NCBI RefSeq assembly: GCF_036429475.1
Contig: NZ_CP144125.1
Span: 2,604,001-2,668,000 of the forward strand
Length of the DNA stretch: 64,000 nt
Direction: 5' to 3'
DNA from: Halalkalicoccus sp. CGA53
Lineage (GTDB): Archaea > Halobacteriota > Halobacteria > Halobacteriales > Halalkalicoccaceae
The first letter of the stretch is position 1, and the number at the start of each line of letters is the position of its first letter. Shown here piece by piece: positions 1 through 64,000 of this stretch. Under the pieces are notes generated by a model. The model saw nothing but the letters and a program-made list of their open reading frames with translations. It did no database searches and had not been told where the DNA came from. Made by a program: the position numbers and the translations under genes.

Positions 1-52
1 CGATCACCGAACTCGAGTGCTCGCTACCGTCGACCGCCGCCAGGATGGTCAT
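1..52 (-). CDS. UspA-like protein, N-terminal 17 residues only
   Basis: Seventeen codons from an ATG at 52 run off the left edge. The peptide begins MTILAAVDGSEHS, which matches the usual beginning of universal stress protein (UspA) domains, a hydrophobic first strand followed by DGS. An A/T-rich box (about 79-86) sits about 27-34 bp upstream, fitting a leaderless start. The frame is open upstream into the gfo6-like pseudogene, so the ATG rests on the box and the family start. Too short for certainty. Confidence 0.4.
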   Translation of the reverse strand, partial: MTILAAVDGSEHSSSVI

Positions 53-174
53 AGCTCCACCGTCCTTCCGTCGGGCCTTAGTATTTTTGACTATGGTAGT
101 TGCGCCCTCTCCGGCCGAACGAAGATCGGTACTGACTGCATTCGTCTCGGCGGTAGGTGTCGATACTGTTGACG

Positions 175-1263
175 GCGTTTCACCACTCGACGGGACGGTC
201 TCGCCGGCGTCGCTGCTCTCGTATATAGCCTTCACGGTCGCCATGTCGACGAGTCCGTATTCGCCGTCGGGGTGCGGTCTCTCCTCGGAGAGGACGCTGC
301 CCGCCAAGTACTCGAACTCCTCTTCCATCTGGTCGACCCGTTCGACCGGGTGCGAGGCCGTCGTCCCGGCGCGTGAGAGGGTCAGTGAGCGTTGCTGACG
401 GTCGTAAAAGGCCGGGTCAAGTTCGATCTCACCCTCGGTGCCGGTGACCCGGAGGAAACTCGAGTGGTGGGCGTTCTGGCTCGCCGAACAGGCCGCGCGG
501 ACGTCCGAGTCGAACTCGACGGTGAACGCGGCGAGCTCGTCCGGTACGTCGGCGAACGCGTCGCTCTCGACCCCCGTGCTCGCCTGGACCGCGACCGGAT
601 CGGCGTCGAGGACGAACCGTGCGGTGTTGATCGGGTAGACCCCGAGGTCCATCACCGAGGTCCCGTAGCCAGTGAGGTCGGGGTCCAGCCGCCACTTGTC
701 GGGATCGGGGATCACGTCGAGCAGTACCTGCGACATGTGCTCGTGGACGAGCACCGGGTCGCCGACGAAGCCGTCGGCGACCCGGTTCTCGCATCCGTCT
801 GACCGCCGGTTCGGTCTGCATTCGGTAGGCGACAATCAGCGGGACGCCGTGGTCGGAACAGACGTCGACGACGGATCGGGCCCGATCGAGGCTCGCTTCC
901 ATCGGTTTCTCACAGAGGACGGCTTTCCCCAGTTCGGCCGCCGTCTCGACTAGGACAGGTAGAGGGCGTTCGGGGTACAGACGTAGACGGCGTCGTACGC
1001 CTCTGTGGCCACACCGTCGTGGTACTCGTCGTAGGTGATGGCGTGGTCGATCGTCCCGTGTTCGCCTGCGACCGTCCCTGCCTTCTCCGTCGAGCTACTG
1101 ACGACCACCGTCGTCGTACGGTGCTCGCTCTCCTCGACCGCTGGGTCGCCTGTTCGCGCGTCCACCAGCCGAGACCGATCATCGCGACCCGCAACCGACC
1201 CGTCACGCTCTCGCGTCGCCAGTCGCGTTCGGTGAACTCCTCGAAGAAGCGCTCGAGATCCAT
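175..1263 (-). pseudogene. broken Gfo/Idh/MocA dehydrogenase (gfo6/xacA-like)
   Basis: Successive reading frames match the intact protein encoded at 32573-33667 along its whole length: an N-terminus with MIGLGWW, then [53 protein letters not shown] and DQMEEEFEYLAG. The frame shifts at least three times, by single-base lesions near 1162, near 952 and near 797. The expected stop is absent, so the last frame stays open into the UspA-like ORF. The intact relative resembles the haloarchaeal NADP-dependent D-xylose/aldose 1-dehydrogenase (Gfo6/XacA). This copy cannot make that protein unless the lesions are sequencing errors. Confidence 0.85.
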
Positions 1264-1272
1264 CGTCCGTGA

Positions 1273-1530
1273 CTACCCGGCGGGCCTGGAATCGGGTTCC
1301 TCTCGGTCCCGCGTCTCGACCGGTGGCGGCGCGTACGCCAGCGGCGTCTCGCCCGTCAGCCCGACGAGCACGATCTGACCCCTTTGTGGACGGCCTCGAC
1401 CGAGGTCTCGAGGCCCGGGGGCGACCGGTCGTGTCGAGGACCGCGTCGAACCCGAGGCCCTCGTACGTGACCGGGGACGTGCTCACCGTCGACGACGGCT
1501 TCGACCGAAGCGAGTTCTGACGCGCCACTC
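1273..1530 (-). pseudogene. C-terminal remnant of a zinc-type alcohol dehydrogenase
   Basis: Three frames joined end to end give [12 protein letters not shown], then [14 protein letters not shown], then [21 protein letters not shown] and a TAG at 1275-1273. This order (FDAV-D-TG, a helix, KGG-VLVGL) is typical of the nucleotide-binding domain of medium-chain zinc alcohol/sorbitol dehydrogenases. At least two single-base frame breaks are needed, and the N-terminal zinc-binding half is absent. It ends 9 bp before the ATG of the broken gfo6-like gene, so the two were probably one operon. Confidence 0.5.
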
Positions 1531-1596
1531 ACACGGACAGTCGATCGGGACGGCTCCGAGAGGAAGCTATATGCCGCCGTTGGCGAACCCCTTCCC

Positions 1597-2748
1597 ATGC
1601 AGATCACGGCCATCGAGACGCTCACCTTCGATCCCGAGAGCGACCTCACGGAGACCGAACGCGACGTCAGAATTACCATGCTCCGCGTTCACACGGACGA
1701 GGGGGTGATCGGCCTCGGGGAGACGTTCCCGCTCGCGGAGATGGAGTGTGCCGCGCTCCACGGGCCGATCGCCGATCACGTCCTGGGACGCGATCCACGG
1801 GAGATCGAAGGCATCCGTGACGACCTCACGACCTACTTCAACTACTACGGACACGCCGGGGCGGAGTTCCGCGCGCTGAGCGCGCTCGACATCGCTCTCT
1901 GGGACTTCAAGGGCAAACTCGCGGACGAACCGATCTACGAACTGCTCGGCGGGAAGTCACGTGAGCAGATCCCGACGTATAACACCTGTTACGACCGTCA
2001 GTACGACTTCATGGAAGAGCCGGAAGCGCTCGCGCGTTCGCTGCTCGGGGAGGGGATCACCTCGATGAAGATCTGGCCGTTCGACGGGTTCGCTCCGAAG
2101 ACACGCGGACAGCGGATCTCGAACGAGGACCTCCGGACCGGGCTGGAGCCGATCCGGCGGATCCGGGAGGCCGTGGGCGATCGGATGGAGATCGCGGTGG
2201 AGTTCCACGGCCTCTGGGCGCTGACGCCCGCGAAACGGCTGGTCGACACCGTCGAGGAGTACGACCCCATCTGGGTCGAGGACGTGATCAGGAAGGGGAA
2301 CCCCGAGGCGTACCGACGGCTCGCGCGGGGGACGTCGGTCCCCCTCTGTATCAGCGAACGCCTCGTCGGCCCCTACGAGTTCGCGCAGGTCATCGAGACC
2401 GGCGCGGTCGACGTGGCGATGCTCGACCTCTGCTGGGCCGGCGGTATAACCGCCGGGAAGGCCGTGGCGACGATGGCCGAAGCCGCACACCTGCCCGTGG
2501 CGCCACATAACTCGGGTGGCCCGGTGCTGCACTTCGCGAACGCACACCTCTCTGCAACGATCCCGAACCTCTACGTGATGGAGGCGATCCGCGACCGGTA
2601 CGACGGCTGGCACCGTAACCTCGTCACGACGCCGCTGGCGGCCACCGACGGGTACCTGCCGATCCCCGAGGGACCCGGACTCGGCACCGAACTCGATACG
2701 TCGCTGCTCGACCATCCCGACGTAGCCGTGAGGGAGACGTCGCTCTGA
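1597..2748 (+). CDS. mandelate racemase/muconate lactonizing family dehydratase
   Basis: A 383-residue enolase-superfamily protein, probably a sugar-acid (aldonate) dehydratase forming a 2-keto-3-deoxy acid. An N-terminal capping domain (1-125) is followed by a TIM-barrel with candidate catalytic and metal residues Lys158 (SMKIW), Glu202 and His204 (VEFHG), Glu228 (WVED), Glu254 (SERL) and His304 (PHNSGG). The EFHG pattern with a His beside the first metal ligand resembles the galactonate/mannonate dehydratase group rather than racemases. The ATG at 1597 has a TATA-like gctatatg at 1566-1573, about 24-31 bp upstream, with no Shine-Dalgarno. The exact substrate cannot be told from sequence. 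It is transcribed alone, diverging from the broken dehydrogenases. Confidence 0.88.
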   Translation: MQITAIETLTFDPESDLTETERDVRITMLRVHTDEGVIGLGETFPLAEMECAALHGPIADHVLGRDPREIEGIRDDLTTYFNYYGHAGAEFRALSALDIALWDFKGKLADEPIYELLGGKSREQIPTYNTCYDRQYDFMEEPEALARSLLGEGITSMKIWPFDGFAPKTRGQRISNEDLRTGLEPIRRIREAVGDRMEIAVEFHGLWALTPAKRLVDTVEEYDPIWVEDVIRKGNPEAYRRLARGTSVPLCISERLVGPYEFAQVIETGAVDVAMLDLCWAGGITAGKAVATMAEAAHLPVAPHNSGGPVLHFANAHLSATIPNLYVMEAIRDRYDGWHRNLVTTPLAATDGYLPIPEGPGLGTELDTSLLDHPDVAVRETSL

Positions 2749-2770
2749 CCGGGAGAACGCCGAGAGGGGC

Positions 2771-2787
2771 GTTCATCCATACTGAAC
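2771..2787. promoter_or_regulatory. candidate IclR operator, site D
   Basis: GTTCATCCATACTGAAC is a 17-bp imperfect palindrome with GTTC-N9-GAAC arms, just after the first dehydratase gene. It shares its arms with sites at 2984, 18603, 19501 and 19600. Function is inferred from recurrence near two IclR genes. Confidence 0.35.
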
Positions 2788-2900
2788 GTCGTATTCTCGC
2801 CGAAAGTGACACACTGGCCGTATTCGGGCTCTGAACGGTCGTCCGTGTACAGGACCGATCCCGTTCACACGAACGGGGTCAGGATAGCCGAACGGCGTTT

Positions 2901-2920
2901 TTACAGCCATACTGCTGTAA
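2901..2920. promoter_or_regulatory. second palindromic regulatory motif, copy 1
   Basis: TTACAGCCATACTGCTGTAA has 7-bp inverted arms around a 6-bp centre. A 16/20 match lies at 19525-19544 beside the IclR-type sites there. Both copies are intergenic, upstream of sugar-acid genes. Confidence 0.4.
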
Positions 2921-2983
2921 GGGGGATCTGGGCCGCTCCCACGGACGAGACGGTTGTACGTGAGAGGGGGGAGTAGAACGGCT

Positions 2984-3000
2984 GTTCGGAAATGCTGAAA
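2984..3000. promoter_or_regulatory. candidate IclR operator, site C
   Basis: GTTCGGAAATGCTGAAA matches the GTTCGGCAAT..TGAAC pattern of the sites at 19501 and 19600. It lies about 310 bp before the hydroxyacid dehydrogenase start. The rest of 2749-3030 shows no gene. Confidence 0.4.
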
Positions 3001-3029
3001 CCCGGCTTCGAACTCGCGTTCGATCGATT

Positions 3030-3290
3030 CCATCGGTAGGCGACGGTGATCCGCGCGCGCTGGTCACGGGTCGGCGAGAGCTCCGTGGCGGCGAGATCCT
3101 CGCGGAGTTGTGCCGGCGGTCCGGCGATGACCGCCGGAACGCAGGTGAACCGGTCGTCGAGCGCCGCGTGCCAGCCTTCCGGACGGTCCTCGCGAGCGTA
3201 CCTGCCCGTCAGGACCCCACCCTCGAGCGGTTCGTACGGACACACCGCGCGGTCCCGATCGGCGCGAAACACCACCCATTGATGTACGAT
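3030..3290 (-). pseudogene. aldo/keto reductase fragment
   Basis: On the minus strand an open stretch encodes VCPYEPLEGGVLTGRYARED at about 3185-3255, the conserved 'YsPL-GG-LTG-Y' signature of aldo/keto reductases, followed by about 60 residues of weaker similarity. No upstream part with the catalytic Asp/Tyr/Lys/His is present. The space towards 3309 is taken up by the start of the next gene on the other strand. It is best read as a left-over fragment. The long open minus frame further right is only antisense to the hydroxyacid dehydrogenase. Confidence 0.5.
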
Positions 3291-3308
3291 GGACGAGACG
3301 CTCGAGAC

Positions 3309-4289
3309 ATGACAGAGCACGTCCTGATCAGCGACTCGAAGTCGACGACGGTCGATCACGACCTCCAGCGCGACGTACTGAGGCGGTACGACGTCACGGC
3401 GAGTTCGGCGATCACCCGGACCGAGGACGCGCTTCTCTCCGAACTCGGCGACGCGTCGGGGCTCATCGTCGACGCCGGCGTCCCAGTCTCCGCCCGCGTC
3501 ATCGAAGCAACGCCGTCGCTGGAGGTAGTCGGTCGGGCCGGCATCGGCGTCGACAACGTCGACCTCGAGGCCGCGGCCGACCACAGCGTCACCGTCGTCC
3601 ACAACCCCACGTACAGCATCGACGAGGTCGCGACCCACGCCCTCTCGCTGCTGCTCGCGTGCGTTCGCAGGCTCCCCACCTACGACAGACAGACGCGCGG
3701 CGGCGGCTGGGACTGGTCCGAGGGGAGCCCGATCGGGCGGCTGCAGGGGTCGACGATCGGCTTCCTCGGCTTCGGGAAGATCCCCCGTCGCCTCGCCACG
3801 ATGGTCCAGGGCATCGGCTGCGAGCTGATCGCCCACGACCCGTACCTCCCGGCGAACGCCGTGCGGACGCACAACGTCGAGCCGGTCGCCTTCGACGACC
3901 TCCTCGCACAGGTCGACCTGCTCTCGATCCACGTCCCCCACACGGGTGAAACCGAACGCATGATCGACGCCGACGCGCTCGCGGCGATTGCCGACGACGC
4001 GATCATCGTCAATACTGCCCGCGGTCCCGTCGTCGACACCGACGCGCTGGTCTCCGCACTCGAGACCGGGGAGATCGACTTCGCAGGCCTGGACGTGGTC
4101 GACCCGGAGCCGCTCCCGGCCGATCACGCGCTCTTCGACCTCGAGAACGCGATCGTCACGCCGCACGTCGGCTGGTACTCGGAGTCCTCGCGCCTGCAGC
4201 TGAGCGAGGAGATCGCCGACGACGTCGGCCGTGTACTGGTCGGCGAGACGCCGCACAACGAGGTCTCCGCGGACAGCGAGTGGGTGTGA
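3309..4289 (+). CDS. D-2-hydroxyacid dehydrogenase (phosphoglycerate dehydrogenase-like)
   Basis: A 326-residue NAD(P)-dependent D-isomer 2-hydroxyacid dehydrogenase. The substrate domain holds VGRAGIGVDNVD (about residues 80-91). The Rossmann domain has GFLGFGKIPRRLA (about 152-164), a variant of the usual GxGxxG. The catalytic Arg lies in NTARGPVVD, Glu in DVVDPEPL and His in TPHVGWYS. The frame is open upstream to 3108, but ATG 3309 (MTEHVLISDSK) gives the family N-terminus. No ACT domain, so serine biosynthesis is unlikely. The setting suggests reduction or oxidation of a keto- or hydroxy-acid from sugar-acid breakdown. The upstream region carries palindromes C and D. Confidence 0.85.
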   Translation: MTEHVLISDSKSTTVDHDLQRDVLRRYDVTASSAITRTEDALLSELGDASGLIVDAGVPVSARVIEATPSLEVVGRAGIGVDNVDLEAAADHSVTVVHNPTYSIDEVATHALSLLLACVRRLPTYDRQTRGGGWDWSEGSPIGRLQGSTIGFLGFGKIPRRLATMVQGIGCELIAHDPYLPANAVRTHNVEPVAFDDLLAQVDLLSIHVPHTGETERMIDADALAAIADDAIIVNTARGPVVDTDALVSALETGEIDFAGLDVVDPEPLPADHALFDLENAIVTPHVGWYSESSRLQLSEEIADDVGRVLVGETPHNEVSADSEWV

Positions 4290-4376
4290 CTCGAGCGGGC
4301 CGCCTCGCCTCCCGACTCGAGAAGCGGCGCCCGTCCCCAGGGAAGCGCTTTTGGTACGACCCCGAGAACCGGGGGT

Positions 4377-5078
4377 ATGTTCGACGACGTCGAGACGGTC
4401 GTAGACCTGAGCAACCCGATCGAGAGCGACATCCCCACCTACCCGAACTTCCCGAACGTCCGGGTCGAGACGACCGACTATGCGGCAAGAGACGGCTTCA
4501 CGATGGAACGAGTCGAGATGCAGAGCCACACGGCGACTCACGTCGACGCGCCGCGTCACTTCATCCCCGAGGGGAAGACGCTCGACGAGTTCCCCATCGA
4601 GACGTTCATGGGCGAGGGTATCGCCCTCGACCTGACGCCACTGGAGCCCGCGGAACCGATCGAACCCGAGCATATCGAGCCGTACACCGACGAGATCGAA
4701 CCGGGCGACGTCGTGATGCTTCACACCGGCTGGGACGACCACTACGGCTGGACCGGCGAGTACGTCATGCGCTACCCGTTCCTCTCGGGCGAGGGTGCGG
4801 AGTACCTCGCGGAACTCGAACCCAAGGCCGTCGGCATCGACACCCCGAGCGTCGCGGGCTGGGTCGACGAGGTCCCAGCACAGGGTCCGGTCACCGACAT
4901 CGGCCCTGACGAGTCACACCTCCCGCTGCTCGAGAACGACATCATCCCGGTCGAGGAGCTGCGGAACCTCGATCGGGTGCTTCAGGGGGCCGACAGCCGT
5001 CGAGCGTACTTCTTCTACCCGCCGCTGCGGATGCAGGGCGTCGGCGGCTGCTCGGCGCGGGCGTTCGCCCTCCTCTGA
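4377..5078 (+). CDS. cyclase family metal-dependent hydrolase
   Basis: A 233-residue member of the cyclase/kynurenine-formamidase fold. The metal motif HTATHVDAPRHF (residues 51-62) supplies His51, His55, Asp57 and His61. DLSNPIESDIPTYP at the N-terminus is the usual family opening. A cttttgg box lies about 24-30 bp before ATG 4377, so the gene is probably leaderless and separately transcribed although it follows the dehydrogenase by 87 bp. Members hydrolyse N-formylkynurenine, isatin or lactone-like amides. No tryptophan-breakdown genes are nearby, so a lactone or amide in sugar-acid metabolism is as likely. Confidence 0.8.
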   Translation: MFDDVETVVDLSNPIESDIPTYPNFPNVRVETTDYAARDGFTMERVEMQSHTATHVDAPRHFIPEGKTLDEFPIETFMGEGIALDLTPLEPAEPIEPEHIEPYTDEIEPGDVVMLHTGWDDHYGWTGEYVMRYPFLSGEGAEYLAELEPKAVGIDTPSVAGWVDEVPAQGPVTDIGPDESHLPLLENDIIPVEELRNLDRVLQGADSRRAYFFYPPLRMQGVGGCSARAFALL

Positions 5079-5087
5079 GGCGACCCC

Positions 5088-7268
5088 TCATCGGTCGACC
5101 AGTAGCTCGACCGGGTGGGTCGGCCGCTCGCCGACGAGCGCCTCGATCTGGTCCGTACAGGAGGTCCCGCTGGCGACGACGCGCCGGTCGCGCTCTGCCA
5201 GTAGCTGCTCTCCCAGGAGCGATCCGACCTCCATGCTCAGCTCGTAGTACTCGGACTTGTAGCCGAACGAGCCGGCCATCCCACAGCACTCCGTCCGGCT
5301 CGTCGCGACGTCGTAGCCCAGCCGTTCGAGGACGGCTACCGTGTACGCCTCGAGCCCGAGCGTCCGCTGCTGACAGTGTCTGTGGTAGATGACCTCGCGG
5401 TTCCCCGAGCGTTTCGCTCGCAGCGCCGTTCCGTCTCCCTCCGATCCCTCGAGGAGCCCGTAGACGTACTCGAAGAGCTCGTAGCTGTTCTCGGCCAGCC
5501 GCTCGTGGCGCTCGGCCGGGAGCAGGTGCCCGTTGTCGCGCCGGAACATCGCCAGGTCGCTCGGCTCGACGACGACGACGTCCCACCCGTCTTCGATATA
5601 GGGCTCGAGGACGTCCGCCGCGTCTTCCGCCTTCGTCCTCGCCGTCTCGATCATCCCCTGCGACAGCGGCGCACGTCCGCTGGCGGGCACGTCGGGAACG
5701 GCGACCTCGCAGCCGAGCGCCTCGAGCGTCTCGACCGCGCCCTTCCCCCGGTCGGTCTCGATGTAGTTCGTGTAGAGGTCGGGGTAGCAGACGACGCGAC
5801 GGACGGGCTCTTCGGCGTTCGTGGGCTCGCGTGCCTCGAACCAGTCCCGGAGCGTCTCCCGTCGGAACGCGGGGAGCTCGCGCTCGGGCTCGACGCCGAC
5901 GAACCGGTCGAGTGCCCACCGGCTCGGGGGAGCGTTCGCGAGCCAGTTCGAGACGGGCGCCGTCGCGCTGGCGACCCTCGCCACCGTCTCGAAGTTGCCG
6001 AAGAAGCGTTTCTGCAGGTCCAGACCCGCCGGCTCCTCGTCGGGAACGAGTCCCTCGAAGACGAAGTCGAACCGACCGGGGTCGGCCCCGCGGTTGATCC
6101 GATCCCGCACCACCTCGTTGATCCACGGGATGTCGATCTTCACCGGACACTGGTTGACACAGCGCGAACAGCCCGTACAGAGGTCGTTGAACGCGGCCGC
6201 CGAGTCGAGCCCGTGGACCCCCGCCTCCCAGCCCGTCCCGATGCCGCCGGTGTACGTCTCGCCGCCGAAGGCGTGGCCGCCGACGCTCTGGAAGTTGGCA
6301 CAGGAGTTGAGACAGGCCGAACAGCGCACGCAGTAGAGCGTCTCCCGGAGGTGAGGGTCCTCGCGCATCGCCATCCGACCGTTGTCGATCAGTACCAGGT
6401 GAAACGACCGCTCGCCCCCGTCGAACGGGGGCGTCGCGATCGGCGGCGAGAAGACCGACGTGTACGACGAGAGCGACTCGCCGGTCGCCGAGCGGGCGAC
6501 GAGTTCCATGAACGGCCCCAGGTCCGAAAGCGTCGGGATCACCTTCTCGACGCCCGCGACCGCGATATGCGTGTTCGTCGCCTCGACCGTCTTCCGGGCG
6601 TTGCCCTCGTTCGTGATGAGCGCGATCGAGCCGGTTTCGGCGACCACGAAGTTCGCGCCGGTCATCCCGACGTCCGCCTGTCGGAACTTCTCGACGAGGT
6701 GGTCCCGCGCGAACGCCGTCAGCTCCTGGGGCGTCTCGAGGGGCTGCTCGAGGTCGAAGTGGTCGTTGAACAGGACCGCGATCTCCTCGGTCGACTTGTG
6801 CAGGCTGGGCCCGACGATGTGCGAGGGCGACTCCTCCGCGATCTGGATCACCAGCTCGCCGAGGTCCGTCTCGACGACCTCACAGCCGATCGACTCGAGC
6901 GCTTCGTTGACCTCGATCTCCTCGGTCGTCATCGACTTGCTCTTGACGACGACCTCCGCCCCGGCATCTCGACAGACCGACCGGACGTACTCGTTGGCGT
7001 CGGCCGCGTCGCTGGCGACGTACACCTCGCCGCCGTTTCCCTCGACGCTCTCGGTCAGCGTCTCGATCAGCTCCGGGAGCCGTTCGATCGACTCCTCCTT
7101 TATATCTCGAGCCAGCGTCCGGAGTTCCTCGTGGGCCTCCCCCAGCTCCTCGATCGCCGCGTACCTGCTCTCGTTGAGGTGACGCGTGTTCTTCGCGACC
7201 GTCTCCCCCTCGCTTTCGATGAGCCCCCTGATCCGCTCGCGTTTCGCCCTCCTCGCGTCCGCGGTCAT
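5088..7268 (-). CDS. lutB: LutB-LutA fusion, iron-sulfur lactate-oxidation protein
   Basis: A 726-residue cytoplasmic iron-sulfur protein. The N-terminal half is a LUD domain (about 50-300, VVAETGSIALITNEGNARKT). Two 4Fe-4S cysteine clusters follow (YCVRCSACLNSC and LCTGCSRCVNQCP, roughly residues 315-390). The C-terminal third is the cysteine-rich CCG region (HRHCQQR, TECCGMAGSFG) as in LutA or GlpC. LutABC oxidises L-lactate to pyruvate without flavin lactate dehydrogenase; LutB and LutA are joined here, as in other haloarchaea. Its ATG overlaps the lutC stop by 4 bp, so the two are translationally coupled. Next to an aldolase and an alcohol dehydrogenase, a role in using lactate from deoxysugars is inferred. 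Confidence 0.85.
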   Translation of the reverse strand: MTADARRAKRERIRGLIESEGETVAKNTRHLNESRYAAIEELGEAHEELRTLARDIKEESIERLPELIETLTESVEGNGGEVYVASDAADANEYVRSVCRDAGAEVVVKSKSMTTEEIEVNEALESIGCEVVETDLGELVIQIAEESPSHIVGPSLHKSTEEIAVLFNDHFDLEQPLETPQELTAFARDHLVEKFRQADVGMTGANFVVAETGSIALITNEGNARKTVEATNTHIAVAGVEKVIPTLSDLGPFMELVARSATGESLSSYTSVFSPPIATPPFDGGERSFHLVLIDNGRMAMREDPHLRETLYCVRCSACLNSCANFQSVGGHAFGGETYTGGIGTGWEAGVHGLDSAAAFNDLCTGCSRCVNQCPVKIDIPWINEVVRDRINRGADPGRFDFVFEGLVPDEEPAGLDLQKRFFGNFETVARVASATAPVSNWLANAPPSRWALDRFVGVEPERELPAFRRETLRDWFEAREPTNAEEPVRRVVCYPDLYTNYIETDRGKGAVETLEALGCEVAVPDVPASGRAPLSQGMIETARTKAEDAADVLEPYIEDGWDVVVVEPSDLAMFRRDNGHLLPAERHERLAENSYELFEYVYGLLEGSEGDGTALRAKRSGNREVIYHRHCQQRTLGLEAYTVAVLERLGYDVATSRTECCGMAGSFGYKSEYYELSMEVGSLLGEQLLAERDRRVVASGTSCTDQIEALVGERPTHPVELLVDR

Positions 7269-7792
7269 TCGTCGATCACCACCACGTGCATCTCCGAGGG
7301 ACCGTGGACGCCGACGACCGACGCGCCCATGTCGCCGGTCGAACTCCGCCCGGTGACGAAGACGACGTCGTTCGCCCCCGTCGCGAACCGATCCGACAGC
7401 CGGGAGAGCGCGATCGCGATGTCCGGAACGACGTCGGACCGTCGCAGGACGGCGACGTGTTTCGGCGGATAGAGGCTCACCGGACCGTCCCAGCGCTCGG
7501 TGGACGGGACGACGACGCTACCGTACCCCGCGACGCCCACGATCCCGGCGGTGACGCCCGTGTCGGCGCTCGTGATCTCCTCGGCGGTCGGATCGACCGT
7601 CACCCCGTCGGGGGCCTCGATCCCCTCGAACGCCCCCTCGGTGCCGACGGTGGCGCCGACCAGTTCGGACCCGATCGCCGCACTCGCGTCGCTCCGATCG
7701 ACCACCTCGGCCGTCACCGCGTGGCGAGAGAGGTTCTCGACGAACTCGTCGAGAAGGCTTCGATCCCGGTCGGTCTCCCGCGTGGAGCTCAT
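7265..7792 (-). CDS. lutC: LutC-like LUD domain protein
   Basis: A 175-residue LUD-domain protein (ITSADTGVTAGIVGVAGYGSVVVPS, then PPKHVAVLRRSDVVPDIAIAL and DVVFVTGRSSTGDMGASVVGVHGPSEMHVVVIDE), the third component of the LutABC lactate-oxidation system. The frame extends upstream to 7840, but ATG 7792 gives the expected MSSTRETDRDRSLLDEF start. It is the first gene of a two-gene operon with the LutB-LutA fusion. A TTTAA box near 7884-7888 (minus strand) could serve as promoter, leaving a long leader; this is uncertain. Confidence 0.8.
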   Translation of the reverse strand: MSSTRETDRDRSLLDEFVENLSRHAVTAEVVDRSDASAAIGSELVGATVGTEGAFEGIEAPDGVTVDPTAEEITSADTGVTAGIVGVAGYGSVVVPSTERWDGPVSLYPPKHVAVLRRSDVVPDIAIALSRLSDRFATGANDVVFVTGRSSTGDMGASVVGVHGPSEMHVVVIDE

Positions 7793-8024
7793 CGTCCGGC
7801 ACCGATCGTCGCAGGTTCGACCACCCGTACGCCGGTCCACGTCGTGAGTGAAGGGGTCACGGTATCTGCGTAGCGGATCGGGATCGGACCCGTTAAAGCT
7901 TCCCCCGACCGTCGTCCGCCCGCCCTCGGTAGCCCACGTTCACCGTCTTACTGATCGTGAAGCAGTCTATGCCGGCCCTCCCTCCCGAGAGGTCTCGCTC
8001 GCGTCGACCTCCGGACCAGCCGTC

Positions 8025-9122
8025 TCACCAGGACGTGATCCCCACGTCCTCGAGCACCCGTTCGAGCGGGATCTCGACCCGTCCGCCCGTGTGGTGTGAG
8101 AGGTAGAACCCGACGATGATCTCGAGCGACCGCGCGGCCTCGACGCCGGGCGAGCGGTTCTCGGCCCGGCCGTCCAGCAGGTCGACGACGTGGGAGGCGG
8201 CGTTGACGAACGCCCCCCGGTAGTCCTCCTCCCACGTCCACGCGCCCTCGATCCCCGGGAGCGGCTCCTCCACGTGCTCGCCCTCTACGAGACGCCAGTA
8301 GCGCCACTCGCCGTCGTCGTTGTTCATGTAGAGTTTGCCCCCCGTGCCGACGAACTGGAACGTCATCGACGAGATCTCCCGGGGGAGGGTACAGTCGATC
8401 GTGACGAACGTCCCGTCGTCCATCACGACGAACCCGCCGCCGCCGGCGTCGTCGACCATCTCTCCCACGCCGAGCGAGTCGATCGCCTCGTTCTCGCCCG
8501 TGATGTAGCCCGAGACGGACTCCGCCCGGGCGTCGAGCAGGTAGATCAGGGTGTCGATCAGGTGTGTCGAGTTCCTGAGCAGCTCCATCCGGAACTGCGA
8601 GCTCACGGACCTCACCTCGCCGAGGATCCTCTCCTTCTGGACGAGCGACCGGAGCGTCCGCAGCTTGTCCGTGAACCGAAACGAGTGGTTGACGAGGAGT
8701 TCGGTGTCCGTCCGGTCGCAGACATCGATCATCTCGCGGGCGTCCGTCGGTCGGGAGGCGATCGGCTTCTCGCACCAGATCACCGACGGGTCGGCCGTCG
8801 ACTCGGCGGCGTCGACGACGTGCCTGTGGTGGAGGAACGACGGCGTACAGACCGAGACGACGTCTAACTCCTCCGCCGCGAGTAGCTCTCGGTGATCGTC
8901 GTACCGTCGGTCGGCGTCGATCCCCCAGGCGGTGCCGAAGCGCGCCAGTTTCTCCCCGTCGACGTCCGCGATGGCGACGAGTTCGATCCCCTCGGTCTCG
9001 TCGTAGCCACCCGCGTGACTCGCCCTGACCTTCGTCCGCCCGATCTCCTCGGCGTCGTGCATTCCCAGGATACCCATCCCGGCGATCCCGCCCGTCCCGA
9101 TGATACCGGCCGTGTACGTCAT
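8025..9122 (-). CDS. Gfo/Idh/MocA family oxidoreductase
   Basis: A 365-residue NAD(P)-dependent sugar or inositol dehydrogenase-like protein. The Rossmann domain starts GIIGTGGIAGMGI (residues 6-18), with VCTPSFLHH and the catalytic-lysine motif CEKPIAS at about residue 118. A C-terminal alpha/beta substrate domain follows. It is the last gene of a minus-strand run (alcohol dehydrogenase, UxaA-type subunits, this gene), starting 27 bp after the preceding stop, so co-transcription is likely. The substrate is presumably a polyol, uronate or keto-sugar handled with the UxaA-type dehydratase. It is only distantly similar to the gfo6-type genes in this window. Confidence 0.82.
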   Translation of the reverse strand: MTYTAGIIGTGGIAGMGILGMHDAEEIGRTKVRASHAGGYDETEGIELVAIADVDGEKLARFGTAWGIDADRRYDDHRELLAAEELDVVSVCTPSFLHHRHVVDAAESTADPSVIWCEKPIASRPTDAREMIDVCDRTDTELLVNHSFRFTDKLRTLRSLVQKERILGEVRSVSSQFRMELLRNSTHLIDTLIYLLDARAESVSGYITGENEAIDSLGVGEMVDDAGGGGFVVMDDGTFVTIDCTLPREISSMTFQFVGTGGKLYMNNDDGEWRYWRLVEGEHVEEPLPGIEGAWTWEEDYRGAFVNAASHVVDLLDGRAENRSPGVEAARSLEIIVGFYLSHHTGGRVEIPLERVLEDVGITSW

Positions 9123-9149
9123 GTCTCTGTTATCTCCTGTCGTCGTCTC

Positions 9150-10292
9150 TCACATCGACGGCCCGACGCGGGTGATCGCGAACTCGGTCAGGCCGTGTCG
9201 CTCCGCACAGCTCTCGGCCCCGTCGAGTACGTCGAGGACGCGCTCGGTGAACGCCTCCGGCGTGGTCGAGCGGGCGTCGACGTCGATGTCCCCGGAGAGC
9301 ACCCGGTAGGTCGTCCCGTCACCCGTCACCTTGAGGACGGGGACGATCGGGTGACCCGACGGGATCCCCTCCGCCGTCGCGTGGACGACGAGCTGTGCCC
9401 CCGCCGCAGCGAGGCCGGTCGCCGCCTCGGCGAACCCCGAGGGTGCGTCGACGATCCCGACGCCGGCGTCGTGGGTCGCCCGCTCGCCGTAGGCGAGCAC
9501 GTCCCGGATCGGGAGCCCGTCCCACGGGCGCGAGAGCTCGTCGAACGAGCGCCGGGCGGCCCGTCGTCGGAGTCCAGCGGTGCGCGCTGGCGTCCGTCGT
9601 CGGGTCTCGAGCAGTCTTCGATACTCCTCCCGGACCGCATCGTCCGCCGCTGCCACCGCCTCCTCCGCGTGGGGCAACAGGCGTTCGGTCCCGGCGACGA
9701 CGACCCGACCGCCGGCGTCGACGACCCGACGAGCGAACGAGCCGACGAGGGGGTCGGCCGTCTCGATCGTCGAGTCCTGTACGTCGCTCCCGACGATCCC
9801 GACGGTCAGGTCCGCGAGCGAACCCGTCGTCTCCCGGCGTCGTTCCTCGAGGAGGGCGGTCGCCTCCTCGACGCCGCGTTCGATCGTCCTGTCGGAGCCG
9901 CCCTCGGACTGGATCGAGAGCTCCCGCACCGAAACGCCGAGATCGGCGAGCCGCGTCGCGACGTCGCCGCTCTGGATCTCCTCGCAGCCCAGCCCGACGA
10001 CGACGACGCCGGCGACGTTCGGGTTGGTACCGATACCGGTGAACGTCCGTGCCGTCTGGTCGTTGTCCGCGCCGAGCTGGGCGCAGCCGTGGTCGTGGGG
10101 CGCGCTCACCGCCGTGGGCACCCGCGCGGCGATCCGGTCGGCGACGATGTGCGAGCAGATCACCGACGGCAACACGAGCAGCCGGTTCCGGACGCCGATA
10201 CGGCCGTCGGCTCGCCCGTAGCCGGTGAACCGTGCCGTCCCGTCCGTCGCCTCCCCACTCGGGGCGTCCCGGGTCTCGGTCTCGAGTGTCAT
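9150..10292 (-). CDS. UxaA/GarD C-terminal domain protein (subunit with HxHGC motif)
   Basis: A 380-residue protein matching the large C-terminal domain of altronate/galactarate dehydratases. It keeps the His-rich signature PHDHGC (His66, His68, Cys70), PNVAG, and the GLGCEE Cys103. At the position of the family motif CGGSDAxSGxxANPAxG it has only GSDVQDSTIETADPLVG, and the later TGRG motif is changed to TAEG. The gene overlaps the SAF-domain gene by 4 bp and is co-transcribed with a second large-domain gene. Together they probably make one dehydratase or lyase for a sugar acid; sulfolactate sulfo-lyase belongs to the same family and cannot be excluded. Confidence 0.8.
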   Translation of the reverse strand: MTLETETRDAPSGEATDGTARFTGYGRADGRIGVRNRLLVLPSVICSHIVADRIAARVPTAVSAPHDHGCAQLGADNDQTARTFTGIGTNPNVAGVVVVGLGCEEIQSGDVATRLADLGVSVRELSIQSEGGSDRTIERGVEEATALLEERRRETTGSLADLTVGIVGSDVQDSTIETADPLVGSFARRVVDAGGRVVVAGTERLLPHAEEAVAAADDAVREEYRRLLETRRRTPARTAGLRRRAARRSFDELSRPWDGLPIRDVLAYGERATHDAGVGIVDAPSGFAEAATGLAAAGAQLVVHATAEGIPSGHPIVPVLKVTGDGTTYRVLSGDIDVDARSTTPEAFTERVLDVLDGAESCAERHGLTEFAITRVGPSM

Positions 10293-10621
10293 CGCCGCTC
10301 GCCCTCCGTGACGGCACCGGAAGCGCTCGCGACGTCGCCTCTCCCACGCGTACTCTCGCAGTTGTGCGTGTGAACCCAGGCGCCGGGCTCGATTCGCTCG
10401 GTCGCCTCGCCGATCACCTCGCCGTACTTCCTGACGCGGTCGCCGGCGTCGATAGCGGTCACCGCGACCTTGTGACCGAACGGGACCGGTTCGCGGAGCG
10501 CGACCGACTCCCCCTCGCCGAGCGCGATCTCCCGACCCGACTCGAGGTCCTCCAGCGCGGTCGCGACGGTGTCCCGCTCGGTCATCAACAGCGCGCACTC
10601 GTCGAGGACCCGTCCCTTCAT
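10289..10621 (-). CDS. UxaA N-terminal SAF-domain small subunit
   Basis: A 110-residue SAF-domain protein corresponding to the short N-terminal part of altronate dehydratase. It contains PVPFGHKVAVTAIDAGDRVRKYGEVIG (about residues 45-71) and the WVHTHN motif (82-87). Family members use this domain to cover the iron-containing active site of the large domain. It sits between two large-domain genes and overlaps both by 4 bp, a strong sign of a heteromeric complex made in fixed proportion. Confidence 0.85.
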   Translation of the reverse strand: MKGRVLDECALLMTERDTVATALEDLESGREIALGEGESVALREPVPFGHKVAVTAIDAGDRVRKYGEVIGEATERIEPGAWVHTHNCESTRGRGDVASASGAVTEGERR

Positions 10622-11808
10622 CGTGCCTCACCCCGGAGCCCGACGAGCTCCTCGGGCTGGATCTCGTTGATCGCGAACTCCTCGAGCCGTCGGTACTCCG
10701 CCTCGGTGGGCCGCCCGCTCGCGACCTCGAGCAGCAGGTCGAACAGCCGTTCGCCGACGCCCTCGAGCGACTCGCCCGAGATGACCGTGCTGGCGTCGAA
10801 GTCAACGTTGTTCGAGAGCCGTTCCCAGGTCTTTGGGTTTCCGGTGACCTTGATCACCGGGGCGATCGGGTTGCCGGTCGTGCTGCCGCGCCCTGTGGTG
10901 AAGGCGATCACCTGCGCGCCGCCGGCGACCTTCCCGACGACGCTCTCGACGTCGTACCCCGGCGTGTCCATGAGGACGAGCCCGCCCCCGGTCGGGAGGC
11001 GTTCGGCGTACTCGACCATCCCCTGTACCGGCGTGGTCCCGCCCTTCGAGATCGCGCCGAGGCTCTTCTCCTCGATCGTCGTCAGCCCGCCCTCCTGGTT
11101 GCCGGGCGTGGGCTGTGCGCCGCGGAGGTCGACGCCCATCAGCTGTGCCATCTCCTCCCGCATCGCGACGCGCTCGAGCAGCCACTCCCGGGTGGTCTCG
11201 TCCGCACACCGCTCGGCGAGGATGTGCTCGGCGCCGATGAACTCCGGCGTCTCGCTGAAACAGGCGGTGCCGCCCGCCTCGACGAGCCGGTCACACGCGT
11301 TGCCGACCGCGGGGTTCGCCGCGATCCCACTGGTGGCGTCGCTGCCACCACACTCGACGCCGAAGACGAGTTCGGCGGCGTCGGCCGTCTCCCGTCGTGC
11401 GTCCTCTACCTCCGCGACGAGCGACCGTGCGGTGTCCGTCCCCACCTCGATCGCGGCGCTCGTCCCCCCGACCTCACGGATCGAGAGCGTCTCGACGGGT
11501 TTTCCGGACGCGGCGATCCGGTCGGCGAGCGCCTCGACGTCGATCGCCTCGGTACCGAGCTCGACGAGCAACGCGGCCCCGACGTTCGGGTTGCGGCCGA
11601 CGCCCGTGAGCACGCGCTGGGTCTGCTCCCGTGCGACCTCCGGCTGGTTCGCACCCATCTGGTGGGGCGTCGCCCTGACGCGGTCGCCCGCGTCCGCACC
11701 GATCCGCGTCGCGAGCGCGCTCGCCGAGACGGACGTCGGGATCACCGCGACGTGGTTGCGGACCCCTACCGAGCCGTCCGACCGGCGAAACCCGGTGAAT
11801 TCGGCCAT
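10618..11808 (-). CDS. UxaA/GarD C-terminal domain protein (subunit with CGGSD motif)
   Basis: A 396-residue large-domain protein of the altronate/galactarate dehydratase family. It keeps ECGGSDATSGIAANPAVG (from residue 152), the SETPEFIGAEHIL segment and FTTGRGSTTGNPIAPVIKV. At the family HxHGC position it has PHQMGA (only His49 kept), and the GLGCE cysteine is Thr86. These losses mirror those of the co-transcribed gene at 9150-10292. ATG 11808 is chosen over the frame opening at 11835 because it gives MAEFTGFRRSDGSVGVRN, the same start region as its partner. It overlaps the SAF gene by 4 bp. Confidence 0.82.
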   Translation of the reverse strand: MAEFTGFRRSDGSVGVRNHVAVIPTSVSASALATRIGADAGDRVRATPHQMGANQPEVAREQTQRVLTGVGRNPNVGAALLVELGTEAIDVEALADRIAASGKPVETLSIREVGGTSAAIEVGTDTARSLVAEVEDARRETADAAELVFGVECGGSDATSGIAANPAVGNACDRLVEAGGTACFSETPEFIGAEHILAERCADETTREWLLERVAMREEMAQLMGVDLRGAQPTPGNQEGGLTTIEEKSLGAISKGGTTPVQGMVEYAERLPTGGGLVLMDTPGYDVESVVGKVAGGAQVIAFTTGRGSTTGNPIAPVIKVTGNPKTWERLSNNVDFDASTVISGESLEGVGERLFDLLLEVASGRPTEAEYRRLEEFAINEIQPEELVGLRGEAR

Positions 11809-11925
11809 ACCGTCCACGTGACGGGCAGAACGCATAGTGGTTGTGGATGTGACCCGATCGAAACCGCCGACGGCTCCGTCCGTACGTACCGACCGCCGCT
11901 CCGGCCGTACTCGCGAGGGCGTCGG

Positions 11926-13158
11926 CTACAGTGACCGGCGGAGGATCGTCTCGAGGTCGTCTCGTTCGAGCCGACGCGGGTTGCCCACGAGCAGGCGCTC
12001 GAGCTGCATCGCGTTCTCAGCCAGCGTCCCGACCTCGTCCTCTCGGACGCCCAGTTCGGCGAGCCCGGACGGGATACCGACGTCGTCGCTCAGCCGACTG
12101 ACGGCGACGGCCGCCTTCTCGGCCGCCTCGTCCTCGCCGGCGTCGTCGACGCGCTCGCCGAGCAGCGCGGCGACCTCCGTGTAGCGCTCGAGGGCACTCG
12201 GGGCGTTGTACCGCATCACTTCGGGGAGCAGTAGCGCGATCGTCAGCCCGTGGGGGGTGTCGTGTTCACCGGCGACCGAGAGCGCGGCCGCGTGCGTCGC
12301 GCCGAGACCGGCGTTCGTGAACGCGACGCCGGCGAGAAAGCTCGCCAGCGACATGTTTCGACGCGCATCGACGTCGCGGCCGTTGTCGACCGCCCGGCGG
12401 AGGCTGTCCGCGACGAGTCCGATCGCCGTCCTCGCGAACTGGTCCGTGACGGTCGTCCGTCCGCCGTAGTCGGGTCGGTCGATCGGGTCCTCCGGTCTCG
12501 GTTTCGTGTCGAACCGTCGCGTCACGTACGCCTCGATCGCGTGCGAGAGGGCGTCCATCCCCGAGAACGCCGTGTGGGACGGCGGAAGCGAGATCGTCAA
12601 CAGCGGGTCGACCAGCGCGAGGTCGGGGTACTGGTAGCGACTCGAGATACCGACCTTCAGGTTTCGGTCGGGCAGGGAGAGGACGGTGACGGGGGAGGTC
12701 TCCGACCCGGTCCCGGCGGTGGTCGGGACGGCGATCGTCGGAACCCCCGGACCCGGGACGGCGCTGCCGCCACCGATCGGCGGGGCGACGTACTCGAGGA
12801 TCTCGCCGCCGTGTCTCGCGACGACGCTCGTCGTCTTCGCCACGTCGATCGAACTCCCGCCGCCGACGCCGACGATCAGGTCCGGGACGACGTCGCGCGC
12901 TCGGTCGACCGCTCGCTCGAACACCGCGACCGACGGATCGGACTCGACACCGTCGAACACCTCGCACGAGCACTCCGTCCCGAGCGAGTCCGTCACCCGG
13001 GAGACGATCCCCGCGTCCACCAGCCCCTCGTCCGTGACGACCAGCGCCGAGGAGGCGTCCCGCTTCCTCGCTTCGGCGGCGAGTTCGTCGACGGCACCGG
13101 TACCGAACGTGACACTCCCCGACATCTCGAACTCCCAGACCGAATCGGCTTCGTACAT
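11926..13158 (-). CDS. iron-containing alcohol dehydrogenase
   Basis: A 410-residue group III (iron) alcohol dehydrogenase. The NAD site is VGVGGGSSIDVAK (about 96-108), followed by PTTAGTGSETSPV. Metal ligands are expected in DLALVDP, GMDALSHAIEAY and GATHAAALSVAGEHDTPHG. A cgtttttcgg box lies 26-36 bp before ATG 13158. The UxaA-type genes start 118 bp downstream on the same strand and could be read from the same promoter. In sugar-acid pathways such enzymes convert lactaldehyde, glycolaldehyde or a keto-sugar; which one here is unknown. Confidence 0.85.
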   Translation of the reverse strand: MYEADSVWEFEMSGSVTFGTGAVDELAAEARKRDASSALVVTDEGLVDAGIVSRVTDSLGTECSCEVFDGVESDPSVAVFERAVDRARDVVPDLIVGVGGGSSIDVAKTTSVVARHGGEILEYVAPPIGGGSAVPGPGVPTIAVPTTAGTGSETSPVTVLSLPDRNLKVGISSRYQYPDLALVDPLLTISLPPSHTAFSGMDALSHAIEAYVTRRFDTKPRPEDPIDRPDYGGRTTVTDQFARTAIGLVADSLRRAVDNGRDVDARRNMSLASFLAGVAFTNAGLGATHAAALSVAGEHDTPHGLTIALLLPEVMRYNAPSALERYTEVAALLGERVDDAGEDEAAEKAAVAVSRLSDDVGIPSGLAELGVREDEVGTLAENAMQLERLLVGNPRRLERDDLETILRRSL

Positions 13159-13254
13159 CGCAGTACGTACCTCGCGAGAGCGACCGAAAAACGTTTTCGT
13201 GGCTCGGCGTCCCGATCAGCACTTATACAAGGGTACGTGGAGTACGGCCGGCCG

Positions 13255-14181
13255 ATGGTAACGATCGACAGTGCAGTCGTAACCGGCGGGCTCGGCGAGT
13301 CGGGCAGCTGGGTCGTCGAGAACCTCGCTGGCCAGGGCGTCGACGTGACGTGTGTCGACCGGGTGGGTCCGAGCGGTGAGGCTCCCGAGAACGTCTCGTT
13401 CTATCGGGCGGATCTCACCGACCAGGGCGAGGCCTGGGAACTCGTCGAGTACGCGCGACCGGACGCGGTGATCCACTTCGCGAACATACCCGCCATGGGG
13501 ATCCGTCCGGGTGGGCGGACGTTCGGGAACAACGTCCTGGCGAACTACAACGTGATGGACGCCGCGGGACGGGTCGGCGCGGAGGTCGTCTGGGCCTCCA
13601 GCGAGTGCACCTACGGAACGGTGTTCACGGAGACGACCGAGCTCCCCGAGTACTTCCCGATCGACGAGGAGCACCCGGTCGGCGCGCCCGATCCGTACGG
13701 CACGTCGAAGGTGGTCGGCGAGGAGATCGGACGGATGGTCACCCGCAGGTACGGCGTCCCGGTCACGTCGATCCGCCCCTCGTGGATACAGTACCCCGGC
13801 GAGTACTTCACGACCGAGATCCGCGAGCGCTTCGACCCCGAGACCGCCGCGGTTACGGGCGACCGGAACACCCACGTCCCGAGCGGGAACTTCTGGTCGT
13901 ACGTCGACGTCCGCGACATCGTCTCGCTCGTCGACGCCGTCCTCGACGCCGACACCGACGGTCACGAGGCCTACCTCGGCGTCGCCGACGAGAACTACCT
14001 CGGGCGGCCGACCGCGGAGACGATCGACGCCGTCTTCGGCGGCCTCCCCGACGAGTGCGACCTCGAGGGCGAGGGGTCCGCGCTCTCGAACGCGAAGGCG
14101 AAGGCCGACCTCGACTGGGCGCCGGAACACACGTGGCGGTCGGCGCTGGACGAGGACGTTCCGTCGCCGTCGTTCGCGTAG
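13255..14181 (+). CDS. NAD-dependent epimerase/dehydratase (extended SDR)
   Basis: A 308-residue extended short-chain dehydrogenase. The nucleotide motif is TGGLGESG (10-17), DAVIHFANIP follows, and the catalytic pair is in DPYGTSK (Tyr and Lys spaced by three). A TATA-like acttatacaa at 13221-13230 is 25-34 bp before ATG 13255, diverging from the iron alcohol dehydrogenase promoter, so the two share a 96-bp control region. Relatives oxidise uronic acids or epimerise nucleotide sugars. In this island a free sugar or uronate dehydrogenase role is the more likely. Confidence 0.8.
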   Translation: MVTIDSAVVTGGLGESGSWVVENLAGQGVDVTCVDRVGPSGEAPENVSFYRADLTDQGEAWELVEYARPDAVIHFANIPAMGIRPGGRTFGNNVLANYNVMDAAGRVGAEVVWASSECTYGTVFTETTELPEYFPIDEEHPVGAPDPYGTSKVVGEEIGRMVTRRYGVPVTSIRPSWIQYPGEYFTTEIRERFDPETAAVTGDRNTHVPSGNFWSYVDVRDIVSLVDAVLDADTDGHEAYLGVADENYLGRPTAETIDAVFGGLPDECDLEGEGSALSNAKAKADLDWAPEHTWRSALDEDVPSPSFA

Positions 14182-14209
14182 TTCACCCGCCGCGCCCTCG
14201 AACCACGGT

Positions 14210-15088
14210 TCAGAGCGAGACGCGGGAGGCGAACTCCGGGACGCCGGAGACCGACGGCCGCAGTCGGAAGAGGTTACCCGCACCCTCGTCGTCCCCGCTC
14301 GCCTCGTACGTCGCGGTCGTCACGTAGAGCTCCTCGAACCCCTCACCGGCGAAGAGCAGGCTCGTCACGTTCTCGGCCGGGACCTCGTGACGGCGTTCTT
14401 CGGTTCTATCGGGAGCGTACCGGACGACGCGGCCGCCGCCGAACTGTGCCGACCAGACGGAGCCCTCCTCGTCGACGGTGAGCCCGTCGGGCATCCCCTC
14501 ACCGTCGGGGACGTCGACGAACACCCGCCGGTCGTCGATCGCCCCGGTCTCGACGTCGTAGTCGAACGCGTAGATCGTGTTCGTGTTCGACTCGGTGAGG
14601 TAGAACGTCTCCCGGTCGGGCGAAAAGCCCATCCCGTTCGGCAGGTCGACCCCCTCGAGGACCGTCGTCACCGTCCCGTCGGTGTCGAGGCGGTAGAGCG
14701 CGCCGAGGCGGTCGTCGGTCGGCATCGTCCCGCCGAAGACCCGTCCCTCCGGGTCCGCGACGACGTCGTTGAACCGCGACCCCTCCTCGCCGGGGATCGA
14801 GTCGACGATCGGTTCGAGCGAGTCGTCGTTCGCGATCCCCTCCTCGGGCGGCTCCAAGCGCCGGACCGCACCCTCCTCCATGAACAGGAGGAAGGAGCCG
14901 TCGGCCTGGATCGTGTATCCTCCGATGACGCCCCCGTCGAAACACCGATCGTACGCCCCGATCGCGGGGTCGTACCGGAACAGCTCCCCGGCCGGGATGT
15001 CGATCCAGTACAGTCGCTTCTCCTCCGGGTGCCACATCGGCACCTCCCCGATCTCACACCGACAGTCGGCCACCGTCTCCACTCGCAT
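14210..15088 (-). CDS. SMP-30/gluconolactonase family lactonase
   Basis: A 292-residue six-bladed propeller sugar lactonase. Metal-binding candidates are Glu in CEIGEVPMW near the N-terminus, Asn in GSRFNDVVADPEG, Asn in LPNGMGFSPD and Asp in MPDGLTVDEEG. It should hydrolyse an aldono-lactone to the aldonate between the dehydrogenase and dehydratase steps. The frame is open to 15118, but ATG 15088 has a TTTATG box (minus strand, about 15115-15125) at leaderless distance. It converges on the epimerase gene with a 28-bp gap. Confidence 0.85.
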   Translation of the reverse strand: MRVETVADCRCEIGEVPMWHPEEKRLYWIDIPAGELFRYDPAIGAYDRCFDGGVIGGYTIQADGSFLLFMEEGAVRRLEPPEEGIANDDSLEPIVDSIPGEEGSRFNDVVADPEGRVFGGTMPTDDRLGALYRLDTDGTVTTVLEGVDLPNGMGFSPDRETFYLTESNTNTIYAFDYDVETGAIDDRRVFVDVPDGEGMPDGLTVDEEGSVWSAQFGGGRVVRYAPDRTEERRHEVPAENVTSLLFAGEGFEELYVTTATYEASGDDEGAGNLFRLRPSVSGVPEFASRVSL

Positions 15089-15186
15089 GGTACGCGGTGG
15101 ATCGCGGCAGGGGCGCATAAATCACCCGGCGACGTGTGGGTTCCGTTCGTGGAGGGATGGGTCCGGCGCGATTCGACCGACGGCTC

Positions 15187-16044
15187 TCAGCGGAGCGAGT
15201 TCGACCGGACGATGCCCGCCCGGTCGAAGTCGACCCGGTCGCCGATCGCGATCGGCTCGTGGATCCGGGGGTAGTCGTGCGAGGCGGCGTGTTCGTGCAG
15301 CACCTTCGGGTCCGCGCCGACGCCGCGCCACATGTCGTAGTGCGAGGGGAGCAGCCGATCCAGCCGGAGGTCGTTCGCCGCCTCAATCACCTGGTTCTCG
15401 TCCATGTACCACCGCGTCCGTTTCGTCTCGCCCTCCTCCGGGAAGTGGATGTGGCCGACCGTCCCGAACGCCAGGACGCCGAGGTCGATGTCGAACTCCT
15501 CGCCGATATCGAGGAACTCCTCGGCGGGCTTGCTGTCCCCGCCGTGGAAGAACGTCCCGGAGTCGTGTTCGACGACGTACGAGAGCGGCTCGATCGCGTC
15601 GGGGTCGTTCGCCCCGCGGACGTGGATCGTGAAATCGCCGACCGCGAACTCGTCGCCGACCCCGATCACGTGGCGCTGGTCCTCGGGCGTCCTGACGTCG
15701 CCCTCGTAGTCCGGCTCCTCGAACGCGGAGCCCGGGACGTAGAGGTCCGCGCCGAGCTCCTCGGTCAGCGGCCCGTACGAGGGCGGGTGGAAGTGGTCGA
15801 TGTGCTCGTGGGTGACGCACACCGCGTCACAGAGCGTCGCGTCGGCCGGGTCCATCGGCACCGGGATCATCCGGACGACCCATGGCGGCTGTCCGTCGTC
15901 GAAGTACGGGTCGATGTAGATCGTCGCCTCCGCCGAGCGGAGGACGAACGCGTTACAGCCCAGATACCAGAGCGACGCGCCGTCGGGGTCGGTCGCCTCG
16001 ATCTCCTCGCGCACGAACCAGTCTCCCCACGTTGAGTGGACCAT
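15187..16044 (-). CDS. UlaG-like metallo-beta-lactamase fold hydrolase
   Basis: A 285-residue MBL-fold protein similar to L-ascorbate-6-phosphate lactonase UlaG. Metal motif THEHIDHFHP (HxHxDH), then FFHGGDS and LPSHYDMW, in the usual order. ATG 16044 gives MVHSTWGDWFVREEIE, with a TTTATG box (minus strand, 16066-16075) 22-31 bp upstream. The frame runs on to 16152 but that part looks non-coding. It may hydrolyse a sugar lactone or a phosphorylated lactone; no phosphotransferase system is seen, so ascorbate use as in enterobacteria is not implied. Confidence 0.82.
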   Translation of the reverse strand: MVHSTWGDWFVREEIEATDPDGASLWYLGCNAFVLRSAEATIYIDPYFDDGQPPWVVRMIPVPMDPADATLCDAVCVTHEHIDHFHPPSYGPLTEELGADLYVPGSAFEEPDYEGDVRTPEDQRHVIGVGDEFAVGDFTIHVRGANDPDAIEPLSYVVEHDSGTFFHGGDSKPAEEFLDIGEEFDIDLGVLAFGTVGHIHFPEEGETKRTRWYMDENQVIEAANDLRLDRLLPSHYDMWRGVGADPKVLHEHAASHDYPRIHEPIAIGDRVDFDRAGIVRSNSLR

Positions 16045-16188
16045 GTGCCACGTTGCCTGTACGCTCACATAAACCTGCGTGCGGGTGGCGGGGACCGTCC
16101 TCGCAGCCGCATCGGGAAACCGCATGCGGTGGGTATCGCCTCCCCGGGACACCCGAAACTATTACTCCTATCCGGGGAATCACGGGGC

Positions 16189-16971
16189 ATGGGACGACTG
16201 AACCCAGATTTCGGCGACGAGACCGTGGTCATCACCGGGGCGACGTCGGGGATCGGCCGCGAGACCGCCCTCCGGTTCGGCGACGCCGGGGCGACCGTCG
16301 TCGTCGGCGACATCGAGAACGAGCCGAAGGACGCGGACGTGCCGACACACGAGGCGATCGAGGACGGGGGTGGGACGGCGACGTTCCAGCGGACGGACGT
16401 GACCGACCACGAGCAGCTCCGCGATCTGGTCGAGACGGCCCGCGAGTTCGGGGGGGTCGACGTGATGATCAACAACGCGGGGCTCTACATCGGCGGCTCG
16501 GTGCTCGACCTCGAACCCGAGGAGTTCGATCGGATCCACGCGGTCAACGCGAAGGGTGCGTACTTCGGGATCCAGGCGGCGGCCAACGACATGATCGACA
16601 GGGGGGAGCCGGGGTCGATCGTCAACACGGCCTCGATCAGTTCGAGCTACGCACAGTTCGACCAGGTGCAGTACGACTCGACGAAGGGTGCCGTCAGGAT
16701 GATCACTCGGGGGTCGGCGCTCGAACTCGCCGAACACGGCATCCGCGTGAACGCGGTCGGTCCCGGACAGATCGCGACCGAGTTCATCGAGGGCTGGACC
16801 GAGGAGGCCACCGAGGCCGCGAAGTCCGGCGACCTGATCAAAGACGTCCCGCTCGGACGCGCCGGAACGCCCGAGGACGTCGCCGGGGCGTACCTCTACC
16901 TGGCGAGCGAGGAGGCGAGCTACGTCACCGGCGAACTGCTGTTCGTCGACGGCGGCTGGCAGGTCTTCTGA
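16189..16971 (+). CDS. SDR family sugar dehydrogenase (paralogue 1)
   Basis: A 260-residue classical short-chain dehydrogenase. GATSGIGRETA (17-27) is the cofactor site, NNAG follows, Ser lies in TASISSSY and the YxxxK pair is in YDSTKGAVR. A box at 16157-16165 (aactattac) precedes ATG 16189 by 25-32 bp. It is closely related to the protein at 29260-30048 (shared EEAPTHEAIED-like segment, GGVDVMINNAG, YDSTKGAVRMITRG, DGGWQVF end). Such enzymes oxidise aldoses to lactones as first step of non-phosphorylative pathways; the sugar is not identifiable. Confidence 0.85.
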   Translation: MGRLNPDFGDETVVITGATSGIGRETALRFGDAGATVVVGDIENEPKDADVPTHEAIEDGGGTATFQRTDVTDHEQLRDLVETAREFGGVDVMINNAGLYIGGSVLDLEPEEFDRIHAVNAKGAYFGIQAAANDMIDRGEPGSIVNTASISSSYAQFDQVQYDSTKGAVRMITRGSALELAEHGIRVNAVGPGQIATEFIEGWTEEATEAAKSGDLIKDVPLGRAGTPEDVAGAYLYLASEEASYVTGELLFVDGGWQVF

Positions 16972-17094
16972 GTCGAACCGCCCCCGAATCGGTGGAGAGA
17001 CCCCGCCGAGAGGTCGCCCCCGTACCGGGGGAGTCGGCGCTCTCGAAACGCTTAATGCGTCGGTCGGCGAGGCTAGGCCGTAGGGTGATATCAC

Positions 17095-17700
17095 ATGACT
17101 ATTGAGGACAAAAACGTCGCGATCATCGTCGCCCACGAGTTCGAGGACATCGAGATGGAGTACTGCCTGCTCCAGCTGGACCACGAGGGGGCGAACGTCA
17201 CGCTCGTTCCCGTAGAGGCGGGCTTCAACGCCCGCCACGGCTCGGCGGACGCGCCGATCAAGGGCCGGTTCGGGACGCCGTGTCCGCCGATCGTGATGCA
17301 GGAGGGCGTACGCTACTCCGTAAGCGAGTTCGAGGACCTCGACCTCGACGAGCTCGACTGCGTCCTCTACCCGGGAGGCTTCTCGCCCGACCACCTCCGG
17401 GTCGTTCCGGAGGTCGTCGAGTTCACGAAGGAGGCCTACGAGGCCGGGAAGCTCGTCGCCGCGATCTGTCACGGCCCCGAGGTTCTCATCGAGGCAGACA
17501 TCGTCAACGGGAAGGACGTCACCGCGTGGGAGTCGGTGAAGACCGCGTTGCGCAACGCCGGCGGCGAGTACCACGACGTGCCGTACGTGAAGGACGGGAA
17601 CGTCCTCACCGGGCGGTGTCCGGACGACCTGCCGGACTTCTGTGCGGGGATCGTCGAGGCGTTCGCGGCCGAGGAACTGCAACAGCCCGCCGACGACTAG
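17095..17700 (+). CDS. DJ-1/PfpI family protein
   Basis: A 201-residue DJ-1/PfpI domain protein. The nucleophile is Cys125 in AAICHGPEVL, with an acidic residue in HEFEDIE (about 14-20) as expected. YPGGFSPDHLR precedes it. This start is unusual here: cttaatg at 17048-17054 is about 41 bp upstream and ggtgat lies just before the ATG, so a short leader with a Shine-Dalgarno is likely. Members act as proteases, glyoxalase III-like enzymes or deglycases. With aldehydes expected from sugar cleavage, a detoxifying role is plausible. Confidence 0.82.
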   Translation: MTIEDKNVAIIVAHEFEDIEMEYCLLQLDHEGANVTLVPVEAGFNARHGSADAPIKGRFGTPCPPIVMQEGVRYSVSEFEDLDLDELDCVLYPGGFSPDHLRVVPEVVEFTKEAYEAGKLVAAICHGPEVLIEADIVNGKDVTAWESVKTALRNAGGEYHDVPYVKDGNVLTGRCPDDLPDFCAGIVEAFAAEELQQPADD

Positions 17701-17819
17701 TCGGAGGCGGTCTCCACGAACGCTCGACCACGAACGAACGCCCCCCGTCCGACCCGAACCGAATGCGTACCACTACCCCCGTCCACGAAACGGACCCGTG
17801 CGGGCTCCGAGCGTAAGCG

Positions 17820-18587
17820 ATGGCCGAGAACGCACGGAACCGCGTGAACGCGGCGACGACGGCGTTCACGGTCGTCGACGGATTGAAACAGCTAGAGGGT
17901 GCCGGCGTCACCGAGCTTTCGGACTACCTCGAGATCCCGAAGAGTACGGTCCACAGCTACCTCAGCACGCTCGAACGGGAGGGGTACGTCGTCAAGGACG
18001 GTGGGGAGTACCACGTCGGCGTGCGCTTTCTCGAGTACGGTGCGAGCGCACGGCGCCGGGCCGACATCTACGAGGCGGCGAAACCGGAGGTCGACCGCCT
18101 CGCCGAGGAGACGGGGAACCTGGCGAACCTGATGGTCGAGGAGCACGGCTGGGGCATCTACCTCCACCGGGGGATGGGCGAGCGCGCGGTGCGACCGATC
18201 GACACACAGGTCGGGACGCGCGTCCACCTCCACTCGACGGCGATGGGGAAGGCGATACTCGCACACCTGCCTGAGGGACGCGTCGAGGCGATCGTCGAGG
18301 AGCGCGGGCTCCCGCAGATGACGCGACGGACGGTGACCGACCGAGAGGAGCTCGCGGCCGAACTCGAGGCGATCCGCGAGCGAGGGTACGCCATCGACGA
18401 CGGAGAGCTGGTCGAGGGGCTTCGCTGTGTCGGCGCCCCCGTCCTCGGCGACGCGGGCCACGTGTTCGGGGCGGTGAGCGTCGCCGGACCCGCCCGTCGG
18501 TTCGACGGGAGCTACCTCGTCGAGGAGATGCCCGAACGGGTGATGGAGGCGGCGAACGTCGTCACGCTGAACCTCACCTACTCGTGA
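17820..18587 (+). CDS. IclR family transcription regulator (tandem copy 1)
   Basis: A 255-residue regulator. The N-terminal winged helix-turn-helix (about 15-75) has recognition-helix region EIPKSTVHSYLSTLE. The C-terminal IclR effector domain carries GTRVHLHSTAMGKAILAHLP and GAVSVAGPARRF. It follows the DJ-1 gene by 119 bp and is 64 bp before a second IclR gene. The DNA encoding the recognition helix (about 17924-17974) is identical to that of the second copy over about 50 bp. It probably senses a sugar acid or keto-deoxy acid and controls the neighbouring catabolic genes. Confidence 0.9.
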   Translation: MAENARNRVNAATTAFTVVDGLKQLEGAGVTELSDYLEIPKSTVHSYLSTLEREGYVVKDGGEYHVGVRFLEYGASARRRADIYEAAKPEVDRLAEETGNLANLMVEEHGWGIYLHRGMGERAVRPIDTQVGTRVHLHSTAMGKAILAHLPEGRVEAIVEERGLPQMTRRTVTDREELAAELEAIRERGYAIDDGELVEGLRCVGAPVLGDAGHVFGAVSVAGPARRFDGSYLVEEMPERVMEAANVVTLNLTYS

Positions 18588-18602
18588 GGAGGGTGGACGG
18601 CC

Positions 18603-18619
18603 GTTCCGTCATGCTGAAT
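18603..18619. promoter_or_regulatory. candidate IclR operator, site E
   Basis: GTTCCGTCATGCTGAAT matches the 17-bp motif and touches the TATA-like tacttatg (18618-18625) of the second IclR gene. That position suits autoregulation by blocking the promoter. Confidence 0.4.
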
Positions 18620-18650
18620 ACTTATGTATCATCCCGATAGAGGGGTGCGT

Positions 18651-19415
18651 ATGGCAGGAACCGCACGCAACCCCGTCAAGTCGGCCCGGACGACGTTCGC
18701 CGTCCTCGACGGGCTGAAGGAGCTGGACGGTGCCGGTGTCACCGAACTGGCCAACTACCTCGAGATCCCGAAGAGTACGGTCCACAGCTACCTCAGCACG
18801 CTCGAGGAGGAGGAGTGCCTCATCAAGGAGGAGGGGGTCTACCACATCGGCGTGCGATTTCTCGAGTACGGTGCACACGCCCGACAGCGAACCGACGTCT
18901 ACGAGATCGCGAAACCGGAGGTCGACCGCCTCGCCGAGGAGACGGGGAACCTCAGCAACCTCCTGATCGAGGAACACGGTCGGGGTGTGTACCTCCACCG
19001 GGGGGAGGACACCAGGGCGATCCAGGTCAACACCAGGGTCGGAACGCGCGTCTACCTCCACTCGACGGCGCTCGGAAAGTCGATCCTCGCGAACCTGCCC
19101 GAACGTCGTGTCGAGACGATCCTCGACAGACACGGCCTTCCCGAGGTGACTCCCAACACGATCACCGACCGGGCCGAGCTCGCGGCCGAGCTCGAGGAGA
19201 TCCGCGAGCGGGGGTACGCCATCGACGACGAGGAGCAGGTCGAGGGACTGCGCTGTATCAGCGCCCCGATCGTGAGCGCCTCGGGTCGGGTCCTCGGCTC
19301 GATCAGCGTCTCGGGGCCGACCCACCGGTTCAAGGGGACGTACTTCACCGAGACGATCCCGGACAGCGTGATGGAGGCGGCGAACGTCATCGAACTCAAC
19401 CTGACCTACTCCTGA
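18651..19415 (+). CDS. IclR family transcription regulator (tandem copy 2)
   Basis: A 254-residue paralogue of the preceding gene with the same domain order, identical recognition-helix sequence (EIPKSTVHSYLSTLE) and an effector domain with GTRVYLHSTALGKSILANLP. The frame opens at 18624, but ATG 18651 aligns with copy 1 and has the box tacttatg (18618-18625) 26-33 bp upstream. The operator-like site E overlaps that region. As the DNA-contacting helices are the same, the two proteins probably bind the same sites, perhaps responding to different ligands or forming mixed oligomers. Confidence 0.9.
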   Translation: MAGTARNPVKSARTTFAVLDGLKELDGAGVTELANYLEIPKSTVHSYLSTLEEEECLIKEEGVYHIGVRFLEYGAHARQRTDVYEIAKPEVDRLAEETGNLSNLLIEEHGRGVYLHRGEDTRAIQVNTRVGTRVYLHSTALGKSILANLPERRVETILDRHGLPEVTPNTITDRAELAAELEEIRERGYAIDDEEQVEGLRCISAPIVSASGRVLGSISVSGPTHRFKGTYFTETIPDSVMEAANVIELNLTYS

Positions 19416-19500
19416 GGCCGGCGCTCGACGGTCGCCGGGAGCGGATACCGCGTCGGTTTCCGGGAGTACTGGCGTGGATCGGTTCCGGTATACAAACGAC

Positions 19501-19517
19501 GTTCGGCAATAGTGAAC
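19501..19517. promoter_or_regulatory. candidate IclR operator, site A
   Basis: GTTCGGCAATAGTGAAC has GTTC/GAAC arms and nine bases between. It is 99 bp before site B and about 190 bp before the start of the dehydratase gene at 19705. Confidence 0.5.
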
Positions 19518-19524
19518 GCTCTGA

Positions 19525-19544
19525 TGACAGTCATACGTCTGTAA
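19525..19544. promoter_or_regulatory. second palindromic regulatory motif, copy 2
   Basis: TGACAGTCATACGTCTGTAA matches the palindrome at 2901-2920 in 16 of 20 positions and lies 7 bp after site A. The shared arrangement suggests a second factor acting on both loci. Confidence 0.4.
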
Positions 19545-19599
19545 CGGTACTGGAAGGCGTGACATGGACACCGTTCCCACACCGGTTCGAAGGACGGCC

Positions 19600-19616
19600 G
19601 GTCGGCAATCCTGAAC
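19600..19616. promoter_or_regulatory. candidate IclR operator, site B
   Basis: GGTCGGCAATCCTGAAC shares TCGGCAAT and TGAAC with site A. It lies about 60 bp before the TATA-like cttaacc (19674-19680) of the next gene, a position suited to an activator. Confidence 0.5.
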
Positions 19617-19704
19617 GGGTATTCGTTTCCCTCGAAGACCGGTACCGACGTCGACGGGCTCCGGACGGAACGACTTAACCTCCCCCCGTCCGACGGTCCA
19701 CTCG

Positions 19705-20874
19705 ATGGCTCCGACGATCACACGGATAGAGTCCACCGAGTTCAGCTACCCGCTCGAGGACGTCGGCTTCTCCTCGTACGGGTTCGACCCCGTCTACGAG
19801 CCGGGAGCGGTGACGGATCGAAAGCTCTTCGCGATCGAACTCCACACCGACGAGGGCGTCACGGGCGAGTACGTCGGGGGGAACTCCCCCGGTGCCGCTC
19901 AGATCAACATGTTCGCGGACTATCTCGTCGGCAGGAACCCCCTCGAGCGCGAGAAACACTGGAGCGAGATCAAACGCGCGCTGCGAAAGTACGACCGGAT
20001 GGGGATCGGCCCCGTCGACATCGCCCTCTGGGACCTCGCGGGGAAGTACTACGACGCGCCGATCCACGAACTGCTCGGCACCTACCGGAAGCGGCTGCCG
20101 GCCTACGCCTCGACGTACCCCGGCGACGACAAGGGTGGTCTCGAGACGCCCGAGGACTTCGCGGAGTTCGCCGAGGAGTGTCTCGAGATGGGGTATTCGG
20201 GCTACAAACTCCACATCTGGCCGGACGAACTGCGTAGTACGCAGAAGATCGTCGACGCGGTCCACGCGGTCGGCGAGCGCGTCGGGAGCGAGATGGACCT
20301 CATGCTCGATCCGGCCTGCCACCTCGACACGTGGGCGGACACGCTCAAGGTCGGTCGTGCCTGTGACGAACAGGAGTTCCTCTGGTACGAGGACCCGATG
20401 AAGGACGCCGGGATCAGCCAGCACGCCCACCGGAAGCTCCGCGAGACGATCGAGACGCCGATCTTGCAGACCGAACACGTCCGCGGGCTCGAGAGTCACA
20501 CCGACTTCATCGCGAACGGCGCGACCGACTTCGTCCGCGCCGACCCCGAGTACGACGCCGGCATCACCGGCGCGATGAAGATCGCACGCGTGGCTGAGGG
20601 GTTCGGCCTCGACGTGGAGTACCACGCCCCCGGCCCCGCACAGCGCCACTGCCTCGCCGCGACCCGTAACGCGAACTACTACGAGATGGCGCTGGTCCAC
20701 CCGGACTGTGCGAACACCCAGCCCCCCGTCTACGGGAACGACTACTCGGACATGCTCGACGCGATCGACGCCGATGGAACGGTCCCGGTGCCCGACGGCC
20801 CCGGACTCGGGGTCGAGTACGACTGGGAGTACATCGAAGAGAACGCTACGGGGAGCGTCCACGTCTACGAGTGA
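19705..20874 (+). CDS. mandelate racemase/muconate lactonizing family dehydratase
   Basis: A 389-residue enolase-superfamily protein. Lys168 and His170 (YKLHIW), Asp202 (MLDPAC), Glu229 (WYEDP), Glu257 (QTEHVRG) and His307 (YHAPG) fill the metal and acid-base positions. The KxH pair instead of KxK suggests a dehydratase rather than a racemase. The box cttaacc is 25-31 bp before ATG 19705. The aldolase gene follows 2 bp after the stop, so dehydration of an aldonate and cleavage of the resulting 2-keto-3-deoxy acid are probably coupled in one operon under the A/B operator sites. Confidence 0.88.
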   Translation: MAPTITRIESTEFSYPLEDVGFSSYGFDPVYEPGAVTDRKLFAIELHTDEGVTGEYVGGNSPGAAQINMFADYLVGRNPLEREKHWSEIKRALRKYDRMGIGPVDIALWDLAGKYYDAPIHELLGTYRKRLPAYASTYPGDDKGGLETPEDFAEFAEECLEMGYSGYKLHIWPDELRSTQKIVDAVHAVGERVGSEMDLMLDPACHLDTWADTLKVGRACDEQEFLWYEDPMKDAGISQHAHRKLRETIETPILQTEHVRGLESHTDFIANGATDFVRADPEYDAGITGAMKIARVAEGFGLDVEYHAPGPAQRHCLAATRNANYYEMALVHPDCANTQPPVYGNDYSDMLDAIDADGTVPVPDGPGLGVEYDWEYIEENATGSVHVYE

Positions 20875-20876
20875 CC

Positions 20877-21668
20877 ATGGAAGGAGACCTCGCCACTCGA
20901 CTCGCGGCCCCCGGGCCCGTCGTGGGGAACTGGCTCTCGCTCGATAGTCCCACGATCGCCGACGTGTACGCCGAACTCGGCGCCGATTTCGTCCTGATCG
21001 ACACCGAACACACGCCGCTGTCGCTGGAGACGGTCGCGGAGTGTGTCCGTGCGGTCGACGCCGCGGGCACCGAGACGAACGCCGTCGTCCGGGTGCCGGA
21101 CGCGAACCCGACGACGATCAAGCGCGTCCTCGACCTCGGCGTGGACGGCCTCATGGTCCCGATGGTGGAGACGCCAGCCGACGCGAGGGCGGTCGTCGAG
21201 GCGACGAGATACCCGCCGGAGGGGATCCGGGGCGTCGGGGTCGGGCGGGCGAACCGGTACGGACTGGGGATCGAAGAGGCGCTCGAGTCGGCGGGCGACC
21301 GACTGACGACGATCGTCCAGATCGAGACCGGCGAGGGCGTCGAGAACGCCCCCGCTATCGCCGCCGTCGACGGCGTCGACTCGCTGTTCGTCGGGCCGGC
21401 CGACCTCTCGACCTCGTTCGGGTCGTTCGGCGACTGGACGGACGAGCGGTTCGAGGAGTCGATCGACCGGGTGATCGACGCGAGCCACGATGCCGACCTG
21501 CCGATCGGGACGCTCGCGATCGGCGACGAGCAGCTCGAGCGGTGGGCGGGCTACGGCTTCGACTACGTGATCGTCGGCTACGACGTCGGCTACCTGATCG
21601 ATGGGAGCCGACGGGCGCGCGAGACCTACCTGGCGGCGATCGACGAGGACGAGTCCGGAGAGCGATAG
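20877..21668 (+). CDS. HpcH/HpaI family aldolase
   Basis: A 263-residue class II aldolase of the HpcH/HpaI group, which cleaves 2-keto-3-deoxy acids to pyruvate and an aldehyde with a divalent metal. Visible motifs are IDTEHTPLS (catalytic His near residue 45), VRVPDANPTTIKRVLDLGVDGLMVPMVE, QIETGEGVEN (metal Glu) and VGPADLSTS (metal Asp). A GTG at 20871 in the same frame is an alternative start, but ATG 20877 leaves the previous stop clear. It follows the dehydratase directly. 2-Keto-3-deoxy-L-rhamnonate aldolases belong to this family, as do aldolases for other keto-deoxy acids. Confidence 0.88.
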   Translation: MEGDLATRLAAPGPVVGNWLSLDSPTIADVYAELGADFVLIDTEHTPLSLETVAECVRAVDAAGTETNAVVRVPDANPTTIKRVLDLGVDGLMVPMVETPADARAVVEATRYPPEGIRGVGVGRANRYGLGIEEALESAGDRLTTIVQIETGEGVENAPAIAAVDGVDSLFVGPADLSTSFGSFGDWTDERFEESIDRVIDASHDADLPIGTLAIGDEQLERWAGYGFDYVIVGYDVGYLIDGSRRARETYLAAIDEDESGER

Positions 21669-21677
21669 CCCGCTCGA

Positions 21678-22814
21678 TCAGTCGATTCGGTAGGCCTCGA
21701 CGGCGTCGCGGTCGAGGTCGACGCCCAGACCCGGTTTCGACGGTATCGAGACGGTCCCGTCGTCGTCGACGAACCGCCGAGTCGTGAGCTCCTCGCGCAG
21801 TGGGTTCGGCGACCGGTCGAACTCGAGGGGCGCGTCGTTCGCGAGCGTCGCGATGTACTGGAGGCTCGCCCCGATCGCGATCGGCGTCCCCCAGACGTGG
21901 GGGACGATGGCGACGGTCCGGGACGACCGGACGCGGTCGGCGAGCCTCCTCGCCGGGGTGATGCCGCCGACGTTGCAGAGGTCGGGCTGGGCGATGTCGA
22001 GGGCGTCGGCCTCGAGGAGCCGGTCGAACTCGGCCGGCGTGTGACACTCGCCGCCAGCGATCGGGACCGAGAGGGTCCGTCGGAGGTCGGCGTATCCCCC
22101 GAGGTCCTCCGGCCTGACCGGCTCCTCGAACCACCGGACGTCGTAGGCTTCGAGCCGTTCGCCGACGCGTCGGGCGGTCGGCCGGTCGTAGGCGTAGTTG
22201 GCGTCGACCATGAGATCGACGTCCTCCCCGACCGCGTCGCGAACGCGGCGAACGAGCTCGAGGTCTTCGTCCGGGCCATAGCCTAGGAGCTGGAGGCCGA
22301 CCTTGAGCTTGAGCGCCCCGAGCGCGGCGTTCTCGGTCGCCTCCTCGACGATCCGTCGGTACTGCTCCTCGAGGTCCTCGACCGGCTTGAAGTAGTGGCC
22401 CGTCGCGTACGCGCGCGTCTCACTTCGCTGGCGGGCGCCGATGAGCGACGCTACCGACCGTCCCTGGAGTTTTCCCGCGAGGTCCCAGAGGGCGACGTCG
22501 ACGCCGCTGATCGCGGGCAGCGGAACGACCGACTGGTAGGCGGCCCGGCAGACGTCGTACATCCGGTCGTAGAGCCGCTCGACCGCCATCGGATCCTCGC
22601 CGAGGACGACCGGCCGGAGGAGTTGCTCTACGGTGCCGCGCGTTCCGGCGATCGGGCCCCAGCACTCGCCCCAGCCCACGGTTCCGTCCGAACTCTCGAT
22701 CCGGACGAGCAACGCGGATCGGGTGTCCACCCACTCCTGGGAGTAGCCAAAGGGCTCGGAGAGCGGTGCCTCGAGCGCGACCGTCTCGACGCTGTCGATC
22801 TGACTGGTCGTCAT
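21678..22814 (-). CDS. mandelate racemase/muconate lactonizing family enzyme
   Basis: A 378-residue enolase-superfamily protein with the KxK pair Lys169/Lys171 (LKLKVG), metal ligands Asp204 (VDANYAY), Glu230 (WFEEP) and Glu256 (GGECH), and His306 (PHVWGT). This two-lysine plus His arrangement is that of the mandelate racemase branch, which also includes many acid-sugar dehydratases. The frame opens at 22877, but ATG 22814 gives the normal start (IDSVETVALEAPL) and has aaaactact (minus strand, 22841-22850) at leaderless distance. It converges on the aldolase gene with a 9-bp gap. Confidence 0.87.
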   Translation of the reverse strand: MTTSQIDSVETVALEAPLSEPFGYSQEWVDTRSALLVRIESSDGTVGWGECWGPIAGTRGTVEQLLRPVVLGEDPMAVERLYDRMYDVCRAAYQSVVPLPAISGVDVALWDLAGKLQGRSVASLIGARQRSETRAYATGHYFKPVEDLEEQYRRIVEEATENAALGALKLKVGLQLLGYGPDEDLELVRRVRDAVGEDVDLMVDANYAYDRPTARRVGERLEAYDVRWFEEPVRPEDLGGYADLRRTLSVPIAGGECHTPAEFDRLLEADALDIAQPDLCNVGGITPARRLADRVRSSRTVAIVPHVWGTPIAIGASLQYIATLANDAPLEFDRSPNPLREELTTRRFVDDDGTVSIPSKPGLGVDLDRDAVEAYRID

Positions 22815-22937
22815 GAGCGCGTGGACTCGCCGGAGGGGCGAGTAGTTTTCGTCGGACAGCCGAGTGCCGAACCTCACGGCGATACGGACCCCGGAAAGAG
22901 CGAAACGTCGGCGGTGGCCGCCGCCGTGACCGGTGAG

Positions 22938-24755
22938 CTACTCGTACTGTGTGAGGACCTCGGGCGTCTCGTCCCAGCCGTACGCGTCGGGCTGCGTCGT
23001 CAGCTCGCTCGTGTCCGCCGGGTAGTGGAGCTGTCCCTCCTGGTCCCAGCGGAAGCCGGCCTCCCCGAGGATCTCGATCGCCCGGTCGGTGTCGAACGGG
23101 TCGGGCGAGACCCGGTCCTCCGGGGCGACCCAGAACTCGAGGCCGGGGGACATCGGCGTGTTCAGCAGCTCGCCGAAGCCCGCCGCAGCGACGTCGAGCC
23201 ACTCCTCGCGGTCGAACGTGTGACCGACGGCCTCCCTGACCTCGTAGTACTTGAACGGGCCGTCCTCGCGGTCCGGGTGCATGTTCATCGTACAGTAGTG
23301 GATCGAGGTCATCAGCGCCCCGCTGATCTCGATGTGGTCCAGCTGTTCGAGGCGGTCGAGCTGGTCCGGCGGGAGGTCGTACGGAACCATGTCGACGGTC
23401 TCGTCCTCGACGGCCGACGCCGCAGAGGCGGCGTCCGCGGCCTGGACGCGCACCACCCGATCGACGTTCGGGGCGAACTGGTGGGCGTCGTGTGCGTCGA
23501 GGACGAGCTCCTCGCCGGGGTCGTGGCTGTTCAGCATGAACGGGCCGCTGCCGATGAACATCTCCTCGTCCTGGTCCCAGCCGCTCGGATCGTCGACGTC
23601 CTCGAGGATGTGTCTCGGGAGGATACCGGAGTCACGCCCGGCCAGCGCCCGCGAGGGGAACGTCGCGTCGGGCTGGCTCATGTTGAACGTGACCTCCAGG
23701 TCGCTCTCGACGACGACCTCCTCTAGGTTCCCGATGACCCCCCTGAGACCGGCGTTGTTCTCGGCGCCGTACGTGTACGTGAACTCGATGTCCTCCGCGG
23801 TGACCGGCTCCCCGTCGTGGAACTCGAGGCCCTCGCGCAGCGTCACCTCGTAGGTGGTGTCGTCGGGCTGTTCGACCGACTCGGCGGCCCACGGCGCCGG
23901 CAGGAACTCCTCCTCCGGGGTGGGGTGCATCAGCCGGTCGAAGATGAGACGACCGTAGTCGCGGTCCGCCCGTCCCCGCTCTGCCGCCATCGGGTCGAGC
24001 GTGGTGAGGTCCTCCTGCTGTGCCGTCCGGAGCTCGCCGTCGTCGGTCTCGATCTCGACCATGTTCGTGATGCCGGCGAGGCCGTCCTCTAAGTACTCGT
24101 GGACGTTGCTCACGCGCTCGGAGTTGTACGGCATCGCGCGGTCCTGGACGAGGATCGGCACGAGGACGTACTCGTCGACGAGGTACTCCTGGGCCTGGTA
24201 GACGAGTTCCTGGCGCTCGTCGTCGTCGACCGCCGCCGCCTGCTCGCTCAGCAGCTCCTCGAACTCCGGGTTCCAGTGGTTGGCGTTGTTCCCGCCGCCC
24301 TCCTCCAGCGCGGCCTCCGAAGCCGCGTCGCGGATCGGGCGGTCGGGGTCGAACGCGTCGAGCCACCGGAGGTTCATGATGTCGTGGTTCCGGGCGACGA
24401 ACGTCTCGTCGAGGTGCGCCTGCAGCGCCCGGACGTTGTACTCCATCTCGAAGCCGATGTCGCGGAGGATGTTCGTGTGGACCTCGGAGTAGTAGTGTCG
24501 GACCGGGAAGTCGGCGTCGAGCGCCTCGTGGATCGCCGAGACCGGCTCCCCCTCCGGCTCCTCCTCGACGTACTCCTCCGGGAAGTCGGCGTCGACCTCA
24601 CCGCCGTCGTCCTCGCCGTCGTCGTCGTCGTCGCCGTTGCCACCGAGACAGCCGGCCGTCGCCATCAGTCCCGCCGCGCCGATCGTCCCGGTCCCCTTGA
24701 GGAACCGTCGGCGTGACGTCTCACTCGCGTTCTGCACACTGCGATAGTCGGTCAT
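22938..24755 (-). CDS. dipeptide/oligosaccharide-type ABC transporter substrate-binding lipoprotein
   Basis: A 605-residue family 5 solute-binding protein. The twin-arginine signal SRRRFLKGTG (14-23) leads to the lipobox TAGCLGG (about 33-39), then an acidic Asp/Glu-rich linker. The mature part has the typical duplicated SBP_5 layout, including EVTLREGLEFHDGEPVTAEDIEFTY. It is anchored outside the membrane and delivers ligand to the permease encoded from 25153. It is transcribed divergently from the permease operon, sharing a 400-bp promoter region. In haloarchaea such systems import peptides or oligosaccharides; the island suggests a plant-type oligosaccharide or acid sugar. Confidence 0.9.
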   Translation of the reverse strand: MTDYRSVQNASETSRRRFLKGTGTIGAAGLMATAGCLGGNGDDDDDGEDDGGEVDADFPEEYVEEEPEGEPVSAIHEALDADFPVRHYYSEVHTNILRDIGFEMEYNVRALQAHLDETFVARNHDIMNLRWLDAFDPDRPIRDAASEAALEEGGGNNANHWNPEFEELLSEQAAAVDDDERQELVYQAQEYLVDEYVLVPILVQDRAMPYNSERVSNVHEYLEDGLAGITNMVEIETDDGELRTAQQEDLTTLDPMAAERGRADRDYGRLIFDRLMHPTPEEEFLPAPWAAESVEQPDDTTYEVTLREGLEFHDGEPVTAEDIEFTYTYGAENNAGLRGVIGNLEEVVVESDLEVTFNMSQPDATFPSRALAGRDSGILPRHILEDVDDPSGWDQDEEMFIGSGPFMLNSHDPGEELVLDAHDAHQFAPNVDRVVRVQAADAASAASAVEDETVDMVPYDLPPDQLDRLEQLDHIEISGALMTSIHYCTMNMHPDREDGPFKYYEVREAVGHTFDREEWLDVAAAGFGELLNTPMSPGLEFWVAPEDRVSPDPFDTDRAIEILGEAGFRWDQEGQLHYPADTSELTTQPDAYGWDETPEVLTQYE

Positions 24756-25152
24756 GATCTACCCAGTAAGTGAGTGGAAACCGGGGTATATATAAATAAT
24801 TGTATAATTCCGCCGGTAGAATTAAGAAAGTTACTTTCGGGTCGGATCAGCGACACGATAGGCGGCCACCGGTTCCCGACGAACAGGCCACAAGAGGGAC
24901 CATCGGAAGGATGTCGGGCCCCCGCGGTCCCGGTTCGGACGTTCCCCGGAGAGCAGGGAAACCCGTCCGAGAAACGCGACGTGTGACCCCCATCGGGAAC
25001 GTGCCGGATAGGCGACTGTTCCGCGAACGGTGGGCGGGAGGAAACGGCCGCGAACGGGCGTTCCACGGCCGCTTTGTTCCATATTCTAAATCTATGCAGA
25101 TAGGTGGATTTAAGTAACCTCCTGGATTGGGTCTGGTTAGCGTCGATCACTC
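24756..25152. promoter_or_regulatory. divergent promoter region of the ABC importer
   Basis: This 397-bp gap holds no convincing gene. The minus side has tatatataaata (24786-24797) 32-42 bp before the binding-protein ATG. The plus side has ggatttaag (25107-25115) about 40 bp before the permease ATG, implying a leader of about 15 nt. The stretch is clearly more A/T-rich than its surroundings near 24780-24840 and 25075-25115. GTTCCATATTCTAAAT near 25076 is only a weak match to the 17-bp palindrome. Confidence 0.6.
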
Positions 25153-26136
25153 ATGAGCCAAGGCATGCAGAAATATGTGGCACGGCGGATAGGCCAACTC
25201 CTCGTGACCTACTTCGTCTTCCTGACGCTGCTGTTCGTCATCTTCCGGATCGCTCCGGGGGATCCGACGACGATGTACCTGCTCGAGGGGATGACCCCCG
25301 AGCAACGACAGGAAGTCCTGGAAGACCTGGGGCTGGATCAACCGTTGCACGTCCAGTACGTCGAGTTCCTCCGGCAGCTGGTCGCGCTGGACATGGGACA
25401 CTCCTACCGGTACGGATCGCCGGTCTACGACATCGTCGCCGTTCGGTTCTGGAACACGATCCTCCTGATGGGTCCGGCGTTCTTCATCTCGTACGTGATC
25501 GGCGTCACCGTCGGCGCGTTCATGGGCTGGGTCAGGGGAACGGCCAAGGAGCAGGCCGGCGTCGTCCTGACGCTCATCGCCCGCTCCTCGCCCGAGTTCT
25601 GGATCGGCATCGTCCTCCTGATGATCTTCCCGTTCGGCCTCGGTTGGTTCCCCTCCGGCGGGATGCGTGCGCCCGGTACGGAGGTGAGCGTCTTCTACCA
25701 GCGCTACTTCGCCTGGGACTTCCTCTATCACCTGTTCCTCCCGCTGCTGACGGGGGTGATCTTCTACATGGCCACGCCGGCCCTGCTCATGCGCAGTAGC
25801 ATGATTCAGGTGCTTGACGAGGACTTCATCGAGATCAAGAAGGCCGAGGGGCTTCCCGAGCACGTCATCCTCTACAAACACGCGGCTCGAAACTCGATCC
25901 TCCCGATCACGACCGTCATCGCGCTCGTCGTCGGGATCTCGCTGGGGGGATCGCTGGTCATCGAGACCGTCTTCAGCTGGCCCGGCATGGGCCGTGAGAT
26001 GGTCGACTCCGTCCAGTTCAACGACTACGCGATCGCCCAGGCGATCTTCTTCCTCATGGGGAGCGTGGTCATCTTCATGAACTTCGTCGCGGATCTCACC
26101 TACGTCTACCTCGACCCCCGGGTGAAATACGAATGA
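25153..26136 (+). CDS. dppB: ABC transporter permease, DppB type
   Basis: A 327-residue integral membrane permease. The first membrane segment (14-36, LLVTYFVFLTLLFVIFRIAPGDP) ends in the APGDP motif of DppB/OppB proteins; six segments are expected. The cytoplasmic coupling motif is EDFIEIKKAEGLPEHVILYKHAARNSILP. It starts the importer operon and ends by overlapping the next gene by 4 bp. Gene symbol given by family only; the substrate need not be a dipeptide. Confidence 0.9.
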   Translation: MSQGMQKYVARRIGQLLVTYFVFLTLLFVIFRIAPGDPTTMYLLEGMTPEQRQEVLEDLGLDQPLHVQYVEFLRQLVALDMGHSYRYGSPVYDIVAVRFWNTILLMGPAFFISYVIGVTVGAFMGWVRGTAKEQAGVVLTLIARSSPEFWIGIVLLMIFPFGLGWFPSGGMRAPGTEVSVFYQRYFAWDFLYHLFLPLLTGVIFYMATPALLMRSSMIQVLDEDFIEIKKAEGLPEHVILYKHAARNSILPITTVIALVVGISLGGSLVIETVFSWPGMGREMVDSVQFNDYAIAQAIFFLMGSVVIFMNFVADLTYVYLDPRVKYE

Positions 26137-27080
26137 GCACCTCGATCACCGACCGCGTACTTGATCGCGTCACGACCGACTCCGGAGAGGGCTTTCTCAC
26201 CCGGCGACGAATCGAGCGGTACCGAAACGACATCGCCTCGGTCGGCGGCGTCGTCCTGGGGGACAGACTCGGGAGGATCGGCGTCGTAATCCTGCTGTTC
26301 TTCCTGTTCATGGCGCTGTTCGCCCCCTTCCTCGCGCCCCACGACCCGGCGGCGGTCCACCGGGGCGAGGGTGGCGAGGTCCTCCGGACGACCGGCCCCT
26401 CGATGGACCACCCGCTCGGGACCACCAACTACGGTGAGGACGTCCTCTCGCAGGTGATCATGTCGACGCAGGTGTCGATCATGGTCGGGCTGTTGGCCGC
26501 GTTGATCGCCGTCTTCATCGGCGCGAACGTCGCGCTCGTCAGCGCCTACTACGGCGGGACGATCGACGACGTCCTGATGCGGATCGTCGACGTGGCGTAC
26601 GGGCTTCCGTTCCTCCCGTTCGTTATCGTCCTCGTGTTCATCTTCGGGACGAACATACAGAACATCATCCTCGTGATCGGGCTCATCCTCTGGCGCGACT
26701 CTGCGAGGGTGATACGATCGGAGGTGCTCTCGCAGAAACAGCGGCCGTACATCGAGTCGGCGAAGGCGGTCGGCGCGAGCGACATCCGGATCATGTACCG
26801 ACACATCTTCCCGAACGTGCTCCCGCTCGTCGGGCTCTACATGGCGTTCGCGGTCGCGTACGCGGTCATCTACGAGGCGAGCCTCGCGTTCCTCGGGTTC
26901 GGCGACCCCGAGCTCTGGTCGTGGGGACAGATGCTCTTCCAGGCGTACCACTCGGGCGGTATCCGGTTCGCCTGGTGGTGGGTACTGCCCGCCGGGATCT
27001 GCATCATGCTGCTCGTCGCGTCCGTGTTCTTCATCGGACGGAGCCTCGAAGAGATCACCAACCGGGAGCTGAGACACTGA
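26133..27080 (+). CDS. dppC: ABC transporter permease, DppC type
   Basis: A 315-residue permease partner. An N-terminal membrane segment (about 45-66, IGVVILLFFLFMALFAPFLAP) precedes the periplasmic-type loop with HPLGTTNYGEDVLSQ, then the transport domain with the coupling motif PYIESAKAVGASDIRIMYRHIFPNVLP. It overlaps the DppB-type gene by 4 bp and ends 1 bp before the first ATPase gene, so the operon is tightly packed. Confidence 0.9.
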   Translation: MSTSITDRVLDRVTTDSGEGFLTRRRIERYRNDIASVGGVVLGDRLGRIGVVILLFFLFMALFAPFLAPHDPAAVHRGEGGEVLRTTGPSMDHPLGTTNYGEDVLSQVIMSTQVSIMVGLLAALIAVFIGANVALVSAYYGGTIDDVLMRIVDVAYGLPFLPFVIVLVFIFGTNIQNIILVIGLILWRDSARVIRSEVLSQKQRPYIESAKAVGASDIRIMYRHIFPNVLPLVGLYMAFAVAYAVIYEASLAFLGFGDPELWSWGQMLFQAYHSGGIRFAWWWVLPAGICIMLLVASVFFIGRSLEEITNRELRH

Positions 27081-27081
27081 C

Positions 27082-28128
27082 ATGCTACAGATCGACGACC
27101 TACACACGCGGTACAGGACGGATGCGGGCGACGTACACGCCGTCGACGGTGTCTCGTTCACCGTCGACGAGAAGGAGACCCTCGGGCTGGTCGGCGAGAG
27201 CGGCTGTGGCAAGACGACGCTCGCGAAGTCGATCTTCGACCTGCTGCCCAGGAACGGATCGGTCGTGCGCGGCTCCGTGAACCTCGACGGGACCGAACTC
27301 ACCGAACTCACCGAGAAGGAGCTGCGAAAGCGGATCCGCTGGCAGGAGATATCGATGATCCCACAGACCGCGATGAACGGGCTCGATCCCGTCCAGACGG
27401 TCGGGAAACAGATCATGCAGGTGATCCGGGTCCACGAGGGCGTCTCGAAGGCGGAGGCGCGCCAGCGTGCGCGCGAGCTGTTCGAGGAGCTGGGTCTGGA
27501 GCCCGACCGGATCACCGACTACCCACACCAGTTCTCGGGCGGGATGGCCCAGCGGGCGATGATCGCCCTCTCGCTCGCGCTGAGCCCGTCGATCGTGCTC
27601 GCGGACGAGCCGACGACCGCGCTCGACGTGATGATCCAGGACCGGATCCTCAAGCTCATCAACGAGATCCAGGAGGAGTACGAGATGGGGATGATCATGA
27701 TCACCCACGACATGTCGGTCGTCTCCGAGACGTGTGATACGATCGCGGTGATGTACGCCGGCCGTGTCGTCGAGTACGCCGACGCCCGCACCGTGATCAA
27801 GAACCCCCGTCACCCGTACACGATGGGGCTCAGGAACGCGTTTCCGGACATCAGCGAGGACTCACAGGACCTCGTCTCCGTCCCCGGCGAACCGCCGGAC
27901 CTGGTCGATCCGGAACCGGGCTGTAAGTTCGCCCCGCGGTGTCCGTTCGCCGTCGACGAGTGCTGGGACGTCGACCCCGAACCCCAGGAGTTCGACGACG
28001 GCCACATCGTCGAGTGCCACCGGGCCGACGAGGCGGAACAGCTCCGCGAGGAGGCGGCCGACAGCGAGACCTGGCTGGCGATGGCGAGCGACGACGCGAG
28101 CGGCGTGGTGGTGGAAAGCGATGACTGA
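27082..28128 (+). CDS. dppD: ABC transporter ATP-binding protein, DppD type
   Basis: A 348-residue ATPase with Walker A GESGCGKTT (about 38-46), signature FSGGMAQRA, Walker B VLADEPTTALD and switch histidine in ITHDMSVV. The C-terminal oligopeptide-type extension has GCKFAPRCPFAVDECWDVDP, with regularly spaced cysteines seen in this family. It energises the permease from the cytoplasm together with the next gene and overlaps it by 8 bp. Confidence 0.92.
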   Translation: MLQIDDLHTRYRTDAGDVHAVDGVSFTVDEKETLGLVGESGCGKTTLAKSIFDLLPRNGSVVRGSVNLDGTELTELTEKELRKRIRWQEISMIPQTAMNGLDPVQTVGKQIMQVIRVHEGVSKAEARQRARELFEELGLEPDRITDYPHQFSGGMAQRAMIALSLALSPSIVLADEPTTALDVMIQDRILKLINEIQEEYEMGMIMITHDMSVVSETCDTIAVMYAGRVVEYADARTVIKNPRHPYTMGLRNAFPDISEDSQDLVSVPGEPPDLVDPEPGCKFAPRCPFAVDECWDVDPEPQEFDDGHIVECHRADEAEQLREEAADSETWLAMASDDASGVVVESDD

Positions 28129-29197
28129 TCCGAACGCGATGATCGAGGCGAAGGGGCTGAAAAAGCACTTCATGGCGGACGACGACCTGTTCACCCGGCT
28201 GTTCGGCTGGGGCGAGCCGAAGCTCGTCAAGGCCGTCGACGGCGTCGACCTCACGATCGGGAAGGGCGAGGCCGTCGGGGTCGCCGGTGAGAGCGGCTGT
28301 GGCAAGACGACGCTCGGAAAGACCCTGCTCAAGCTCTACGATCCCGACGGCGGGAGCATCCACTTCGACGGCTACGACATCACCGACACGACTGAGATCG
28401 AGGGGATGAACTTTCGGACCGAGGCGCAGGTGATCCACCAGGACCCGTACAAGTCGCTCAACCCGCGCTTTACCGTCTACAACTGGGTCAAAGAGCCCCT
28501 CGACATCCACGGGATCGGCTCGGCGGAGGAGCGGGAGGCGAAGGTGATGGAGTGCATCGAGATGGCGGGGCTCCGTCCGGCGGAGGCGTACGCGAACGAG
28601 TACCCCTCCGAGCTCTCCGGCGGCGAACGACAGCGCGTCGGCATCGCGCGGGCGATCGTGCTCGACCCGTCGTTCCTGGTCGCCGACGAGCCGGTCAGTA
28701 TGCTCGACGTGAGCGTCAGGGCGAGCGTTCTCGGCCTGTTACAGCGGCTCCAGGACGAGCTCGGGCTCTCGATCATGTACGTCAGTCACGACCTCTCGTT
28801 GCTGAAACACACCTGTGACCGCCTCGTGATCATGTATCTGGGTCGGGTGGTCGAGGAGGGTCCCGCGAGGGAGGTGATAAACGATCCGAAACACCCGTAC
28901 ACGAAGGCGCTGGTCTCCTCGACGCCGATCATCGACCCGGACACCCACCGAACGGCGATCGAGATCGAGGGGGAGGTGCCGGATCCGGTCAACCTCCCTC
29001 CCGGCTGTCGGTTCGCCCCCCGTTGTCCGGAGGCGATGCCCGAGTGCGAGCAGGGCGAGCCGAGGATGTACGACGTGGGGGACGAGCAGGTGGCCCGCTG
29101 TATCCTCTACGACGACGAGCTCACCGACGGGACGGGGAGCAAGCTCGAATCGGGATTCAGCTCCGCCGAACCGGAATCCACCGCCGAGAGCGACTGA
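28121..29197 (+). CDS. dppF: ABC transporter ATP-binding protein, DppF type
   Basis: A 358-residue ATPase, second of the pair. Walker A GESGCGKTT, signature LSGGERQRVGIARAI, Walker B LVADEPVSMLD, switch YVSHDLSLL. The C-terminal GCRFAPRCPEAMPECEQGEP is the oligopeptide-type cysteine segment. It completes the importer operon; an SDR gene with its own promoter follows 62 bp later. Confidence 0.92.
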   Translation: MTDPNAMIEAKGLKKHFMADDDLFTRLFGWGEPKLVKAVDGVDLTIGKGEAVGVAGESGCGKTTLGKTLLKLYDPDGGSIHFDGYDITDTTEIEGMNFRTEAQVIHQDPYKSLNPRFTVYNWVKEPLDIHGIGSAEEREAKVMECIEMAGLRPAEAYANEYPSELSGGERQRVGIARAIVLDPSFLVADEPVSMLDVSVRASVLGLLQRLQDELGLSIMYVSHDLSLLKHTCDRLVIMYLGRVVEEGPAREVINDPKHPYTKALVSSTPIIDPDTHRTAIEIEGEVPDPVNLPPGCRFAPRCPEAMPECEQGEPRMYDVGDEQVARCILYDDELTDGTGSKLESGFSSAEPESTAESD

Positions 29198-29259
29198 GAC
29201 GGCGACCGACCGTCGTCCCCGACAGTACTGTTATTAGACCCGACGACGATACCCCCGGA

Positions 29260-30048
29260 ATGGGTTCGACAGCGTACGATTTCACCGACGAGGTCGTCGT
29301 CGTGACCGGTGGGAGCTCCGGGATCGGTCGAGCGATCGCCCGGCGGTTCGGCGACGCCGGCGCGACCGTGATCAACGCCGACCTGCGAGCGGGGACGAAA
29401 GACCCCGGCGAGGAGGCGCCGACCCACGAGGCGATCGAGGATTCAGGGGGAACGGCGACGTTCGTCGAGACGGACGCGAGCGATCCCGACGATCTGGGTA
29501 CCGTCGTCGAGGCCGCCAGCGAGTTCGGTGGCGTCGACGTGATGATCAACAACGCCGGAATCTACGTCGGAGCGCCGTTCCGGGAGGTCACGCGGGAGCA
29601 GTTCGATCGGCTCCACGCGGTGAACGCCAGAGGGGTCTACTTCGGGACGCAGACGGCGGCCAACGACATGATAGAGAGGGGAGAGCCGGGATCGATCGTC
29701 AACACGGCGTCGATCAGCTCGAACGTCGCCCAGCCTGGGCAGGTCCACTACGACTCGACGAAGGGTGCCGTCAGGATGATCACCCGGGGTGCGGCGCTCG
29801 AACTCGCGGAGCACGGCATCCGCGTCAACGCGGTCGCGCCGGGCGTGATCGCGACGGAGATCATGGAGGGGTGGTCACAGGGGGCGGTCGACGCGCTCGA
29901 GAACGAGGAACTCGTCAAGCAACCCCCGCTCGGGAGAGCCGGCGTGCCAGAGGACGTGGCTGGGCCTGTCGTTTTCCTCGCGAGCGACGACGCCGAGTAC
30001 GTCACCGGCGCGCTGCTCGACGTAGACGGGGGCTGGCAGGTCTTCTGA
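29260..30048 (+). CDS. SDR family sugar dehydrogenase (paralogue 2)
   Basis: A 262-residue classical short-chain dehydrogenase, close paralogue of the one at 16189-16971. The cofactor site is GGSSGIGRAIA, then NNAG, TASISSN and YDSTKGAVR, ending in DGGWQVF. The box gttattaga at 29230-29238 is 22-30 bp before ATG 29260, so it has its own promoter despite following the importer genes. The first residues and the region around the substrate loop (APFREVTREQ against GSVLDLEPEE) differ most, suggesting different sugars. Confidence 0.85.
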   Translation: MGSTAYDFTDEVVVVTGGSSGIGRAIARRFGDAGATVINADLRAGTKDPGEEAPTHEAIEDSGGTATFVETDASDPDDLGTVVEAASEFGGVDVMINNAGIYVGAPFREVTREQFDRLHAVNARGVYFGTQTAANDMIERGEPGSIVNTASISSNVAQPGQVHYDSTKGAVRMITRGAALELAEHGIRVNAVAPGVIATEIMEGWSQGAVDALENEELVKQPPLGRAGVPEDVAGPVVFLASDDAEYVTGALLDVDGGWQVF

Positions 30049-30078
30049 GACGGTTCGAGCGCGTGTCGTTTCGGACAC

Positions 30079-31173
30079 TCAGTCGAACGAGACCTCGAAC
30101 TCCTCACGTGCGTCTGGGTCGACCGCGTAGCCGTGACCCGGCGCGTCGGGGAGTTCGACGTAGCCGTCGGCGACCGTCGGCGGGGTCTCAAGCACCGGGG
30201 CAACGTCGTACTCCGGGATGTACTCGACGATCCAGCCGGTCGGGACGGCGCTCACCAGGTGGGCGCTGATCGCGTAGTAGAAGTGCGGGGCGAACGGGAG
30301 GTGTGAGGACGCCGCCCGCCGTGCGACGTCGAGTTGGCCGGTGACGCCACCGCCCCGGACGAGGTCGGGCTGGACGACGCCGAGACCGCCGTTCTCGATG
30401 AGAGAGTCGAACCGTTCGGGTCGGTAGAACATCTCCCCGGTGGCGAGCGGCGGCCGAATGGCCTCGGCGACACGGCGGTGGCCGTCGACGTCGAACTCCG
30501 ATATCGGCTCTTCGACCCAGGCGAGGTCGAACGAGTCGAGCCGTTCGACGGCGGTGATCGTCTCGTCGACGGTCCACGCTTGGTTCGCGTCGACGAACAG
30601 GTCGGCGTCCGGCCCGATAGCCTCCCGGACGGTTTCGAGCCGGTCGACCTCCTCCACGAGCGGCCTGTTGCCCACTTTGGTCTTGAAGGCGGTGAACCCC
30701 GCCTCGACCTGCGACTCGAGGAGCTCGCGGAGGGTTTCTAGGTCGTGGTGGGCGTCCATGTTCGAAGCGTACGCACGCACGCGCGGGTCGGAGCCGCCGG
30801 TGAACTCGTAGAGCGGTCGTCCCGCCGCCTGTGCCTTGAGGTCCCACAGGGCGACGTCGATCGCAGAACGCGGCCACGCGGAGAGTCCGAGTTCGCCGTA
30901 GTAGATCGTCCGAAGCCTGAGGTCCGCCCGAATCGCCTCGGTGTGCCAGGGGTCCCGACCGACGAGGAGGTCGGCGAACTGGGAGTCGACGAACCGTTCG
31001 AGCAGGTCCGGACCGTAGCCGAGCGATCCCATCCAGCCGGTGCCGACGGAGCCGTCGTCGGTGGTGAGTTCGACGACGACCCAGTAGACGTCGGTGATCG
31101 AGAGGCGTGAGTCGCCGACGGTTCGACCGATCGGGAGCCTGAGCGTGTACGTCTCGACGTCCGTGATCTCCAT
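30079..31173 (-). CDS. mandelate racemase/muconate lactonizing family enzyme
   Basis: A 364-residue enolase-superfamily protein. Catalytic candidates are Lys164/Lys166 (FKTKVG), Asp195 (VDANQAW), Glu221 (WVEEP), Glu247 (TGEMF) and His297 (PHFYY). The TATA-like gcatatactg (31196-31205) lies 23-32 bp before ATG 31173. It converges on the SDR gene at 29260-30048 with a 30-bp gap. It is the fourth family member in the window and clearly diverged from the others; its substrate cannot be named. Confidence 0.87.
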   Translation of the reverse strand: MEITDVETYTLRLPIGRTVGDSRLSITDVYWVVVELTTDDGSVGTGWMGSLGYGPDLLERFVDSQFADLLVGRDPWHTEAIRADLRLRTIYYGELGLSAWPRSAIDVALWDLKAQAAGRPLYEFTGGSDPRVRAYASNMDAHHDLETLRELLESQVEAGFTAFKTKVGNRPLVEEVDRLETVREAIGPDADLFVDANQAWTVDETITAVERLDSFDLAWVEEPISEFDVDGHRRVAEAIRPPLATGEMFYRPERFDSLIENGGLGVVQPDLVRGGGVTGQLDVARRAASSHLPFAPHFYYAISAHLVSAVPTGWIVEYIPEYDVAPVLETPPTVADGYVELPDAPGHGYAVDPDAREEFEVSFD

Positions 31174-31319
31174 GCGCTACTATTCACTCACTCCAGCATA
31201 TACTGCGCCCTCCGCCAGAGCGGTGGTAGGTGTTCTGTAGCTGTACCCCGCGAGGCCGACGCGTCGAACGGTGAACGGTCGCGAAAGCGTTTTTATCCGC
31301 TCGGCGGTAACCCCCATCC

Positions 31320-31574
31320 GTGAGCCACCCGGACGACGGCGACCCGGAGTTCGATCTCCTCGGAGTGAGCGATATCGAGGAGACCGAGTGCCAGATATCC
31401 GGCTGTGACCGTCCGGGGATCGTCCCGCGGAACGTCCGTGGCGACGACCCGGAGGAACCGGTCGCGAAGCACTACGTCTGTCGCTATCACCACCGGCTGT
31501 TCCTCGGCGTGAGGGTCGGCCTCGCGATCGGCCTGGTCGTCGTCCTCCTCGTCGTGTTCTTCAACATCCTGTGA
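31320..31574 (+). CDS. small C-terminally anchored membrane protein with Cys/His cluster
   Basis: An 84-residue protein of unknown function. A soluble part has CQISGCDRPG and, later, YVCRYHHRLF, a possible zinc site (three Cys and two His). One membrane helix (about 62-83, VGLAIGLVVVLLVVFFNIL) closes the protein. The GTG start at 31320 is supported by tttttat at 31290-31296, at exact leaderless distance. Small zinc-ribbon plus membrane-anchor proteins are common in haloarchaea and mostly unstudied. Confidence 0.7.
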   Translation: MSHPDDGDPEFDLLGVSDIEETECQISGCDRPGIVPRNVRGDDPEEPVAKHYVCRYHHRLFLGVRVGLAIGLVVVLLVVFFNIL

Positions 31575-31703
31575 TGGTTTCTCGGGGGCCCGAGGACGGC
31601 GTTCGACGGTTCGACACCTCGACGGAGCGTCGTGGTGCGGTCGACGGGTCACGGGACTCCGGAATCCGATACGCTTTTACCCTCAAGTGTCACAGCCACC
31701 GGT

Positions 31704-32468
31704 ATGGACACGTTAGATCACGTGATGATTCGGGTCGAGGACTTAGACGAGTCCCTTGAGTGGTACCAGACCCACCTCGACTACGAGGAGAAGGGCCGAT
31801 GGGAGGCAGATACCTTCACCAACGTCTTCCTCGGTCCCGAGGACATGCACGAGGACGGCGCGAAACTCGAGCTCACGTATAACCACGACGGCCGTTCGTA
31901 CGAGATGGGAGACGCCTGGGGACACATCGCGGTACGGGTGCCCGAGGGAGAACTGGAAGAGCGGTACGAAGAGCTGATGGATGAGGGCGTCGAGGACTAC
32001 CGCGATCCGGAGTCCTGCGGTGGGCGCTACGCGTTCGTGAGGGACCCGGACGGCCACGAGATCGAGATCGTCAAGCGCGATCAGGGCGCGCTCTGGAGCC
32101 TCGATCACACGATGATCCGCGTCGAGGACGCCGACGAGGCGCTCGCGTGGTGGACCCGGAAGCTCGGCTACGCCTACACGGGAAAGCGCTGGGAGGCCGA
32201 TTCGTTCGCGAACTACTTCATGGCACCCGTCGGTGCGGCAGAGGAGGAGATGACCGTCGAACTCACCTACAACTACGACGGCCGCTCCTACGAGATGGGC
32301 GACGCCTGGGGGCACCTGGCCGTTCGCACCGACGACCTCGACGAGGCGTGGGACGACCTCATGACGCGGGACGCGGAGGACTACCGCGATCCGGAGTCGT
32401 GTGGTGACCGCTACGCTTTCACGAAGGACCAGGACGGCCACGAGATCGAGATCGTCACGCGGGACTGA
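31704..32468 (+). CDS. two-domain glyoxalase/VOC family protein
   Basis: A 254-residue protein made of two tandem VOC domains (about 1-127 and 130-254) that strongly resemble each other: each has LDHxMIRVED, an ELTYN strand, GRSYEMGDAWGH and DYRDPESCGxRYAF ending in GHEIEIV. His, Glu, His and Glu at metal positions are kept in both. The layout resembles a fused glyoxalase I, which converts methylglyoxal adducts. The frame opens at 31632, but ATG 31704 with cttttac (31674-31680) upstream is right. Confidence 0.85.
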   Translation: MDTLDHVMIRVEDLDESLEWYQTHLDYEEKGRWEADTFTNVFLGPEDMHEDGAKLELTYNHDGRSYEMGDAWGHIAVRVPEGELEERYEELMDEGVEDYRDPESCGGRYAFVRDPDGHEIEIVKRDQGALWSLDHTMIRVEDADEALAWWTRKLGYAYTGKRWEADSFANYFMAPVGAAEEEMTVELTYNYDGRSYEMGDAWGHLAVRTDDLDEAWDDLMTRDAEDYRDPESCGDRYAFTKDQDGHEIEIVTRD

Positions 32469-32572
32469 CCGCCAGCGCTCGATCGGTTCTCCCCGCACGG
32501 TTCGAGCCCGCGAGAGTCGGATCGAACGGCGCACGACAGGATTAACACGGTTCGAGCGACAGGAAGAGACGT

Positions 32573-33667
32573 ATGTCCGCACCCGATCCGTTCTCCTCGT
32601 TCGCCGACCGGGACTGGCAGACGAACGATCCCGGCGAGCCCGTCCGACTCGCCATGGTCGGCCTCGGCTGGTGGGTTCGTGACGAGGCGATCCCGGCCGT
32701 CGAGGCGGGCGAGTTCTGCGAGACGAGCGTCGTCGTCAGTAGCTCGCGAGAGAAGGCCGAGCGGGTGAGAGATGAGACGCCGACGGCCGAGCACGCGATC
32801 ACCTACGAGGAGTACCACGACGGCGTCGCTGCCGACGGCTACGACGCCGTCTACATCTGTACCCCGAACGCGACCCACCTCGAGTACGTCGAGACGGCGG
32901 CAGAACTCGGTAAGGACGTCCTCTGCGAGAAACCGATGGAGGCGTCGGTCGAGCGTGCCACTCGAATGGTCGAGGTCTGTGAGGATCGAGGTGTAACGCT
33001 GATGGTCGCCTACCGGATGCAGACCGAACCCGCCGTCCGCCGTGCGCGAGAGCTGATCCGAGACGGTTTCGTCGGCGACCCGATCCTCGTCCAGGGGCAC
33101 ATGTCGGACTCGCTGCTCGATCTGATCCCCGATCCGGACCAGTGGCGCCTCGACCCGGAGCTCTCGGGCGGCTGTTCGCTGATCGACATCGGCATCTACC
33201 CCCTCAACACGACCCGGTTCCTGCTCGACGCGGAGCCGGTCTCGGTCCAGGGGAGGACCGTCTCCGTTCACGACGCCTTCTCCGAGGTCGACGAGCACGT
33301 CACGTTCCAGATCGCCTTCACCGGCGACGTCTCGGCGATCTACTCGGCGAGCCACAACGCCTACGGTACGAGCTATCTCAAGGTGCTCGGCTCCGAGGGC
33401 GAGGTCACGCTCGAACCGGTCTTCTTCCCGTGGGACGACCGCGAGGTGGTGCTACGTCGGGGTGCAACCGTCGACCGGATCACGTTCGAGCAGGTCGACC
33501 AGATGGAAGAGGAGTTCGACTACTTCGGCCACAGTCTGCAGAGCGGGACGGAGCCTACCCCCGACGGCCGACACGGGCTTCGGGACGTGCGAACGATCGA
33601 GGCGGTCTACGAGTCGGCCGAGGAGGGACGCTGGCGGTCGGTCCCCGCCGACGACCGACTCACCTGA
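32573..33667 (+). CDS. gfo6: Gfo/Idh/MocA dehydrogenase, D-xylose 1-dehydrogenase-like
   Basis: A 364-residue NADP-dependent aldose dehydrogenase-like protein. The Rossmann motif VGLGWW is at about 30-35; [43 protein letters not shown] (catalytic Lys in EKP) and [19 protein letters not shown] follow. It resembles Haloferax Gfo6/XacA, which oxidises xylose and related pentoses to lactones. An attaac box at 32540-32546 precedes ATG 32573. It is the intact counterpart of the wreck at the left edge of the window. Whether it prefers xylose, arabinose or glucose is not visible in sequence. Confidence 0.82.
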   Translation: MSAPDPFSSFADRDWQTNDPGEPVRLAMVGLGWWVRDEAIPAVEAGEFCETSVVVSSSREKAERVRDETPTAEHAITYEEYHDGVAADGYDAVYICTPNATHLEYVETAAELGKDVLCEKPMEASVERATRMVEVCEDRGVTLMVAYRMQTEPAVRRARELIRDGFVGDPILVQGHMSDSLLDLIPDPDQWRLDPELSGGCSLIDIGIYPLNTTRFLLDAEPVSVQGRTVSVHDAFSEVDEHVTFQIAFTGDVSAIYSASHNAYGTSYLKVLGSEGEVTLEPVFFPWDDREVVLRRGATVDRITFEQVDQMEEEFDYFGHSLQSGTEPTPDGRHGLRDVRTIEAVYESAEEGRWRSVPADDRLT

Positions 33668-34148
33668 GCGCCTCGGGGACGAAGAGATCGGGGTCGGCGC
33701 ACTCGATGAGGACCTCGTCGTCGTACTGCGAGTGGAGCAGGACCGAGAGGTGGCCCGCCTCCCTCGCCTCCTCGAGCATCCCCTCGGCCTCGTTCGGGAG
33801 GTAGTACGACTGGAACCCGATCACCCGTGCGGGCTCCTCGATCGAGAAGAACAGCCCCAGGAGGACGAGGCTCCCGACCCGGGAGGCGTAGATCTCCGCT
33901 CCGTCGAACCCGCCCGGGTCGATCAGCGACTCGACCTCCTCGACCTCGCCCTGTGGGAGGAGGACCGCGAGGCCGGGGAGGTCGTCGCCGTACTCCGAGG
34001 CGAGGACGGTCGTCACCCCGGGGTGGAACAGCGTCGCCTCGTAGCCTGCCTCCTGGTACTCCTCGAGCGTCGCGACGACGTCCTCTCTGAGCTCCTCCCA
34101 GTACGAGCCCGCCATGACCGCCGCCTCGTCCGGGTCGTTCGGAACCAT
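33660..34148 (-). CDS. conserved haloarchaeal protein of unknown function
   Basis: A 162-residue acidic protein without recognised domains. It begins MVPNDPDEAAVMAGSYWEELREDVVATLEEY and contains predicted alternating helices and strands (EATLFHPGVTTVLAS, GLAVLLPQGEVEEV). No signal peptide or membrane helix. The last codons overlap the end of the gfo6 gene on the other strand by 8 bp. It lies 54 bp after the PdxA-like gene and could be the last gene of that operon, but it looks like a stand-alone household haloarchaeal family. Confidence 0.65.
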   Translation of the reverse strand: MVPNDPDEAAVMAGSYWEELREDVVATLEEYQEAGYEATLFHPGVTTVLASEYGDDLPGLAVLLPQGEVEEVESLIDPGGFDGAEIYASRVGSLVLLGLFFSIEEPARVIGFQSYYLPNEAEGMLEEAREAGHLSVLLHSQYDDEVLIECADPDLFVPEALR

Positions 34149-34202
34149 GCCCTACGGTCGCCCGGGTGGTGGAAACCCCTTCCGGTGAGCCGCCGACAGA
34201 AC

Positions 34203-35207
34203 TCACTCCCGGTTGCCCGCGACCCGCGCGGCGAGTTCGACGGCGTCGATCATGCTCGTCGGCGAGGCGATCCCCTCCCCGGCGATGTCGAACGCCGTCC
34301 CGTGGTCGACGCTGGTCCTGACGATCGGCAGCCCGATCGTCATGTTGACGCCGCTGACCTCGGCGCCGTCGGAGAAGCCGAGCATCTTGATCGGGATGTG
34401 CCCCTGGTCGTGGTACATCGAGACGACGCAGTCGGCCGCCCCGCCGGCCGCGCTCACGTAGACCGTGTCGGGCGACTCGGGACCGAACGCGTCGATCCCC
34501 GCCGCCCGCGCTCGCTCGACCGCGGGCTCGATCTCGGCGGCGTCCTCGGCACCGAGCAAGCCGCCGTCGCTGGCGTGGGGGTTGAGCCCGGCGACGGCGA
34601 TCGTCGGCTCGTCGATCCCGAGCCCGGAGAGCGCCTCCTCCGTGACGGCGATCGTCTCGTAGACGCGTTCGGTCGTGACGAGGTCACACGCCTCCCGGAG
34701 CGGGACGTGCGTGCTCACGTGGGTGACGCGGAGATCGCCCTCGATCAGCATCATCGAGTAGTTCTCCGTCCCGGTATACTCCGCGAGCATCCCGGTGTGC
34801 CCGGCGTGCGTGCTCCCCGCGAGCTTCGTCGACTGCTTGTTGATCGGCGCCGTCGTGATCGCGTCGATCGCGCCCGCCTGCGCGAGTTCGATCGCCCGCT
34901 CGACGTACGCGAGGCTCGCGGCGCCGTAGGCCCGGTCGACGACGCCGTACCCGAGGTCGTCGACGTTCGCCAGGTCGAGGACGTCGATCGAGTCTGGGTC
35001 GCTGCGGACGGACTCGACCGTCTCGACCGCACGGATCGCGAGCGGCGACTCGCGGGCGTCGACCGCCGCACGCATCACCGAGCCGTCGCCGATAACGACG
35101 ACCTTCGCGACCTCGACGAGTCTCGGATACGCGCCGACGATCACCTCCGGACCGATACCGGCGGGGTCGCCCATCGTGATACCGACCAGCGGCGCAGTGT
35201 TATCCAT
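34203..35207 (-). CDS. pdxA: PdxA-like four-carbon acid-sugar phosphate dehydrogenase
   Basis: A 334-residue PdxA-family NAD-dependent beta-decarboxylating dehydrogenase. GITMGDPAGIGPEV opens the protein; metal histidines lie in HAGHTGMLAEYTG, THVPLREAC, AGLNPHASDGG and MYHDQGHIPIK. ATG 35207 overlaps the upstream kinase by 8 bp. In bacteria, PdxA2 paired with a DUF1537 kinase degrades D-threonate or D-erythronate 4-phosphate to dihydroxyacetone phosphate. The pairing here supports that role over pyridoxal synthesis, which archaea perform by the PdxS/PdxT route. Confidence 0.85.
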   Translation of the reverse strand: MDNTAPLVGITMGDPAGIGPEVIVGAYPRLVEVAKVVVIGDGSVMRAAVDARESPLAIRAVETVESVRSDPDSIDVLDLANVDDLGYGVVDRAYGAASLAYVERAIELAQAGAIDAITTAPINKQSTKLAGSTHAGHTGMLAEYTGTENYSMMLIEGDLRVTHVSTHVPLREACDLVTTERVYETIAVTEEALSGLGIDEPTIAVAGLNPHASDGGLLGAEDAAEIEPAVERARAAGIDAFGPESPDTVYVSAAGGAADCVVSMYHDQGHIPIKMLGFSDGAEVSGVNMTIGLPIVRTSVDHGTAFDIAGEGIASPTSMIDAVELAARVAGNRE

Positions 35208-36495
35208 CGTGCCGAGATAACGACAGCAGCGCCATATAGATTGTCCGCTCGTCGCCGAACGCGCCCGCCTTGGTGACGAACGGCGTCCCGGCGGCCGGTC
35301 CGTCCGCGATCCGTGAGACCGGGACGCCGCTCGTGATCTCCCGTCCCGTGAGACTGACGCCGGTAGCGCCCAGCGATTCGAGCAGCCGCGTCGCCACCGC
35401 ACCGCCGGTCGCGAACAGCCCGCCGATCTCACCTCTATCGGCGACCGTTTTCGCACTCCGAGCGAGTACGGTGGAGATCCGATTTCGCGTCTCGGCTTCG
35501 GTCAGCCCCGCATTAGAGCCGGCCGCAAGCGTCGCCTCCACGTCCGTCGCTGAGGTCGCGGCCGTGAGCACCGCCACGCCGTGTCGACCCATCGCGTCGG
35601 CCGCCCGGTCGGCCGCCTCGCGGGCGGCCGATCCCGGGTCGCGGACCGAGAGGTCGGTGTTGACGACGACCACCCACCCCTCGTCCAGCGCCCCGAGCTG
35701 GTCGAACGTCCGGGGACTGGCGCTCCCGACGACGCCGAGGACCCCTCCCGCGGTCGCGGGCTCGAACCGAACGTACCGCGCGAGACCGCCGCTTCCGACG
35801 TACAGTACGGTGAGGTCGGGACGGGATGCCGCCGCCGCGAGCGTCTCGAGGTGGCCGTCCCTGGCCGCGTCGCAGACGACGACCGTGGGGTCGTCGCCTC
35901 CCGTACCGGCCTCCAGCAGCGACGTGAGGTGGTCTCTCACGCCGTCGGCTCCCCGTTCGACGGTGGTGAGTGGGAGGTGGTCGACGGGATACCCGAGATC
36001 GCTCAGGAGGGTGGGGACGTGCGAGTCGGCGACCGGGCTGTCGGGATCGCGTCCGGCCGCCGTCTCCGCGACCGGCCGTCCCTCGACGACGTGGACCCCA
36101 CCGACGGTCACGCGACCCGTGGCGGGGAACGCCGGCGCGACGAGGACGAGATCCGCATCCGTCGCCTCTGCCGCGGCACCGATCTCGGCGACGAGGTTTC
36201 CCCGGAGCGTCGAGTCGACCTTCTTGTAGACGACGGCGTCGGGGTGAGCGTCGATCGCCGTCGAGACGCGGTCCGCTGCGGTTTCCTCGCTACGGTACCG
36301 GGAGTCCGTGTTGTGAACCACCACGTCGGAACAATCGACGCCGTCGTCGTCGGTCACCCTGACGGTGGTCTCGAACCCCCTGGCCGCGAACTGGTGACCG
36401 GTGTCGGTCGCCCCCGTCAGATCGTCGGCGACGACCAGGCCACGAACCGGGTCGCTCCCGTCGGGATCCCCTCCGGTCGAGTGGGTCCCCGTCAT
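35200..36495 (-). CDS. four-carbon acid sugar kinase family (DUF1537, OtnK-like)
   Basis: A 431-residue kinase of the four-carbon acid-sugar family. The N-terminal substrate domain starts GLVVADDLTGATDTGHQFAARG with the DDLTGA motif and has YKKVDSTLRGN. The C-terminal nucleotide domain contains GGLFATGGAVATRLLESLGATGVSL and PFVTKAGAFGD. It phosphorylates threonate/erythronate or related acids, handing the product to the PdxA-like dehydrogenase encoded immediately downstream with an 8-bp overlap. ATG 36495 overlaps the preceding M24 remnant by 4 bp. Confidence 0.85.
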   Translation of the reverse strand: MTGTHSTGGDPDGSDPVRGLVVADDLTGATDTGHQFAARGFETTVRVTDDDGVDCSDVVVHNTDSRYRSEETAADRVSTAIDAHPDAVVYKKVDSTLRGNLVAEIGAAAEATDADLVLVAPAFPATGRVTVGGVHVVEGRPVAETAAGRDPDSPVADSHVPTLLSDLGYPVDHLPLTTVERGADGVRDHLTSLLEAGTGGDDPTVVVCDAARDGHLETLAAAASRPDLTVLYVGSGGLARYVRFEPATAGGVLGVVGSASPRTFDQLGALDEGWVVVVNTDLSVRDPGSAAREAADRAADAMGRHGVAVLTAATSATDVEATLAAGSNAGLTEAETRNRISTVLARSAKTVADRGEIGGLFATGGAVATRLLESLGATGVSLTGREITSGVPVSRIADGPAAGTPFVTKAGAFGDERTIYMALLSLSRHDG

Positions 36496-37205
36496 CGGAC
36501 TAAAACGTCGCTCAGCGGGATCTCCGCGTCGAAGCTGACGGCCTCGAACCGCGAGGTGGGCCACTCGCCCGTCGTCGTGAGGACCTCGTACCCGTCTTCG
36601 GTCACGAGCGCCGTCTCCTCGCTCTTCGCACCGGGGAGCGTCGGGTTCCAGGCGAACGTCATCGGCAGCCGCACAGTCGTGTCGCTGTCGGGGGCGGCGA
36701 TCCACTCGCGCATGGCGAAGCCCGCTGCGCCCCCCTGGTGGTGGTTTCGCCACTCTTCTGGGTGGCCGAGTTCGTCGTAGGCGTCCCGGATCGCGTCGAA
36801 CACCTCCCGCGCGAGTTCGACGTCGGCCGCCGTCAGCGGCCGTCGGAGCGACGAGACGTCGACCCGTCGGAGCCCTGGGACCTCGAAGTCCGCCCCCGCC
36901 GGCGCCGGCGAGCGTTCGGCGACGGCCTCGGCCAGCGAACCCTCCCACCAGTCGAAGGCGTCGACCGTCACGTCGTCTGGAAGCTCCTCCTCCCGGAAGC
37001 GCTCGCGTTCGTTGGTGGCCGTGACGACTTCGAGAGAACTCCCGTCGTAGCCGGCGGCCGCGACGCCGACATCGGAGCCGACGTCGACGACGTTGCACCC
37101 GCGGGTCAGCCAGGCGAAGGAGTTCGATCTCGCGAGCCAGATCGCCTCGAGGTCGCGTTCGTCGAGAAACGCGTCCAGTCGGTCGAGATGCGCGCTGTCT
37201 ACCAT
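36492..37205 (-). pseudogene. M24 (Xaa-Pro peptidase-like) protein with internal deletion
   Basis: The 237-residue frame joins an N-terminal creatinase-type domain (MVDSAHLDRLDAFLDERDLEAIWLARSNSFAWLTRG) through LRRPLTAADVELAREV directly to FDAIRDAYDELGHPEEWRNHHQGGAAGFAMREW, which in full-length M24 proteins lies about 130 residues further on. Both metal-binding aspartates are therefore missing, while the HHQGG histidine and the late ETALVTEDG glutamate remain. Full-length relatives are around 370 residues. The frame was kept across the deletion, and the gene still overlaps the kinase gene by 4 bp, so it may act only as a translated leader. Confidence 0.6.
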
Positions 37206-37454
37206 GGAACCCCGATGGATGCCGGCAGGCTTCACCGTTTGGACCGAGCAGGTCCGGTCCGAGGCCCGCCGCTCACGGGTCGGCGGTGGCCCTCGTCGGT
37301 CGTCACCTCGGGGAGAACCATCGCGGCTCGACTACGACCGTCTCGTGCTGGTCGGTCGCCCCTCACGGTGAGGATGTCGTCTCGGAGGGTGCCGATCCTC
37401 TCGATCTCGTCGCCCTCCACGAGCGTGAACCCCTCCTCTGTACGGGCGACGTCC

Positions 37455-37501
37455 ACGAGAGCTTGGCTCTCGTACAGCCATCGGAAACCTTCGGTTTCCG
37501 A
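37455..37501. repeat. two adjacent perfect hairpins with 3-base loops
   Basis: ACGAGAGC-TTG-GCTCTCGT (37455-37473) and TCGGAAACC-TTC-GGTTTCCGA (37481-37501) follow each other with 7 bp between. Both stems are perfect. They could be transcription terminators, insertion-element ends or a structured RNA. Confidence 0.55.
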
Positions 37502-37669
37502 GGGCGGTTTCGCCGTCACGGGTCGAGATCGATTAGACTGCTGTCACGATTGACGGCGACAGACTTTGCACAAAAATTACAATATTACCCGCCTTTCGGT
37601 CGATCCCTAACGTCGCAGTCGTCGGGCGAGGAGCCACCGACCCAGCCGCCACGTCCCGCATTGACGCCC

Positions 37670-37704
37670 CGAGAAATACGATCTCTCAGAGACGGTATTT
37701 CTCG
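37670..37704. repeat. long inverted repeat (hairpin)
   Basis: CGAGAAATAC at 37670-37679 is the exact reverse complement of 37695-37704, and the 15-bp centre contains a further TCTC/GAGA pairing. No gene lies across it. Confidence 0.55.
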
Positions 37705-38112
37705 TCGGTGGCTACGGCTATCTGACTGCACTCTCTCGGTTTGGTGGTGAACGTTCGGCCCGACTACGCCGACCGAAACCCCATCGAAAAGTGGTCTCAC
37801 ACGTCGAAGAAACGGGTCGAGCGGTCCTAGAACACGTGGGTGGGCAGTCGGGCGAGCGTCAGCGGGATTATTGTACAGTTTTCACACTACTACGACACGT
37901 AACGACCGCATCAGTCACTCGACGGACAGACGCCAGCGGATGGTGAACCGGACAGTTCCCGAATCTCTCTCCTAACGCGTACGAACGGAGGGCAGAAGCC
38001 CACGAGTACCGTACGCGATCCGGATCCGGACTGCGCACCGATCACGCACGCCAAAGGATAGTCTACATACAAAAACGTAGGGTAAAAGTAGGTCGGCCCC
38101 CACGAGAGAGCT

Positions 38113-39540
38113 ATGAGACGACTGCCCTCCCGACGGACGTTCCTCGGCGCGATCGGTGCTGCCTCGGTCGGTCTCGCCGGCTGTTCGGACGGGAACGGCG
38201 ACGATCCCGACGACACCGACGACGACGATCCCGACGACACCGGCGACGACGATCCCGACGACACCGGCGACGACGATCCCGACGACGACGAGGAGACGCC
38301 GGAGGAACCGGAGGACGTCACCCCGCCGGCGATCGGTCACGGGACGCTCGTCTCCGACTTCAGCGAGGACCTCGAGTCCTGGATCGCCATGACCGGCGAC
38401 GGGGTGGTCGACGGCGACGAGGAGGCGGCACTCGTCGGCGAGACGGCCGCGCTCGTCCGCGGCGAGGGGGAACGAGCGGGGGTCTTCCGGGCGTTCGACG
38501 AGTTCGACGCCGCCGACCAGCACGTCTCGTTCGCGGTCAGCCTGGAGGAGCCGATGGGCGGACACGTGAACGTCGAGATTCTCGCCCCGTTCCAGAGCGA
38601 CAGCGTGATCACCCGCCGACGTATCCCACGGGAGCTCGACGGCTGGATGCGCATGGACGTCGGCTACACGCAGGACCGCGGCGAGCCCGACTTCGGGAGC
38701 ATAGAGGAGATGCGGATCTGGGTCGACGCAGCCGACGGTGGCGACGACGACGAGGAGGTCGACGACGAGGTCGACACCGACGACATCGTCGAAGACGACG
38801 CGGAGGAAACCGACGACGAGAACGACGTCGACGAGCCCGAGGAGATGGACGAGACCGTCCGGTTCCTCGTCGACGACCTCCGGAGCACGCCGGCCGCCGA
38901 CCGCGGTCAGGTGATGTTCACGTTCAACGGCGGGTTCGAGTCCCACTACACGACGCTGTTCGACGTCATGCAGGACCGTGATTTGCAGGGTGTGATCGGG
39001 ATCGTCCCGCCCACGGTGAACGTCGGGGGGCGGCTCTCGATCGACCAGATGCGCGAGATGCGCGACGCGGGCTGGGACATGGCCTCGTTCCCCCTGCGAA
39101 ACGACGCGCTCCCGGAGATGGAGTCCGAGGAGAAGCGGCAGGTGATCGAGGGCGATCAGTCCTACCTCGAGGGCCGCGGGTTCGAGGAGGGTTCGCGGAC
39201 GTTCATCGCGCCGTACAACCGCATCGATGCGGAGGCGCTCGAGGTCGTCCGCGAGGTCCACGACTGCTCGATCACGTTCGGCGGCTCGCTGAACGCCGCG
39301 CCACCAGCCGATCCGCACATGCTCTCGCGGATCAACGCCGCGGACTTCGGACCGGTCGAACAGTTCACCGGGCTCGCCGAACGGCACAACCAGCTGCTCG
39401 TGCTCAGTCTCGACGAAGTGGGCGACGACGGCGACCTCGACGAGGAGGAGTTCGAGGACCTCCTCGACTTCCTCGAGGACTCCGAACTCGACATCCTCAC
39501 CGCGAGCGAGATGCTCGACCGACGCGACGAGCTGCTCTAG
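38113..39540 (+). CDS. Tat lipoprotein with degenerate polysaccharide-deacetylase domain
   Basis: A 475-residue secreted lipoprotein. A twin-arginine signal (PSRRTFLGAIG) and lipobox LAGCSDG (about 21-27) are followed by Asp-rich repeats, a jelly-roll-like domain (about 75-210), a second acidic linker and a NodB-like domain (about 270-475). In the last, the catalytic TFDDG motif reads TFNGG and the H-xxx-H metal motif is not recognisable, so enzyme activity is doubtful. It may bind cell-surface glycan. The frame start at ATG 38113 has a box 22-29 bp upstream. A mobile element lies 65 bp after the stop. Confidence 0.75.
   Translation: MRRLPSRRTFLGAIGAASVGLAGCSDGNGDDPDDTDDDDPDDTGDDDPDDTGDDDPDDDEETPEEPEDVTPPAIGHGTLVSDFSEDLESWIAMTGDGVVDGDEEAALVGETAALVRGEGERAGVFRAFDEFDAADQHVSFAVSLEEPMGGHVNVEILAPFQSDSVITRRRIPRELDGWMRMDVGYTQDRGEPDFGSIEEMRIWVDAADGGDDDEEVDDEVDTDDIVEDDAEETDDENDVDEPEEMDETVRFLVDDLRSTPAADRGQVMFTFNGGFESHYTTLFDVMQDRDLQGVIGIVPPTVNVGGRLSIDQMREMRDAGWDMASFPLRNDALPEMESEEKRQVIEGDQSYLEGRGFEEGSRTFIAPYNRIDAEALEVVREVHDCSITFGGSLNAAPPADPHMLSRINAADFGPVEQFTGLAERHNQLLVLSLDEVGDDGDLDEEEFEDLLDFLEDSELDILTASEMLDRRDELL
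38200..38286 (+). repeat. 24-bp tandem repeat in a lipoprotein linker
   Basis: About three and a half copies of a 24-bp unit encode the repeated octapeptide DDDPDDTG. Two units (38221-38244 and 38245-38268) are identical, showing recent slippage. Confidence 0.8.
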
Positions 39541-39605
39541 TCCGACGGGCTGCTCCGCCCCGACCGTTCCCGCGGAGGCGTCGCCGACAGGGACGGAACC
39601 GACTC

Positions 39606-39705
39606 ATAGGGATCATCGTAGCCGACCGGATCTCCCAGGCTTACACGCCACCGACGTCCCTCGATTCGCGTTCGAGAGAGTATGAACTTCTACGATGATC
39701 CCTAT
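39606..39705. mobile_element. 100-bp MITE-like element, copy 1
   Basis: The ends are perfect 16-bp inverted repeats, ATAGGGATCATCGTAG at 39606-39621 and its complement at 39690-39705. No protein is encoded. A second element of exactly 100 bp with related ends lies at 54113-54212. Counting the repeat from TAGGG, both copies are flanked by the direct triplet TGA (here on the minus strand), as expected for a 3-bp target duplication. The TGA on the right is the stop codon of the minus-strand membrane protein gene. Confidence 0.75.
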
Positions 39706-40613
39706 CAGTCCTCGACCACCGTCCCCGGCGTCCGTACCGTCCCGGGCGAGGCCGGTCGCTCGGTCCGCCCGCCGAGCGTCTCGAAGTCGAAGTTCTCGAA
39801 CTCGCTCGGAGCGATCCCCTCGACCGCGTAGACGTAGAGCGCCGTCTTCGCGATCCCCCAGATCGTCTGCCCGAGGACGTAGGCGGTGACGACCGCGCCG
39901 AGGACGAGGACGGCCGCGAGGGCGATCCCGGGTCCGGCGAAGACGGCCGCGACGGGAGCCGAGACGGCGAGTGCGAGCGCGACGAGCGCGATGCCGATCA
40001 GCGTCACGACCAGCGTGATGCCGAAGCCGGCACCGATCGTCTCGCCCCACGTCTCCCGAAAGGTCGTCGCGCTCCGCGTGAACATCGAGGTGACCGAGAC
40101 CTCCTCGAAGACGATCACCGGGACGACGAAGAACGTCATGATCGACCAGCCGACCGAGAAGACAGACCGGAGGAGTGCCGCCACCGGGTTGTCCGACTCC
40201 TCGAGGGCCTTGAGGAGGACGCTCACCGTCGCCGCGATCGCCGCCCAGGTCGCGATCGGGACGATCCGTCCCCGCACCGCCCGGAGACACTCGAGCACCC
40301 CGGGCTCCCTCCCGTGGAAGGCGTCGTTCGCGCCGTAGACCAGCGCGGCCGAGAAGTACGTGCTGAAGAAGGTCGTCACGAAGTAGAGGACGAAGAGCAC
40401 GAGGTACTCGATCCCGCTCCCGAACAGGTTCGCGACGAGCAGCGGAAACAGGAAGAGGACGAAGAAGAACGCGCTGAACAGGCCGGCGAGCAGCGGGAAC
40501 GCCAGCAGACGAGGGTGGTTTCGAATGACGCCGAAACTGTCCTTCGAGAGCGTCCAGCCGGTCTTCAGCCGGTCCACGAACCCGATCCGTCTAGTATTAC
40601 TGGAAGATAACAT
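39705..40613 (-). CDS. multi-pass membrane protein (DUF6159-like)
   Basis: A 302-residue membrane protein of unknown function. GFVDRLKTGWTLSKDSFGVIRNHPRLLAFPLLAGL opens it; about six membrane segments follow (around 32-60, 62-85, 110-130, 150-170, 190-215, 220-245) and a soluble tail ends ...TPGTVVED. The opening 'LK-GW-L-KDS-VLR--P-L--FP' resembles the DUF6159 family. ATG 40613 has ctaatacc (minus strand, 40636-40644) at leaderless distance; the frame continuing to 40781 is not needed. The stop TGA abuts the 100-bp element. Confidence 0.75.
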   Translation of the reverse strand: MLSSSNTRRIGFVDRLKTGWTLSKDSFGVIRNHPRLLAFPLLAGLFSAFFFVLFLFPLLVANLFGSGIEYLVLFVLYFVTTFFSTYFSAALVYGANDAFHGREPGVLECLRAVRGRIVPIATWAAIAATVSVLLKALEESDNPVAALLRSVFSVGWSIMTFFVVPVIVFEEVSVTSMFTRSATTFRETWGETIGAGFGITLVVTLIGIALVALALAVSAPVAAVFAGPGIALAAVLVLGAVVTAYVLGQTIWGIAKTALYVYAVEGIAPSEFENFDFETLGGRTERPASPGTVRTPGTVVED

Positions 40614-40983
40614 GTAATACGACACTCTTCCACCAGGTATTAGTCCTTCCCCCCTCGGGGTGATCGGTCGTCGATTCGATCCACCGTACGGACCACCCAG
40701 TCCGTCGTTTCCGATCACTTGACCCCGGTTCGTGCCGCGACTTCGGTTTCCCGTCTCCGCCGGACTCCACCGTTCGAACACGTCTCGGGAGAGAGATCAG
40801 TTCCGGAAACTGATCGGACGGAGAGAGGACAGCACTGCGAGAACGGGACAGCATCTCCGCCGTGAGGACGGCCGCCGGGACGCCCACGAAGCGGGTGTGC
40901 GTTCGACCCGTCGGGCGATCGACTCCGGGTCGTCGCCGCGACGGAGGGCAACCCTTTTTTCGGGGGCGTGTGGTGTGAGAGTG

Positions 40984-42327
40984 ATGACTGCGGACACGGA
41001 CGAACGGGTCTACTACGTGATCAGCGACCTCCACATCGGCGGCGACGAGCAGTTAGAGGAGGTCGAGTTCCTCGACGAGCTGCTCGCGTTCCTCCGGCGG
41101 CTCGAGACGACCGACGAGGACGCCGAGCTGGTCATCAACGGCGACGCGTTCGGGCTCTGGGAGTTCACGAGCGTCGAGGGGATCGAGAAGTTCGACGTGC
41201 TGGAGGGGACCTACCCAGAACTGTTCGAGCAGTTCGAGCGGACCGGCGAGAACGTTCGTATCACGCTGTTGCCGGGCAACCACGACCACGAGCTCGCCGC
41301 CTACGACGAGTACGTCGAGCGCTTCGCCGCGTACAACGTCGAGCTGGTCCAGGAGCAGTCGATCGGCCGGCCGGTCGGCGAACAGGCGATCCACTTCGAA
41401 CACGGCCACCAGCAGGACCCGAACAACCGGATCGAGGAGTGGGGAAACCCCTACGCGACGCCGCTCGGCTACTACTACAACACGCTCGTCACCAGCAGAG
41501 CGGGCCAACTCTCCGACCGGGGGCGGTACAACTGGTTGAAGGACGTCCAGGCGGTGACGCCGACCGAACGGATGCCGATCTGGCTGCTCTCGAAGTACTT
41601 CTACCGGGAGATGAACCCGCTGCTTCGCTACTCGATGGTCCCGTTTCTCCTCCTGTTCAACGTCAGTGTCGTCCTCGCCCTGCTCGCGGGGCTGGACCTG
41701 GTCGGTCTCTGGTCGGCGCCCGTCGATCGAACGACGGCGTTCCTCGGACAGTTCGGCAGGGCAGGGACGGCGGCCTGGTTCTTCCTCGCGCTCAACGTCG
41801 CCGTCGCCGGCCTGCTGGTGCTCGTCGGCATCCCCCTCTACTTCATCAGGCGGGACATCCGACGGACGATCGACCGCTTCGGGGTGTTCGAGACCGACCT
41901 CACGGTCGACCCCGAAGCGCCGTATGAGGAGGCCGCCCGCGAGGTGTTCGCCGACGGCGAGACGACGATCTTCTGTTACGGTCACACCCACAGACCGTCG
42001 GTTCAGGAGGTCGACGGCGGACTGCTCGTCAACACCGGGACGTGGCTCAAACGCCTCCACAGACGGGACGGCATCACGGGCATCCTGCCCCCGGTCTTTC
42101 ACCCGTCGTACCAGCTCGCCTCGGTGCGTATCGCCCCCGAACCGGAGGGCGTCTCCGTCGCGTACGAGCGGATCAAGAAGCCCAGTCCGGCCACCGAGGA
42201 GCTGACGCGCACCGAGCGGTTCTTCACCGTCGGCCGTGAGCCCGTCCCGGAGCTACCCGACCGCCACGTCGTCGAGAACGGGGCGAGCGATCCAGCCGTC
42301 GAGTCGATCGGCGAACGCTCCGTGTAG
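40984..42327 (+). CDS. membrane-anchored metallophosphoesterase
   Basis: A 447-residue calcineurin-like phosphoesterase. Metal motifs appear in order: SDLHIGG (about 15-21), NGDAFGLWEF, GNHDHEL, then FEHGHQQDP and YGHTHRPS (about 335-342). Between the last two sits an insert with two hydrophobic segments (about 220-245, MVPFLLLFNVSVVLALLAGL, and 262-288, WFFLALNVAVAGLLVLVGIPLYFI), so the enzyme is probably membrane-bound. ATG 40984 (a GTG lies directly before it) has cctttttt at 40953-40960. The substrate is unknown; relatives include nucleotide and lipid-precursor phosphatases. Confidence 0.8.
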   Translation: MTADTDERVYYVISDLHIGGDEQLEEVEFLDELLAFLRRLETTDEDAELVINGDAFGLWEFTSVEGIEKFDVLEGTYPELFEQFERTGENVRITLLPGNHDHELAAYDEYVERFAAYNVELVQEQSIGRPVGEQAIHFEHGHQQDPNNRIEEWGNPYATPLGYYYNTLVTSRAGQLSDRGRYNWLKDVQAVTPTERMPIWLLSKYFYREMNPLLRYSMVPFLLLFNVSVVLALLAGLDLVGLWSAPVDRTTAFLGQFGRAGTAAWFFLALNVAVAGLLVLVGIPLYFIRRDIRRTIDRFGVFETDLTVDPEAPYEEAAREVFADGETTIFCYGHTHRPSVQEVDGGLLVNTGTWLKRLHRRDGITGILPPVFHPSYQLASVRIAPEPEGVSVAYERIKKPSPATEELTRTERFFTVGREPVPELPDRHVVENGASDPAVESIGERSV

Positions 42328-42387
42328 GAACGTAGAACGCTCCCTGTAAACACGTAGGTTCTTACGCGCGCCCCCGAGAGTGGTCGT

Positions 42388-42879
42388 ATGGACGGCACCG
42401 GCACGGTCGAACGGGTCTTCATCGCCCCGGACGCGGGGGCCGAGATGCGCGAGCGGACCGACGTCGAGGCGGTCGCGGGGAGCGGGCTCCGCGGCGACCG
42501 ATACGACGGTGCGATCGAGACGGGGACGTTCGTCGACTGGGGGTCGGAGGAAGAGCGTCCGACCGGCTACGACCTCACGCTGATCGAACGGGAGGCGATC
42601 GAGGCGGTCGAGCGCGAGACGGGCATCGAACTCGCCCCCGGTGAGCACCGCCGGAACGTCGAGACCCGCGACGCGGCGCTCGATCACCTGGTCGGGAGCC
42701 GGTTCCGGGTCGGCGACGTGGTCTGTCGGGGGAACCGCCTCTGCGAGCCGTGTGATCACCTCCAGCGGCTCACCGCTGACGGCGTGTTGAGCGCGTTGGT
42801 CCACCGCGGCGGGCTCCGCGCCGACATCGTCGAAGGGGGGACGATCCGTCCCGGCGACGAGATCGTTCCGCTCGACTGA
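42388..42879 (+). CDS. MOSC domain protein
   Basis: A 163-residue stand-alone MOSC (molybdenum cofactor sulfurase C-terminal) domain. GLRGDRYDGAIETGTF near the N-terminus and LTLIEREAIEAVERETGIELAPGEHRRNVETRD are typical; Cys residues in CRGNRLCEPCDHL may carry sulfur or contact the cofactor. Members handle molybdopterin-linked substrates or metal-sulfur transfer. A cttacg box lies 22-27 bp before ATG 42388. No molybdenum-cofactor genes are adjacent. Confidence 0.82.
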   Translation: MDGTGTVERVFIAPDAGAEMRERTDVEAVAGSGLRGDRYDGAIETGTFVDWGSEEERPTGYDLTLIEREAIEAVERETGIELAPGEHRRNVETRDAALDHLVGSRFRVGDVVCRGNRLCEPCDHLQRLTADGVLSALVHRGGLRADIVEGGTIRPGDEIVPLD

Positions 42880-43000
42880 GGGAGCCACGGGTCGAGCGTC
42901 GAGCCCGCCCGGGGAGTCGTCGGGTCGTACGACGGGACGACGGCCAACGTTCGCCGGTTCCCGCGCCCCCTTTTGCACGCGAGCGACCGACGAACGCACG

Positions 43001-43696
43001 ATGGGTTCGTTCGACGCCACGCACGAGACGGAGCGAGGGTTCGGGCTCTCGGGTCGCGACGTTCGGGTAGTCGGCGGGGCGAGCGTGCTGCTGGGGATCA
43101 ACGTCTCCCTGATGTACGTCCTGGTCGTGACGCCCCTCTCCGCCGTCAACGACTCCCTCTTCTCGGTCCCGATCGTCGGGGTCGTGCTCTACGGCGTGGC
43201 GATCACTGGTGGTCACGTCCTCGCCGAACGCGGTGTGAAACGCGGATCGACGGGCGTCGCGCTCGTCGGTGTGGTCCTCCTGCAACTCGCGTTCGGGACC
43301 TTCGGAGCGGGCGTCCTCTCGTTCGTCCCCCGCGAGGGACAGCTTCCGGTCCTCGTCGTGACGGCGCTCGTCGTCACGACACTCACGGCCGTGATCGGGG
43401 CGTACGTCTACGCCCGCCCGAAGACGTTCGAGGGGTGGGGAGCCGCCGCCACCGTCGCGTTCGTCGGTGGGGTCGTGGCCATCGCGATCGGATCGTTCGT
43501 TCTGCCGCTCCTGCTGGTCGTCGGCTTCGGACTCGTCCTCCTCGGGTTCCTGCTCCGGTTGGGGTGGGAGATCTGGCGGGTACGGGATCACCGGAAGGCC
43601 TCGGTCACGCTCCAGACGATCGGCGTCTACATCGCCGTCGCAGGGATCTTCGTGCACGTGTTACAGCTCGTGATGCGTGCGCTGAGTCGGCGGTGA
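43001..43696 (+). CDS. multi-pass membrane protein of unknown function
   Basis: A 231-residue hydrophobic protein with about six to seven membrane segments (around 27-47, 53-72, 80-105, 113-138, 145-170, 200-222). The N-terminus MGSFDATHETERGFGLSGRDVRVVGGA is polar. A cttttg box at 42970-42975 is 26-31 bp before ATG 43001. No family is recognised. The 271 bp after it up to the next gene hold nothing I can support. Confidence 0.65.
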   Translation: MGSFDATHETERGFGLSGRDVRVVGGASVLLGINVSLMYVLVVTPLSAVNDSLFSVPIVGVVLYGVAITGGHVLAERGVKRGSTGVALVGVVLLQLAFGTFGAGVLSFVPREGQLPVLVVTALVVTTLTAVIGAYVYARPKTFEGWGAAATVAFVGGVVAIAIGSFVLPLLLVVGFGLVLLGFLLRLGWEIWRVRDHRKASVTLQTIGVYIAVAGIFVHVLQLVMRALSRR

Positions 43697-43967
43697 TCGG
43701 GTTCGGAGTCGGATGGAGTCCTCCGACCGGTTACTCGCGGGAATCTCCCTCGTGGAGGCCGGAGATCGCCCGGAAAGCGCCCTCGTCCTCCCACGGGACG
43801 CGGCCTCCGTCACGACGAACGCGACCCGGCTCCCGTCGAGCGAGTGGGCGACACCCCGAGAGCCGCTCGAACGGTTCGGGCCCCGGCGGCCGCTCGCCGT
43901 GACTCCCCGGAGAGCGCTCGAGCGTGACGCCGATCCGATCCGTTGGGTGCCGCACTACCGCGCCCCG

Positions 43968-45233
43968 CTACAGCTCCAGCGCGTTCGAGAACACCCCGTA
44001 GTTCTGGTTGCCCACGACCTCGGTTCGGTGGTCGCCGTCCCGGAAGAGGTGAAACACCGGCGTTCCCGGTACACCGGCGTCGATCGCCGCACCGACGTCA
44101 GTCGAGATGCGCCCGCTATGGGCCCCGTTCTCGACGTCGGATCGGACCGCCTCGGCGTCGACACCCGTCCCATCCAGGAACGAGACGACCTCGTCGAGGA
44201 CGCTCCCCTCGGACAGCGAACCCTGCCGGGAGAAGAGGTGACTCTTCAGCTCCCAGAACGCCGACTCGCTCCGGTCGTACGTCGCCCAGAGCGCCAGGAT
44301 CGCGGTCTCGGCCCACTCGGCGGTCGAGGGGATCCCGCGCCAGACGTAGGAGAGTTCGCCCGCGTCCATGTGCGAGCGGAGCTCCCGGTAGGCCCCCTGC
44401 TCGAACTCCGCGCAGTTCGGACACGACGGGTCGTCGAACGCGACGATCACCGCCTGCGCCGCGCTCGGCGACGGCCCCCGGACCGGCGACTGTCCGATCC
44501 CCTGCGCCGACGGGTGGTCGGGATCGATACCCTGGCCCTCCCCGTCGTCTTCCTCCTCTTCCTCGTCGCCGTCATCGTCCGCGTCGCTTTCGTCCTCCGA
44601 GTCGTCCGTCGTCCCGTCGTCGTCCCCTCCCTCCCCTGGCGTGTCCTCTTCCGGCGTCTCGGTTTCTTCTTCCGGGGTCTCGGTCTCCTCTTCAGGGGTT
44701 TCCGGTTCTTCCTCCGGAGTCTCCGTCTCCTCTTCTTCCGGCGTCTCGGTTTCTTCTTCCGGCGTCTCCGTCTCCAGGTCGGGCGTCTCCGTCTCCTCTT
44801 CCGGCGTTTCGGTCTCCTCTTCAGGGGTCTCGTTTTCTTCCTCAGGTGTTTCGGCTTCCTGCTCGGGCGTCTCGGTTTCCGATTCGGGCGTCTCTGTCCC
44901 CTCCTCGCCGGAGTCCTCGGGTGTTTCCGCCTCGGGGGGCTCAGTCTCCCCGTCGCCGGTGTCGTCCGAACTCCCCTCGGACGTCTCCGGAGTCTCCTCC
45001 CCGCCCTCCGACGGCTCCTGGCCGTCGTCCGTCGTTTCGTCGGCCTCGTCAGCGTCCTCGCGGTACTCCTCTAGGTCACCCGCGTCGATCGGGTCGAAGT
45101 CACCGTCCCCGTCCTCGTCGGCACAGCCGGCCGTCGCAGCCGCCACACCCCCCGTCAGGAGGAGGAACGTCCGCCGCCTGACAGATACGCCGTCACGTAC
45201 CGTTCGCCACTTCGGAAGGTCCTCGCGTCTCAC
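43968..45233 (-). CDS. secreted DsbA-like thioredoxin-fold lipoprotein
   Basis: A protein of about 421 residues. A Tat-type signal VRRRTFLLLTGGVAAATAG and lipobox TAGCAD are followed by a long acidic, low-complexity linker of repeated ETPEEETE units and then a DsbA-type domain. The redox motif is CPNC in DDPSCPNCAEFEQGAYREL, and the cis-proline loop is GVPGTPVFHLF. It should act outside the cell in disulfide exchange. The GTG at 45233 is chosen because acttatcc (minus strand, 45258-45265) is 25-32 bp upstream; the frame itself opens at 45296. Confidence 0.8.
   Translation of the reverse strand: MRREDLPKWRTVRDGVSVRRRTFLLLTGGVAAATAGCADEDGDGDFDPIDAGDLEEYREDADEADETTDDGQEPSEGGEETPETSEGSSDDTGDGETEPPEAETPEDSGEEGTETPESETETPEQEAETPEEENETPEEETETPEEETETPDLETETPEEETETPEEEETETPEEEPETPEEETETPEEETETPEEDTPGEGGDDDGTTDDSEDESDADDDGDEEEEEDDGEGQGIDPDHPSAQGIGQSPVRGPSPSAAQAVIVAFDDPSCPNCAEFEQGAYRELRSHMDAGELSYVWRGIPSTAEWAETAILALWATYDRSESAFWELKSHLFSRQGSLSEGSVLDEVVSFLDGTGVDAEAVRSDVENGAHSGRISTDVGAAIDAGVPGTPVFHLFRDGDHRTEVVGNQNYGVFSNALEL
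44636..44930 (-). repeat. low-complexity repeat coding for ETPEEETE units
   Basis: About ten imperfect 24-bp units encode the peptide ETPEEETE and variants, separating the lipid anchor from the thioredoxin domain. Units vary at third codon positions, so this is older than the repeat at 38200. Confidence 0.75.
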
Positions 45234-45477
45234 TGGACCTACCCAGAGCCTTCGCGGGGATAAGTTGGCTCCCTGCCGGAGATACTGCCGGCTCACGCGC
45301 GATCACCCTCGAATCCCGTATCGACGCCCCGGACGTCGCGTCGGGCCCGGAACTGCGATCGGGCCGGTAGCTCTCGAGACGTGGATAGAGAGGGATATCT
45401 CCGAGATCTGGATCGACCGGTACGAGAGAGGGACCGTGCTCGGTCCGGCCATCGCGAGTCTCCGGCGGTTCGAGTCG

Positions 45478-46440
45478 CTATCGGATGCCCATCGCCTCGA
45501 TCTGTTCCTGGTACCGGTTGCGGATCGTGACCTCGGTCACCTGCGCGACGTCGGCGACCTCGCGCTGGGTCTTCTTCTCGTTACAGAGCAGCGACGCGGC
45601 GTAGATCGCCGCGGCGGCGAACCCCGTCGGCGACTTGCCCGAGAGCAGCCCCTTCTCGGTGGAGACGGAGATGATCTCGTTGGCCTTCGACTGGACCTCC
45701 TCGCTCAGTTCGAGCTCCGAGGAGAACCGTGGGACGTACGCCTTCGGGTCGACCGGGCGCATCTCGAGGCCGAGCTCCTGGGAGATGTACCGGTAGGTCC
45801 GGCCGATCTCCTTTCGCTCGACGCGCGAGACCTCGCTGATCTCCTCGAGACTGCGCGGGATACCCTCCTTCCGGCAGGCGGCGTAGAGACAGCCGGTCGC
45901 GACGCCCTCGATCGACCGCCCACGGATGAGGTCCTCCTTGAGCGCGCGACGGTAGATGACGCTCGCCACCTCGCGAACCGAGCGCGGTACCCCCAGCGCG
46001 CTCGCCATCCGGTCGATCTCGCTGAGCGCGAACTGCAGGTTGCGCTCGCCGGCGTCCTTCGTCCGGATCCGCTCCTGCCACTTTCGCAACCGGTGCATCT
46101 GGCTTCGTTTCTCGGCGGAGATCGATCGGCCGTAGGCGTCCTTGTTCTTCCAGTCGATCTGTGTGGTGAGCCCCTTGTCGTGCATCGACTGGGTGATCGG
46201 CGCCCCCACACGGGACTTGCTCTGGCGTTCGGTGTGGTTGAACGCCCGCCACTCCGGGCCACGGTCGATGTTCGTCTCCTCGACGATCAGCCCACAGTCC
46301 GAACAGACGAGCTCGCCCTGATCCTCGCTCTTCAGCAGACGACCCGTGTTGCACTCCTCGCACAGCCGCTCGTTCTCCGTGGTCGCTGTCGATTCCGCCC
46401 GTTCCTCACCGCGCTCGTGCTCACGGATGGACTGTGTCAC
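45478..46440 (-). CDS. tfb: transcription initiation factor IIB (TFB)
   Basis: A 320-residue archaeal TFB that bridges TBP-bound promoters and RNA polymerase. The zinc ribbon uses Cys27, Cys30, Cys46 and Cys49. A B-finger/linker with RGPEWRAFNHTERQSKSRVGAP follows, then two cyclin-like repeats (about 125-215 and 220-315). The start is GTG 46440; ttaaag (minus-strand ctttaa, about 46468-46474) lies at leaderless distance. Haloarchaea carry several TFB genes with different promoter sets; this one has the full domain order and looks functional. Confidence 0.95.
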   Translation of the reverse strand: MTQSIREHERGEERAESTATTENERLCEECNTGRLLKSEDQGELVCSDCGLIVEETNIDRGPEWRAFNHTERQSKSRVGAPITQSMHDKGLTTQIDWKNKDAYGRSISAEKRSQMHRLRKWQERIRTKDAGERNLQFALSEIDRMASALGVPRSVREVASVIYRRALKEDLIRGRSIEGVATGCLYAACRKEGIPRSLEEISEVSRVERKEIGRTYRYISQELGLEMRPVDPKAYVPRFSSELELSEEVQSKANEIISVSTEKGLLSGKSPTGFAAAAIYAASLLCNEKKTQREVADVAQVTEVTIRNRYQEQIEAMGIR

Positions 46441-46610
46441 TATAGTCAGCTAGAAATTTCCCAGCCGCTTAAAGCCTCGCAATACCGAAAGGAGCGTCGA
46501 GACGAGCGAAGCAGGCTCGTCGAACTCTCCTCCTCCCTTCCGTGAGCGGCCCGAACGCCAGCGTCCGCCACGGTCGACCCCCCGGGTCCGGCGACGACAC
46601 ACGGCACTAA

Positions 46611-46885
46611 GTGGGCGAGTCGCGAGGGTCGTCCGCGAACGAAGAGATGCCGTCCGGCCCGGACGGCCCTCCGGTCGTCGGGAACTACCTCGCGTTCGTC
46701 CGCGAGCCGCTCGAGTTCATGACGCGCAGCGCCAGTCGCTACGGTGACATCGTCGCGTGGGAGGAGATCGACGGTCCGATCTACCAGCTGAATTACCCGA
46801 GCACATCGAGCACGTCCCCGTCCGGAACAACGAGCACTACATCAAAGGCGAGAGCTTCCAGCGGCCGCTCCAGCCGCTGCTGTAA
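46611..46885 (+). pseudogene. cytochrome P450 N-terminal fragment
   Basis: MPSGPDGPPVVGNYLAFVREPLEFMTRSASRYGDIVAWEEIDGPIYQLNYP is the usual P450 N-terminal region (proline-rich hinge, helix A, beta-1). One base is missing near 46799. In the next frame it continues EHIEHVPVRNNEHYIKGESFQRPLQPLL, the helix B region, and stops with TAA at 46883-46885. The heme-binding and catalytic parts are absent, so this is a remnant of about 90 residues. Confidence 0.75.
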
Positions 46886-47005
46886 GTCCATGTGAGATCG
46901 TACCGGGAGGGGATGAGGCGAACGACGACGTTCGACCCGCTCGCGACCGTGGCTCCGGACGCCCCCGACCGCAACAGCCATCTGCCGTCTGTGTGAGGCG
47001 TAGCC

Positions 47006-48274
47006 ATGCAGATCGACGAAGACCGTCTCCGCGAGGACATGCTGGCGAACGGTTCGTTTGGGCGCGTCGAGACCGAAGAGGGCCACGGTCGGACGGTGCT
47101 ACTGGGGTCCGACGCGGACCGGGAGGCACGAGAACGACTCGTCGCGATACTCGAATCGCTCGACATCGACGTCCGTATCGACGCCGTCGGGAACGTCGCG
47201 GGGCGGTGGGCGCCCGACGGCTGTGACCCCGACCGGGCGCCGGTCGCGATGGGGAGTCACCTCGATTCGGTCCCCGAGGGAGGGATCTTCGACGGGCCGC
47301 TCGGCGTCTACGCTGCGGTCGAGGCGGTCCGGGCGATGCAGGACGCTGGGATCGAGCCGGAGCGACCGATCGAGGTCGTCTCGTTCACCGAGGAGGAGGG
47401 CCAGCGATTCGACGTCGGGCTGCTCGGCTCGTCGGTCGCCACGGGCGAGCGATCGGTCTCGGAGGCACTCTCGCTGGCCGACGACGCGGGGACGACGCTG
47501 AGAGACCACCTGGAGGGGATCGGGTTCCACGGCGAGGGGCTCGTCGACGCGAGCGAGTGGGACGCCTGGCTCGAACTCCACGTCGAGCAGGCGACGCAGC
47601 TCGAGCGGGCGGGCGTCCCGGTCGGGGTCGTGAGCGCCATCACGGGGATCACGAACTGCGTCGTCGAGATCGAGGGCGAGGCGAACCACGCGGGCGGGAC
47701 ACGGATGGACGAACGGACCGACGCGCTGGTCGCCGCGAGCGCGTTCGCCGAAGACGTCGAACGGATCGCCCGCGAGGTGAGTGTGACCGAGAGCGAGGCC
47801 GCGGTCGCGACGGTGGGGTCGCTCTCGGTCGCGCCGAACGCGAGAAACGTCGTTCCCGGGTCGGTACGTCTCACGATCGACGTCCGCGACGTCGATCGGG
47901 CGGTGATGGACGAGGTGGTAGACAAGGCACGTTCGAGCCTCGCGCGCATCGACCGCGAGCGCGGGACCGAATCGACGCTCACGCGCTACCGGACCGTCCT
48001 GCCGACCCCGATGAGCGAGCGGTGTCGCGCCGCACTCACCGACGCGGCGGACCGGCACGGGATCGAGCACCTGGAGCTTCCCTCGGGTGGCGGTCACGAC
48101 ACGATGGCCGTCGCGTCGGTCACCGACGCGGGTCTCCTGTTCGCCCCCTCGAAGGACGGGATCTCGCACTCGCCCCGTGAGTGGACCGACTGGGAGGACT
48201 GCGCTCGGGCGGCGCAGGTGCTCGCCGACGCGGCTGCGAGGCTCGCGGGCGCGACGCCGGACGACGGAGCCTGA
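47006..48274 (+). CDS. hyuC: M20-type N-carbamoyl amino acid/allantoate amidohydrolase
   Basis: A 422-residue zinc-dependent amidase of the hydantoinase/carbamoylase family. Metal motifs: GSHLDSVPEGGIFDGPLGV (about 83-101), FTEEEGQRF (Glu pair), ELHVEQ (His) and the late SGGGHDTM His. A dimerisation domain (about 210-330, VEIEGEANHAGGTRMDERTDA) sits between. It hydrolyses N-carbamoyl amino acids, allantoate or ureidoglycolate, releasing ammonia and CO2. It lies upstream of a nucleoside-type importer, fitting nitrogen recovery from purine breakdown. Confidence 0.85.
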   Translation: MQIDEDRLREDMLANGSFGRVETEEGHGRTVLLGSDADREARERLVAILESLDIDVRIDAVGNVAGRWAPDGCDPDRAPVAMGSHLDSVPEGGIFDGPLGVYAAVEAVRAMQDAGIEPERPIEVVSFTEEEGQRFDVGLLGSSVATGERSVSEALSLADDAGTTLRDHLEGIGFHGEGLVDASEWDAWLELHVEQATQLERAGVPVGVVSAITGITNCVVEIEGEANHAGGTRMDERTDALVAASAFAEDVERIAREVSVTESEAAVATVGSLSVAPNARNVVPGSVRLTIDVRDVDRAVMDEVVDKARSSLARIDRERGTESTLTRYRTVLPTPMSERCRAALTDAADRHGIEHLELPSGGGHDTMAVASVTDAGLLFAPSKDGISHSPREWTDWEDCARAAQVLADAAARLAGATPDDGA

Positions 48275-49032
48275 GTCACGCTCCCTCGGGTGCGAGACGG
48301 TCGGCCTCGGTACGACGGCCGGTCAGGCCTCGCCCCGGCCGGATCGCCCCTCCCCGCCGCCCATCCCGACGCGCTCCCCGTCGGCGTCCTCGTCCTCCTC
48401 CGTCTCTGACGACGGCTCTGCTCCGTTGCAGGCGACCACCCGGAGCGAGAGAACCGTCGACTGGCGGTAGAGCGCCATCCTCGTGGGCGGTCCCGTTCCC
48501 GCGTCACGCCGTGTTCGCGATCGGTCGGTGCCACCCGCCTCAGGCGAGGTGCCTCCCCGGTCGGCACACCACCCGTGATCCCACGTCATCCGGGTGGCCC
48601 ATTCTCGGGGCTTCATGTAAACGTTGTTATGAATAGTGCAGCGGGTGGCGATATCGAACTCAGAGGGGTGCGTTCTCGTCGGAACGCATGTCAGCGTCGG
48701 GGGATAGCGAACGGCGCTACGCGCCCCCATTCTCCGGCACCCTCTTCGAGGACGTCCGGTGACAGGAACCGATACGGGATCTGATACGCGGAGCTGTGGC
48801 CGATCGGATCGACCGCGGGCGCTCACGGGAGCCGGCCGGGTGGTGCCGAGGCAGGCGCTTCTGCGTCCGAAGGACAGGATCACGTCCGTCACCGGGCTCC
48901 GAGATGAGAGGCGACCCGTCGTTCGAAAACCTCCCGTGGCTAGAGGAGGAAACCGGCGCCCGAAGGCCGTGCCGGTATCGTCGTATCAAACAGCGAAAAC
49001 TACTTGACCGAGGAGTCTGAAACGTCACAATC
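48275..49032. other. 758-bp intergenic stretch, no gene supported
   Basis: Open frames here are short and lack promoters. A 7-bp-stem hairpin TGCGTTC-TCGTCG-GAACGCA lies at 48669-48688. The right end holds aaaactact (about 48996-49004), a possible promoter element for the binding protein at 49033. A 51-codon minus frame at 48323-48478 is not convincing. Confidence 0.5.
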
Positions 49033-50241
49033 ATGGCACGTACCGACGGACCTGCGGAGGAAACGGGGGGAGGTCGCGACGCCGTCACCACGCGGCGAAC
49101 CGTACTGACGACGGGGGCCGCGCTCGGCGGCGTGACCCTCGTGGGGTGTATCGGGGACGACGGCGACGACGACCCGGCCGACGCCGACGACGACCCGGCC
49201 GACGCCGACGGGGAGGTGGCGGACGACGCCGCGGACGACACGGACGACGCGGACGACGGCGACGACCCGGAGGGGGACGTCCAGGTCGCGATCATCTCGA
49301 GCGACGCGGGCTTCGGGGACAACGCGTTCAACGACAACGCCGTCGAGGGGCTCGAACAGGCCGAGGACGACTTCGGCATCGAGATCACCCGGGTCGAGGA
49401 GACCGAGACCGCAGAGTTCGCCGCGAGACAGGAGGAGCTCGCCGCCGACGGCTCGTTCGACCTGATCGTCATGGTCGGCTACCAGCACTACGAGGGACTG
49501 GTCGAACACTCCGAGGCGTACCCCGACCAGTACTGGATGCTGATCAACGACCACGTCGAGGGCGCGGAGAACGTCTCGGGCTGGATCGAGATGAACAACG
49601 AGATGTCGTTCCTCGCGGGCGTTGCGGCCGGCACGCTCACCCGAGAGGAGATCGAACACGGCGACAGCGAGACGGACCCCGACGAGGGCGTCGTCGGCTT
49701 CGCGGGGGGCGAGGACATCGACCTGATCAACGCGTTCGAGCAGTCGTACGTCGAGGGCGTCGAGTGGGTCGACGACGGCGTCGACGTGCTCACCGGCTAC
49801 GGCGGGAGCTTCTCGGACTCGGAGGCGCTCTCGGAGGTCGCGAGCTCGCAGTTCGACGACGGGGCGGACATCGTCTGGCACGCGGCGGCCGCCGCGGGTG
49901 CGGGCGCGTTCTCCGCCGCCCAGGACAGCGGCCGGTTCGCGCTGGGCGTCGACAGCGACCAGTCGGTCGCCGACGACCAGTACGCCGACGTCATCCTCGG
50001 CTCCGCGATCAAGGCGCTCAACGAGGCGACGTACATGGTCACGGAGGCGGTCGTCGAGGACAGCTGGGAGGACGTCTCCGGCGAGCAGAACCTCAGCATC
50101 GAGAACGAGGGGATCGACTTCGTCGTCGGCCAGGAGTTCGAGGGGGAGCTGCCCGACTCGCTCGACGAGAACATCGAGGCGGCCAGACAGGCGTTCATCG
50201 ACGGCGAGATCGACCTCACCTGCGGCCCGACGGGCTGCTGA
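49033..50241 (+). CDS. BMP family (nucleoside-type) ABC substrate-binding lipoprotein
   Basis: A 402-residue lipoprotein of the Bmp/PnrA family. A Tat-type signal (TTRRTVLTTGAALGG) leads to lipobox TLVGCIG (about 34-40) and an Asp-rich linker. The mature domain shows VAIISSDAGFGDNAFNDNAVEGL, LIVMVGYQHYEGL and GADIVWHAAAAAGAGAFSAA, the fold that binds purine or other nucleosides. It starts a four-gene importer cluster; the ATPase gene follows 115 bp later. Confidence 0.9.
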   Translation: MARTDGPAEETGGGRDAVTTRRTVLTTGAALGGVTLVGCIGDDGDDDPADADDDPADADGEVADDAADDTDDADDGDDPEGDVQVAIISSDAGFGDNAFNDNAVEGLEQAEDDFGIEITRVEETETAEFAARQEELAADGSFDLIVMVGYQHYEGLVEHSEAYPDQYWMLINDHVEGAENVSGWIEMNNEMSFLAGVAAGTLTREEIEHGDSETDPDEGVVGFAGGEDIDLINAFEQSYVEGVEWVDDGVDVLTGYGGSFSDSEALSEVASSQFDDGADIVWHAAAAAGAGAFSAAQDSGRFALGVDSDQSVADDQYADVILGSAIKALNEATYMVTEAVVEDSWEDVSGEQNLSIENEGIDFVVGQEFEGELPDSLDENIEAARQAFIDGEIDLTCGPTGC

Positions 50242-50356
50242 CAGGGGGTCGACCGCCGCATGTCTTCAGAACGCCTGCCGGTACGGCGACCGACCGGTCG
50301 GAGATCCGTCGAATGACGCGACACGCACTGGCCGCACCACCGGCGGAGGGACGGAC

Positions 50357-51925
50357 GTGAGCGACGATCGACCCGCGGTGCGTCTGGAGGGGATCACCAA
50401 GACGTTCGGCGACGTCGTCGCGAACGAGGCCGTCGACTTCACCCTCGAACGGGGGGAGGTCCACGCGCTACTCGGCGAGAACGGCTCCGGAAAGACGACG
50501 CTGATGAGCGTCCTCTACGGGCTCTACGACCAGGACGAGGGGACGATCGTCGTCGACGGCGAGCCCCGTACCTTCGACTCCCCGCAGGACGCGATGGCGG
50601 CGGGGATCGGCATGATCCACCAGCACTTCCAGCTGGTGGCGCCGATGACAGTCCTCCAGAACGTCGTCCTGGGCACCGAGCCGACGCGGAGCGGGCTGGT
50701 CGACGAGGCGGCGGCGAGAGAACGGATCGAGGAGATCTGTTCGCGCTACGGCTTCGACGTCGATCGATGGCTCGACACGCCGGTCGAGGAGCTCGACCTC
50801 GGGACGCGCCAGCGCGTCGAGATCGTGAAGAGCCTCTACCGGGGCGCGGAGATACTCGTCTTCGACGAGCCGACGGCGGTGCTCACCCCGCAGGAAGTCG
50901 ACGGGCTGATGGGGCTGCTGGAGGACCTCCGGGGGGCCGGTCGGTCGATCGTCTTCATCTCGCACAAGCTCGACGAGGTGCTCGCGGCGGCCGACCGGAT
51001 CACCGTCCTCCGGGACGGGCGGGCGATCGGCACCGTGAACGCGGCGGAGACGACCGAGTCCGAGCTGGCGCGGATGATGGTCGGCAGGGACGTCCTGTTC
51101 GACCGGCGGCCCCGGGAGACCAGTCCCGGAGAGCCCGTCCTCGAGGTCGAGGGGCTCCGCGTCGACGGCGACCGCGGCCGCGAGCGGGTCGGCGGGGTGA
51201 GCGTCACCGTGCGAGAACGGGAGATCCTCGGCATCGCGGGGGTGCAGGGCAACGGTCAGACGGAGCTGGTCGAGGCGCTGACCGGGATCAGACCCGTCGC
51301 CGCCGGTACGATCCGGTTCGAGGGGAGAGAGATCACCGACACGAGCCGGCGCGAGCGCATCGAGGCCGGCATCGCGTACGTCCCCGAGGACAGACAGACC
51401 GACGGGCTGGTCCAGCGTTACGACCTGGTGCGTAACGCGCTGCTCGGCAACCAGACGATCACGCCCTACGCCCGGGACGGCTGGCTCCACTGGCCGAGCG
51501 TCGCCGAACACGCCGAGTCGATCGTCGACGAGTTCGACGTCCAGACCTCCGGAACGGGCGCCGCCGCGAGGTCGCTCTCCGGGGGCAACCAGCAGAAGTT
51601 CATCGTCGGACGCGAGATCGGCCACGACCCCGAGCTGATGGTCGCCTCACACCCGACCCGCGGGGTCGACATCGGCTCGATCGAGTTCATCCACGACCGG
51701 CTGCTCGAGCTTCGCGACGAGGGACTGGGCGTCGTCGTCGTCTCCTCGAAACTCGACGAGGTCCGGAAGCTCTCGGATCGGATCGCGGTCATGTACGACG
51801 GCGAGTTCATCGACACGGTCGACCCGGAGGCGGTGAGCGAGGAGGAGCTCGGCCTCCTGATGGCCGGACACACGCTCGGGGACGGATCGACCGGGAGCGA
51901 GCCCGACGTCGAGGTGGAGCCGTGA
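50357..51925 (+). CDS. ABC transporter ATP-binding protein, double ATPase (BMP type)
   Basis: A 522-residue protein with two ATPase domains. The first has GENGSGKTT, signature LGTRQRVEI and VFDEPTAVLTPQE. The second has the altered Walker A GVQGNGQTE, signature LSGGNQQKF and ASHPTRGVDIGS in place of a normal Walker B. This one active/one degenerate layout is normal for sugar and nucleoside importers. The GTG at 50357 (VSDDRPAVRLEG) is the sensible start. Its TGA overlaps the next GTG by 4 bp. Confidence 0.9.
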   Translation: MSDDRPAVRLEGITKTFGDVVANEAVDFTLERGEVHALLGENGSGKTTLMSVLYGLYDQDEGTIVVDGEPRTFDSPQDAMAAGIGMIHQHFQLVAPMTVLQNVVLGTEPTRSGLVDEAAARERIEEICSRYGFDVDRWLDTPVEELDLGTRQRVEIVKSLYRGAEILVFDEPTAVLTPQEVDGLMGLLEDLRGAGRSIVFISHKLDEVLAAADRITVLRDGRAIGTVNAAETTESELARMMVGRDVLFDRRPRETSPGEPVLEVEGLRVDGDRGRERVGGVSVTVREREILGIAGVQGNGQTELVEALTGIRPVAAGTIRFEGREITDTSRRERIEAGIAYVPEDRQTDGLVQRYDLVRNALLGNQTITPYARDGWLHWPSVAEHAESIVDEFDVQTSGTGAAARSLSGGNQQKFIVGREIGHDPELMVASHPTRGVDIGSIEFIHDRLLELRDEGLGVVVVSSKLDEVRKLSDRIAVMYDGEFIDTVDPEAVSEEELGLLMAGHTLGDGSTGSEPDVEVEP

Positions 51926-53061
51926 GCGGCGATCCCCCGAGCGGGGGTCGGCTGCGGTCGACGCTCGACCGGGCCGCCGACCGCATGCTGGACGCGTCGG
52001 TCTACGAGCGGATCGGCATCGCCGTGGGCTCGACCGGTCTCGCGCTCCTCTGTGGGCTGGCGATCGTGGCGCTGGCGGGCTACGATCCGGCCCGCTTCGC
52101 CACCCAGCTCGTCGTCGGCTCGTTCGGGAGCGAGCGGGCGTTCGCGCGGACGCTGCAGTTCACGACGCTGTTCATCCTCGCGGGCGTCGCCGTCGCCATC
52201 GCGTTCCGCGCCGGCGTGTTCAACATCGGTGTGCAGGGACAGCTGATCTTCGGCGGTATCGCCTGCGTGCTCTCGATCGTCTGGCTCGCGCCGTACCTCC
52301 CCGACGGGACGGCCGGCGGGGTCGTGTTGATACTCGTGGGTCTGGTCGCCTCCGCCGTCGCCGGCGGGCTCTACGCGGCGCTTCCCGGTGCGCTGAAGGC
52401 GTACTACGGCGCGAACGAGATCATCACGACGATCATGCTGAACTTCGTCGCCATCGGGGTCGTCGGCTGGGCGGTCGACGGACCGCTCCGCCCGGACGAC
52501 GCGCGATCGGTTCGCACCGAGTACCTCCCCGAGAACGTCGGCTTCCCCCAACTCCTCTTCGAGTACCCGAGCTTCTCGCTCGTCGGGCTCGGCCTCGCGC
52601 TCGCGGTCGTCGTCGTTATCTCGGTGGTCGCGACCCGGACGAGCTTCGGCTACGACATGATGACGAGCGGCTACCAGCTTCGGGCGGCGACCTACTCGGG
52701 GGTCGACGCGAGACGGATGATCGTCCAGACGATGACGCTCTCGGGGATGGTCGCCGGGCTGGTCGGTGCGGTGTTCGCGATCATGGTCCAGGGCTACTTC
52801 ATCGATCCCTCCGGGCTGGGCACGTACGGCTTCGACGCGATCGCCGTCAGCCTGCTCGCCGCGAACAACCCTCTGGGAGTGGTCCCCGCGGCGCTGCTGT
52901 TCGGCGCGCTCGACTCCGCGAGCTCGCACGTCCAGATCCATAGCGAGGTGCCCGTCCAGCTGATCGACGGGATCGTCGGCCTCGTCGTCCTGTTCGTCGC
53001 CGCCCCCGAACTCTTCCGGATGATCGCCGAACGGACCGGCCTCGGGGGTGATCGCCGGTGA
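51922..53061 (+). CDS. ABC transporter permease (BMP/nucleoside type) 1
   Basis: A 379-residue permease with about nine to ten membrane segments. FRAGVFNIGVQGQLIFGG is the conserved cytoplasmic-loop motif of this permease class, and YGANEIITTIMLNFVAIG follows. GTG start with 4-bp overlaps at both ends. With the next gene it forms the heterodimeric channel for the BMP binding protein. Confidence 0.9.
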   Translation: MSGDPPSGGRLRSTLDRAADRMLDASVYERIGIAVGSTGLALLCGLAIVALAGYDPARFATQLVVGSFGSERAFARTLQFTTLFILAGVAVAIAFRAGVFNIGVQGQLIFGGIACVLSIVWLAPYLPDGTAGGVVLILVGLVASAVAGGLYAALPGALKAYYGANEIITTIMLNFVAIGVVGWAVDGPLRPDDARSVRTEYLPENVGFPQLLFEYPSFSLVGLGLALAVVVVISVVATRTSFGYDMMTSGYQLRAATYSGVDARRMIVQTMTLSGMVAGLVGAVFAIMVQGYFIDPSGLGTYGFDAIAVSLLAANNPLGVVPAALLFGALDSASSHVQIHSEVPVQLIDGIVGLVVLFVAAPELFRMIAERTGLGGDRR

Positions 53062-54113
53062 GCCTGGCGGAGCTCTCCGCCCGGCGGGGCGTCCGCCTCG
53101 GCGGGCTCGGCCTGCTCGGCGCGGTCGCGCTCGGTGGCGCTCTCGTGGTCCTGTTCGACGTCCCGCTGGGACGGATCGTCACCGTCGGCTTCGTCAACCG
53201 GACGCTGCTGGCCGCGTCGCCGATCGCGCTCGCGGCGATCGGCGGGCTCTACGCCGAGAAGAGCGGCGTGTTCAACATCGGCCTCGAGGGGTTCATGATC
53301 TTCGGGGCGATCAGCGCCGCGGCCGTGCTCTACGGCCTGGGCGGGACCGATCCCACACAGCTCCACGTCTGGGGGGCGGTCGTCGCCGCGGTCGCGTTCT
53401 CTGTCGCGCTCACCGCCGGCTACGCGGTGCTCCTCATCCGGTACAGGGCCGACCAGATCGTCGCGGGACTGGCCGTCTGGTTCATGGGCCTCGGGTTCGC
53501 GCCCTTCGCCGCCTCGCTGATCTGGGGGACGGTACGGAGCCCGGGGCTCACGAGGGTCACCCACTACTCGCTGCCGTACCTCGTCGAGTTCCCGGTCGTC
53601 GGCCCGATCCTCTTCCGGCAGTCGCCGTTCGTCGTGCTCACCGCCCTCCTCGTCGCCGTCTCCTGGGTGGTTCTCTACCGGACGAGATACGGCTACTGGA
53701 TCCAGGCCGCCGGCGACAACCCGGAGGCGCTCGACACCGCGGGCGTGAACGTCAACCGCGTCCGGTACGCGACGGTGATCTTCTCGGGCGTGATGGCCGG
53801 CCTCGGCGGGGCGGTGTTGCTCGCGCACGCGGGGAACTTCATCGGGACCGGCGACACGATGGTCGACGGCCGCGGCTGGATCGCCATCGTCGCCTACCTC
53901 TTCGGCAACTACAACCCGCTGGGTGCGGCCGCCGCGGCGCTACTGTTCGGCGGCCTCGACATGCTTCAGGTGCAGTTCCAGACGGCCGACATCGCGGTCT
54001 CGGGTCGGCTCATGGGGCTCGCCCCGTACGTCGGCGTGATCGTCGTCCTCACGATCTGGGGGAAGACGCGGATGCCCGCGTCGGTCGGCGAGCCCTACGA
54101 GAGCGAGGACTGA
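53058..54113 (+). CDS. ABC transporter permease (BMP/nucleoside type) 2
   Basis: A 351-residue permease partner with about eight to nine membrane segments and the class motif AEKSGVFNIGLEGFMIFGA. GTG start at 53058 overlaps the previous stop by 4 bp. The last codon is followed by TGA, whose final A is the first base of a 100-bp mobile element, so the natural 3' end of this operon has been replaced. Confidence 0.9.
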   Translation: MSLAELSARRGVRLGGLGLLGAVALGGALVVLFDVPLGRIVTVGFVNRTLLAASPIALAAIGGLYAEKSGVFNIGLEGFMIFGAISAAAVLYGLGGTDPTQLHVWGAVVAAVAFSVALTAGYAVLLIRYRADQIVAGLAVWFMGLGFAPFAASLIWGTVRSPGLTRVTHYSLPYLVEFPVVGPILFRQSPFVVLTALLVAVSWVVLYRTRYGYWIQAAGDNPEALDTAGVNVNRVRYATVIFSGVMAGLGGAVLLAHAGNFIGTGDTMVDGRGWIAIVAYLFGNYNPLGAAAAALLFGGLDMLQVQFQTADIAVSGRLMGLAPYVGVIVVLTIWGKTRMPASVGEPYESED

Positions 54114-54212
54114 TAGGGATCGTCGTAGCCGATCACTCCTCCTAGACGGACACATCACCGGTGTCGTTCGGTTCTCAGTCGAGGAACGACGAGTTTCTCC
54201 GACGATCCCTCT
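54113..54212. mobile_element. 100-bp MITE-like element, copy 2
   Basis: ATAGGGATCGTCGTAG at 54113-54128 is matched by the reverse complement of the other end with a few mismatches (AGAGGGATCGTCGGAG). Length is exactly 100 bp, as in copy 1, and the segment after the left end (CCGA, then CTCC-AG, ACA, CACCG) also matches copy 1. TGA lies on both sides as a direct triplet. No ORF. Confidence 0.72.
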
Positions 54213-54285
54213 GAGCCACACGGTCGGCCGTCCCGGTAGTGCCCCCGTCGAGTCCGTACCGATCGCCCCGACCCGGGCCCGTGAA

Positions 54286-55610
54286 TCAGTCGTCGGCCGG
54301 CGTCGACTCCGTCTCCCACTCCCGGTCGATCGCGTAGCGGATGTAACCCTGCGGTCGCTCGCGGTTCTCCGCGGGGACGGGGTCGGTCGCGAGGCTCACG
54401 CCGACGAACAGCACGGCGTTGACGATCAGCCCGTAGAAGCCCGGCGTGAAGTTCGGCGCGCCCGTGGGGAGTGTGAGGACCCCGAACGTGAGCACCGCGG
54501 CGACGGCGACGCCCGAACCAAGCCCGACCAGCGCACCCTCCCGCGAGGCGCGCTCCCAGTAGAGCGCGCCGAGGACGATCGGCAGCGTCTGGGTCAGGCC
54601 GTCGAAGGCGACCAGCGTGACCATCACGATGATGTCGACGTCCTGGATGGCGATGACGTACGAGCCGATCGCCAGGAAGAGGACGAGGACCTGTGCGATC
54701 CGGGTCTTTCGCCGCTCGTCGACGTCCCTGTCTGCGATGGTGTTCTCGTACCAGTCGCGGGTGATGAGCGAGGCCACCGCGTGGAGCATGGCGTCTTTCG
54801 AACTCATGGAGGCGGCGACCGCGCCGGCGACGACGATCGAGGCGAACCAGACGGGCGTGAACTCGTAGAGGACAGCTGGAATCGCCGAGTCCGGGTCCGC
54901 GAGGTCGGGGAAGTGGATCACCGCGCCGACCGCGAGGAACGCGAGCGGGAGGTAAAAGAGGAGGAGGTAGGCCCTCCCACCGGCGGCGGTCCACTTGAGC
55001 GTCCGCGGGGAGCGCGCGCTGTAGTACCGCAGGAAGATGTGCGGGGACATCGCGACGCCGACGTCGGTGACGACGACGAACGAGAACAGGAACCCCGGGG
55101 TGAGCGTGTCGATCGGGCTGGGGAGGACGAGATACTCGGCGAAGTTCGCCTGGAGGTCGGCCCAGAAGTCGCTCGGGCCGGTGGGCGAGGAAGACGAAGA
55201 TGAAACCCGCGAGCCACATCGCGGCGAACATGAATACGCCCTGGACGGTGTCGGTCCAGGCGATCGAGCGCATCCCGCCGAGCCAGACGTATATCACGCC
55301 GATGACGAGCAGGTAGGCCGCGCCGAGTTCGAAGCTGACCGCTCCCTCGGTGGCCGTCTCGAAGATGACGCCGCTGCCGATCATCTGTATCGCGATGTAC
55401 GGGAAGGTGAAGACGATGAAGACGAAGCTCACGAGCAACGAGAGCGTCTTCGAGCCGTAGAAGTCCTCGAGGAGGTCAGAGGGGGTGACGTAGTCGTGGC
55501 GCTTGCCGAGCAGCCAGACGCGCGAGCCGACGATCCAGAGGATGAGCCCCGAGAGCGTCACCCAGGCTCACGCGAGGATAGTGAACGCTATGACGATAGC
55601 CCGATAGTTC
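54286..55610 (-). pseudogene. broken sodium:solute symporter
   Basis: Two frames make a nearly complete SSS-family transporter. The upstream part (TLSGLILWIVGSRVWLLGKRHDYVTPSDLLEDFYGSK to AGFIFVFLAH) and the downstream part (VVVTDVGVAMSPHIFLRYYSARSPRTLKWTAAGGRAY to the end) are separated by a one-base shift near 55186. An in-frame TGA near 55569 replaces a codon inside membrane segment 3, and about 80 N-terminal residues (segments 1-2) are missing where the MFS gene begins. The conserved late sodium-site region (SSKDAMLHAVASLITRDWY) remains. Confidence 0.82.
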
Positions 55611-55619
55611 CGGTCGACA

Positions 55620-56801
55620 GTGGACGCGATCAGGGAGGAACCGAGAGGGTTCGGGGTTCGGTTCGGACCGCATCTGGCCGCCTTCAGCGTCGGCTACGTC
55701 GTCTTCTCCTACGCCTCGGTGCCGGGAGTGGTGATGGCCGAGTTCGGCGTCGGCTTCACGGCCGTCGGGCTGCTCATGAGCGCCGCGCTCGCCTCGTTCG
55801 TCGCGGTCCAGTTGATCGGCGGACGGCTCGTCGACGACCGGCCGACGCTCCCGGTCTTACTGGGCGTCGTCGTCGTCAACGCGGCGCTCGCGGTCGCGCT
55901 CGACCTGAGCACGACGTTCTCGGGGCTTATCGTCCTCCGCGGGCTCTGGGGGTTCGCGGGCGGGCTCGCGGTCACCGTCTGTGCGACGCAGATCTCGCGA
56001 GTGTACACCGGCTCGACGGCGACCTGGCACCAGAGCGTCAACGGCGGGATGTTCACGTTCGGCGGCGCCTCGTCGTTCGTCGTGACCCCGGCGGTCGTCG
56101 GTACCACGGGGTGGTTCGGCGTCCACGCAGTCGGCGCGCTCGTAGCGCTCCCGGCGATCGTGGCGCTGTGGGTCGATCGACGGGCCGCCGGGGAGACCGC
56201 GCCCACAGGACAGGGAGTCCGATCGCCGGCAGGCCCCGAGACCCCCCGGTTCGCGACGCTCCGAAACCGTCTCGTCCTCCTCGCCGCCGTCTGTAACGTC
56301 GCGACGCTCGGGGCGTACATCACCCTCTCGACGTTCGTCACCTCGTACTTCGACGACGTCGGCGTGATCGGTCCGCTGAACGCGATCGCCCTCCTCGTGG
56401 CCTCGCTCGGTCGCGTCGGTGGCGGGGTCGCGATCCTCCGACCGGGACTCGACGACGGCCACGTCATCGCGGCCGCGTCGGGTGCCGGTGCGGTCGGGCT
56501 GTTCCTGATCGTGCTGGTGGGGGATGGCTCGCTCCTCGTCGTCTTTCTCCCGCTGCTCGCGCTCGCGGCCGTCTCCCTGCCGTTCGGTGCGATCTTCAAG
56601 ATCACGGCTGGTGCGTCGCGTCGTGACGGGACGGCGGTCGCGATCGTCGTCGCCGCCGGAAACGGGGCCGCGATCGTCCTCCCGGCGGTGACGGGGCGGC
56701 TCCGGGACCTCACCGGCGGGTACGACGGCGCGTTCGTCCTGCTCGCGCTGGTGAACGCCGTCGCCGCGTGTGCGGGGATCGCGATCGCCCGCCGGACCTA
56801 G
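55620..56801 (+). CDS. MFS transporter
   Basis: A 393-residue major facilitator with about 12 membrane segments. The loop 2-3 motif is degenerate (GGRLVDDRPTLPVL in place of GxLaDrxGrrxxL). A polar central loop (about 185-215) splits the two halves. GTG start at 55620. It lies between the broken symporter and the hydantoinase genes, so uptake or export of a nitrogen heterocycle or carboxylate is possible; NarK- or CynX-like members are similar in size. Confidence 0.82.
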   Translation: MDAIREEPRGFGVRFGPHLAAFSVGYVVFSYASVPGVVMAEFGVGFTAVGLLMSAALASFVAVQLIGGRLVDDRPTLPVLLGVVVVNAALAVALDLSTTFSGLIVLRGLWGFAGGLAVTVCATQISRVYTGSTATWHQSVNGGMFTFGGASSFVVTPAVVGTTGWFGVHAVGALVALPAIVALWVDRRAAGETAPTGQGVRSPAGPETPRFATLRNRLVLLAAVCNVATLGAYITLSTFVTSYFDDVGVIGPLNAIALLVASLGRVGGGVAILRPGLDDGHVIAAASGAGAVGLFLIVLVGDGSLLVVFLPLLALAAVSLPFGAIFKITAGASRRDGTAVAIVVAAGNGAAIVLPAVTGRLRDLTGGYDGAFVLLALVNAVAACAGIAIARRT

Positions 56802-56902
56802 TACCTCGTGTTCCCTCGATCGAGAGCGCGCCGCCCGGCCGCCGGGGTCGGAGCGCCTGCCTCGTTCCGTGGGTTTTAGACGGGGTGTCGTGATTGCCAG
56901 GT

Positions 56903-58957
56903 ATGTCTCGGTCATCGACCCGCCACCGGATCGGGGTCGACGTCGGCGGCACGTTCACCGACGTCGTGACGGTCTCCGACGGCTCGCTCCACGTGACGAA
57001 GACGCCGTCGACGCCGGCCTCGCCGGACGAGGGTGTCGTCGACGGACTCGAACGGACGCGCGAGGACCTCGACCTCGGGTACGGGGACGTCGAGTTCTTC
57101 GCACACGGGACGACCGTCGCGACGAACGCGGTCCTCGAACGCGAGTGGGCGCCGACCGCGCTCGTCACGACCGAGGGCTTTCGTGACATCCTCGAGATCG
57201 GTCGGCAGGCACGCCCGGACATCTACGACTTCGACGTGACGAAGCCGGTTCCGATCGTCGAGCGGAATCTGCGCTACGAGGTGACCGAACGGCTCGACGA
57301 ACGTGGCCGGGTCGAGGTACCGCTCGACGAGGAGAGCGTGCGGGCGGTCGCCGACCGGCTGCGGGAGCGGGAGGTCGAGAGCGTCGCGATCTCGCTTCTG
57401 TTCGCCTTCGAGAACGCGGATCACGAGCGGCGGGCCGAGGAACTGCTTCGGGAGGCGGGGAGCGAGACGTCGTACTCGCTGTCGAGTGAGGTGCTCCCGG
57501 AGATCAGGGAGTACGAGCGGACGCTCGCGACCGCGCTCAACGCGGCGCTGAAGCCGGTGATGGACAGCTACATCGGCCGTCTGGAGTCGGCGATCGCGGA
57601 GCGAGAGATCCCGGCCACGCTGCAGATCATGCAGTCGAACGGGGGGGTCATCGGGGCGAAACGGGCCCGACAGCGCCCGATCAACACGCTGCTCTCCGGC
57701 CCGGCGGCGGGTGTCCAGGGGGCGGCGCACGTCGCCGGCCTCCTGGGTGTCGAGGACGTCCTCACGATGGACATGGGCGGGACCTCGTGTGACGTCTCGC
57801 TCGTTCGTGGTGGCGAACCCGTCGTCTCGACGGAGGTGGAGGTCGGCGAGTACCCCGTCGGGGTGCCGATGATCGCCGTCCACACGATCGGTGCGGGCGG
57901 TGGCTCGATCGCGTGGATTGACGCGGGCGACGCACTCCGCGTCGGACCGCGCTCCGCCGGGGCCGATCCTGGCCCGGTCTGTTACGGCCGTGGCGGCGAG
58001 GAGCCGACGGTGACCGACGCACAGCTCCTGTTGGGGCGGCTCGATCCCGACGCGTTCCTCTCGGAAGACCTGGAGGCCGACGTCGAGCGCGTCGAGCGCG
58101 TCGTCAGCGAGCGGATCGCCGACCCCCTGGGGATGTCGGTTCGGGAAGCGGCCCAGGGGATCCTCGACGTCGCCAACGCGAACATGGAGCGGGCGCTCCG
58201 CGTCGTGAGCGTCGAGCGTGGTCACGACCCGCGGGAGTTCGGTCTCGTCGCCTTCGGCGGCGCGGGACCGCTGCACGCCGCCTCGCTCGCCGAGGAGCTC
58301 GACGTTCCACGGGTGATCGTCCCCCGAACGGCCGGCGTACTCTCGGCGCTCGGGCTGCTGATCACCGACCTGATCCACGACTTCAGCACGTCGATGGTCC
58401 GCCGACTCGAGGAGGTCTCGCCCTCGGATCTGACGGCGACGTTCGAGCGGTTCGAGCGGGAGGCGGCAGACCGGCTCGCGAGCGAGGGGATCGACGACGA
58501 GCGGATCGAGATCGAGCGCGCGGTCGATCTCAGATATCGGGGGCAGTCGTTCGAGCTCACAGTCCCGCTCTCGGGGGCGCTCGAGGAGGACTCGCTCGCG
58601 GACGCGTCCCGTCGCTTTGACGAACGGCACGAACGGCGCTACGGCCACGCCTCGCCCGACGAGCCGGTCGAGCTCGTGACGGTGCGTCTGCGCGCTCGTG
58701 GTCTCGTCGAGACGCCGACGCTCGCCGCGGCCGCCACGGGTGACGAGGCGGCGGACGCGGTCCGGGACGAGCGGGCCGTCGTCTACGACGGCGAGGCACA
58801 CGAGACACCGGTCTACGACCGCGAGCGGCTCCCGGTCGACTCGACGGTCGAGGGTCCGGCGATCGTGGAGGGAACCGAGAGCACCGTCGTGATCAGACCG
58901 AGTCAGTCGGCGACCGTCGACGAGTACGGGACGATCACGGTGGAGGTTCGCCGATGA
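56903..58957 (+). CDS. hyuA: hydantoinase/oxoprolinase family protein, subunit A
   Basis: A 684-residue HyuA-type subunit. The ASKHA phosphate loop is RIGVDVGGTFTDVV (about 9-22), and ATP-binding motifs recur at DMGGTSCDVSLV and VAFGGAGPLHAASLAEEL. It uses ATP to open a cyclic amide (hydantoin, 5-oxoproline, N-methylhydantoin) with HyuB. A ttttag box at 56874-56879 is 24-29 bp before ATG 56903. The stop overlaps hyuB by 4 bp. Confidence 0.9.
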   Translation: MSRSSTRHRIGVDVGGTFTDVVTVSDGSLHVTKTPSTPASPDEGVVDGLERTREDLDLGYGDVEFFAHGTTVATNAVLEREWAPTALVTTEGFRDILEIGRQARPDIYDFDVTKPVPIVERNLRYEVTERLDERGRVEVPLDEESVRAVADRLREREVESVAISLLFAFENADHERRAEELLREAGSETSYSLSSEVLPEIREYERTLATALNAALKPVMDSYIGRLESAIAEREIPATLQIMQSNGGVIGAKRARQRPINTLLSGPAAGVQGAAHVAGLLGVEDVLTMDMGGTSCDVSLVRGGEPVVSTEVEVGEYPVGVPMIAVHTIGAGGGSIAWIDAGDALRVGPRSAGADPGPVCYGRGGEEPTVTDAQLLLGRLDPDAFLSEDLEADVERVERVVSERIADPLGMSVREAAQGILDVANANMERALRVVSVERGHDPREFGLVAFGGAGPLHAASLAEELDVPRVIVPRTAGVLSALGLLITDLIHDFSTSMVRRLEEVSPSDLTATFERFEREAADRLASEGIDDERIEIERAVDLRYRGQSFELTVPLSGALEEDSLADASRRFDERHERRYGHASPDEPVELVTVRLRARGLVETPTLAAAATGDEAADAVRDERAVVYDGEAHETPVYDRERLPVDSTVEGPAIVEGTESTVVIRPSQSATVDEYGTITVEVRR

Positions 58958-60654
58958 GCGACTCCGGGCGGTCGGGCGGAGGCGCCGAGAGGCGGGAGAC
59001 GGGGATCGACGCGGTGACGCTCGAGGTGATCCGGAACGCCTGTGCCGCCATCTCCGAGGAGATGAACGCGAACCTCATTCGGACGGGCTACTCGCCGAAC
59101 ATCAAAGAGCGCCGGGACTGCTCCTGTGCGGTGTTCGATAGCGAGGGGAAGATGATCAGCCAGGCGGAGAACATGCCCGTCCACCTCGGGGCGATGCCCT
59201 TTTCGGTCGAGGCCGCCCTCGACCGTTACCCACCCGAGACGCTCTCGCCGGGCGATGCGGTGCTGCTCAACGACCCGTTTCGAGGGGGGGCACACCTCCC
59301 GGACCTCACGCTCGTGACACCCGTCTTTTATGAGGGAGAGATCGTCGCCCTGGCCGCGAACCGCGCCCACCACGCCGACGTCGGCGGATCGACCGCCGGG
59401 AGCGTCGCGGCGGACTCGACGGAGATCTACCAGGAGGGGATCAGGATCCCCCCGGTCAAGCTCTACCGGGAGGGTGAGGTCTCGGCGGACGTGATGGAGA
59501 TCGTCCTCGCCAACGTCAGGACGCCCGACGAGCGCCGCGGCGACCTCCGCGCCCAGCAGGCGGCGAACGAGACCGGCCGGGATCGACTTCGGGGACTCGC
59601 CGAGACGTACGGTCCCGACGGGCTTGAGGAGGCGATCACGGAGATCCAGCACTACGCCGAACGCCGGATGCGTGCCGAGATCGACCGCCTGCCCGACGGC
59701 GTCTACGAGTTCGCGGACGTGCTCGACGACGACGGTCAGGGAACCGAGGATATCCGCATCGAGGCGGCGGTGACGATCGACGGCGACTCGATCGGGGTGG
59801 ACTTCGATGGGACCGCCGACCAGACCGAGGGTGCGATCAACGCCGTCTTCGCCGTCACCGCGTCGGCGACCTACTACGCCGTCCGCTGTGTGACCGATCC
59901 GGACATCCCGCCGAACGACGGGGCCTACCGCCCGGTCAAAATCGACGCGCCGGAGGGTACGGTGGTGAACGCCTCGTTGCCGGCGGCCGTCGTCGGCGGC
60001 AACCTGGAGGTCTCTCAGCGGGTGACCGACGTGATCCTCGGCGCGCTCGCGGAAGCGGCACCCGAGCGGGCGATCGGCGCGTGTCAGGGGACGATGAACA
60101 ACGTCACGTTCGGGGGGACCGACCCGCGGACGGGGACACCGTACGCGTTCTACGAGACGCAGGGCGGCGGGTTCGGCGGACGCGCGAGCGGCGACGGGAT
60201 GGACGGCGTCCACGTCCACATGAGCAACACGATGAACACGCCCGCCGAGGTGCTCCAGACTGCCTATCCCCTCGCCGTCGAGCGGTACGAACTCCGCCCG
60301 GACTCGGGCGGAGCGGGCGAGTTCCGGGGCGGGCTGGGCCTCCGCCGGGACATCGAGGTGCGGGGTCACGAGGCCTCGTTCAGCCTCCTCGCGGACCGTC
60401 GGGTCCACGCACCCTACGGCGTCCATGGCGGTGGCAAGGGGGGCCGCGGGGACGACAAACTCATCCGGGACGGCGAGGAACGAGAGCTGGCAGCGAAGTC
60501 GACACACCGTCTCCGACCAGGCGACGTCGTGAGCATCAGGACCCCGGGCGGCGGCGGCTACGGCGATCCGGCGGATCGGGACCCCGAGTCAGCGAGGCGG
60601 GACCGAGAGCTCGGAAAGGTTTCCTCGAACGCGGCCGACGATACACGCGAGTGA
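58954..60654 (+). CDS. hyuB: hydantoinase/oxoprolinase family protein, subunit B
   Basis: A 566-residue HyuB-type subunit. VTLEVIRNACAAISEEMNANLIRTGYSPNIKERRDCSCAVFD near the N-terminus, LNDPFRGGAHLPDLTLV (metal His) and ETQGGGFGGRASGDGMDGVHVHMSNTMNTPAEVLQ are the family landmarks. It contributes the hydrolase site to the ATP-dependent complex with HyuA. Cyclic-amide opening here followed by the carbamoylase at 47006 would be a full hydantoin route, though the two loci are separated. Confidence 0.9.
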   Translation: MSDSGRSGGGAERRETGIDAVTLEVIRNACAAISEEMNANLIRTGYSPNIKERRDCSCAVFDSEGKMISQAENMPVHLGAMPFSVEAALDRYPPETLSPGDAVLLNDPFRGGAHLPDLTLVTPVFYEGEIVALAANRAHHADVGGSTAGSVAADSTEIYQEGIRIPPVKLYREGEVSADVMEIVLANVRTPDERRGDLRAQQAANETGRDRLRGLAETYGPDGLEEAITEIQHYAERRMRAEIDRLPDGVYEFADVLDDDGQGTEDIRIEAAVTIDGDSIGVDFDGTADQTEGAINAVFAVTASATYYAVRCVTDPDIPPNDGAYRPVKIDAPEGTVVNASLPAAVVGGNLEVSQRVTDVILGALAEAAPERAIGACQGTMNNVTFGGTDPRTGTPYAFYETQGGGFGGRASGDGMDGVHVHMSNTMNTPAEVLQTAYPLAVERYELRPDSGGAGEFRGGLGLRRDIEVRGHEASFSLLADRRVHAPYGVHGGGKGGRGDDKLIRDGEERELAAKSTHRLRPGDVVSIRTPGGGGYGDPADRDPESARRDRELGKVSSNAADDTRE

Positions 60655-61014
60655 GTGGTCGGTAGCGTGGCGACCGAGATCGGGTTCGAACGAAGAGAGC
60701 CCCAGAGGGTGCCTCTGACTGTTCCGAAAGGACGGGGCAAACGGTATCCCCTCGGCAAGGGGTGCTAGGACGAGACGCGACATAACTGTTTATATTCTAT
60801 CAACACTCTCCGTCCGGAGATGTCCGATCGAGGTCAGTTCGCCGCCTCGACACGACGTGCTATCGAGACGAGGACGTCGGGCGGGACGGTGTGGGGGAAA
60901 GGCGATGTAGGTGGGGCCAGTGTGGACGAGGGATCGGGCGACCCCGAAGGGGGAACGGGAAACCGACACGATCGCCACCAGTAGACGTTTCAGTGCGGGG
61001 AGCGAGCGCTAACC
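60655..61014. other. 360-bp intergenic stretch
   Basis: No gene seen. A CCCCT-CGGCA-AGGGG hairpin at about 60748-60762 could terminate the hyuAB transcript, and an A/T-rich patch (gtttatattctatc, near 60788-60801) follows it. No clear TATA box precedes the gene at 61015. Confidence 0.45.
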
Positions 61015-61299
61015 ATGTCAGAAACCACGGCGTTCACGATCGACGGGGAAGAGGGCTCGACCGATCGCCTCTCGATCCCGACCGGGCTCCTCGAGATGCT
61101 TCGAACGGGGGAGGAGTCCTCGGCGGAGATAGTCGGCGACCTGGCGATGCTGACCTGTGCCCAGCAGATCCACGCCATCGCCCACCACACGGAAGGCGAG
61201 CCGGACGAGGAGCTCGTGGCCGTCGAAAAACGGACCATGGAGCTCTTCGAGGAACGCTTCGGCGCCTCCTATGAAGAGGTCACCGGCCACGCACACTGA
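61015..61299 (+). CDS. small conserved haloarchaeal protein
   Basis: A 94-residue acidic protein with no membrane segment. TAFTIDGEEGSTDRLSIPTGLLEMLRTGEESSAEIVGDLAMLTCAQQIHAIAHHTEGEPDEELVAVEKRTMELFEERFGASYEE suggests a short strand region and two to three helices. The body resembles uncharacterised haloarchaeal proteins of similar size; function unknown. Confidence 0.7.
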   Translation: MSETTAFTIDGEEGSTDRLSIPTGLLEMLRTGEESSAEIVGDLAMLTCAQQIHAIAHHTEGEPDEELVAVEKRTMELFEERFGASYEEVTGHAH

Positions 61300-61377
61300 G
61301 CGTCTCGTGACGGGTATCGAGCGGCTCCCTGCCCGTGCATCCTGCGACGTTAAGCGGTGTGAGCGAGTAGCACGTCC

Positions 61378-61671
61378 GTGAACCCGTTTTCATCCCCCAT
61401 CGGCCCGTCGACGGCGAGACCGGTCGAGGAGATCCTCGACGGCGACCGTACCGGCCAGTTGAACGTCCTCACGCTGCTCGGCCAGTCGCTCTACGAGGCC
61501 GAACGCGGGAACGACGACCGCGCGCTGCTCTACTTCGGGACCGCCCTGCTCGCGCTGAAGTACAAGAAGGCCTCCTACGCGCTCCAGGGGGCGCTCGTCG
61601 TCGACCGTGCGTTCGGCGAGCTCACCGGCCAGCGACCGCTGGAGGCGCTTCTCGACGAGTTCGGCAGGTAG
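61378..61671 (+). CDS. small helical protein of unknown function
   Basis: A 97-residue protein, mostly helical: VEEILDGDRTGQLNVLTLLGQSLYEAERGNDDRALLYFGTALLALKYKKASYALQGALVVDRAFGELTGQRPLEALLDEFGR. The middle resembles a single TPR-like helix pair. GTG 61378 has cgttaagc (61348-61355) 23-30 bp upstream, supporting the start. The stop is immediately followed by the end of the convergent peptidase gene. Confidence 0.65.
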   Translation: MNPFSSPIGPSTARPVEEILDGDRTGQLNVLTLLGQSLYEAERGNDDRALLYFGTALLALKYKKASYALQGALVVDRAFGELTGQRPLEALLDEFGR

Positions 61672-62352
61672 TCACTCGACCGGGGACGACCGGTCGTCCC
61701 CGGCGAGCGGTTCGTAGACGTACGAGCGATCGATGTCGACGTCGTAGAGGAGCGTCCCGGGGGGCATCCGCCGGAGTCGCCAGGCCAGATAGAGGTCGAC
61801 GATCGCTCCGGAGCCGTTCAGCACCAGCACGAACGCCGCGGTGATCGCGACGAACGGGATCGGAACGATCAGCAGCGGGACGCAGACGGCCGTGACGAGG
61901 ACGAGCGGTGCGAGGCCGACGCGGAGGAGCGCCTCGCGCTCCTGAAACTGGCCGAAGGCGCCCGCGTAGAACGCCCCCATCGCCGGGGCGACGCCGTAGC
62001 TCACCTCGTGGCCGTAGTGAGCGAACACCGCGCCGTGGACCAGTTCGTGGACGACGGCCGTGAGGACCAGCGCGACGAGAACCGGGACGCCGATGGCGAT
62101 CAGGTCGACCGAGTAGGCCGTCGTCTCGCCGTCGACCGTCACGTCGGTGAACGCCGCGAACAGCGCGGGACCCTGCAGTTCCCAGAGGAGGCCGACGACG
62201 CCCGCGAGCGAGAGGACGCCCAGGAGAGACGAACCGACCAGCACCACCACCGTCGGATAGACGAACGAGTAGGGATCGGCGTAGCCATCCGGCGCCGGGG
62301 GCGCACCGTGTGGGTCGGTCGGCCCGGACGTCCAGTGATCGGTCTCGGACAC
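61672..62352 (-). CDS. membrane zinc metallopeptidase (DUF3267-like)
   Basis: A 226-residue membrane protein with four to five segments (about 30-60, 85-110, 115-125, 140-185). HELVH within VVHELVHGAVFAHYGHEVSYG is the zinc motif of DUF3267/site-2-type peptidases. The frame opens at 62364, but minus-strand gtacttatcgg (62373-62383) sits only 12-19 bp from there; GTG 62352 puts it at 24-31 bp and is preferred. Substrate unknown. Confidence 0.8.
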   Translation of the reverse strand: MSETDHWTSGPTDPHGAPPAPDGYADPYSFVYPTVVVLVGSSLLGVLSLAGVVGLLWELQGPALFAAFTDVTVDGETTAYSVDLIAIGVPVLVALVLTAVVHELVHGAVFAHYGHEVSYGVAPAMGAFYAGAFGQFQEREALLRVGLAPLVLVTAVCVPLLIVPIPFVAITAAFVLVLNGSGAIVDLYLAWRLRRMPPGTLLYDVDIDRSYVYEPLAGDDRSSPVE

Positions 62353-62410
62353 GGTCCCGACCACGCTCCGTACCGATAAGTACGTTCGATCGGCTACCTC
62401 ACGAGGTCGT

Positions 62411-62428
62411 CTCCCCGTGCAAGGGGAG
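62411..62428. terminator. hairpin after the MATE gene
   Basis: CTCCCC-GTGCAA-GGGGAG is a perfect 6-bp stem 32 bp past the stop of the minus-strand transporter gene. Flanking arms (CTACCTC.. and ..GAGGTCGGTAG) may extend it. Confidence 0.4.
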
Positions 62429-62459
62429 TTCCCCTCCTCGCGAGGTCGGTAGCGACCGA

Positions 62460-63980
62460 TCAGTCGTCCTCGAACCCGCTTCCCACCGGCGTCGGGGGCT
62501 CTCCGGTCTCGGCGACGGGGTCTCGGTCTGCCTCCCTCTCGATCACGCTCTCGGTCCAGGTCCCCCTGAGGAGGTACGCCCCCGCGATGAGGACGATGAC
62601 GACGTTGGTCAGTGCGTCCCCGACGAAGACCCCGGTCGCGTCCATCCCGAGGGGTTCGGCGAAGCCGTAGGCGAGCAGCGGCCGGAGGACGATGAAGCCG
62701 ATGATCGCGAACGTCATGGCGACTCGCGTGCTGCCGCTGCCGCGAAACGCCCCCTGGACGATGTAGAAGACGCCGAGGAAGACGAACGAGAGACTGACGA
62801 TCCGGAGATACTCCCCACCGATGGCGGTCACCTCCCCGGCACCCGATCCGGTGATGAAGACGCCGACGATCGGGTCGGCGAAGGCGTAGACGAAGGCGCT
62901 GAACAGCAGCAGACAGCCGGCGATGAGCGCGGCACCGGCGAGGACGCCCCGCTTCGCGCGGTCGACCTGTCTCGCCCCGAGGTTCTGGCCGACGACGGTC
63001 TCGACCCCGCGCGCGAGTCCGAGCGCTGGGAGCACGACCATCGAGGTGACGCGGGTCCCGATCCCGTAGCCGGCGACCGCGGTCGGACCGGCCAGCGCGA
63101 CCAGCGCGGTCAGGATCGTCACGCTGAACGCCTTCGTGCTGATCTCGATGCTCGCGGGCGCGCCGATCGTGACGAGCTGTTTCACCGTAGCGAGTTCGAG
63201 CCGGAAGTCACCGGGCGCGAGCTGGATGCCGACCGACCCCGAGAGCAACAGCCAGATCCCGATCCCGGCGGCGAGCCCCCGCGAGAGGATCGTCGCGAAC
63301 GCCGCACCCTGGACCTCCCACCCCGCGAAACCGGTCGTCGCGTACAGCGAGGCCTCGAGCGCCTCGAGGCCGAACCACGCGAAGACGACGTTCTCCTCGA
63401 ACCCGAGGATGAAGAACGGATCGATGACGACGTTGAGCACGACGCTGAACGTCATGAGGTAGAGCGGCGTCCGGGTGTCACCCCAGCCCTGGAGCAACGA
63501 CTGGAAGACGAAGAAGGCGAAGATGAAGGGCATCCCGACGAACTCCGTCCGGGTATAGACGAGCGCGTAGTCGTACTCCAGGGTACCGGGTTCGGCGCCG
63601 ATAAGCCGGAGCAACGAGGGCGTGAGGAGGAAGCCGAGGAGTGCGAACAGTATCGAGAGCGCGAAGACGAACGTGACCGTCTGTCCGGCGACGCTCGTGA
63701 TCCGATTCAGGTTGCCCGCACCCTTGTTCTGGGCGACGAGCACGGTCCCGGCGACGTTGAACCCGATCGCGAAGCTGATCACGAGGAAGATGATCGCCCA
63801 CGAAAAGGACAGCGCGGAGACCGCCTCCTGGCCGAGACGACCGACCCAGAACGTGTCGGCGAGGTTGTAGCCGACCATCAGCAGGTTGGTGAGGACGATC
63901 GGCACCGAGAGCACGATCAGCGGCCAGACCAGGTTCCCGTTGATGACGTCGACCGACCGGTTCGATCCTCCCTCGCTCAC
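62460..63980 (-). CDS. MATE family multidrug/organic cation exporter
   Basis: A 506-residue MATE transporter with 12 membrane segments in two similar halves (WPLIVLSVPIVLTNLLMVGYNLADTFWVGRLG and IGAPASIEISTKAFSVTILTALVALAG). It resembles the archaeal/bacterial NorM-DinF branch, exporting cationic compounds in exchange for sodium or protons. GTG start at 63980. The final 16 bp of the window are upstream of it and too short for its promoter. Confidence 0.9.
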   Translation of the reverse strand: MSEGGSNRSVDVINGNLVWPLIVLSVPIVLTNLLMVGYNLADTFWVGRLGQEAVSALSFSWAIIFLVISFAIGFNVAGTVLVAQNKGAGNLNRITSVAGQTVTFVFALSILFALLGFLLTPSLLRLIGAEPGTLEYDYALVYTRTEFVGMPFIFAFFVFQSLLQGWGDTRTPLYLMTFSVVLNVVIDPFFILGFEENVVFAWFGLEALEASLYATTGFAGWEVQGAAFATILSRGLAAGIGIWLLLSGSVGIQLAPGDFRLELATVKQLVTIGAPASIEISTKAFSVTILTALVALAGPTAVAGYGIGTRVTSMVVLPALGLARGVETVVGQNLGARQVDRAKRGVLAGAALIAGCLLLFSAFVYAFADPIVGVFITGSGAGEVTAIGGEYLRIVSLSFVFLGVFYIVQGAFRGSGSTRVAMTFAIIGFIVLRPLLAYGFAEPLGMDATGVFVGDALTNVVIVLIAGAYLLRGTWTESVIEREADRDPVAETGEPPTPVGSGFEDD

Positions 63981-64000
63981 CCGACCACCCCGGATTCTGC

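Follow-up and report, generated by a model that had tools for sequence, protein, structure and literature searches.

The source genome comprises 4.04 Mb in two contigs, and the window, that is, the whole 64-kb stretch of DNA analysed in this study, lies on the main contig. The window contains two copies of a short inverted-repeat element that we designated family A. Copy 1 occupies positions 39607..39704 on the plus strand. It is 98 bp long, has perfect 15-bp inverted ends and a TCA duplication, and matched the family profile with a score of 70.4 bits (E 7.9e-21). Its left end (39607..39621, plus) reads TAGGGATCATCGTAG, and its right end (39690..39704, minus) is the exact reverse complement. 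The 3-bp target duplication consists of a left TCA at 39604..39606 and a right TCA at 39705..39707, the latter being the minus-strand TGA stop codon of a neighboring gene for a DUF6159 protein (39708..40577, minus strand, stop codon excluded). A polysaccharide-deacetylase-like gene at 38113-39540 also adjoins copy 1, and it carries an acidic repeat, DDPDDTGD, every 24 bases near its start. Copy 2 occupies positions 54114..54211 on the plus strand and is also 98 bp long, with a diverged right end and a profile score of 48.7 bits (E 4.8e-14). It follows a permease gene of the BPD_transp_2 family (53058..54110, plus strand, stop codon excluded). The left TGA of its duplication (54111..54113, plus) is the stop codon of this gene, and the right TGA lies in the sequence at 54212..54214.

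Both copies have the outer sequence TAGGG...CCCTA. The inverted ends matched at 15/15 positions in copy 1 and at 13/15 in copy 2, in which the right end is GAGGGATCGTCGGAG. The interiors were identical at 42 of 68 positions without gaps, above all 20,000 shuffles (mean 17.6, maximum 34). No credible ORF was found in either copy, as all six frames were stopped in copy 1 and 4/6 in copy 2. An earlier note on this DNA described two 100-bp elements with inverted ends, related interiors and no ORF, all flanked by TGA. Both elements are present where it placed them, and their ends, interiors and lack of an ORF were as described. The element itself is 98 bp, since the 100 bp include one base of the flanking triplet per side. 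The flanking TGA holds for copy 2 (TGA/TGA on the plus strand); copy 1 is flanked by TCA/TCA, and TGA appears there only when the other strand is read. The 64-kb window was scanned blind for an exact TSA or AST repeat (S = C or G), inverted ends of at least 12/15 and a length of 57-166 bp, and only four places were returned, among which copy 1 ranked best and copy 2 third.

The earlier note regarded the two copies as a small family. A genome search of the kind it proposed, by BLASTN with copy 1 as the query, gave 40 matches in the own genome, and a profile built from 52 diverse family A copies found 69. The family of two thus became one with dozens of copies per genome and an order-wide distribution. 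With the same profile, two congeners gave at least 102 and 33 copies, and the sister genus gave 52 and 73 copies in two genomes and 0 in three others; these counts all derive from searches. Copy numbers within one family were patchy (52, 73, 4 and 1, plus the three zeros in the sister genus). Family A ends were present in 46/392 genomes of the order with one mismatch allowed, so that some single matches are possibly due to chance, and a pattern control was near zero. When one genome per species was scanned across 84,980 prokaryote species, intact end pairs were found in haloarchaea, in genera including Natrarchaeobius, Salinadaptatus, Natronolimnohabitans, Halapricum, Halorussus, Halalkalirubrum and Natronomonas. 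The list also includes one MAG titled only 'Euryarchaeota archaeon'. A plasmid search found one relative, in Natronosalvus, and a plasmid search with the own copy gave no match. No paired ends were found in the viral contigs searched; five single-end matches there had no element structure and were attributed to chance.

Family A has a length of 98 bp in the genus of the source genome, and mostly of 98-101 bp across haloarchaea. The 15-bp inverted ends, TAGGGAT(T/C)ATCGTAG, were kept in the 52 diverse copies. The subterminal motifs were also conserved and are asymmetric, with GTAGCCA.CCGGA on the left and CTATGAACT.CTACG on the right. In genome G001, length classes of 98 bp and 101 bp coexist with different interiors (e.g. 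L125:2380-2480, L133:1260-1360 and L136:315-415), and each class includes identical or near-identical copies.

Two related mini-elements were observed. Family B is about 80 bp long, with ends TACGGATTRCTGTAR, a strong internal hairpin and TSA flanks, and was seen at L082:3457-3538, L082:3642-3720, L097:3292-3473, L126:1768-1846 and L112:3232-3311. It sometimes directly abuts family A copies or is interrupted by one. Family C is about 78 bp long, with ends TACTGTCGGCTGTAA and TSA-like flanks (L051:2749-2826, L164:2412-2489 and L090:3342-3419); the L090 element lies between two family A copies. ACT or AGT was duplicated instead of TSA in the family A copies at L135:982-1080, L143:1489-1587, L146:3365-3463, L154:7234-7332 and L173:3235-3333, and for those in L146 and L154 the insertion site lies within a family B element. 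The end pattern TA..G......GTA and the TSA duplication are common to families A, B and C.

We then examined the flanks of 152 distinct family A copies. Exact 3-bp duplications were present in 119/152, compared with a mean of 51 and a maximum of 67 when the right triplets were shuffled in 2,000 trials. The identical triplets were 110 TSA, 6 AST and 3 other, and the middle base agreed in 110/112 TSA pairs. The insertion site is a palindrome extended by C before and G after the triplet. The remaining 33/152 copies had no exact duplication, which decay could explain. Five family A copies were nested in family B mini-elements of 78-80 bp, and removal of the insert with one triplet gave an intact family B element with its own matching flanks. 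An insertion at a stop codon in G005 aligned with element-free sequence in G009. Window copy 2 was absent behind the same permease gene in two congeners (G001 and G002), where the sequence further downstream differs. These results demonstrate insertion with a 3-bp duplication at a short palindromic target, by an element with conserved ends, asymmetric subterminal motifs and nearly fixed length.

Identical copies were found at unrelated sites in G001, and pairs of 98-99% identity with unrelated flanks were found in the own genome. Judged from these sequences, family A has moved recently. Copies in G000 and G001 (L043:2743-2840 and L149:2335-2432) lie behind the stop codon of the same gene but are oppositely oriented, so that this stop codon was apparently hit twice, by independent insertions. 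By anatomy, family A is a MITE: it is short, has inverted ends and a target duplication, and occurs in many copies at unrelated sites. The earlier note had read the pair as a transposed, non-coding miniature inverted-repeat family with a 3-bp TNA-type duplication, and this reading was borne out.

We examined the positions of the copies relative to genes. Genes were called with a simple gene finder that is based on codon usage and was trained on the window alone. The table held 40 rows, and 38 of them were real copies; two weak matches, at window 62270 and L016 2444, were rejected because they had no duplication, and the former covers only part of the model. None of the 38 assessed copies on the main contig was inside a gene. 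In 25 of them, both window copies included, the duplicated triplet was the TGA stop codon of the neighboring gene (overlapping it in two). The observed 66% at stop codons compares with 23% expected from weighted site availability (p = 2e-8), under a model in which insertion follows site preference only and copies inside genes are lost. Against an unweighted CTSAG expectation of 36%, the excess was weaker (p about 0.001). The excess depends on this gene finder, and the share was lower in other genomes, at 34/113 copies, with fewer genes called there. The stop-codon bias may reflect targeting or purifying selection, in which harmful insertions are lost.

Taken together, the stretches in the window are very probably copies of an orphan non-autonomous MITE, family A, moved in trans by an inferred transposase with a CTSAG-like target. 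A cut-and-paste transposase of the DDE type, supplied in trans, would bind the element ends and probably also recognise the subterminal motifs. The element would enter a short palindromic target around C-TSA-G, or less often AST, and at gene ends the 3-bp duplication would recreate TGA (..C TGA G..). Because such a target often overlaps gene ends and the duplication keeps TGA in place, many surviving copies are located precisely at stop codons, with the protein unchanged. Mobilisation in trans is proposed by analogy, because the searches revealed neither an autonomous element nor a transposase that carries these ends. Further points against this reading are the conservation of the interior across genera beyond what a passive MITE would need, the copies lacking an exact duplication, and the lower stop-codon share in other genomes.

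We searched for the mover in several ways. Pattern searches of the own genome and genus, and of 392 genomes of the order, found no autonomous partner with these ends. When 40 stretches around unpaired-looking ends were examined, all held copies of about 100 bp, some with a decayed partner end, and no long element. The single-ended loci L084, L086 and L105 proved on direct reading to be decayed copies. The full-length element with the same ends that the earlier note anticipated was thus absent from every stretch examined.

Part of the IS5 family makes 3-bp TNA duplications. On this ground, the earlier note suggested that a matching full element may mobilise the copies, which would then be passive remnants of an insertion sequence of the IS5 family in or near the own genome. 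Duplications of this kind also occur in the related PIF/Harbinger group (PMC2213677). The DDE_Tnp_1 loci checked in the own genome had neither these ends nor any 3-bp duplication; those with readable ends had duplications of mostly 8 bp and, in one case, probably 5 bp. DDE_Tnp_4 and DUF4096, Pfam families related to the IS5/Harbinger transposases, had no match in 11 genomes. Moreover, the ends begin with TAGGG, and no long element carries them in the genomes examined. An IS5-family source is therefore unlikely.

The position of many copies directly behind genes would also fit a conserved non-coding RNA, an attenuator or a terminator-like element at gene ends that spread by recombination instead of transposition. 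The ends can pair as a long hairpin, single copies fold better than shuffles, and the interior motifs are kept across genera. However, the consensus fold of the 52 copies has only the end pairs and no interior covariation, and no Rfam family matches the window element. The matching triplets lie outside the hairpin, because they are direct and not complementary. According to the earlier note, this kind of element would be indicated if distant species carried these sequences at orthologous sites. What we found favors transposition: the distribution is patchy, with zero copies in three sister-genus genomes, two congeners lack copy 2, and the copies nested in other mini-elements, whose removal restores the target, largely refute the alternative. 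We consider it very improbable. A mariner/IS630-type element with a TA duplication, in which the terminal TA found at both ends of most copies would be target and not element, is the least credible, since an exact match of the outer triplets in 119/152 copies is not expected from TA duplication and the nested family B sites are restored with the outer triplet as the duplication (e.g. in L154, TACGGAGTACT joined to GTAACC), which makes the terminal TA part of the element.

REPINs are inverted-repeat units of about 100 bp that have no enzyme of their own, are mostly intergenic and are moved by RAYT enzymes. For this enzyme type, no target duplication is expected. By description, family A resembles REPINs in its size, inverted repeats, lack of an enzyme and mostly intergenic location, and it differs by the 3-bp duplication. 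As a more speculative extension of the MITE reading, which we hold to be doubtful, families A, B and C are perhaps all moved by a single dedicated transposase. Its gene, host-borne or single-copy, would lack flanking ends of this type, and the enzyme would favor TGA stop codons as safe sites. Haloarchaea would in that case have a counterpart of the RAYT/REPIN system in which the enzyme is of the cut-and-paste kind.

Family A shares with known MITEs its short length, lack of coding capacity, inverted ends, target duplication, high copy number and lack of a transposase gene. Unlike known MITEs, it had no autonomous partner with related ends in our searches, and it forms one lineage with nearly fixed length, an interior conserved order-wide and a strong association with stop codons. 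The PIF/Harbinger group makes 3-bp TTA/TAA duplications and has inverted ends of 14-25 bp carrying G(N)5GTT (PMC2213677). Family A is similar to this group and to IS5-type elements in having a 3-bp duplication with T and A outermost, and its inverted ends are comparable in length to those of PIF/Harbinger. It differs from PIF/Harbinger in its TSA/AST duplications and in its ends, which start with TAGGG and were found with no such transposase.

A previous report described SMR-A of Haloquadratum walsbyi, which is about 110 bp long, has conspicuous inverted ends with no relationship to known transposons, reaches up to dozens of copies, inserts into other mobile elements and has no known mover (PMC3119063). 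These features, including the question of the mover, are similar to those of family A. SMRs were described as inserting without target duplication, with a preference for the palindromes of PATE and IS605 (PMC3119063), and for this reason we did not assign family A to them. Compared by description, family A differs from SMR-A in its clear 3-bp duplication and in having most copies at gene ends. In the literature searched, the family A end sequence was not found, and nothing surfaced beyond the study on Haloquadratum and general papers on MITEs. Family A is a real and abundant haloarchaeal family of orphan MITEs that has been active recently, and it is new as far as the literature was searched.

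These results give an abundant haloarchaeal repeat a testable anatomy, and the question of its mover has been posed before, for the Haloquadratum small mobile repeats. If the preference for stop codons is real targeting, it would be a simple way to insert beside genes without breaking them, and candidate transposases could readily be tested by the target rule. Family A copies can also serve as clean markers of recent insertion in the annotation of haloarchaeal genomes.
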